In this document: positions 1-22,397 of the stretch, in pieces
How positions within the stretch are numbered: the stretch's first letter is position 1
How the letters are laid out: each line of letters begins with the position of its first letter
DNA from: a virus
DNA length: 22,397 nucleotides
Reading direction: 5' to 3' (one strand)
Virus record (IMG/VR): IMGVR_UViG_3300001681_000095
Span: 1 to 22,397 of that record
Made by a program: the position numbers and the translations under genes
Notes under the pieces: generated by a model
What the model was told of the DNA's origin: nothing
What the model saw: only the letters and a program-made list of their open reading frames with translations
Database searches by the model: none

Positions 1-12
1 GCTTTCAAGATC

Positions 13-603
13 CTATGGGGAACTGACAGCGTGGGGGATGGTAAGCTTCTGAAATGCCTTTGATAAGATGCGCGCTTTGACTGCCATCGTTGATTGCGGG
101 TTGAAATCACCCTCTACATCAGAAATGGTCGGTGTCATAGCGAGTGAGTCCCAGATAAATAGGAATCTCTGCTGCCCGGTGGACATCAAAACCTCAATGG
201 TTTCCATAACTTGTTCTACATTCTGTGTCTGAACGTAGATCATATCGTCAAGGTTAACCCCTGAGCGTTGCATAAAGCCGGAATCAATAGCCGACTCGGC
301 ATCCAAGTATACAACTGTTATACCCATCTTCTGGGCGTTGGCGGCGATCTGTGCCGCCATAAAGGATTTGCCTGTGCCTTCTAGCCCAGCAATCTCTGTA
401 ATCTTGCCGACAGGAATGCCGCCAAGTCGTCCCCGACATATAATGGAATCCAACCAGCGTGAGCCAGTTGGAATCCATTCTTTTACGTCAGTGGGGTTTT
501 CTTCATTTAGGTTGTGGGCTACTTCGAGCCCCGAGGTTTTGTTGATTAGGGTTCTTAACCCGTCAATAGAAATCTTACCTGCTGTAGATTTACTTTTCGC
601 CAT
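13..603 (-). CDS. RecA/UvsX-like recombinase, N-terminal half only
   Basis: An ATP-dependent strand-exchange recombinase that would coat single-stranded DNA in phage recombination and replication repair. Visible motifs are a P-loop GLEGTGKS (residues 73-80), a DAES motif (101-104) like the DAE of RecA, and a Walker B-like strand ending FIWDS (149-153). The start at 603 is preferred over an in-frame ATG at 615, because GGAG lies 6 bases before it. The gene overlaps the preceding small ORF by 14 bases. UvsX/RecA proteins are normally about 340-390 residues, but this ORF stops after 196. Homology-like sequence ends at KLTIP (186-190), where relatives continue into the next core strand; here six unrelated residues precede TAG. 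Intron, frameshift, genuine truncation or contig-edge artefact cannot be separated, because only 12 bases remain in the window. Confidence 0.8.
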   Translation of the reverse strand: MAKSKSTAGKISIDGLRTLINKTSGLEVAHNLNEENPTDVKEWIPTGSRWLDSIICRGRLGGIPVGKITEIAGLEGTGKSFMAAQIAANAQKMGITVVYLDAESAIDSGFMQRSGVNLDDMIYVQTQNVEQVMETIEVLMSTGQQRFLFIWDSLAMTPTISDVEGDFNPQSTMAVKARILSKAFQKLTIPHAVSSP

Positions 604-742
604 CTTCTTCTCCATATCTCAAATAGACTTCAGCCAAGAAGTCGTTATGAAGTCGTGTTACGTTTTCACTGACTTCTTGTAGTTGGCGGCGAAGGTCCCA
701 AACATAAATTGCTAAAATGCCGAGAGCCAACGCCAACCACAT
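590..742 (-). CDS. Tiny membrane-anchored protein (50 aa)
   Basis: No family recognised. The 50-residue product has a hydrophobic N-terminal segment (about residues 2-15, MWLALALGILAIYVW) that should be one membrane span. A hydrophilic, heptad-like tail (about 17-42) and a Glu/Asp-rich end follow. GGAG lies 6 bases before the ATG, and the upstream small gene stops 3 bases before it, so translation is probably coupled. Its end overlaps the recA-like start by 14 bases. The TM-plus-helix plan recalls a very short inner-membrane spanin, but inner spanins are usually over 100 residues and this lies among replication genes. An antitoxin, holin-like or superinfection-exclusion role is equally possible. 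That the ORF is real is supported by its ribosome site and tight packing. Confidence 0.6.
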   Translation of the reverse strand: MWLALALGILAIYVWDLRRQLQEVSENVTRLHNDFLAEVYLRYGEEDGEK

Positions 743-745
743 TTT

Positions 746-880
746 CTACTCCGGGACCTCTTGTCCCGACTGGGACTCAAGACGAGCGAGACGATAACGT
801 GTCTGAAACGTCATCGCGACTACCCAGCCAACGGATGCCCATCCCATGACAGGCAAAACAATATCAGCTAATACCTGCAT
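746..880 (-). CDS. Tiny transmembrane protein (44 aa)
   Basis: No family recognised. The 44-residue product has a hydrophobic stretch at about residues 2-23, a basic turn with three arginines (28, 30, 33) and a short polar tail. This predicts one membrane span with the charged end in the cytoplasm by the positive-inside rule. Its ATG overlaps the TGA of the preceding lipoprotein gene by one base (TGATG), and its stop is 3 bases before the next small gene, so it is the middle member of a coupled trio. There is only a weak AGG 8 bases before the start, consistent with expression by reinitiation after the lipoprotein. Function cannot be inferred beyond a membrane location. Confidence 0.55.
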   Translation of the reverse strand: MQVLADIVLPVMGWASVGWVVAMTFQTRYRLARLESQSGQEVPE

Positions 881-1044
881 CAGGTACCTGCCGAGTCGTC
901 GTCGTCGACAGCAGCGCTATCGTCGTCGTCGGCGGCGCTGTCGTCGTCGTCCCCGTCGGCGCAGCCGGTGAGGGAAGTTAGGGTGAAGCCCAGGAGGAGG
1001 GCAAAGATGGCGAGTAGCGCCATTCTGTTAAATCGAGCAATCAT
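880..1044 (-). CDS. Small Asp-rich lipoprotein with three DDDDSA repeats
   Basis: The 54-residue product has a basic N-terminus (Arg4, Arg7), a hydrophobic core (about 8-22) and a lipobox L25-T26-G27-C28, so it should be exported, cleaved by signal peptidase II and lipidated at Cys28. Ala at +2 favours outer-membrane sorting in Gram-negative bacteria. The mature part is only 27 residues and is dominated by Asp runs at 32-35, 39-42 and 47-50, each followed by Ser-Ala. AAGG lies 8 bases before the ATG, and a good promoter-like pair lies 80-107 bases upstream. Phage lipoproteins can block superinfection (Llp of T5) or act as outer spanins (Rz1). Neither role is shown here; the tail is Asp-rich rather than proline-rich as in lambda Rz1. 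Asp-Ser-Ala linkers of this kind are, from memory, common in lipoproteins of Myxococcota-like bacteria, which is only a weak host hint. Confidence 0.65.
   Translation of the reverse strand: MIARFNRMALLAIFALLLGFTLTSLTGCADGDDDDSAADDDDSAAVDDDDSAGT
898..957. repeat. GTC/GAC trinucleotide-rich repeat coding for Asp runs
   Basis: Three imperfect units of about 21-24 bases, built of GAC codons on the minus strand followed by Ser-Ala codons, encode the acidic tail of the lipoprotein. Synonymous differences between units (AGC, AGC, TCG for Ser; one GAT for Asp) show they are not freshly duplicated. Tracts like this can change length by slippage in multiples of three without breaking the frame. Confidence 0.7.
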
Positions 1045-1051
1045 TTATTAA

Positions 1052-1063
1052 CCTTTCTATTGT
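1052..1063 (-). promoter_or_regulatory. Repeated ribosome-binding leader, copy 1
   Basis: The minus-strand sequence ACAATAGAAAGG precedes the lipoprotein start and carries its Shine-Dalgarno core (AAAGG). The identical 12 bases occur before the Hc1-like gene at 2061-2072. Identity beyond the ribosome site suggests a shared leader element or local duplication. Confidence 0.45.
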
Positions 1064-1281
1064 TAAAATTTTTGTTCTGTAATGACCAAGCAACCTTCGT
1101 TGGTCAGTTGTTCATAGTGACTATGATACCCTAAAGGTTTTATGGTGTCAAGTACTATTTGTTTCATTTTTTCAGATTTGCCGGTAATGATCTTCGCGGG
1201 AAGCTCAGTAGAGTGGACAAATTCTTCCACTAACAGCGCCGCCTTTGAATGATCATTACCGTGCAAATCCAAAGTTTTCAT
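1063..1281 (-). CDS. Stand-alone Smr (small MutS-related) domain protein
   Basis: The 72-residue product matches the Smr domain end to end: LDLHG at residues 4-8, a following helix (about 11-22), a strand into IITGKS (31-36), where most members have TGKG or TGRG, then a helix and a final strand ending in CLVITEQ. Smr domains are nucleases: in MutS2 and SmrB they cut DNA or mRNA, and SmrB cleaves mRNA at collided ribosomes. Here no MutS or other domain is attached. The ATG at 1281 overlaps the TGA of the preceding gene (TGATG), which is preferred over a TTG three bases upstream. A role in nucleic-acid turnover is inference; substrate unknown. Confidence 0.75.
   Translation of the reverse strand: MKTLDLHGNDHSKAALLVEEFVHSTELPAKIITGKSEKMKQIVLDTIKPLGYHSHYEQLTNEGCLVITEQKF
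1123..1151 (-). promoter_or_regulatory. Sigma70-like promoter ahead of the lipoprotein operon
   Basis: On the minus strand TTGACA (1146-1151) is followed after 17 bases by TATCAT (1123-1128), a perfect -35 and 5/6 -10 at optimal spacing. It lies inside the Smr coding sequence. The predicted start near 1116 gives a leader of about 70 bases to the lipoprotein gene. It would drive the small envelope proteins and the recA-like gene separately from the SSB operon. Chance occurrence in coding sequence is possible. Confidence 0.45.
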
Positions 1282-1787
1282 CAACTGAGCGTCAACGTGC
1301 CGGCTGGGGTCTGTACTGAGACATCGAAGCCTCGGACAACCGAGTCTGCTGAGACGAAGGATGAAGTGTCATCACTAAGCTCGTACAGATCCCCGGCCCT
1401 GACCCGAACAGTGGTCGAGATGTCGCAACGTCCGCGCTTGTGGTCGTACTGTTCAGTTGAATACTCCAAAGAATACTCACCATCATAGATCGTACTGACG
1501 AGCTGCTCAGTCAAGTAGTCCTCAAAGCCGCCCTCGCGGTCATAGTCGTCAAGAAGCCCATTGCTGCGCATCTCGCCAAGAAGATCGCCTTCACTATATG
1601 TGTCCGAAACGGTCACGCCAGAGGCTAGAAGCCCAGCTAGAAGAGCAGCGGTGCTGGTCTCCCCGACCGCGTCTTGCACGTGGCTGTCGTTAATATGCCA
1701 AACATCAGCGCCCTCGGTATATCTAAGTGTGACATACGCGCCGTCGACGACGTTTAATTCTCTCAGTGTATTTGTAATATTACTCAT
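1281..1787 (-). CDS. Acidic conserved phage protein of unknown function
   Basis: A 168-residue acidic protein without a recognised enzymatic motif. It has a central block around residues 66-120 with LLDDYDREGGFEDYLTE and a Tyr-Asp-His-Lys-Arg-Gly stretch, and ends in beta-rich sequence with the charged pattern VQTPAGTLTLS. From memory this layout resembles a hypothetical protein family of marine cyanophages, but I cannot check that here. The ribosome site AGGGAG sits about 7 bases before the ATG. The leader carries a hairpin shared with the neighbouring Hc1-like gene. The stop overlaps the Smr gene start, suggesting co-translation. No signal peptide or membrane segment is visible. Its early-module position suggests a replication or host-takeover role, which is inference. 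Confidence 0.75.
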   Translation of the reverse strand: MSNITNTLRELNVVDGAYVTLRYTEGADVWHINDSHVQDAVGETSTAALLAGLLASGVTVSDTYSEGDLLGEMRSNGLLDDYDREGGFEDYLTEQLVSTIYDGEYSLEYSTEQYDHKRGRCDISTTVRVRAGDLYELSDDTSSFVSADSVVRGFDVSVQTPAGTLTLS

Positions 1788-1820
1788 TTATAACTCCCTA
1801 GTTTGTTTGTGTAGTAATGT

Positions 1821-1844
1821 GAGACCCCTGTATCCCCGGGCCTC
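1821..1844 (-). promoter_or_regulatory. Conserved intergenic RNA hairpin, copy B
   Basis: On the minus strand GAGGCCC pairs with GGGTCTC (7 pairs including one G-U) around a 10-base loop ending ATACAG. The same arrangement occurs at 2073-2097 with a compensatory C-G to A-U change. It lies between the Hc1-like and 168-aa genes. There is no U-run after the stem, so it is not an ordinary terminator. The G-U pair is A.C on the plus strand, so the structure belongs to the minus-strand transcript. Confidence 0.5.
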
Positions 1845-1861
1845 CCTGCGGCTGGCGGAGT

Positions 1862-2053
1862 CTAACCCGTGTTCTTGGTCTCTTGGACCTCGAGACGGAG
1901 TTCCTGTGCTAACGTCTTCACTTCCTGCATTGCCTTACGAACACGCGTTCCTGCGGCATTGTTTCCAGTGCCAAAGAACTTATCATGATCGTCCTGAGTT
2001 TCCTCAAGAATGGTAATCAGTTGTTGCAAACGATTTGTATCAGTAGTTGTCAT
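1862..2053 (-). CDS. Histone H1-like (Hc1-type) small DNA-binding protein
   Basis: The 63-residue product has a helical N-terminus and a core at about residues 29-47 reading GTGNNAAGTRVRKAMQEVK, then further helix to LRLEVQETK. This recalls the chlamydial and Bacteroidota Hc1/H1-like histone family, whose hallmark is a Gly-Asn-x-Ala-Ala-x-Arg-x-Arg pattern followed by a basic helix. Those proteins bind and compact DNA. Chlamydial Hc1 has a long Lys/Ala tail, which is absent here, so this copy is only the conserved helical part. It follows the SSB gene and has a strong ribosome site (AAAGGAAG). A role in coating or organising phage DNA is inferred; the match is by pattern, so moderate confidence. 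Confidence 0.6.
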   Translation of the reverse strand: MTTTDTNRLQQLITILEETQDDHDKFFGTGNNAAGTRVRKAMQEVKTLAQELRLEVQETKNTG

Positions 2054-2060
2054 AACTCTT

Positions 2061-2072
2061 CCTTTCTATTGT
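2061..2072 (-). promoter_or_regulatory. Repeated ribosome-binding leader, copy 2
   Basis: Minus-strand ACAATAGAAAGG, identical over 12 bases to 1052-1063, directly follows hairpin copy A and supplies the Shine-Dalgarno of the Hc1-like gene. Confidence 0.45.
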
Positions 2073-2097
2073 GAGACACCTGATAACCCTGTGCCTC
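2073..2097 (-). promoter_or_regulatory. Conserved intergenic RNA hairpin, copy A
   Basis: On the minus strand GAGGCAC pairs with GTGTCTC (7 pairs, one G-U) around an 11-base loop ending TATCAG. Flanks are also shared with copy B: CAGGGAGGC on the 5' side and GTCTCACA on the 3' side. It lies between the SSB stop and the Hc1-like start. Paired changes preserve the stem in both copies, supporting a real RNA structure such as a processing site, stability element or protein-binding site. Confidence 0.5.
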
Positions 2098-2112
2098 CCT
2101 GTGGGGGGGATA

Positions 2113-2886
2113 TTAAAGAGCGCCAAGCTCTGCGAAAGCAGCATCCACTGCGCTGGCTTCGCCACTAGTGGTCTTGCCATACTTCGTGGTCTCGCTGCTC
2201 ACCGATTCCGGGTCGTCGACCTGAGAATTGACAAACGTGTCGAGAATAGCCTGGACTTCTGGGGAAGTCTTTCGCTCAAACAGTCCAGTAAAATCTGGAA
2301 TACTGTCCAGTAGTTCTGCACACTTCTCCGAAGTCATATCCTCACATAGAGTGGAGGAACGACGACGAGGCACAAGCTTCGTCTGCGGGAAGGACGCTCC
2401 AGGCGGCTTTCCGTAAGTCATAACGAGATCAGTGCCAGTCTCGGTGTCGGTGATATCACCATACTCCGGGTTGAGCACAAGCGTCAGGAGGTTCTCATAG
2501 GCAGTCTTGCCGTAACCCCATACACGCACTCCGCGCTCTTCCTCGCCGCGAACCATCACGGGGCTGAAGAAACGCTGTCGCACAAAGAGAGACTTCGCAG
2601 TCTTCTTACTGTGGTCGTCGTTATTGTCTACACCCTCGCGCCATAGCTGTGAGGCGAACTCACAGACAGGACAACCATCGTCGTAGTTGCGCTTGGGACA
2701 TAGAAATCCGCCCTTCTCGATGTTGTAGTGAAACCACATCTCCTTGAAGGGATCCCCATCGGCCGTTGGCACGATGCGAATAGTCTGGTCCCCATCCTCG
2801 GGGCGCCAGAAAGTGTCATTTGAGGAGTTTCCGTCTCCGCGTAGTGACGAGAGCTTTTCTCTCATCTTATCTAAATTGATACCCAT
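2113..2886 (-). CDS. gp32-like single-stranded DNA-binding protein
   Basis: This protein would bind cooperatively to single-stranded DNA at phage replication forks and recombination intermediates and partner the recombinase and polymerase. The 257-residue product opens with a short basic leader (KMREKLSSLRG), as in gp32's cooperativity segment. It then carries a zinc-site pattern His53-x9-Cys63-x8-Cys72-x2-Cys75, matching the His-Cys3 arrangement of T4 gp32 (His64, Cys77, Cys87, Cys90). An OB-fold-like core follows, with GYGKTAYENLL, and the tail is acidic and flexible (from about residue 215, ending AFAELGAL), as expected for partner binding. It is shorter than T4 gp32 (301). The ribosome site is AAAGGA. 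It is first in its transcript, behind a strong promoter and a 5' hairpin, so autogenous control like that of T4 gene 32 is plausible but unproven. Confidence 0.88.
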   Translation of the reverse strand: MGINLDKMREKLSSLRGDGNSSNDTFWRPEDGDQTIRIVPTADGDPFKEMWFHYNIEKGGFLCPKRNYDDGCPVCEFASQLWREGVDNNDDHSKKTAKSLFVRQRFFSPVMVRGEEERGVRVWGYGKTAYENLLTLVLNPEYGDITDTETGTDLVMTYGKPPGASFPQTKLVPRRRSSTLCEDMTSEKCAELLDSIPDFTGLFERKTSPEVQAILDTFVNSQVDDPESVSSETTKYGKTTSGEASAVDAAFAELGAL

Positions 2887-2912
2887 TTTATTTTCCTTTC
2901 GTGGGTTAAAGT

Positions 2913-2936
2913 ACGATCAACTAATTTCTTGATCGT
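2913..2936 (-). promoter_or_regulatory. Perfect 8-bp hairpin at the 5' end of the SSB mRNA
   Basis: ACGATCAA and TTGATCGT form a perfect 8-pair stem with an 8-base loop, immediately downstream of the -10 box and about 27 bases before the SSB start codon. No U-run follows on the minus strand (ACTTTAACCC), so it is not a terminator. T4 gene 32 has a 5' leader structure that nucleates gp32 binding for autoregulation, and 5' stems also protect mRNA from decay. Either role would fit here. Confidence 0.6.
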
Positions 2937-2945
2937 CTATACAAT

Positions 2946-2973
2946 AGTATAACATGCTGAATCTATATGTCAA
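2946..2973 (-). promoter_or_regulatory. Strong sigma70-like promoter for the SSB operon
   Basis: Minus-strand TTGACA (2968-2973), 16-base spacer, then TATACT (2946-2951) preceded by TGT, giving an extended -10. It lies just after the methyltransferase stop and before the SSB gene. The predicted start is near 2939, at the edge of the leader hairpin. This is the best promoter in the window. Confidence 0.8.
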
Positions 2974-2980
2974 GCACATT

Positions 2981-3883
2981 TTACTCTTCATCGTAAATAA
3001 GTCCTGTTAGCTCTTCAAAGCGAGCGATCGACTTATCACAGTAATCTTTATCAAATTCACAACCAGTAAAGCTTCGGCCCGTATTTGCTGCAGCAACCAT
3101 GGCTGAGCCGGAGCCGACGAAGCAATCCATTACCACATCGCCAGGATTGGTATTAGCCTTGATGATACGTTCCAATAAAACAATTGGTTTCTGGGTGGGG
3201 TGCCAGCCGGCGTACTCCTTAGAAGTGGTATGATTGTTTTTTATCCACACATCCGTAGGAATCTTTCCTTTTGCAAAAATTGTATTCTTCGACTGCAGGG
3301 ATCCCAACTCTGTTTGTAATTCAACAGTCGTCTTTTTATCATAAGAATACTTCTTCCAACTATGCTGATCCTTTTCCTTGCGCCACTTACGTGGTGACTG
3401 TAAATGGGCACCAATCAAGCGTGTCTTGCGTGTGATATTCATGTTTGTCTTTACAGCGCGTGGAATTCGTATGTCGTCAGCGTTGAAAAGAAAATCCTTT
3501 CCCTTCGAATACATAAGAATGTCTTCGTGCTTACGGGCAAATGTCTTCTTGGTGCGACCACCCCAATCATAAGCCCAAATAATCCAATTCTTATAATGGG
3601 CGTCATCAATGTTATTGAGTACCTCGAGCTTATAGCGCAAGAGAGTGTCTTCTTTGGTAGTACCCCAGACATAGAAGCAGCGGCCGGGCTTGAGCACACG
3701 AAAGCACTCTTCCGTCCATTCGCGACACCATTCTAGATAGGCGTCTTGGTCCTTCCACTGGTTGTCCCATGAATCTGTAATAATTTCAAAATAGGGTGGG
3801 TCGACGCAAATCAGATCTACTGATTCGTCCTCCAGAGTTTTCAAATACTCCATGCAGTCTTGATGTTTAAGTGTAATCCCCAT
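2981..3883 (-). CDS. DNA methyltransferase (N6-adenine or N4-cytosine type)
   Basis: This enzyme would transfer a methyl group from S-adenosylmethionine to an exocyclic amino group in DNA. Counting from the ATG at 3883 (300 aa), the catalytic motif DPPY is at 28-31 and the cofactor motif DCFVGSGSA at 253-261, followed by an acidic strand CEF. A HPTQKP motif typical of the group precedes it. The DPPY-first order fits the beta class. The longer ORF with 18 extra residues is rejected because the ATG at 3883 overlaps the preceding TAA (TAATG), with GGAG just upstream. No restriction endonuclease is adjacent, so it is an orphan enzyme. Protection of phage DNA from host restriction is the likeliest role. 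Recognition sequence cannot be predicted from sequence. Confidence 0.88.
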   Translation of the reverse strand: MGITLKHQDCMEYLKTLEDESVDLICVDPPYFEIITDSWDNQWKDQDAYLEWCREWTEECFRVLKPGRCFYVWGTTKEDTLLRYKLEVLNNIDDAHYKNWIIWAYDWGGRTKKTFARKHEDILMYSKGKDFLFNADDIRIPRAVKTNMNITRKTRLIGAHLQSPRKWRKEKDQHSWKKYSYDKKTTVELQTELGSLQSKNTIFAKGKIPTDVWIKNNHTTSKEYAGWHPTQKPIVLLERIIKANTNPGDVVMDCFVGSGSAMVAAANTGRSFTGCEFDKDYCDKSIARFEELTGLIYDEE

Positions 3884-4716
3884 TACTTCTCCTCTAGTGA
3901 TGATTGTACCACGGATGTGTACTTGATGCAATAGCAATATTTCTGATCATAATTGGTCTGAAATACTCCATACGACACGTTGATGTTATCTTTCTGCTTG
4001 GACTTAACAAAGTCTGTAATCTGTCCAAACAGAGCGCCGTCGCTCCTAAGGTCTTCTTCATTGATACCATAGTAGTATACCACATCTCGCGGCCGTGTCA
4101 ACTCATAAAACCATTTTTCTTCGAGCGCTTCTACATCCAATACTCCCATCGTCGCGATACGTGCAAGTGGCGACGGTTCAATATAGTTGCCCACTACGGG
4201 CTCGGAATAACGAAATACATTAAGCATATGAAATGTGTTGACGATCGCTTGGTTAAGGACATCAAAATATCCCATAATTGGTACGGCGCCGACGCCTTTC
4301 TCTAATAATAGATTGTCTAAAAGATACAGTATTTCTAGTCGCCCGGAGCGAGCGTACTCTTGTAGCACATTACGAGTGACTTTCTCTTGCATTTGTTGGG
4401 CTTCTCCCAGAAGGCCTAGGTCGGGCTGTATATATATGACGGATAACGACCTGTGATTAAGCTGCTCAAGAAGGCGCAGGACACCTCCTGATATCGTCGA
4501 GGCGCCGCATACAATAATATACACAGGTCCAGAAACTAAAGATAGTCTCTTTACAACTGACGGGAAATTCTCGTCGTACTCCTCATGAGTGCTCCGGCGC
4601 TTAATGGTAATGTCTGCCTCTTTCGTCGTATCAATTCCGCACGTATTATATTGTGGAAACTTTGAAAAGGCTTTTACCAAATTGGTGCCAGCTTTGCCTA
4701 GGCCAATTATGTTCAC
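3883..4716 (-). CDS. Highly diverged FtsZ/tubulin-superfamily protein
   Basis: The 277-residue product follows the order of FtsZ segments. NIIGLGKAGTN (2-12) sits where FtsZ has its first strand and Gly-rich nucleotide loop. GIDT (27-30) resembles the FtsZ NTD strand. YIIVCGASTISGG (66-78) is where FtsZ has VTAGMGGGTGTG. IYIQPDLGLLGEAQQMQ (94-110) resembles the RPF-EG-R segment, LDNLLLE (133-139) the NDRLL segment, and YFDVLNQAIVN (150-160) the following helix. A beta-rich C-terminal part (about 220-270) has the strand order of the FtsZ C-domain. The GTP signature is degenerate and no acidic T7-loop catalytic residue is evident, so GTPase activity is doubtful. The GTG at 4716 overlaps the previous TAG (TAGTG); a GTG at 4731 is an alternative start. 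A filament-forming or FtsZ-interfering role is inference. Confidence 0.6.
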   Translation of the reverse strand: MNIIGLGKAGTNLVKAFSKFPQYNTCGIDTTKEADITIKRRSTHEEYDENFPSVVKRLSLVSGPVYIIVCGASTISGGVLRLLEQLNHRSLSVIYIQPDLGLLGEAQQMQEKVTRNVLQEYARSGRLEILYLLDNLLLEKGVGAVPIMGYFDVLNQAIVNTFHMLNVFRYSEPVVGNYIEPSPLARIATMGVLDVEALEEKWFYELTRPRDVVYYYGINEEDLRSDGALFGQITDFVKSKQKDNINVSYGVFQTNYDQKYCYCIKYTSVVQSSLEEK

Positions 4717-5030
4717 TAATCTTCCACCCACTCCAGGATAAGACCTTTGTCAAATCCGCCGCGTGTAATACGTTTAGCAGTCGTTTCTGCCATAACTTCG
4801 CCGTCTCTGATCTCTAAGCGATCACAAATAAAATGAAAGATCTCCATAATGTCTGCTGCCTCTTCCGCGCAAGGGTTCTCCGTGAACTCTGCTACTTCTT
4901 CGTGAAGCTTCTTAAGGGCATAGCCCATTAGCTCTTGGTCGGTCACCTGTCGTATAGCAAAGGACTTGCCAGCGTCAGCAATGACGCCCGGGATACGATC
5001 CCTGATTAGCTTTTGATAAATCTTCTTCAT
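4716..5030 (-). CDS. MazG-like nucleotide pyrophosphohydrolase
   Basis: A 104-residue all-helical protein of the MazG/phosphoribosyl-ATP pyrophosphatase type, which hydrolyses nucleoside triphosphates to monophosphates using bound magnesium. It begins with the KLIRDRIP motif (residues 8-14) of the phage and archaeal branch. It has the metal-binding pattern Glu44-Glu45-x2-Glu48 and Glu57-x2-Asp60, then the RGGF-K motif (90-95). Such enzymes clear abnormal nucleotides, and phage MazG has been proposed to alter nucleotide pools or (p)ppGpp in the host. The start overlaps the polymerase stop by four bases (ATGA), and a promoter candidate lies in the end of the polymerase gene. The stop overlaps the next gene (TAGTG). 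Substrate is not predictable. Confidence 0.85.
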   Translation of the reverse strand: MKKIYQKLIRDRIPGVIADAGKSFAIRQVTDQELMGYALKKLHEEVAEFTENPCAEEAADIMEIFHFICDRLEIRDGEVMAETTAKRITRGGFDKGLILEWVED

Positions 5031-6214
5031 AGCTTAAGTTCCCTCATTTCTCCAAGGTTTTTGCCAACTGAGACATTAACCTTGAACGTATCATACCGTG
5101 TTTCTCTGAACGTGTCAAGCAAATTTAGTAATTCATATCGATCTTCAGCTGCGAGGTCGATGTATACAGCGTCATGAATAAGAAATGCGATGTTGCTCTT
5201 TGTCCCCTTCAAAAGCTCATAGACTTTGTAAGCCTGTTCATGTACCATATCGATTGTGGTGCTTTGAACGACGTAGTTGAGCGCATGATGCTCGTCTACG
5301 TTCTCTATTATTCTACCATAATCTGTCTCAATTTTACAGCCATTCCAGTACTTATCTCGTACTAATTCCTTGTTGTAAAGGTCCTCTAAGTCCTTGTTTT
5401 CCTTATCAGAATACAACCACGCGAAGGTTTTCACTTTGGCCTCCTCTCGGGTCAGATGACCCCCGAAAACGTTCTTGACGTTCCAATTATGAATGTCGTT
5501 CTTGGGTTGCTCCACGCCAGCAAGTGCCAACAACACCCTCAATTCTGCTGCGTTGAAATCAAGCTCGACGAGGTAGTCGTTCTTTGGCTTAATACACGCG
5601 CGGAACTCTTTGTTCATCGTGAGAATCGGCAGACTGTTGGGGTTTGTTGACAGGCGCCCAGTGATCGTCCCCCATGGGTTATAGTCGCACACGTGATTGA
5701 CGGTCTGCAGGGTGCGGTGGAAGTTCATGCCCCGAACACTGCTCAAAAGATGCTTGATCGGATTGATGTCGACACTGATGGTTTGTGAACGGATGTTGGA
5801 GAGCATCTCCACAAGGTTATACATGGGTTCATAATTCGCAGGGCGAGCGAATGTCTCCAAAACGTGCTTAGTGATCTTGTTTTTAGCCTCAAGATACTGA
5901 TATAAGAAGAACTCCGGTACGGTATCGTACAAGCAGTTTTCGTCCAGCGACAGGTGTGATGTTCTAAAGGCCTTGAGACACGCTCTAAGCGTCTCTTTGA
6001 TCTTTTCCCACTCCTCCTTCATGTCTTCCGGACAAACGCTTGTAAGAGGCGCTCCTTGGCTGTAAATACGTCCTATCTCGTAGTGATCACCGGGTAGGTG
6101 CTGGGAATACTCCCATGTTGCGCCGGTGAGGGGCAGCATCGGTGTTGAGTTAATGATGTTGGCTGCGTAAAAACCGACGCAATCAGCTTTTGAATCTAAT
6201 ACCTGAAAAAGCAA
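5027..6214 (-). CDS. Short family A DNA polymerase (polymerase domain only)
   Basis: Template-directed DNA synthesis for phage replication is the inferred role. Residues are numbered here from the first possible start, a GTG at 6247. Motif A is DFNAAELR (230-237). Motif B keeps Arg267-x3-Lys271-x3-Phe275-x3-Tyr279 of the fingers. Motif C is IHDAV with His358-Asp359-Ala360, where the family normally has His-Asp-Glu. The TTG at 6214 is preferred as the start, since AGGGAG lies 5 bases before it, whereas the GTG at 6247 has its purine run directly abutting. At about 395 residues there is no room for a 3'-5' exonuclease domain, so proofreading would need another protein. A split family A polymerase and exonuclease is known in Rhodothermus phage RM378. 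Ala at motif C may lower activity or alter fidelity. Confidence 0.82.
   Translation of the reverse strand: MLFQVLDSKADCVGFYAANIINSTPMLPLTGATWEYSQHLPGDHYEIGRIYSQGAPLTSVCPEDMKEEWEKIKETLRACLKAFRTSHLSLDENCLYDTVPEFFLYQYLEAKNKITKHVLETFARPANYEPMYNLVEMLSNIRSQTISVDINPIKHLLSSVRGMNFHRTLQTVNHVCDYNPWGTITGRLSTNPNSLPILTMNKEFRACIKPKNDYLVELDFNAAELRVLLALAGVEQPKNDIHNWNVKNVFGGHLTREEAKVKTFAWLYSDKENKDLEDLYNKELVRDKYWNGCKIETDYGRIIENVDEHHALNYVVQSTTIDMVHEQAYKVYELLKGTKSNIAFLIHDAVYIDLAAEDRYELLNLLDTFRETRYDTFKVNVSVGKNLGEMRELKL
5090..5118 (-). promoter_or_regulatory. Sigma70-like promoter ahead of the MazG-like gene
   Basis: Minus-strand TTGACA (5113-5118), 17-base spacer, TATGAT (5090-5095). It lies inside the 3' end of the polymerase gene, with a predicted start near 5083 and a leader of about 53 bases to the MazG-like ATG. 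Near-consensus boxes at ideal spacing support it, although the site lies in coding sequence. Confidence 0.5.
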
Positions 6215-6261
6215 TTTGTCTCCCTTAGCAGAGCTGGTGTCTGACACCCTTCTCTATTAGT

Positions 6262-6289
6262 ATCCTACCAGATTGGCGTCGATTGTCAA
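6262..6289 (-). promoter_or_regulatory. Putative early promoter of the replication module
   Basis: Minus-strand TTGACA (6284-6289) lies in the 77-base gap between the last structural gene and the polymerase. The -10 is less clear: TAGGAT (6262-6267) at 16 bases, or GATACT (6259-6264) at 19. The predicted start near 6255 would leave the GTG at 6247 almost leaderless but gives the TTG at 6214 a normal leader. I see no convincing terminator for the structural operon in this gap. Confidence 0.5.
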
Positions 6290-6324
6290 GCCTTTTCCAA
6301 TAATATTAAGGGGAGAGTAGAATT

Positions 6325-7602
6325 CTATTTCACACTGGAGGCTGGGAATGCGGTTGCAATATTTTGAAAGGTATAAGCATACTTTGAATAGACACTGTTT
6401 ATATACTCGGACGCGTTCTCAAGATTTGTCAAGGAAGAGTCAAGCTTATTCCTATATCTCTCATAAGCATAAATCTTTACCTCATGAGGATTAACTTCTG
6501 GATTTTGTACTTCGCTATGTCGAAGGTCTACATAAAAGTCTATCATAAATTTATCGCTGAGTATTGCTGCAGCTGATGCCTGCGTTGCGGGGGGCCGGAA
6601 CTTATTGATCTTCTCAAGAACACAGTTAGATGCAAACTGGTCAACGCCGGGGCCTACGTGACGCGGTGGGAAGATTTCTGCATACGGCTTGGAGTGAGCC
6701 AATGTCTGGTAGGACTGAAAGAAAGCCTGCCGTAAATTTTCTATGTCTGTTTTCCAGGTCGGTGTATAGAACGCTTGAAAGAAGTTATCCTCAGTAACCA
6801 TAGTGCCGGTGCCGTCTAAATAAAAATATTGAAAATTTATCATGAAGGCTTCACTGAAGATATCTGCCCACAAAATCCACGGTGCGTTTCGATCGACAAG
6901 GAAACCAAATTTCTTAGCAGCCCTAACATAAAAGCTGTAATTGGGATCATTGATATAGTTAACATATTTATAATTATCGTCCCCGCAATCTCCCTTATCA
7001 ATTGCCACAGCTAAACCACTAGTAAATGGACTCACGCTGGGAGTGAGAAGAAAATTACTTTTGGTAACTGGGTATGTCTTCGACACACGCAGAAGGTACT
7101 TTTTATAATCATCGGTGAAAGAGCTGAAGCCTAATATCTTTTCGTTTTGTTCCGGGGTGAAGGTTTTTCGATAAACCTCAAATGCGCCTTCTAAATAAGC
7201 TTGGTATTTTTGACGGGGGTTTGAGTATGCCATCTGGGCTTTTACATCATACATCTTCGGGTTCCCAATATCTTTGGCAACGCCCATAATGTTTGCCTTG
7301 CGCATATGTTCTACAAAACTTTCAAAGGCCATGGCGACTGGGGCTAGTGCATATAGATTGGGGGACTCAGCTGATTTGATTATGGACAGGTTTGGGCCCG
7401 TCGTAATAATGGTACTCTGGGCCCGGTCGACCTTCCCATATAGTTGTTTATCATACCACAACTCCAGAGGAAAAGGGAGGTCTTGGGGATATATGTGTCG
7501 TTCATAGAGCGTGCGCTGGTAATATAAAGCAAACGCGGCCAGCTGGTTGGAACCAATTGGGTTTACAAGATCGTTAGGGGTATAGTCGAAGTTGGTAGGC
7601 AT
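6325..7602 (-). CDS. Putative virion structural protein, function unknown
   Basis: A 425-residue protein without recognised catalytic motifs, signal peptide or membrane span. It is rich in Tyr, Phe and Asn, like many baseplate and fibre-associated proteins, with a segment KFMIDFYVDLRHSEVQNP near residues 350-367 and a coiled C-terminal end (about 378-405). It is the last gene of the structural operon, starting 8 bases after the hub-like gene stop and ending just before the early promoter, so a baseplate-periphery or tail-fibre attachment role is plausible. That assignment rests on position only. There is no clear Shine-Dalgarno (only GGA 11 bases upstream), so translation is probably coupled to the hub gene. 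Confidence 0.8.
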   Translation of the reverse strand: MPTNFDYTPNDLVNPIGSNQLAAFALYYQRTLYERHIYPQDLPFPLELWYDKQLYGKVDRAQSTIITTGPNLSIIKSAESPNLYALAPVAMAFESFVEHMRKANIMGVAKDIGNPKMYDVKAQMAYSNPRQKYQAYLEGAFEVYRKTFTPEQNEKILGFSSFTDDYKKYLLRVSKTYPVTKSNFLLTPSVSPFTSGLAVAIDKGDCGDDNYKYVNYINDPNYSFYVRAAKKFGFLVDRNAPWILWADIFSEAFMINFQYFYLDGTGTMVTEDNFFQAFYTPTWKTDIENLRQAFFQSYQTLAHSKPYAEIFPPRHVGPGVDQFASNCVLEKINKFRPPATQASAAAILSDKFMIDFYVDLRHSEVQNPEVNPHEVKIYAYERYRNKLDSSLTNLENASEYINSVYSKYAYTFQNIATAFPASSVK

Positions 7603-7609
7603 TAGTATG

Positions 7610-10600
7610 TCATTCCGCAGACTCTGTGTCTACGGTCATTGTCTCCTCAAGTTTATCCTCGGCGCTATTTTGGAGTGCGAGGTTTTCTGCCGCGGATCTT
7701 GCTGCACCCATCGGGTACCCGGTGATTGGATTGAGGGCGTTGCCAAGCGTGGCTGCTGCCTTGAGGCGTTCAGTCCATGTATTATTCGGATTGAGCATGA
7801 TATCTGTCGACTCACTCAATATTGCATCTCGCCCTTCAGATATGGAGGTAGGAGTAATAGCATCCGTTATAGCATCTATAGTGTCCCCTGACGCCATTTC
7901 TATATCGTCAGAGGCCATCGGAGTCGGCGGGGCTATATAAATTGGGGGATCTTCCCCACTGGCGGCGAGCAATTGAACGTTAACCGGTCCGTAGTTATCA
8001 TCAAAATCAATACCCTCTTGGAGGGCCCGGATGCTAACGTCATAGCCGTTTTCGGCAATCACATGACTAACAGATGTAATCAAATAATACCCGCTGATGC
8101 CGAGCATACGGGCTAGGGATGCATCCCCAGAAACAAAAGTTGGATCTACATAAATATACTGTCCGTTTTTATAGAGAGTGTTCCCAATCAAGTCTAGGTT
8201 TACGCTGTAAAGCTCTCGGAGCTGTGCAGCACCCAAAGCGCCGGCTTTTTGAATTTTAGCTTCTCTCAAATAAGGCTGGTCTTCTCTTTGAAAATTTATT
8301 CTTTTGACGATGCTACACGCAGATCCCACGTAATGATGATAGATTCCGTCTGCGAGATCTTTTTCAAAATTTCCTTTTCTTCTCTTTGGTTTGGAGTCCG
8401 TCGAATAAATAAAGAGAGCTGGTATGACCGATTTTGGATGAGTATTTTTCTTTACGTTGGCTTTATGCCAGGCCAGCTGGCCCACTTCACTTATGGCGCC
8501 TGGCTTAATTCCCTTTCGGATATCAAACTTTGCAGCATCAAATCGGATATCAAACTTTACATCGTTTCCAAAACAATCTCCACGCAAGGCATTTGAAATA
8601 AGTTGCGCGCAGATATCCTTTACGAAATACAAAAAATAATATGAATCTCTGTCTTTTTTGATGACATTATCTTTAAACCAGACAGTAAAAGCATCCAGGG
8701 ATATAGGAATATCTCCAATATTTATAATATGTTGAATTTTATTTATTCGAGAAAAGCGAAGGGGGTCTGACTTTCGAAGGGCATCAATAAAAGCCGCATC
8801 AGCAATTTTATCGGTGCATAAGACTTCTGCTATGTTTTTAATCTGAAATGCCAGTAGAGGGTCCAGCATCTCTACTTCAGATAAGAAAAATTGAAACTTC
8901 TCGCCGTCGTCGTATCCGGGAAGCGTCTCTAAAACTGTGTCTAGCAAGTCTCCTAAATAAAAATATGGAATCATAACTACATCTTCTGAGAGGGGGATAT
9001 TTGTAAATCGATTTTTTGTGTTTTCTGTGTGTTTCTTAAGCTCATCCTCAGCTTTATCTGGTTGCTTTGATGCTTCCTCGACTGCTTGTAATAAGGTCGT
9101 ATCAAACTTCTTAGGATCGGAAGCGCTCCCGACGCTGAAGCCGCGGGGGCCTATCCCCGCCGCGTCGAGGCCTTCCGTAGACATTCGTCGTTTCGCTCGG
9201 CTGGCGCGCTGCTTGGGAGTTAGGTCTTTCCAGGGGGTAATCAACAATTCAGCAGGGTTGACGGCTATATTCCAAACCTTGTCTGACTCATAAACTTTTT
9301 TCAAGAACTTTTTATATTTGAACATCCGATCTTGAGTTCTCAGTTGGGTAATTTCTTCCAGCATCTCCTCAATTTTTTCTTTGTTGCCGGTGGCGCCTTT
9401 TTTCTGTTCTGCGGAGACTTTGGCTTCATAACTTTTGATTTCTTGATCAAAAAATTTCTTATCTGTCGCCAGGATATTTGCCTTTTCTTCAGTAAGAAGT
9501 CCTGACAGGGCGGCCTGATAACTGATGTCCAGTTCGATGGTGCCGTTCTCTTGAAAATTAAGCATATGTCTGGTTTGTTGTAAGAATAGTGAAATTTGTG
9601 TATTCTCAATGGCCTCGGCCAAGAGGGCGCCCCTGGTTTTTTTGGTACCTGGCACAATTTCACTAAAATTAGGGAAAGCTGTTGCAAAGCCCGGGGGAGC
9701 GTTCCAGCCCACAGTGGCCTTAATACGAAAAGATGCACCATCATAATTCTCACTCATGGTGTTACGAAGGGTCTTACACCCTTTCGGCTTATCTCCAATA
9801 TCGTCATCAGTCTGAGCTGATCGTACTATTTCTGAGGCTCTTGAAGAAATGATTAGATCCAAAGGACTTGCTTCTTTTTGGCCTGCTGCGCGCTGGCCTT
9901 GAAAAAGATCCTGAATTGTTTGAAAATAGAAGGTCATGTTGGCTGTGATATTGTTATCTACTTCCGCGGGTTGGACGCCGGCTAATTCCCATTTAAAGGA
10001 CTTAAGGCCGTAGCCCTTATAACGGCCTCCACCAGATGAATATATATTTTCAATGTCTTCGACGTCCATGTAATTGGGAATATGAAGTTCCTGCTGGCCG
10101 ATCGGAACTGTTGGCTTCTCTTTATTATAGTCTACTCGATATATTTTAATTGAGGGTACTAATAAGGCGTAGGCTTCTGGGCACATACTCATGAGGGCTT
10201 TGATCTGGTCCGACTGGCCGCCGTGATTGATACGAGAGATTGCAGTTCCCGGATTATTATAGGTATTGACCTTAATAACATTCTTATACTTCTGTTTTGA
10301 ATGTAGGCTGCTTAGTTCTATAATATTCTCGATCAAAAAGCACTGGAAGTCGAATGGTGTAAGATTTTTGACTGGGGCCGGGGGAGGAATAGGCGGTCGT
10401 TGTATGGCCTGTTTGATAGGGTTTCTTTCTATCTCTTTTTCTACTTGGAGCGCTTCAATACCAAGAGCTTTGATGAGATCTTTTGCCATCTTTTCTGCTT
10501 TGTATTCAATAACGCCGGGGTCGTAATACCCATATATGGTCGCCAGGCTTATGACAGCCCAAAGAGCTTGAGCCAAGTAGTAAGTGTATCCCTCCGACGT

Positions 10601-11311
10601 CGACATGCTGTCGCCGTTATTAAGTTCCTGCCAAATTGACTGCTGGGAAATACCGCCGCCGGAGGTCAAGGCCATGGCTCTATGTAAATCCTTTCCTGGT
10701 GATAAGTGATCCACATAGATCCAGCGAAGCTGTTCTAAATCGCCCTCGCCCGGGTCGCCGGCGTATAGGGCGGGAGTTCTTAAATACCCGACGATGTCGT
10801 TGCTGTCGCCGCGGCCATAGATGCTTCCGATTTTACCTGGACGACTGGGTATCCCGCCGCCGCCGGGAAGCTTGGCCCGGAAGTACCAAAAATCACCGGT
10901 GGTGAAATCTTGGGAGCCGTCCTGCAATTTCTGGCCCATGTAGGCGCCGCGGGGTCCGGTGGTCTTATCCGGCCGGCCGCCCGTCCGATCACCGATTATA
11001 TGCATAGACTTCCCGAAGATAATAGACTCCAGATCTATGGACCGGGCCTCTTGGCCATCAATACGGAAAGCAGTTTCTGCGATTCGATCTTTGATGAAGT
11101 CGCCCATCTCATTCTTGGCTTGTGCATCTGCGTAAAATGCAACACCAGACAACATGCCCAGCTTCCGCAGTTCGGTTTCTACTCCCGTAATAACACCAAA
11201 ATCACGGGGACTCATCATCACTCTTTCATAGGCATGTTGGATCTCCAACATGGCGCCGAATTCTTCCAATATCTTGTGGAGCTTTTTCTTGCCCCGGGAC
11301 TCTGTCGCCAT
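7610..11311 (-). CDS. Very large baseplate hub-like tail protein (1233 aa)
   Basis: The longest gene in the window. Its C-terminal third has the pattern of gp27/gpD-type hub proteins: IYHHYVGSACSIVKRINF, then LGNTLYKNGQYIYV-like strands and LGISGYYLITSVSHVIAENGY, after which the family usually ends. The preceding gene encodes a LysM-like protein, the usual neighbour of the hub in contractile tails (xkdP-xkdQ in PBSX, X-D in P2). Hubs of this type are commonly 350-450 residues, so some 800 residues are added in front. Part of that is Gly-rich (about 110-160), part is helical and charged (about 600-640), and the end is a low-complexity acidic tail. I see no lysozyme or peptidase motif. The start follows the LysM gene stop after two bases. 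The hub assignment is by pattern and context. Confidence 0.75.
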   Translation of the reverse strand: MATESRGKKKLHKILEEFGAMLEIQHAYERVMMSPRDFGVITGVETELRKLGMLSGVAFYADAQAKNEMGDFIKDRIAETAFRIDGQEARSIDLESIIFGKSMHIIGDRTGGRPDKTTGPRGAYMGQKLQDGSQDFTTGDFWYFRAKLPGGGGIPSRPGKIGSIYGRGDSNDIVGYLRTPALYAGDPGEGDLEQLRWIYVDHLSPGKDLHRAMALTSGGGISQQSIWQELNNGDSMSTSEGYTYYLAQALWAVISLATIYGYYDPGVIEYKAEKMAKDLIKALGIEALQVEKEIERNPIKQAIQRPPIPPPAPVKNLTPFDFQCFLIENIIELSSLHSKQKYKNVIKVNTYNNPGTAISRINHGGQSDQIKALMSMCPEAYALLVPSIKIYRVDYNKEKPTVPIGQQELHIPNYMDVEDIENIYSSGGGRYKGYGLKSFKWELAGVQPAEVDNNITANMTFYFQTIQDLFQGQRAAGQKEASPLDLIISSRASEIVRSAQTDDDIGDKPKGCKTLRNTMSENYDGASFRIKATVGWNAPPGFATAFPNFSEIVPGTKKTRGALLAEAIENTQISLFLQQTRHMLNFQENGTIELDISYQAALSGLLTEEKANILATDKKFFDQEIKSYEAKVSAEQKKGATGNKEKIEEMLEEITQLRTQDRMFKYKKFLKKVYESDKVWNIAVNPAELLITPWKDLTPKQRASRAKRRMSTEGLDAAGIGPRGFSVGSASDPKKFDTTLLQAVEEASKQPDKAEDELKKHTENTKNRFTNIPLSEDVVMIPYFYLGDLLDTVLETLPGYDDGEKFQFFLSEVEMLDPLLAFQIKNIAEVLCTDKIADAAFIDALRKSDPLRFSRINKIQHIINIGDIPISLDAFTVWFKDNVIKKDRDSYYFLYFVKDICAQLISNALRGDCFGNDVKFDIRFDAAKFDIRKGIKPGAISEVGQLAWHKANVKKNTHPKSVIPALFIYSTDSKPKRRKGNFEKDLADGIYHHYVGSACSIVKRINFQREDQPYLREAKIQKAGALGAAQLRELYSVNLDLIGNTLYKNGQYIYVDPTFVSGDASLARMLGISGYYLITSVSHVIAENGYDVSIRALQEGIDFDDNYGPVNVQLLAASGEDPPIYIAPPTPMASDDIEMASGDTIDAITDAITPTSISEGRDAILSESTDIMLNPNNTWTERLKAAATLGNALNPITGYPMGAARSAAENLALQNSAEDKLEETMTVDTESAE

Positions 11312-11313
11312 CG

Positions 11314-11652
11314 TTATTTATCCAAGTATTGGAGCATGCGCTCGATGGGGAGCGGGATATAAATTATATCACCAAGTTTGATATCGGCTTCGGTGGGCCG
11401 TTGGTTATAGAAAGCCAATATCCACCAATGGTCAGCTTTTCCATAGTATTGAATTGCCAGTTTATAATATCGATCCCCGGTGCGCCAGATATGTTTAACC
11501 CGGGTAAGGTTCTTAATTTCTGCCACAGTGGGATAAGCCAGGTTGGCAGTTGTATACTGTCGCATCTTTTTGAGATTCCTCTCTTTGAGGATCTTGTCAT
11601 ATAGTTCATCGTTGTTGTTGACAATCCGACGATTTGAATAGCGATTACCCAT
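11314..11652 (-). CDS. LysM/gp53-like baseplate connector protein
   Basis: A 112-residue protein with a basic, Asn-rich N-terminus and a LysM-like C-terminal half (about 54-101): HIWRTGDRYYKLAIQYYG, then WWILAFYN, then IKLGDIIYIPLP. This is the layout of tail LysM proteins (XkdP-like, P2 gpX-like) and of the comparable region in T4 gp53, with the YYG..WW..A.N signature. In contractile tails these proteins clamp around the hub and join it to the baseplate wedges; they need not bind peptidoglycan. Its place directly before the hub-like gene, two bases apart, agrees. It starts 6 bases after the stop of the preceding tail protein gene, within one operon. Confidence 0.8.
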   Translation of the reverse strand: MGNRYSNRRIVNNNDELYDKILKERNLKKMRQYTTANLAYPTVAEIKNLTRVKHIWRTGDRYYKLAIQYYGKADHWWILAFYNQRPTEADIKLGDIIYIPLPIERMLQYLDK

Positions 11653-11658
11653 ATCTAT

Positions 11659-12462
11659 TTACTCCAATGCCTCTTCTTCAGCAGCTTTGTTCTCGGTTGG
11701 GAGAGACTCACCCGGGTCACCCGGCGCAACTCCGGCCGCGGGATCAATAGAAACACTAGGCATATAAGGAAATGATAAGTCTGTCTCCTCGTTTCCTCCA
11801 AATTCACCGTCACTCCATCCCATCAGATGAGTATGAAGAACCGTAAAATTGAGGCTAATATTGACGGTTTTAGGAAGGTAACTCCTAATGGAGCTTCGCT
11901 GGTTATCGGAGACGGCCTTTGCCATTTCCTTAGACAGCTCGGTGGTGGCGCTCTCCGCGACTTCGGTGGCTTTCTGGTTCGGAGTAATAAGACCTGGGTC
12001 AGCGAGGAAGGCCCCGTCTTGTACATTGGGGGCATAAGTTATGCCTGCAACATAGCCATATAGCATACTTTGGCCACCAGACGCAAGGCCTTTGCCGCTG
12101 GCTATATTAGTCCATTTCAATCCCAGAAGGGGGCCCCCGGATAATGTATTCTGTTGGTCGCGCGTATTGCCGGTATATGTAGGATACAGAAACCTAATCA
12201 ACTTAGATATCTTTTCCAGATTCACACGAGCCTCAACAACGCTAGCTGCGACCACATCAAAGGACAATGCAATAGTCCGGGTGGTGCGCTGGAACGTGGC
12301 GAGAGGGTCCATACGACCATAGGTGGGGGTACTATTCCATAGAGACTGGTACTGATCGCTGAATTGTGTCACCCATCCGGGGAAACTAACAGCGTGTCCG
12401 GTGGGAACATGCAGAATCCGAATTTGATATTCTTGATTTGTTATTAACCCGGGAAATAGCAT
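11659..12462 (-). CDS. Tail tube-baseplate junction protein (candidate)
   Basis: A 267-residue beta-rich protein with PGWVTQFSDQYQSLW near residue 30, YGRMDPL (about 49-55), a T-R-T-I-A-L-S-F strand, an EARVNLEKISKLIRFLYP helix (about 77-94), and a second beta half with LPKTVNISLNFTVLHTHLMGW. The end is acidic and low-complexity (about 235-267). The gene lies between the tape measure and the LysM-like protein, where contractile phages encode the tube initiator or distal-tail protein (gp48/gp54 in T4, gpU-like in P2-type tails). I recognise the layout as a marine-phage tail protein but cannot name a family with certainty. The start is 12 bases after the tape measure stop, with AAGGAGA-like bases close by. 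Confidence 0.7.
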   Translation of the reverse strand: MLFPGLITNQEYQIRILHVPTGHAVSFPGWVTQFSDQYQSLWNSTPTYGRMDPLATFQRTTRTIALSFDVVAASVVEARVNLEKISKLIRFLYPTYTGNTRDQQNTLSGGPLLGLKWTNIASGKGLASGGQSMLYGYVAGITYAPNVQDGAFLADPGLITPNQKATEVAESATTELSKEMAKAVSDNQRSSIRSYLPKTVNISLNFTVLHTHLMGWSDGEFGGNEETDLSFPYMPSVSIDPAAGVAPGDPGESLPTENKAAEEEALE

Positions 12463-12474
12463 CTTATATTCTCC

Positions 12475-14595
12475 TTAAGGTCCGGCGTACGGACCTAATG
12501 CATTGCGTGTGCCGCGGCTGCGCAGAGACTTGATGACCAATTCATCAATCCTTTCTCCAGCAATGTTGACTGACATGTTGATAGGTGCACCGTCGCCGCT
12601 TGTCTCTAGATTACTTAGTCGGCCGGCTAAATCTTCCATTGCTTTTGTCAGTCTTTCGGTGGTTGAAGCTGTAGAAATGTTAGCTGCAGAACCGAGTTCG
12701 GCCAGCTCTGGGCCGTTCTCGCCCACGACGGCGACCGAGGAAGGAGCAGATGCCTGACCCTGAATATGGCGGCCGCCGGTCGAGTACCCCTTGAGGTTGG
12801 AGGGCTTGGAAAGTGCAGAGCCTTCACCTTCACCTTCGCCTGCGCTCGAGACGAGGGCACCAGTTGCGGCGCCACCGAGGACGGCGAGGGCTGCAATACC
12901 AAATGGGCTTCCAACGCCTGTTGCAATCATGAGACCAGCTATCATGGTACCCACAAAAAGAGCCGTGGATCCAAACGTTCCCAAGGAATTGATGGCTTCT
13001 CCAATCCAGCCCATAAAGCTGGCGAACCCCCTAATCATTGGGAGGAGGACGCCGCTGACAAAGGGCTCAGCGTCGAGATAGAGCTGTTTGAATGCATTTT
13101 TGAGCTGGTCAGTCATGTTCTGCATATTTTGGCCTGCTGCTGCAGCCTCTTTCATCGACATGGTTTGCTGTTCTAATTCTTCATTGCTTTGGGAGAGCAT
13201 TTTGCGTGTGTCTTCGGCAGAGAGCCCCAAAGCATCAGCAAAGGCCATGACCTCTGCACCGGATAGATTTTCAGCAGATATGCCGGCTTGGTCAATCGCA
13301 GATTTCATCATCCGGATGCCCTCGACTGGGTCTTCCATTGCTGCGTTAAGCATATCAATGGAGTTGAGGAAAGGGCCACCCATAATAGCGTTGAGACGGC
13401 CGACAGATGTTCCTGCTTGATCAAATGTCTTGAATTTGTCGACAAAGCCCAGGAGAGTTCCAACCTCAATGCCGAGGGCCTTGGCTTGAACGGCCATATC
13501 TTTGAAGACCTGGGTGCCGGTTGCTCCGTAACGAGAAAGAATCTCCTTATTGGCAATAAAGTCTTGCCCCATCTTATTAACATCCACTCCGAGTCCGCGT
13601 GCGGTCGCGGTCAGGTCGAGCATAAACTGCTGAGTTTCTTTAATTCCCAGGCCCATGCTCTTGTTGGCGGTTTGCCAGATTTGTGCCTGGGTATCCATTG
13701 AGAAGCCCATCTCTCCCAAAATGGTAGTGGTGTGCATAATGTCTTTTTGTACGGCTGGCTGTAAATACGTAAAATCAGTGAATGTATTCTTTAGTGCACT
13801 GACAGCTTCGGCTGATTCTTCCAGGGTGACGCCGGCGAGGCGGCCGACTTGCTCAGTTTCTTTGATCATCTTATTGAATTCGGTGCCGGCACCAGTGGAC
13901 TTCCTAAATGCGGAGAAAACCTTATCTTGTTCGACCGCAAACTTGAAGCTGTTTACCCCCAATTCTAAGAGGCCTGTTCCCAAAGACATTACATTCTTCT
14001 TCATATCCATGGCATTGCTTGCAAAAGCTTTGAGGCCGGCTTGGCCCTGCTGTAAAGAGCCTACTAGCTTTACCATTCCACTATCGCTAAGACCAAACAA
14101 CGAGTCACGCATGTTCTCAGCTAGTTCATCGCCAGCCCTCATGGCGGCATTTAGTTCATCTAAAGCGCTGGCTGCCTGCGCCATGCGGTCTGGCGACACT
14201 TGCAGATTGCTATTCAAATCTTCGATAATGTCTTTAAATTGTTCTGCAGTTTCACTATTCGCAGCAAGGCTCTCTGCCATGGCGCGATTGGTTTTAATCT
14301 GTGACTGCTGCATCGAGGCGAGGCGGGCGAGAGCTGCAGTATGTTCCTCCTCGCCAACTGTCAGCTGATCTATCTCTTCTTTTATGGCTTCAATTGACTC
14401 TACGAGTTGACCACGAATACCCATTTGCTTTTCAAAAGCTTTGGTAACTTGGTCAATTTGATCAGCGAGCCCCTTGGCTTCCGGGAGAGTTAAAGCATGT
14501 TGGAGGGCGTCGCGGGTTTGTTTTGCTTGGCGTTCAAGCTTAGCTAACTCTTTTTGTAAGGCCGCGGCCTTTCGTGCGTCATCGGGTTCCTGCAT
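12475..14595 (-). CDS. Tail tape measure protein
   Basis: It sets tail-tube length and is held in the tube by the assembly chaperones. The 706-residue product has long alpha-helical, heptad-like segments (about 1-160 and 470-500), Gln/Met-rich repeats (MKEAAAAGQNMQNM), a hydrophobic Gly/Ala stretch (about 544-585) that could enter the host membrane during DNA ejection, a small flexible EGEGEG linker, and the common tape-measure ending VVGENGPELAELG (about 624-636) plus a short beta/helical tail. At about 0.15 nm per residue the tail would be near 105 nm, slightly longer than T4. It follows the chaperone and a 109-aa gene, the expected order. GAGG lies 11 bases before the ATG. Confidence 0.85.
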   Translation of the reverse strand: MQEPDDARKAAALQKELAKLERQAKQTRDALQHALTLPEAKGLADQIDQVTKAFEKQMGIRGQLVESIEAIKEEIDQLTVGEEEHTAALARLASMQQSQIKTNRAMAESLAANSETAEQFKDIIEDLNSNLQVSPDRMAQAASALDELNAAMRAGDELAENMRDSLFGLSDSGMVKLVGSLQQGQAGLKAFASNAMDMKKNVMSLGTGLLELGVNSFKFAVEQDKVFSAFRKSTGAGTEFNKMIKETEQVGRLAGVTLEESAEAVSALKNTFTDFTYLQPAVQKDIMHTTTILGEMGFSMDTQAQIWQTANKSMGLGIKETQQFMLDLTATARGLGVDVNKMGQDFIANKEILSRYGATGTQVFKDMAVQAKALGIEVGTLLGFVDKFKTFDQAGTSVGRLNAIMGGPFLNSIDMLNAAMEDPVEGIRMMKSAIDQAGISAENLSGAEVMAFADALGLSAEDTRKMLSQSNEELEQQTMSMKEAAAAGQNMQNMTDQLKNAFKQLYLDAEPFVSGVLLPMIRGFASFMGWIGEAINSLGTFGSTALFVGTMIAGLMIATGVGSPFGIAALAVLGGAATGALVSSAGEGEGEGSALSKPSNLKGYSTGGRHIQGQASAPSSVAVVGENGPELAELGSAANISTASTTERLTKAMEDLAGRLSNLETSGDGAPINMSVNIAGERIDELVIKSLRSRGTRNALGPYAGP

Positions 14596-14608
14596 CGACT
14601 AATATCCT

Positions 14609-14938
14609 CTAGTTTTTAAAGGGCCACCGAAGCCCTGTTTCTTTCTCAAATTTTTCTACTGCGTGCATTAGATCGGTGCGAGAGTTAAGTGTACCGGAAG
14701 CGTTAAGGCCATGTTTGATATAGGAATCCATATAGCCCTTTTCCGCATTGAGGGTTTTCATGAAAGCATCGATCTGTGCAGAGTTTCCGCTCAGGCGGAT
14801 GGGGCTGTTCAGGATCCCCCCATAATACAGGTCCAAAAGTGCGCTGCGCACCTGGCCTGCAAACTTACTATATACCCTTTCGGACAGCTGTCCTTTGGTA
14901 TTATTCAGATAAATTACATCTTTTACAATTTCGTTCAT
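14609..14938 (-). CDS. Unknown small tail-region protein (109 aa)
   Basis: A 109-residue soluble, mainly helical protein between the chaperone pair and the tape measure. It has no recognised motif, though Leu-Ser-Gly-Asn-Ser-Ala-Gln-Ile and a C-terminal Trp-Pro stand out, and the layout NSPIRLSGN...AFMKTLNAEKGYM recalls small proteins beside tape measures in marine phages. Its own ribosome site (AGAGGG, 8 bases before ATG) comes right after the intrinsic terminator, so it is the first gene of the low-copy tail sub-operon. A tape-measure chaperone or tail-assembly factor is plausible from position, but unproven. Confidence 0.7.
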   Translation of the reverse strand: MNEIVKDVIYLNNTKGQLSERVYSKFAGQVRSALLDLYYGGILNSPIRLSGNSAQIDAFMKTLNAEKGYMDSYIKHGLNASGTLNSRTDLMHAVEKFEKETGLRWPFKN

Positions 14939-14971
14939 GATAGAACCCTCTCATATAATTAGTGCCAAAAC

Positions 14972-14997
14972 AAAAAGCCGGAGCTACTTGCCCCGAC
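14972..14997 (-). terminator. Intrinsic terminator inside the structural operon
   Basis: On the minus strand GTCGGGGC pairs with GCTCCGGC (8 pairs, two G-U) around the 5-base loop AAGTA, followed by TTTTTG. The TAG stop of the frameshifted chaperone extension lies in the loop and stem. It would reduce transcription of the tape measure and hub genes relative to sheath and tube. Confidence 0.75.
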
Positions 14998-15179
14998 TTG
15001 CTCGATCATATTCTTCATTTTGTTTTTTATACTCTTGAACCAAACGGTCCACAAACCATCGTCGGAGCGGTACAGGGAGGTTATATGCTTCGATGAAGGA
15101 CCACCCTCCATAATGTTTCAGCGCAAAGAATTCTTCGTAAACTGCTGCTTGGTACTCAGGAGTCAGGCCAAAAAAACTG
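14984..15179 (-). CDS. Frameshifted C-terminal extension of the tail chaperone (gp51-like)
   Basis: After the T7 run at 15170-15176 the +1 frame (equivalently -2) is open for 61 codons, from Gly at 15169 to TAG at 14984-14986. It starts GLTPEYQAAVYEEFFALKHY and contains GGWSFIEAYNLPVPLRRWFV. This resembles the Tyr-rich, N-L/M-P-x-x-L-R pattern of gp51-type tail assembly factors, by memory. The segment has no Met and no suitable early GTG/TTG with a ribosome site, so it can hardly be translated on its own. A shift at UUU-UUU would fuse it to the 280-residue upstream part, giving 341-342 aa. The layout is analogous to lambda G/GT. A one-base homopolymer error is the main alternative. Confidence 0.6.
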
Positions 15180-16010
15180 TGCCGTCAAGGGCATTACCAC
15201 CTTTCCCATGTGATCACAATGTTCGCATTCGAAATCATACGACACATCCACATCAGGTTTAATTTTTTCGTACACTTTACGAAGGTATTTTACATCTCTA
15301 AGGGGCATCAACGAGATAAACTTGTCAATATCCCCTCGATCAGTCTGATTATTGAGAGAAACTATAACAGTTTTTAACAAATCAGTACTCCGAGTGTCCG
15401 GTAGTTTCAGTTTTTTCTTTTTATCAGTAGCCTCAGAAAGGGATCTTTCATCGCGACTAGTCAGAAGCCGAACTTCTGCTTCGATTGAGGTAGTGGGCAA
15501 CGTCATGACAAAGTTGTTATCATCATTTATTACAACACCCTCAGGCATTTCCCCTGGAGTTACATGAGTGAGATTTTCTAAATCAAATTCTTGCTCATTT
15601 ATCTCTGAGCAGCCCGGGCACTTCACATTGGTCTCATATAGTGACCCGAAGCCCGTGATCCGAGATGCTACAAGGAGAGCATTTTTGTCTCCAATCAACA
15701 GACTATCAACATCAATCTCTTTATCTTGTATTACAGATTGTATGAGCCGATCGATGGCCAGTCCTTTACGCAAAAGAGTTTCAGAGGTAAGAATGTCTTC
15801 CTCCTTAGCAGTCATATGCCTAATTTCAATTGTGTCGACGCCCGCCAGAGGATGGCCCTCTGGATAATATCTTCCACCGGATGGTAGCTCAACAAATTCT
15901 GTTGGAGTTACAAACGAAAAGAGGCTATTATCGCCTGAGTTCGTGATTGGTGGTGCGGGAGCGTCTGGATGCGGCGCCGTTGTGCGCTGCGAATTATTCC
16001 TTCTTCCCAT
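15156..16010 (-). CDS. gp26-like tail assembly chaperone / baseplate protein
   Basis: A 284-residue protein of the T4 gp26 baseplate family, as judged from the conserved core ELPSGGRYYPEGHPL (41-55), IEIRHMTAKEEDIL (61-74), a GDKNALLVASRITGFGSLY stretch (107-125), and a four-cysteine zinc-ribbon-like pair Cys131-x2-Cys134 and Cys262-x2-Cys265. The first 30 residues are Pro/Asn-rich and disordered. In T4 the product is scored as a baseplate hub protein, but its place between the tube and the tape measure is the standard place of tail assembly chaperones. The 0-frame ends at TGA 15156-15158, 12 bases after the T7 run, while the +1 frame continues. The ribosome site AAGGTG precedes the ATG by 6 bases. 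Confidence 0.82.
   Translation of the reverse strand: MGRRNNSQRTTAPHPDAPAPPITNSGDNSLFSFVTPTEFVELPSGGRYYPEGHPLAGVDTIEIRHMTAKEEDILTSETLLRKGLAIDRLIQSVIQDKEIDVDSLLIGDKNALLVASRITGFGSLYETNVKCPGCSEINEQEFDLENLTHVTPGEMPEGVVINDDNNFVMTLPTTSIEAEVRLLTSRDERSLSEATDKKKKLKLPDTRSTDLLKTVIVSLNNQTDRGDIDKFISLMPLRDVKYLRKVYEKIKPDVDVSYDFECEHCDHMGKVVMPLTAQFFWPDS
15170..15176 (-). promoter_or_regulatory. Putative T7 frameshift slippery run
   Basis: Seven consecutive T on the minus strand in CAG TTT TTT TGG. The 0-frame reaches TGA four codons later. Shifting +1 or -2 lets the tRNA-Phe re-pair perfectly with UUU and opens a 61-codon frame. A -1 shift would stop at once (TTG GCC TGA), so +1 or -2 is required. Confidence 0.5.
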
Positions 16011-16032
16011 GTGTCACCTTCTTTCTAAGATT

Positions 16033-16608
16033 CTAGGGCTCCGTTACGGCTGCGACAGCAGGACCCACTACATACTCTGCCCAATCATACTGGATTGAGA
16101 GAGAAATATTAAGTAGATTATCATTCTCGTATGAAAGGTCTCCGAACTTAGCATCTGTAATAAATGCGTTTTGAAGCGTCCATGAGCCGACGAGGCCGCC
16201 CTGACCACTGAGTTCCTGAATCACGACATTGCCGAGTGCATCGACTGCCATGGCCTTGTTGACGGTACCAGGAGCTTGCGCTGGATTATTGAGCGCATCT
16301 TGCTGGTCCGGAGGCAACAGGTAGCCCGACTTTATGAGAGCATCATAGAGAATCTTGTTGCCGTCAGGATTGATGGCATTGATAATATTCGCTGTGACGG
16401 GGCCCCAAGTAACGGTGCCAGGATAGTGGTAGGTATTCCCTAGAAATTTATGAGGAGTAGAACTGACCTGATAGTTTGGCTTTGTTACATCTTTCGCAAG
16501 ATATGGCTGATATGAATATTCTCCATCAGCACTCACTAGGTTCGGAAAGAAAAGTAAAAAGCGGTGGGCCCTCTTCGGCTCCGATAGTGCGCTTGTCCAA
16601 AATGGCAT
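16033..16608 (-). CDS. Tail tube protein (gp19-like)
   Basis: This is the structural subunit of the inner tail tube, through which DNA passes. The 191-residue product has the N-terminal PKRAHRFLLFFP motif (11-22) of T4 gp19-type tubes, a Pro/Tyr-rich beta strand with GTVTWGPV, and a C-terminal WTLQNAFITDAKFGDLSY and ISLSIQYDWAEY pattern that forms the shared tube beta-barrel. The length (T4 gp19 is 163) leaves about 25 residues for a middle loop (about 100-125, Pro/Gln/Ala-rich). It lies directly after the sheath gene, the normal order, and has its own ribosome site, GAGGAGACC, with the start about 12 bases on. It should be among the most abundant virion proteins. Confidence 0.9.
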   Translation of the reverse strand: MPFWTSALSEPKRAHRFLLFFPNLVSADGEYSYQPYLAKDVTKPNYQVSSTPHKFLGNTYHYPGTVTWGPVTANIINAINPDGNKILYDALIKSGYLLPPDQQDALNNPAQAPGTVNKAMAVDALGNVVIQELSGQGGLVGSWTLQNAFITDAKFGDLSYENDNLLNISLSIQYDWAEYVVGPAVAAVTEP

Positions 16609-16672
16609 TTGTTATGGTCTCCTCATAAGTTCTAAAGTTAAGTAGTGTAAGAGTTTAAAACCCTCCACTTTA

Positions 16673-19537
16673 TTAGTCGGTAAACGATGCTCCCGTACGA
16701 GTAATATTGAAATCAATTGCGATGAATTCAATGGTTCGTGCTGGCTTCAAGAAAATTCGTGCATACATGATATTTCTATCTACCAAATCGGGTGTAGTTG
16801 TTGTATCGTCCAAAACCACCTTATAGTCTGTTAGACCAAAGTTAGTTTTTACATTCGCCAGGAAGGGATTCACCTGTGAGGTGAAACGTAACCATGTCTG
16901 TTGAATGTTGGGATCGAAAAGAAGCTGCGCAGCAATCTGCGAAATGCGCTTCTTCACGAAGATCATCATACGTCGAACGTTAATCCGGTCGAGTGCTGAG
17001 GGCGTAACCTGCAGGGTCTTCTGGCCGAAGATTACGATACCTTCACTCGGGAATTTAGCGATTGGATTGATGTTCGCGCTATAAAGGTTGTCGCGGTCAA
17101 TCCGGCGAAGCTGGTGGGACACATCAATGATGGGAAGGCCAGCAGAGCCTTCAGTTAGGCCGCCGCGGTTGAAGCCGGCCGGCGCAAACCAGACCTGTGT
17201 CTTACGCTGGGAACTTGAGAAGGTCCCGATTGCAGCCACAGAAGGTGGTACCCAGAGGATAGCTCCATTGATTGAGTCTCTTGCTCGGAGCCACGGATAG
17301 AAAGTACAGCCGTATGACGAATTCAAACCCCGGTTGCGTAGATTGGTAATTACCTGCGTTAGGGCGCTAGATATATTGTTGCGAACCAGGGTTCGCCCTT
17401 CTGCGCGGGGTGTGAAACCGCCGGCGACGTCGACAACTGCCAAGGCATCAGCACGGTCTTCGCATGTTTGAATCAAGTGTGTAGTCAGACCGTCATCAGT
17501 GAGGCCCGGAACAGAAGCAAGGTTCATTTCCACCACTTCGGGATCAGCCACCGCGTCAATTGCACGCTTGATGGTTGCTCTGGCGTAGTTGTTGTTTTCG
17601 TTTGTACTATCATCTATGAAACTGTTACGGAACGGGTCCATCTCAACAATATCCAGACCATCAAAGCCGCCATAGAGAGGGACGGTGAAACGGTCATAGC
17701 CAGCGTCGAGGACACCCTTTGTTGATCCGGTTGTTGCAGTATAGGATCTACCGCTTCCAGAAACTCCGCCAGTCATTCGGGCAGTCAGGGACCAGACGGC
17801 CGTGCCAGACAGAGGATAGAGATCATCTAGTGAAAATGCGACAGCGCGCTCGCTTCGAGCAGATGCCGGCGCGAAATCGTTTATAATGCCGCCGCGGGGG
17901 CGCAGGACATCTTCGACGGAGCCATCAAAACGAGTGCTTCCGACTGCCGTTGTTGTACGGAAGCCAAAATATGCATCTGTATCGTTAGATAGTCCGCCCG
18001 CACTCGCGCTTACGCGGAAGGCGGCTTGGGGATAAAGCATTAGAAGGTTTGGATCCAGGCTAGCCGTCTGAAGCATAAGTGTTCTGCCTCTGCCGGACCC
18101 GGACATGCCACCGTCGAAGTGACGGGACGTGTCGGAACCAGTAACCCAGTTGCCTGCGCCGGCGGAAGCGGAAATTAGCTCATCATTATACTTCACCATC
18201 CCCAAGAAACCAAAGGGAAGATAACGAGCGTCTAGGGCTCCGGCGGCGAGGTCACTGTTTACTGCAACACGAATATAATTAGAAACATTTGGCCAATCAC
18301 CGATGGTACGGTAACGGCGTTCTGCAGCAATCCACTGAGTATATTGAGTTCCGATCTTTCGACCAATGTAGTTTAGTGAACCAGGATTCAAATCACAATC
18401 GTTGAACTGCTCCAAAATCTGTACTACATTATCTGAATCAGCCAATCGACGAATAACAACGCTGAAGGATCCGTAGGGATTGCTTGTATTTGTTGATTCT
18501 TTGATGTCCTGGATTGAAATCTTGAGATTTCGATTGGTCCAATCTCCGGATTGCTTAAGGCTTATGCAGCTGAACAGTTGCTGCTGATTGGCGGCGACAT
18601 AGCTTGCGGTTGCAGTTGTCAGGTCCTGGGCAATGATTTGAGGGGTCTCCCCACCTACGAGCTGACTTTTGTGGTCTCCGGTAGAGGTACTGTCCGTAGC
18701 ATTGTAAAGAGGGATTATGGCGGCCAGGTAAGTACCGGTATTAATATTATCTTTTAGGTGTTGATCAAATGTTTCGCCCAACCAGTAGTTTGTCTGCTGT
18801 TTCGGATTTGTAACAGTACCATTTGTAAGCTGCGGGTTTGTGTTGAATACCTTGCGAATATACTTTTCCGAAGTTGTATCAAAGTTAAACGATGCAGTCA
18901 TTCCCATGGATCCGGAGGCGTTAGGAATAACAGCCTTGAACTCATAGTTCGCACCAATTTGTTTGAAACCAGTGTTCATGCCTATGGAAGCGCTGCTCGT
19001 CCCCGAGCCGACGCCGCCGAAGACAGTTCCTGTAAGCAATGCAGTACAACCGGCTGCGGCGTCTGTATAGAAAATAGCAGCGAGGGCTCCGGTGAGGGTG
19101 CCGGTCGAGGCGGGACCCACCGATGCCGAATCAAATATAAAGAGGCCCATAGCACTAGATGTTGCATTTGTGCTCAGTGCCCAGCCGGCTGTCCCGGCGC
19201 CTGCAGCAGCATTGGGGGCTTGTGATCCCAAGAGACGAATATAGGTTAGGGGTGAACTGTTACGGAGATATGCCTGTGCTGCGTATGTTCCATACATCGG
19301 CGAGACCTGATTGCCTTCGCGCCAGACGTCACCACCTACTCCACCGGGCACTGGCGTGCCAAAGATGTTCACAAATTCCGAGAAGGAATTAACTGTGATG
19401 GGGCGAAGGGCTGGGCCCTTTTCGGCGCGGCCAATAATGACGGGGCCAATTCCGGCTGGAGAAGCTGGAAGTTGGGAGTTGTCGATCTCGTTGACAAACA
19501 CTCCGGGTGATACAAATCTGTAATTCTTCACTGACAT
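16673..19537 (-). CDS. Contractile tail sheath protein, oversized (gp18-like)
   Basis: Subunit of the contractile sheath, which shortens to drive the tube into the host. The product starts SPGVFVNEIDNSQLP and GPVIIGRAEKGPA, as other sheaths do. The middle and end carry the standard features: VDVAGG, NSSYGCTFYPWL, WVPPSVAAIGTF, WFAPAGFNRGGL, INPIAKFPSEGIVIFGQKTL and RRMMIFVKKRI. At 954 residues it is nearly 300 longer than T4 gp18 (659). The extra material is in the first two thirds, including an Ala/Gly/Ser/Thr-rich block (about 112-205) with the look of surface-exposed beta domains. AGGAGACC precedes the ATG by about 9 bases. Confidence 0.93.
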   Translation of the reverse strand: MSVKNYRFVSPGVFVNEIDNSQLPASPAGIGPVIIGRAEKGPALRPITVNSFSEFVNIFGTPVPGGVGGDVWREGNQVSPMYGTYAAQAYLRNSSPLTYIRLLGSQAPNAAAGAGTAGWALSTNATSSAMGLFIFDSASVGPASTGTLTGALAAIFYTDAAAGCTALLTGTVFGGVGSGTSSASIGMNTGFKQIGANYEFKAVIPNASGSMGMTASFNFDTTSEKYIRKVFNTNPQLTNGTVTNPKQQTNYWLGETFDQHLKDNINTGTYLAAIIPLYNATDSTSTGDHKSQLVGGETPQIIAQDLTTATASYVAANQQQLFSCISLKQSGDWTNRNLKISIQDIKESTNTSNPYGSFSVVIRRLADSDNVVQILEQFNDCDLNPGSLNYIGRKIGTQYTQWIAAERRYRTIGDWPNVSNYIRVAVNSDLAAGALDARYLPFGFLGMVKYNDELISASAGAGNWVTGSDTSRHFDGGMSGSGRGRTLMLQTASLDPNLLMLYPQAAFRVSASAGGLSNDTDAYFGFRTTTAVGSTRFDGSVEDVLRPRGGIINDFAPASARSERAVAFSLDDLYPLSGTAVWSLTARMTGGVSGSGRSYTATTGSTKGVLDAGYDRFTVPLYGGFDGLDIVEMDPFRNSFIDDSTNENNNYARATIKRAIDAVADPEVVEMNLASVPGLTDDGLTTHLIQTCEDRADALAVVDVAGGFTPRAEGRTLVRNNISSALTQVITNLRNRGLNSSYGCTFYPWLRARDSINGAILWVPPSVAAIGTFSSSQRKTQVWFAPAGFNRGGLTEGSAGLPIIDVSHQLRRIDRDNLYSANINPIAKFPSEGIVIFGQKTLQVTPSALDRINVRRMMIFVKKRISQIAAQLLFDPNIQQTWLRFTSQVNPFLANVKTNFGLTDYKVVLDDTTTTPDLVDRNIMYARIFLKPARTIEFIAIDFNITRTGASFTD

Positions 19538-19572
19538 AAGACGGGGTCTCCTAAACCATAGATATTCTTATT

Positions 19573-19580
19573 CTAAATAG
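19573..19580 (-). promoter_or_regulatory. Candidate late-promoter-like motif ahead of sheath gene
   Basis: Minus-strand CTATTTAG followed by AATAAG lies 36 bases before the sheath ATG. The same CTATTTAG followed by AATAG occurs before the gp13-like gene at 22345-22352. Two copies upstream of structural genes and no sigma70 boxes nearby suggest a phage late promoter core, but two cases are weak evidence and both are AT-rich. Confidence 0.2.
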
Positions 19581-19614
19581 TACTAAAAGCATGCAACAGA
19601 ATAGGGCAATTATA

Positions 19615-20559
19615 TTATTCTCTATAAAAGGCGCCCTTCACCCCGTCCGGGATGTCGCCAAAGATGGTTTGTTCCCGTGAAAACTTGAATTCTACGGCAT
19701 TTTCCCGCTTTACGACCCGTGGACGTTCTTCGTTTTCACCGTCGCCTATTAGGTACCCAAGAACATCAATACTGATGACTGTCTCATAATTTCGCTCGCT
19801 CATTCCGATTGCAGCCTGGTTTGAATTGTTTTGGAATCCACCATCAATAAAAACCTCATAGTAATGTCCTTCTTTATGAATACGCTTAGGCATTCGGGAG
19901 TTACCGGGGATTGTGACGAAAGGTTGGATCAGCTGATTCATCTGCTGTTGATATTCTGTGCGAATGGAAATCTCATACTGGACCTTCACCCAAGTAGGTA
20001 ATGGAATCGTTATCGTTTCATACACCACTCTCTGAGTTGACATGTCTCTCTTGGAAGAGTTATACATTTTGGAGCGTACGGCGCCGGATGCGCCATGCCG
20101 GCGGTTGGCGGCCGCATTTTGAAATTCTGCTGTTTTTTTCTGATTTATTCTCCGAGCCACAGTAATCGTGCCCCCTTTGGCGTCCGGATAAGGATAAAGG
20201 TTGGCATATACCGACCCTTTGAACTGTGGATCTTTCGTGACGTTCGTTCGTGACAACGTCATCAGCGGCAATATCAATGTTCCTTCGTCGTCTCTCAGAT
20301 CTTTATCATTTTTGACCTGATATGCTCGTTCGGCCGTGACCCACAGAGGAGGAACTCTTTTAAAGCCCTCATTGGTGGTGACAAAAAGGTCTAGATCCTT
20401 TCCTAAAAAGTCTAACATTGCTCCATCAATTGTTTCCAGTGTCGAAGACATGAATTCAATTACCTGAAGTTCTCCTTCGACTTTTTTATCGCCAATATAG
20501 TCAAAACGAGTAGACATCTCATTTTGAAGTTCAGCTTGTGTTTTTTTACTTCGAGACAT
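19615..20559 (-). CDS. Tail terminator / proximal sheath stabiliser (gp15-like)
   Basis: It caps the tail tube and sheath at the neck end and forms the head-joining interface. The 314-residue protein (from ATG 20559) shares the T4 gp15 course: GFKRVPPLWVTAERAY near the start, LILPLMTLSRTNV, then WVKVQYEISIRTEYQQQMNQLIQPF, a segment of small residues, and YETVISIDVLGYLIGDGEN where gp15 has its SLTFEVNGWMYPP. The longer ORF from 20595 is rejected because GAGG lies 8 bases before ATG 20559, and the extra 12 residues lie in the gp14-like gene end. A Met/Arg/Ser-rich insert (about 150-185) is absent in T4. The overlap with the upstream gene is 14 bases. The gene order 13-14-15-18-19 supports this. 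Confidence 0.8.
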   Translation of the reverse strand: MSRSKKTQAELQNEMSTRFDYIGDKKVEGELQVIEFMSSTLETIDGAMLDFLGKDLDLFVTTNEGFKRVPPLWVTAERAYQVKNDKDLRDDEGTLILPLMTLSRTNVTKDPQFKGSVYANLYPYPDAKGGTITVARRINQKKTAEFQNAAANRRHGASGAVRSKMYNSSKRDMSTQRVVYETITIPLPTWVKVQYEISIRTEYQQQMNQLIQPFVTIPGNSRMPKRIHKEGHYYEVFIDGGFQNNSNQAAIGMSERNYETVISIDVLGYLIGDGENEERPRVVKRENAVEFKFSREQTIFGDIPDGVKGAFYRE

Positions 20560-21046
20560 GGAAATTTCCTCTTCTAGACTTGATACACTCTGCACTTATC
20601 TGGAAGACATGCTCGACTTGACCAAAATAGTAACGTGTATTGTTATACGTACGCACGATTTCATAAAATTCGTCGCCATATTGCACAAAATCTCCAACCC
20701 TTACAAAAAGATCTTGATCTTCTGTCAGTCTCCGACGATGGAAGTTCACGGTTAACTTAGTTTTATACTCATAGCCATACTTCTCATTGCTTTGTTCGTT
20801 TTCCACCACCACATATGCGTAAACTCGGACAGGCGGAAGTGTTACCTTGTTTAGCGACTCGCCATAAACATCATGAAAATTTGTATCTTCGAGAGAAACA
20901 GGGTAATAGACAATTGTTTGCCCTAACACTCTCTCAGCTAGTTCATCATTAACTTGCTTTACTAGATCACGCTCTTTTTTCCCGAAGAACATAGGGGGGG
21001 GCGGCGCAGCTGGCTGCGCCCACTTGTCCTTGGGATCGTTTGACAT
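20546..21046 (-). CDS. Neck protein, gp14-like
   Basis: A 166-residue neck/connector protein. It starts with a disordered Pro-rich leader (11-18), then a helix KERDLVKQVNDELAERVLGQTIVYYP like the N-terminal helix of T4 gp14. After it come the VYGESL motif (near residue 60), YAYVVVENEQ, a beta hairpin pair, and a DFVQYGDEFYEIVRTYNNTRYYFGQVEHVFQI segment, as in gp14's GDLIYFP and LFEINWVEP region. T4 gp14 is 256 residues, so this version lacks the C-terminal extension. It lies between the gp13-like and gp15-like genes, starting 8 bases after the former's stop and overlapping the latter by 14. Both are usual gp14 neighbours. Confidence 0.75.
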   Translation of the reverse strand: MSNDPKDKWAQPAAPPPPMFFGKKERDLVKQVNDELAERVLGQTIVYYPVSLEDTNFHDVYGESLNKVTLPPVRVYAYVVVENEQSNEKYGYEYKTKLTVNFHRRRLTEDQDLFVRVGDFVQYGDEFYEIVRTYNNTRYYFGQVEHVFQISAECIKSRRGNFHVSK

Positions 21047-21054
21047 AGGCTAAT

Positions 21055-22320
21055 TTACCCTACGAATATACCCTGAGGTATATTTTGTAGCACCTTGGCC
21101 GTCGAGTCCTGTAACGTTGCGTCCTTGGCTGCCAGTTCGGTGTAGGTTAATTCATCGAGGGTAGTCTTGAGTTCTTCTCGCAACATGTCCTGTTCTGCTT
21201 TGGCTTGAGATAGAAGATCGGCTGCATTGAGGGTTACACTCTCACCGGGGATTGGCACGGTAGCGAATTTGCCACGAATTTGCCCCAGCATTTCTTTAGC
21301 CAAAGCTAATGAAAAACGGCGGATCCATTGTTTGCCTATAGAATTGATGCTTTCAAAAGGCAAATTACTAAATGGAAGAGTATTCATATTATTGATACCC
21401 TTGATGCCCGTCTTGGGCTGACCGGTACCCTCTTCCCAAGGAGCAAATTGATTTTGAATACTGAATTGTACCCAGAACGCGTCGGGACTATTTCGATCCG
21501 GTTGAGGAAAGATTCTTAGGTTATTGTTTTTGATCTCATACGAGTAATGAGAGATCCGGGTGAACAGCGCATCCTCATATGCCATGGCCTGGAGCTTATT
21601 CTGCCACGTTGGCACAATTTCAAAAGTTGAGTCGTCAGCATACTGTCCATAGGTCCTCAGGTTTCCCACAACTGAAAAGCCTCCATAGTATCCATAGAAT
21701 CTCCACATGGCGCGAGGGGTTTTATAGAATACTTTGCGGATTAGAATACGTTTATCTTGGATTTGCCCGGCATACTTAAGAGTACCAGTAAGAGCTGACG
21801 AGGCCGAGAGGAGCGTCTGGAGATCGTAGTCCTGCTGCAGCGGGATCATTTTGACGGAGCCGGAATAGATCGGTATAGTACCACCTAAGCCCGTCTCGGT
21901 GATACTGCGTTCGGAGACCCTTCGAGCGAAGCCATAATCGAAGCGTGGGTATGCTAACGATGCGCTAGCGCCTGACAAAGCATTCGTAATTACACCATCT
22001 TGGTCAAAGGTCCCCGTGGGCGCGCCAAGGAGATTTGAAAGAGCATTCTTGCTTTGATGGATATTAACAATATATGAATATTCTAGGACTGCTTCTTCAT
22101 AAGCTGCATATACGTTACCCGGTGTAAGCTCAATATCAAGTACATCTCCCCCTAACTTTTTATATGTAAAGGCTACTTGGTCTGACGCCCCCGATAGAAA
22201 TGCCGTGGATGCAGCATATATCCCAAAGGGAAGGGAGGCTATTACATTAGATTCAGACCCGGTAACCGGAAGTATATTAGTGTTGCTCGTAGAAGCGGGG
22301 TTTAGTTTTGGGACAGCCAT
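21055..22320 (-). CDS. Neck protein, gp13-like
   Basis: A 421-residue virion protein. The C-terminal half resembles T4 gp13: NSIGKQWIRRFSLALAKEMLGQIRGKF, then VPIPGESVTLNAADLLSQAKAEQDMLREELK, where gp13 has a similar PGG-V-T-L-N-x-x-x-L-x-x-A-x-x-E helix pattern. The N-terminal part (1-60) has low complexity. A DVLDIELTPGNVYAAYEEAVLEYSYIV helix segment is typical of connector-type adaptor proteins. The ORF is longer than T4 gp13 (309 aa), mostly through beta-strand inserts in the middle (about 170-290). It follows the terminator at 22356-22379 directly and its ATG has AAGAGG about 8 bases upstream, so it heads a transcription unit of neck and tail genes. Confidence 0.72.
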   Translation of the reverse strand: MAVPKLNPASTSNTNILPVTGSESNVIASLPFGIYAASTAFLSGASDQVAFTYKKLGGDVLDIELTPGNVYAAYEEAVLEYSYIVNIHQSKNALSNLLGAPTGTFDQDGVITNALSGASASLAYPRFDYGFARRVSERSITETGLGGTIPIYSGSVKMIPLQQDYDLQTLLSASSALTGTLKYAGQIQDKRILIRKVFYKTPRAMWRFYGYYGGFSVVGNLRTYGQYADDSTFEIVPTWQNKLQAMAYEDALFTRISHYSYEIKNNNLRIFPQPDRNSPDAFWVQFSIQNQFAPWEEGTGQPKTGIKGINNMNTLPFSNLPFESINSIGKQWIRRFSLALAKEMLGQIRGKFATVPIPGESVTLNAADLLSQAKAEQDMLREELKTTLDELTYTELAAKDATLQDSTAKVLQNIPQGIFVG

Positions 22321-22344
22321 GAGGGTTCCTCTTATTCTCTATTA

Positions 22345-22352
22345 CTAAATAG
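22345..22352 (-). promoter_or_regulatory. Candidate late-promoter-like motif ahead of gp13-like gene
   Basis: Minus-strand CTATTTAG then TAATAG, 25 bases before the gp13-like start, matching the motif ahead of the sheath gene. It overlaps the T-rich tail of the terminator at 22356-22379, so part of the similarity could come from that. Confidence 0.2.
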
Positions 22353-22355
22353 AAA

Positions 22356-22379
22356 GCCCCGCCTCAAAAGAGACGGGGC
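22356..22379 (-). terminator. Intrinsic terminator upstream of the neck genes
   Basis: On the minus strand GCCCCGTCTC pairs with GAGGCGGGGC (10 pairs, one G-U) around a TTTT loop, followed by TTTCTATTT. The G-U pair is A.C on the plus strand, so it is set for minus-strand transcription. It ends an upstream gene whose body lies beyond the window. Confidence 0.85.
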
Positions 22380-22397
22380 CTTAACTATTTTGACCTT

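Follow-up and report, generated by a model that had tools for sequence, protein, structure and literature searches.

The 277-residue protein encoded on the minus strand at positions 3883-4716 of the window, which we named Z2, very probably adopts the fold of the FtsZ/tubulin superfamily, judging from its predicted structure. Our leading interpretation, to which we give a probability of about 0.5, is that Z2 has this fold, does not hydrolyse GTP and acts in phage replication as a scaffold or adaptor. The window is the whole stretch of viral DNA that was analysed, 22,397 nucleotides in length (IMG/VR record IMGVR_UViG_3300001681_000095). The features discussed below, all on the minus strand, are located as follows.

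2113..2886, minus: gp32-like single-stranded DNA-binding protein, following the methyltransferase gene in the window (PF08804, E 8e-15)
2981..3889, minus: DNA methyltransferase, inserted between Z2 and the gp32-like gene (PF01555, E 1.2e-46)
3883..4716, minus: Z2, predicted degenerate FtsZ/tubulin-fold protein, 277 aa (ORF, family, AlphaFold2 model, Foldseek, VIA-align)
4159..4209, minus: residues 170-186 of Z2, proline-containing loop at the place of T7 and helix H8 (DSSP of the model, column counts)
4252..4266, minus: start of helix H7, F151-D-V-L-N155, on FtsZ F182...N186, presumably the guanine side (hhalign, column counts)
4312..4314, minus: N135 after strand S6, on FtsZ N165 (hhalign, column counts)
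4486..4506, minus: degenerate T4 (tubulin signature) loop, residues 71-77, G-A-S-T-I-S-G (hhalign, column counts)
4681..4704, minus: T1 loop, residues 5-12, G-L-G-K-A-G-T-N (hhalign block, column counts)
4716..5030, minus: small ORF, called MazG-like in the initial annotation, a label that is unconfirmed (gene-neighbour counts)
5027..6247, minus: short family A DNA polymerase, 406 aa (PF00476, E 4.5e-15)

Z2 defines a large, conserved family in uncultivated viruses

The Z2 gene starts with GTG at position 4716, overlapping the stop codon of the small upstream gene by one base, and a longer alternative from the GTG at 4731 is possible. Among 30 Z2 sequences, the window included, 24 alignment columns are invariant while identity to the window falls as low as 33%. 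Compared with three relatives, the gene is under purifying selection (pN 0.17-0.20, pS 0.70-0.81); dN/dS was 0.10 against L023, the sole pair with unsaturated dS, the synonymous sites of L022 and L024 being saturated. Considering the invariant columns together with purifying selection, the reading frame of about 277 codons that had been proposed at this place is real and beyond chance.

When viral records were scanned with an alignment of 18 rows, 378 stretches matched the pattern and 358 were confirmed, so that the recurrence of the family in other viruses, which the initial annotation had listed as a point to check, was borne out on a large scale in uncultivated tailed microbial viruses. The best 80 of the 358 stretches were retained, and the sizes of the Z2 subclades therefore mirror retrieval. 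The Z2 protein alone as the query gave 20 loci, and a divergent member gave 69, two of which were already known. A tblastn search of 50,697 phage records with three Z2 members returned no match, and no relative was found in GTDB genome contigs scanned with the Z2 alignment A2, whose Neff is 2.8.

Residue conservation was counted on 161 family rows (160 loci and the window, with locus L021 being the window itself), of which 156 have at least 255 residues and contain no X, leaving 124 distinct sequences. Six residues, G71, Y150, N155, H163, G176 and R210, occupy columns shared by all 124 sequences, and N135 is present in 121 of 124. Conserved residues to which we assign no role are D99, Q119, R123-S124-G125 and H163; these could mark a different, enzymatic function of Z2.

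Predicted structure of Z2

Sequence searches with Z2 gave nothing usable, either with the protein against Pfam, PHROGs, NCBIfam and PDB or with the alignment against Pfam, PHROGs and PDB. The best Pfam family for the window protein was TrkA_N (E 0.0026, below the cut-off), whereas the FtsZ/tubulin family PF00091 was absent for it up to E 10 and matched one of 18 Z2 members, at 0.14. In two viral records, PF00091 matched T1 only, with E values of 0.006-0.009 below the cut-off. The PDB profile search with the Z2 alignment returned 0 hits, and dihydropteridine reductase (E 1.6) was the sole PDB sequence match of the protein. The initial annotation had named a profile search lacking an FtsZ/tubulin match as an outcome that speaks against its proposal; in our judgement, this outcome is outweighed by the fold.

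The AlphaFold2 model of Z2, built from the 18-row alignment, has a pLDDT of 82.6 and a pTM of 0.84. Foldseek returned 372 PDB matches of the model at E ≤ 1e-3, and the 50 matches listed were all FtsZ or TubZ, the best among them being FtsZ with an E value of 6.3e-12 and a TMq of 0.70. The match spans residues 1-277 and includes the C-terminal domain. With VIA-align, the Z score was 23.2 to CetZ (3zid; 254 residues, 3.2 Å), 22.3 to CetZ2, 22.2 to TubZ, 21.9 to FtsZ and at least 20 to tubulin, those for CetZ, CetZ2, TubZ and FtsZ being close to ties. Among viral predicted structures, eight gave E ≤ 1e-3; these include phage entries annotated as cell division protein, tubulin and PhuZ, together with four whose names give no function. 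The closest (E 1.5e-12, TMq 0.73) comes from an uncultured Caudovirales phage and is a 452-residue protein named 'FtsZ Cell division GTPase', and PhuZ of phage Noxifer gave a TMq of 0.49 and an E value of 1.1e-7.

The predicted structure contains an N-terminal GTPase-type domain, helix H7 and a C-terminal β domain, the last of which the initial annotation had anticipated. Its elements, to which we gave what we take to be the corresponding FtsZ names, follow the FtsZ order S1-H1-S2-H2/H3-S4-H4-S5-H5-S6-H6-H7-S7-S8-H10-S9-S10, and the last strand (residues 260-267) is followed by ten residues without a helix. A second model was built from 28 sequences of the L018 subclade, with no sequence of the window subclade in the alignment. 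While this model is of lower confidence (mean pLDDT 68.2, C-terminal half weak), its best Foldseek match was again FtsZ at E 1e-9, with TMq values of 0.44-0.67 among the matches listed, and VIA-align to CetZ, FtsZ and tubulin gave Z scores of up to 17.0 with rmsd values mostly of 4-6 Å. The structural match over both domains that had been proposed as a check was thus obtained, and the match to FtsZ/tubulin recurred, with lower confidence, in the second model.

Sequence profiles gave a faint signal in the same direction. The 30-row Z2 alignment and nine FtsZ sequences were aligned colinearly by hhalign over residues 1-163, with weak statistics (P 0.027, probability 1.8%), and the FtsZ-like order of segments that had been read from the sequence agrees with this alignment as well as with the secondary structure of the model. 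In local mode, the score was 24.3 over 158 columns, and 23.6 with all 124 sequences. None of 100 column-shuffled controls reached the real score with either alignment (maxima 22.0 and 21.7), the longest shuffled alignment covered 80 columns versus the real 158, and reversed-alignment controls scored 16.1 and 18.6. In global mode, the score was 6.4 over 11 columns, which lies within 20 column-shuffled controls (0.4 to 9.9, two higher).

Base side and phosphate side of the nucleotide pocket

To the T1 loop of FtsZ (G17, G19, G22 and N24), hhalign pairs G5, G7, G10 and N12 of Z2; G5 and G7 occur in 122 of 124 sequences (the other two have gaps), G10 in 95 and N12 in 65. The 'IDT' of Z2 is paired with 'NTD' of FtsZ. 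After strand S6, the segment 'DNLLL' places N135 on FtsZ N165, and at the start of H7, F151 and N155 fall on FtsZ F182 and N186, with Phe or Tyr at position 151 in 120 of 124 sequences. FtsZ F182 and N186 are, we assume, the equivalents of tubulin Y224 and N228, the residues of the guanine side.

Elsewhere the active site has been replaced. FtsZ D45 of T2 falls on the variable T31, and the T3 loop of FtsZ falls in a deletion. Opposite the GGGTGTG loop of T4, Z2 carries G71-x5-G77, which is two residues shorter than FtsZ G103-G111. The first glycine, G71 on G103, is kept throughout and the remainder of the motif is replaced; residue 74, on T108, is variable, and residue 75, on G109, is Ile, Ser, Thr or Val in 122 of 124 sequences. 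Strand S5 and helix H5 are paired in the alignment, and FtsZ R142 of H5 falls on M109, which is variable. In place of the T7 motif N-x-D-x-x-D, residues 166-186 contain no conserved acid among the 124 sequences; the most acidic columns of the region are 172 (96 of 124) and 183 (86 of 124, Pro in the window). The model has no helix at the H8 position according to DSSP. Since the local hhalign alignment stops at residue 163, the statements on T7 and H8 rest on the model and the column counts.

In Staphylococcus aureus FtsZ, assembly or hydrolysis depends on D46, R143, N208, D210 and D213 (PMC8936486). S. aureus D46 and R143 equal E. coli D45 and R142 and thus fall on the variable T31 and M109 of Z2. 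Considering that the T1 glycines, N135, Phe/Tyr151 and N155 are retained whereas T3, T4, T7 and H8 are lost, the pocket appears to have preserved its base side and to have lost its phosphate and catalytic side. The degenerate GTP signature and the missing T7 acids reported initially thus hold across the family, and Z2 is quite likely GTPase-dead. It may still bind guanine nucleotide, or the vestigial pocket may be used structurally.

Z2 lies in a conserved replication block

Neighbourhoods were compared on 160 contigs (the window and 159 loci) with mechanical ORF calls and single-linkage blastp clusters, the polA and gp32 identities being taken from Pfam matches of the window's own genes. The gp32-like gene lies directly downstream of Z2 in 143 of the 147 loci with a downstream call (70/74, 10/10 and 63/63 in the three subclades), and 128 of 139 loci (62/73, 7/7 and 59/59) have the polA cluster no more than two genes upstream. 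Of 149 loci, 65 have the small gene immediately upstream of Z2, all of them in the window subclade, and the other two subclades show this arrangement in 0 of 72 loci. These counts define a conserved block, polA-(small gene)-Z2-gp32, in agreement with the replication-module placement suggested at the outset.

The narrower setting that had been given, between a MazG-like gene and a methyltransferase gene, stood in part. The methyltransferase adjoins Z2 in the window, but it does so in only 4 of 147 loci, which are the four downstream exceptions, and its cluster occurs only in the window, L022, L023 and L024. The methyltransferase next to Z2 is thus a local insertion. The MazG label was not borne out: for the product of 4716-5030, searches of Pfam and PHROGs at 1e-3 and of solved structures at 0.01 came back empty, and NCBIfam offered nothing beyond a match to the YfbU family (E 0.0067, 16.7 of 90 bits).

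A second, GTPase-intact FtsZ-like protein in related viruses

When 12 records were searched with PF00091, two, L161 and L162, exceeded the cut-off. The protein responsible, Z1, has about 380 residues and is encoded in both directly after a gene that we take to be gp46-like. Rescored as proteins against the PF00091 cut-off of 33 bits, Z1 of L161 reached 36.4 and that of L162 fell just under at 32.4, and all 20 of 20 Z1 members match the family at E ≤ 0.01. Z1 aligns with FtsZ by hhalign at 98.1% (E 7.6e-14) and matches 50 PDB sequences of the FtsZ/CetZ/TubZ type. Its T4 and T7 motifs are intact: GGGGGTGS, D273 and D276 are invariant in the 20 rows of alignment A4, and the two aspartates align with FtsZ D209 and D212. 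The idea that Z2 is a decayed copy of Z1 found no support, as hhalign pairs the T1 stretch only, at 0.5-2.2%. Scanned with alignment A3, the genome contigs yielded a single Z1 contig, from a MAG bearing the title Flavobacteriaceae; it is possibly misbinned, and we claim no host from it.

The presence of the two genes was compared in records selected by Z2 (Z2-chosen) or by Z1 (Z1-chosen), none of which is rated complete, so that absences may reflect fragments. With one Z1 as the query, Z1 was present in 5 of 30 Z2-chosen records, twice as contig-end fragments (G015 and G006). Z1 profiles found it in 1 of 30 and 1 of 10 Z2-chosen records, two partly overlapping sets of which the ten are large window-side records, and the positive record was G006 both times. 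Seven Z2-chosen records reach at least 100 kb; Z1 is present in G003 and, as the contig-end fragment, in G006, and it was not found in G001, G002, G004, G005 and G009. When the ORFs of at least 60 residues from G001 (194 kb) and G005 (165 kb), taken piece by piece, were searched with filters off, none matched the Z1 profile (best E 1.3), and by eye no Z1 lies at the place syntenic to Z1 of G006.

Conversely, two sets of Z1-chosen records contained Z2 in 9 of 21 and 6 of 13 cases; among those of at least 130 kb, 9 of 11 did (7/7 and 2/4). In G061, G065, G071 and G072, polA lies near a gene that by eye is gp32-like, and the genes that separate the two include no match to Z2; G065 and G071 are nearly identical in this region. 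In G064, G068 and G070, polA was not found. On the Z2 tree, which mixes Z1-chosen and Z2-chosen records and so yields no frequencies, the window groups with records in which Z1 was not found, and the label 'Z1 found' needs two changes. An obligate pairing of Z1 and Z2 was rejected, as some records have Z2 without detectable Z1 and others Z1 without detectable Z2. This patchy co-occurrence suggests independent gain or loss of the two genes, with Z2 probably able to act without Z1.

Possible functions of Z2

A scaffold, a cap and a decoy had been suggested in the initial annotation. We consider the scaffold or adaptor reading the most likely on three grounds, all of them indirect: the gene order, the evenness of conservation and the independence from Z1. 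Z2 would be a non-switching subunit that organises the phage replication apparatus, perhaps contacting itself head-to-tail, or Z1 where present and host FtsZ otherwise. Lacking the T7 acids, it would be unable to complete the active site of a neighbouring subunit, so that any assembly would be static rather than cycled by GTP. The role in replication is read from gene order alone, and we lean slightly toward it over host takeover. A more elaborate form, in which Z2 is a replisome-linked pseudo-tubulin that reads guanine nucleotide without splitting it, assembles statically around the phage polymerase and single-stranded DNA-binding protein and, in some lineages, forms a two-tubulin system with active Z1, is speculative and on balance unlikely; we know of no example of such a protein.

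The main rival, which we favour less and consider rather unlikely, is that Z2 acts as a decoy or poison subunit, binding host FtsZ and blocking division by mimicking its fold. A predicted FtsZ fold with a degenerate active site would suit this role, as would the failure to detect a Z1-type partner in 9 of the 10 window-side records searched. Z2 is evenly conserved and sits in the replication block across all three subclades, unlike genes for host takeover, which tend to be variable; this argues mildly against a host-specific decoy, and the reading also presupposes FtsZ in the hosts. Phages do inhibit FtsZ through other proteins, such as T5 Hdi (PMC10714956), lambda Kil (PMC3961180) and T7 Gp0.4 (PMC13423816).

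Z2 could also be a cap or co-subunit of filaments of Z1, but only in viruses where Z1 exists. Z1 does keep its GTPase motifs and Z2 accompanies it in most of the large Z1-chosen records. Against this, Z1 occurs in only two of the seven large Z2-chosen records, and in one of these merely as a piece at the contig end, the Z1 profile stayed unmatched in the ORFs of G001 and G005, and other records have Z1 with no detectable Z2; neither protein appears to need the other, and this role is improbable. Equally improbable, in our view, is that Z2 works as a monomer in guanine-nucleotide sensing or nucleotide metabolism, rather than as a cytoskeletal protein, together with a MazG-like protein and the polymerase. 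While the retention of guanine-side residues and the loss of assembly and catalytic loops would fit such a protein, the small gene that supplies the supposed MazG-like partner is directly upstream in the window subclade only and its label is unconfirmed, and we know of no tubulin-fold protein of this kind. Finally, it is very improbable that Z2 is just another nucleotide-binding protein of the Rossmann type with a GxGxxG motif, although GLGKAG at the N terminus and the weak TrkA_N and dihydropteridine reductase matches point that way, and a plain NAD-binding identity was rejected, as the predicted fold matches FtsZ through the C-terminal domain, the 50 Foldseek matches listed are FtsZ or TubZ, the VIA-align Z scores are 20-23 and the match recurs with another subclade.

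Comparison with known FtsZ/tubulin systems

The scaffold or adaptor reading would set Z2 apart from the known phage tubulins PhuZ and TubZ, which are GTP-driven filaments in partition and the jumbo-phage spindle. With CetZ, FtsZ and TubZ, Z2 shares the predicted two-domain fold over its full length, the T1 glycines, the S6 asparagine and the start of H7, but it lacks GGGTGTG, T3, the conserved T7 aspartates and H8 and has only 277 residues. Like PhuZ and phiKZ TubZ, Z2 is a phage-encoded protein with an FtsZ/tubulin fold, predicted in its case; it differs from them in lacking the active GTPase motifs T4 and T7, a distinction drawn in the initial annotation that our counts uphold. phiKZ TubZ is an active phage tubulin whose C-terminal helix and tail bind along the protofilament (PMC3678025), a feature absent from the Z2 model, in which no helix follows the last strand.

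Z2 likewise resembles FtsZl1 and FtsZl2 in being a divergent branch of the superfamily. These are cellular branches; according to PMC2875224, T6-H7 is unidentifiable in FtsZl1, a protein with a coiled-coil domain whose gene shares cellular operons with genes for vWA-domain and membrane proteins. In contrast with FtsZl1, Z2 keeps H7 in the model, is short, has no extra domain in its 277 residues and belongs to a phage replication block. Z1 is of the same superfamily and occurs in partly the same viruses, but it is longer, has intact GTPase motifs and cannot be shown to be related to Z2 by sequence (2.2%). Two distinct FtsZ/tubulin representatives are mentioned in a survey of 224 jumbo phages (PMC7824862). 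The literature searched, mostly papers outside subscription, yielded no account of a phage replication block that encodes a GTPase-dead protein resembling FtsZ.

Taken together, the initial interpretation of Z2 is supported for fold, degeneracy and replication setting. If the proposed role is true, a replication system can make use of the tubulin fold in a component that does not hydrolyse GTP. Z2 would then represent a large family that has kept the fold and dropped catalysis within a conserved polymerase-SSB block, and the occurrence of Z1 in part of these viruses offers natural comparisons of Z1 with, without and in place of Z2.

Genes of the window

The gene for Z2, the predicted GTPase-dead protein of the FtsZ/tubulin fold, is separated from that for the gp32-like single-stranded DNA-binding protein by an inserted gene, and the clustered family of the latter insertion was limited to the window and three retrieved loci, L022, L023 and L024 (4 of 147 loci).

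2981-3889, DNA methyltransferase, the inserted gene
5027-6247, family A DNA polymerase, 406 aa, unusually short
16673-19537, tail sheath protein, 954 aa
13-615, UvsX/RecA-like ORF, 200 aa, at the contig end

Family matches of the DNA polymerase were confined to the polymerase region, and no 3'-5' exonuclease part was matched within this ORF in the family searches. In the tail sheath protein, sheath families were matched only in approximately the C-terminal third. The UvsX/RecA-like ORF is about half the size of the UvsX-like ORFs that we identified by eye in loci L351-L354 (388-418 aa). Its stop lies near the contig edge, which is perhaps an assembly end effect.

Three adjacent genes were found in each of two large viral records chosen by Z2, and we take them, as recognised by eye, to resemble YeaH/DUF444, SpoVR and a PrkA-type kinase.

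G001, ~149.8-154.3 kb, three adjacent genes
G005, ~145-149.5 kb, three adjacent genes

Z1 proteins and their occurrence

Z1, the second FtsZ-like phage protein, is also carried by L286, L290, L303, L308 and others besides the two loci below.

L161, 1285-2439, Z1
L162, 1309-2445, Z1

Its N-terminal extension differs in length among members, and the GTPase motifs are intact. When three Z1 proteins were scanned against PHROGs, phrog_17961 was a weak match for two and the third had no match. Among phage records, the sole match to a Z1 query was a weak one in Bacillus phage G (24% identity, E 3e-3).

JN638751.1, 78812-79360, Z1 match in Bacillus phage G (equivalent position in NC_023719.1)

Z1 also lies at the start of contig L261 (PAAD01000063.1), which was assigned to a MAG with the title Flavobacteriaceae bacterium NAT231; this contig is possibly a hint of the host, or possibly a phage contig misbinned in a Flavobacteriaceae MAG.

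Follow-up and report, generated by a model that had tools for sequence, protein, structure and literature searches.

In his review, Atkins describes frameshifting of the G/GT type as widespread 'except T4', and the passages on tail genes list shifts of −1, of −2 (phage Mu) and, as 'very likely', of +1 (HSTV-2) (PMC5009743). T4 was in this way once listed as the exception to the frameshifted-chaperone rule, and later work attributed two genes to it. The tail assembly chaperones of T4-like phages were identified by Vladimirov, Gautam and Davidson in 2022 (Virology 566:9; cited in PMC10885494 and PMC12846349): As cited in PMC10885494, some T4-like phages have a short and a long gene in place of a frameshift and, as cited in PMC12846349, T4-like TAC-N genes contain poly-T signals for a −1 shift. 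The locus analyzed here belongs to a marine T4-related myovirus and, as judged from its sequence, very probably encodes a frameshifted tail assembly chaperone pair.

The window, i.e., the whole stretch of DNA that was analyzed, is a virus record of 22.4 kb. Its minus strand carries T4-like genes, among which the tail genes succeed one another in the order sheath, tube, gp26-like gene, +1 segment, 109-aa ORF and, by a weak match, tape measure (Table 1). The chaperone gene lies between the tail tube and tape measure genes, which is the position typical of G/GT; the initial annotation had placed the pair after the tube and before the tape measure, and this order holds with the amendment that the 109-aa ORF intervenes before the latter. 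A similar ORF is located at the same place in CP070664.1 (L379), a bacterial 'chromosome' from a MAG labelled candidate division WOR-3, where the order of the tail genes and the slip site are as in the window. The stretch with these tail genes lies next to N runs and a frame resembling a DNA polymerase and may be a prophage or a mis-binned phage contig. The minus strand of the window further encodes a family A DNA polymerase (PF00476; 5027–6247), a RecA-like protein (13–615) and a gp32-like protein (2113–2886).

Table 1. Features of the tail gene region and of the frameshift junction in the window.
Feature	Positions	Strand	Remarks
Tail sheath protein	16673..19537	(-)	PF17482 E 5.6e-8
Tail tube protein	16033..16608	(-)	PHROG 4542 E 1.5e-21
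gp26-like short form (TAC-N, 'G')	15156..16010	(-)	284 aa, C-terminal end FFWPDS, then stop
+1-frame TGA just upstream of slip	15185..15187	(-)	sequence
Slip site TTT TTT T/GGC	15167..15176	(-)	P-site UUU; A-site UGG in frame 0, GGC in frame +1
Zero-frame stop TGA, end of short form	15156..15158	(-)	stop kept in all relatives
+1-frame extension ('T', gp51/DUF6760-like)	14987..15169	(-)	61 codons, three predicted helices
TAG stop, end of predicted long form	14984..14986	(-)	sequence
109-aa ORF	14609..14938	(-)	weak PHROG 33672 match E 0.007
Probable tail tape measure protein, 706 aa	12475..14595	(-)	PHROG 4211 E 1.4e-4; position and length

The short form falls into PF12322 (E 3.7e-15, above the curated cut-off) and matches the baseplate hub family PHROG 150 (E 8e-18). 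Its AlphaFold2 model (pLDDT 83.5), which like that of the extension was computed separately as an ordinary translation, matches T4-like baseplate hub assembly proteins in a viral structure library with E-values down to 7e-20. Foldseek against solved structures returned nothing significant, the HK97 tail assembly chaperone 2ob9 being matched at E 1.9 with a probability of 0.20, and a sequence search of solved structures gave nothing useful. From homology and from the position of the gene we infer a role in tail assembly. The short form also contains two zinc-ribbon-like CxxC pairs (CPGC and CEHC), which are kept in many relatives and are absent from the immuto-lineage row L207 of the short-form alignment.

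The gp26-like ORF of the minus strand ends with ACG GCA CAG TTT TTT TGG CCT GAC TCC TGA, with a T7 run at positions 15170–15176 and the zero-frame TGA (15158–15156) four codons past TTT TTT. In the +1 frame the junction reads TTT TTT (T) GGC CTG ACT CCT GAG TAC ... AAG TAG, with 61 open codons from GGC at 15169 to the TAG; the T7 run, the stop four codons on and the open next frame that the initial annotation had pointed out are all found in the window sequence. The same applies to its statements that a −1 shift would stop immediately and that the downstream part has no usable start: The −1 frame reads TTG GCC TGA and is closed at the third codon, and the first ATG, GTG or TTG of the extension in its +1 frame is a GTG at codon 40. 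Initiation in the +1 frame upstream of the slip is barred by the TGA at 15187–15185, and a +1-frame stop lies at this upstream distance in 74 of the 150 junctions compared below.

A first search of viral contigs yielded 79 relatives, all of which have the same frame phase (79/79; the contig of one copy, L006, ends just past the slip site). Two further searches that started from other members, one of them in the lineage of Flavobacterium phage immuto, extended the set to 150 distinct junctions including the window; the +1 arrangement is present in every one of them (150/150), and ten additional MAG-binned contigs have the same phase. The slip sites comprise six related 12-mers of one pattern, namely TTTTTTTGGCCT (112 junctions), TTTCTTTGGCCT (27), TTCTTTTGGCCT (4), TTTCTATGGCCT (4), TTTTTTTACCCT (2) and TTTCTTTACCCT (1). 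Counted from the first slip codon, a zero-frame stop is reached after 5, 6 or 8 codons in 150/150 junctions, with variation in both its position and the stop codon used. Among 87 representatives (<85% identity) a zero-frame stop within 8 codons occurs in 100%, compared to 52±5% under a null model in which synonymous +1 codons were redrawn, a difference that does not represent a probability since the representatives are mutually related. Differences within the extension are distributed over the +1-frame codon positions 1, 2 and 3 at 0.284, 0.12 and 0.565, which is a coding signature in that frame. The slip 12-mer is nearly invariant, third positions vary on both sides of it, and no invariant flank was found outside it. 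Because the stop is retained, the +1 frame bears a coding signature and the 12-mer stays invariant amid varying third positions, both the short and the long product appear to be under selection; the sequence conservation corresponds to one gene that would give a short and an extended form via a conserved frameshift. The programmed frameshift that had been claimed for the tail assembly chaperone gains support from this deep conservation, and the alignment of homologues that had been proposed as a check finds the frames identical in all 150 junctions and the T7 run intact in all but 36.

Homopolymer runs are error-prone, and the two frames might in reality be a single continuous one that was disrupted by a sequencing error or in a pseudogene. 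Sequencing error is refuted by the 150 distinct assembled junctions in the same phase, to which complete isolate genomes (immuto, Mel-JY01, SP-15 and RM378) and alleles that keep the phase without a homopolymer run can be added, and the chance of this reading is negligible; relatives with six or nine T and hence one continuous frame, which the initial annotation had named as contrary evidence, did not emerge, as the junctions share their phase. The seven-T run of the window and most relatives could by itself also permit transcriptional slippage, producing six-U mRNAs in which the frames are fused. This is disfavored by the 36 of 150 alleles that keep the frames with a broken T7 run (27 CTT, 4 CTA, 4 TTC and 1 CTT-TAC; TTT CTT TGG is among them) as well as by the −1 relatives, which carry six T plus C, and we regard it as very improbable. 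Slimmer still, if not quite negligible, is the chance that ribosomes translate the extension alone, either re-initiating or using a non-standard start, as would follow from the annotation of S-PM2 gp51 as its own gene right after the gp26 stop. Besides the first start of the window extension lying as late as codon 40, the first starts of the relatives are scattered with none in common, ribosome-site-like matches are rare (15/150), and the T_TTT_TTC site is kept even in some relatives of the cyanophage type that have no ATG (FFRIALFHN). The second kind of contrary evidence that had been named, an independent downstream start with a ribosome site, is accordingly not a common property of the 150 junctions.

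A programmed −2 frameshift, as known for the tail genes of phage Mu (PMC5009743), would lead into the same frame with one extra Phe. The initial annotation had left the direction at +1 or −2 on the grounds that a UUU-UUU re-pairing site fits either, and by codon–anticodon rules both shifts indeed re-pair perfectly in the window: T7 alleles, that of the window included, permit UUU → UUU at −2, and CTT alleles could permit a weak −2 re-pairing. Other alleles are kept despite being mismatched at −2: In TTC TTT TGG a −2 shift would set tRNA-Phe on UCU, in TTT CTA TGG it would result in poor pairing for a Leu tRNA, and it is likewise mismatched in phages SagM-GXN1 (TTC TTT CGT) and BRock (CTG TTT CGC). 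At +1, re-pairing takes the form UUU → UUU in the window and UUU → UUC or CUU → UUU in variants, with CTT alleles permitting either of the latter two, and the UUU before CGN or CAC in SagM-GXN1, BRock and SP-15 also fits. Since alleles such as TTC TTT TGG and TTT CTA TGG are retained and a +1 step is possible in nearly all cases, we favor, on codon–anticodon reasoning, a +1 slippage of the UUU codon and consider −2 distinctly unlikely; of the earlier alternative, a direction other than −1 is upheld and the −2 option is dropped. Overall, −2 slippage, transcriptional slippage, an independent start and sequencing error were rejected on the evidence from alleles, start codons and phase.

No stimulatory RNA structure (fold z +0.77) and no Rfam match were detected at the junction, and a conserved Shine-Dalgarno-like stimulator was not found in the junctions. 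Stimulators of +1 shifts, such as Shine-Dalgarno-like elements, RNA structures or a stop codon in the A site, are common and not obligatory. In the window the A-site codon is UGG and the stop follows four codons past the shift. In the prfB context, UUU reportedly ranks with the codons most prone to +1 slippage (PMC10885494).

The extension is predicted to form three helices (model pLDDT 87). Its profile from the +1 lineage matches the −1 segment of the cyanophages with an hhalign probability of 91% and a score of 35.8 (best of 40 column-shuffled controls: 15.3), and the cyanophage segment in turn matches the C-terminus of T4 gp51 (probability 96%, score 47.1). The cyanophage HMM locates this match to residues 209–245 of T4 gp51 (E 6.5e-7; best shuffled decoy 7e-4), gp26 not being listed. 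A direct profile comparison of the extension with T4 gp51 was not significant, and the gp51-type C-terminal segment of the long form is recognized transitively, through the cyanophage segment. PF12322 is matched by both T4 gp26 (E 8.8e-64) and T4 gp51 (E 3.9e-52), the latter having about 48 more C-terminal residues; by these comparisons the two T4 proteins are paralogues, one short and one long. Because the extension is homologous to the cyanophage 'gp51', which matches the T4 gp51 tail, and because gp26 and gp51 are paralogous, they look like a G/GT-type chaperone pair on the sequence level. The earlier proposal that gp26 and gp51 constitute one G/GT-type system agrees with the profile comparisons and needs correction in one respect: gp51 is a full gp26 paralogue with the segment, not the segment alone. 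Moreover, 35 of 55 extensions resemble DUF6760 (PF20546; E up to 0.1, best E 1.1e-4), where the best listed score of 16.6 bits lies below the curated cut-off of 27 bits, and three resemble PHROG 634 'baseplate hub assembly catalyst' (best E 0.035). Foldseek with the 61-aa extension found nothing significant, a search for PF20546 in eight virus records returned nothing, with control genomes matching below the cut-off only, and searches with SP-15 gp26 against genome contigs and with gp26 against plasmids revealed no link to bacterial contractile systems.

The records of S-PM2, P-SSM2, HTVC008M, KVP40, phiM12, PhiW-14 and others each contain one PF12322 gene; no frameshift-type record contains more than one, and T4 has two. 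Immuto and Mel-JY01 fall below the PF12322 profile threshold, and tblastn identifies one place in each. Cyanophage-type junctions combine NNT TTT TTC NNN TRR with an open −1 frame in 62/62 distinct cases; those of KVP40, HTVC008M, phiM12 and PhiW-14 resemble them, and the jumbo phages Cassandra, Atu_ph07 and RaK2 have a similar −1 junction. The +1 phase is present in immuto, Mel-JY01, LR756508, LIS04, SagM-GXN1, SP-15, BRock and RM378, and a search of viral contigs for relatives of RM378 retrieved only RM378 itself. From these sequences, the long form looks to result from a +1 shift here and from a −1 shift (T_TTT_TTC) in cyanophages, in KVP40 and in several of the jumbo phages, with two genes taking the place of a shift in T4. 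In S-PM2, gp51 (L389:1691-1864) is annotated separately, yet T_TTT_TTC and an open −1 frame join it to gp26. Campylobacter phage NCTC12673 (L390:683-1995) has two adjacent PF12322-like stretches. In the second, a TAA in frame separates two annotated ORFs, the last of which looks gp51-like by eye at its end; the two stretches are possibly a short/long pair that arose by duplication and whose long copy is broken or recoded.

A 53-row tree of the short form separates cyanophages, KVP40 and T4 from all other rows (100/100), and in it the −1 of the jumbo phages lies apart from that of the cyanophages. Label changes on this tree amount to 2 for +1, 3 for −1 and 3 for all three states together; its details are unsure owing to the long branches of BRock, RM378, RaK2 and T4 gp26. 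Taken jointly, the proposals that the decoding mode switched several times on the same UUU-UUY core, with a large and for the most part uncultured clade using +1, the cyanophage type and, separately, jumbo phages using −1, and T4 having a gene duplication, and that the extension is a DUF6760 domain, have in our estimation not quite an even chance of both being correct. If the extension is a DUF6760 domain, non-viral contractile systems may use such a chaperone pair as well.

For the +1 shift, the following sequence of events can be envisaged: Most ribosomes would stay in frame 0 and produce the short protein of 284 aa. A fraction would slip by +1 with peptidyl-tRNA-Phe on UUU and UGG in the A site, whereupon the tRNA would re-pair with the next UUU and GGC would enter the A site. 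The resulting long form would have 341 aa, made up of 280 aa common to the short form and the 61-aa helical extension. By analogy to lambda G/GT, the tape measure protein would be coated by short and long forms, the latter recruiting tube subunits via the extension.

With a large +1-shifting sister clade, T4 would become one member of a series of solutions that can replace one another, and there would be a natural experiment on the evolution of frameshift direction. At the same time, many annotations of T4-like phages probably leave out the long form or enter gp51 as a gene of its own that may not yield a separate product. The open-licence papers searched yielded neither the +1 clade nor a switching of direction, and because the literature search was confined to these, the novelty of both is provisional.

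Compared to the T4-like gp26/gp51 system, the locus shares the PF12322 family, the short and long forms and, in the long form, the gp51-type tail segment. It differs in that T4 has two genes and other T4-like phages reportedly use a poly-T −1 shift, whereas here a single gene would shift +1 at UUU UGG. With lambda gpG/gpGT it has in common the tube/tape-measure position, a short form with a C-terminal extension and a zero-frame stop soon after the slip; lambda, however, shifts −1, no sequence relation was detected, and the tail here is contractile. Phage Mu (−2) and the haloarchaeal myovirus HSTV-2 (+1, 'very likely') resemble the locus in having a shift other than −1 at the tail chaperone position (PMC5009743). 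In prfB (CUU UGA C) the P-site codon slips +1 as well, and the CTT_T alleles of the immuto lineage look the same at the P site; the A site, in contrast, is occupied by a stop codon in prfB and by the sense codon UGG here, where no Shine-Dalgarno stimulator was found.
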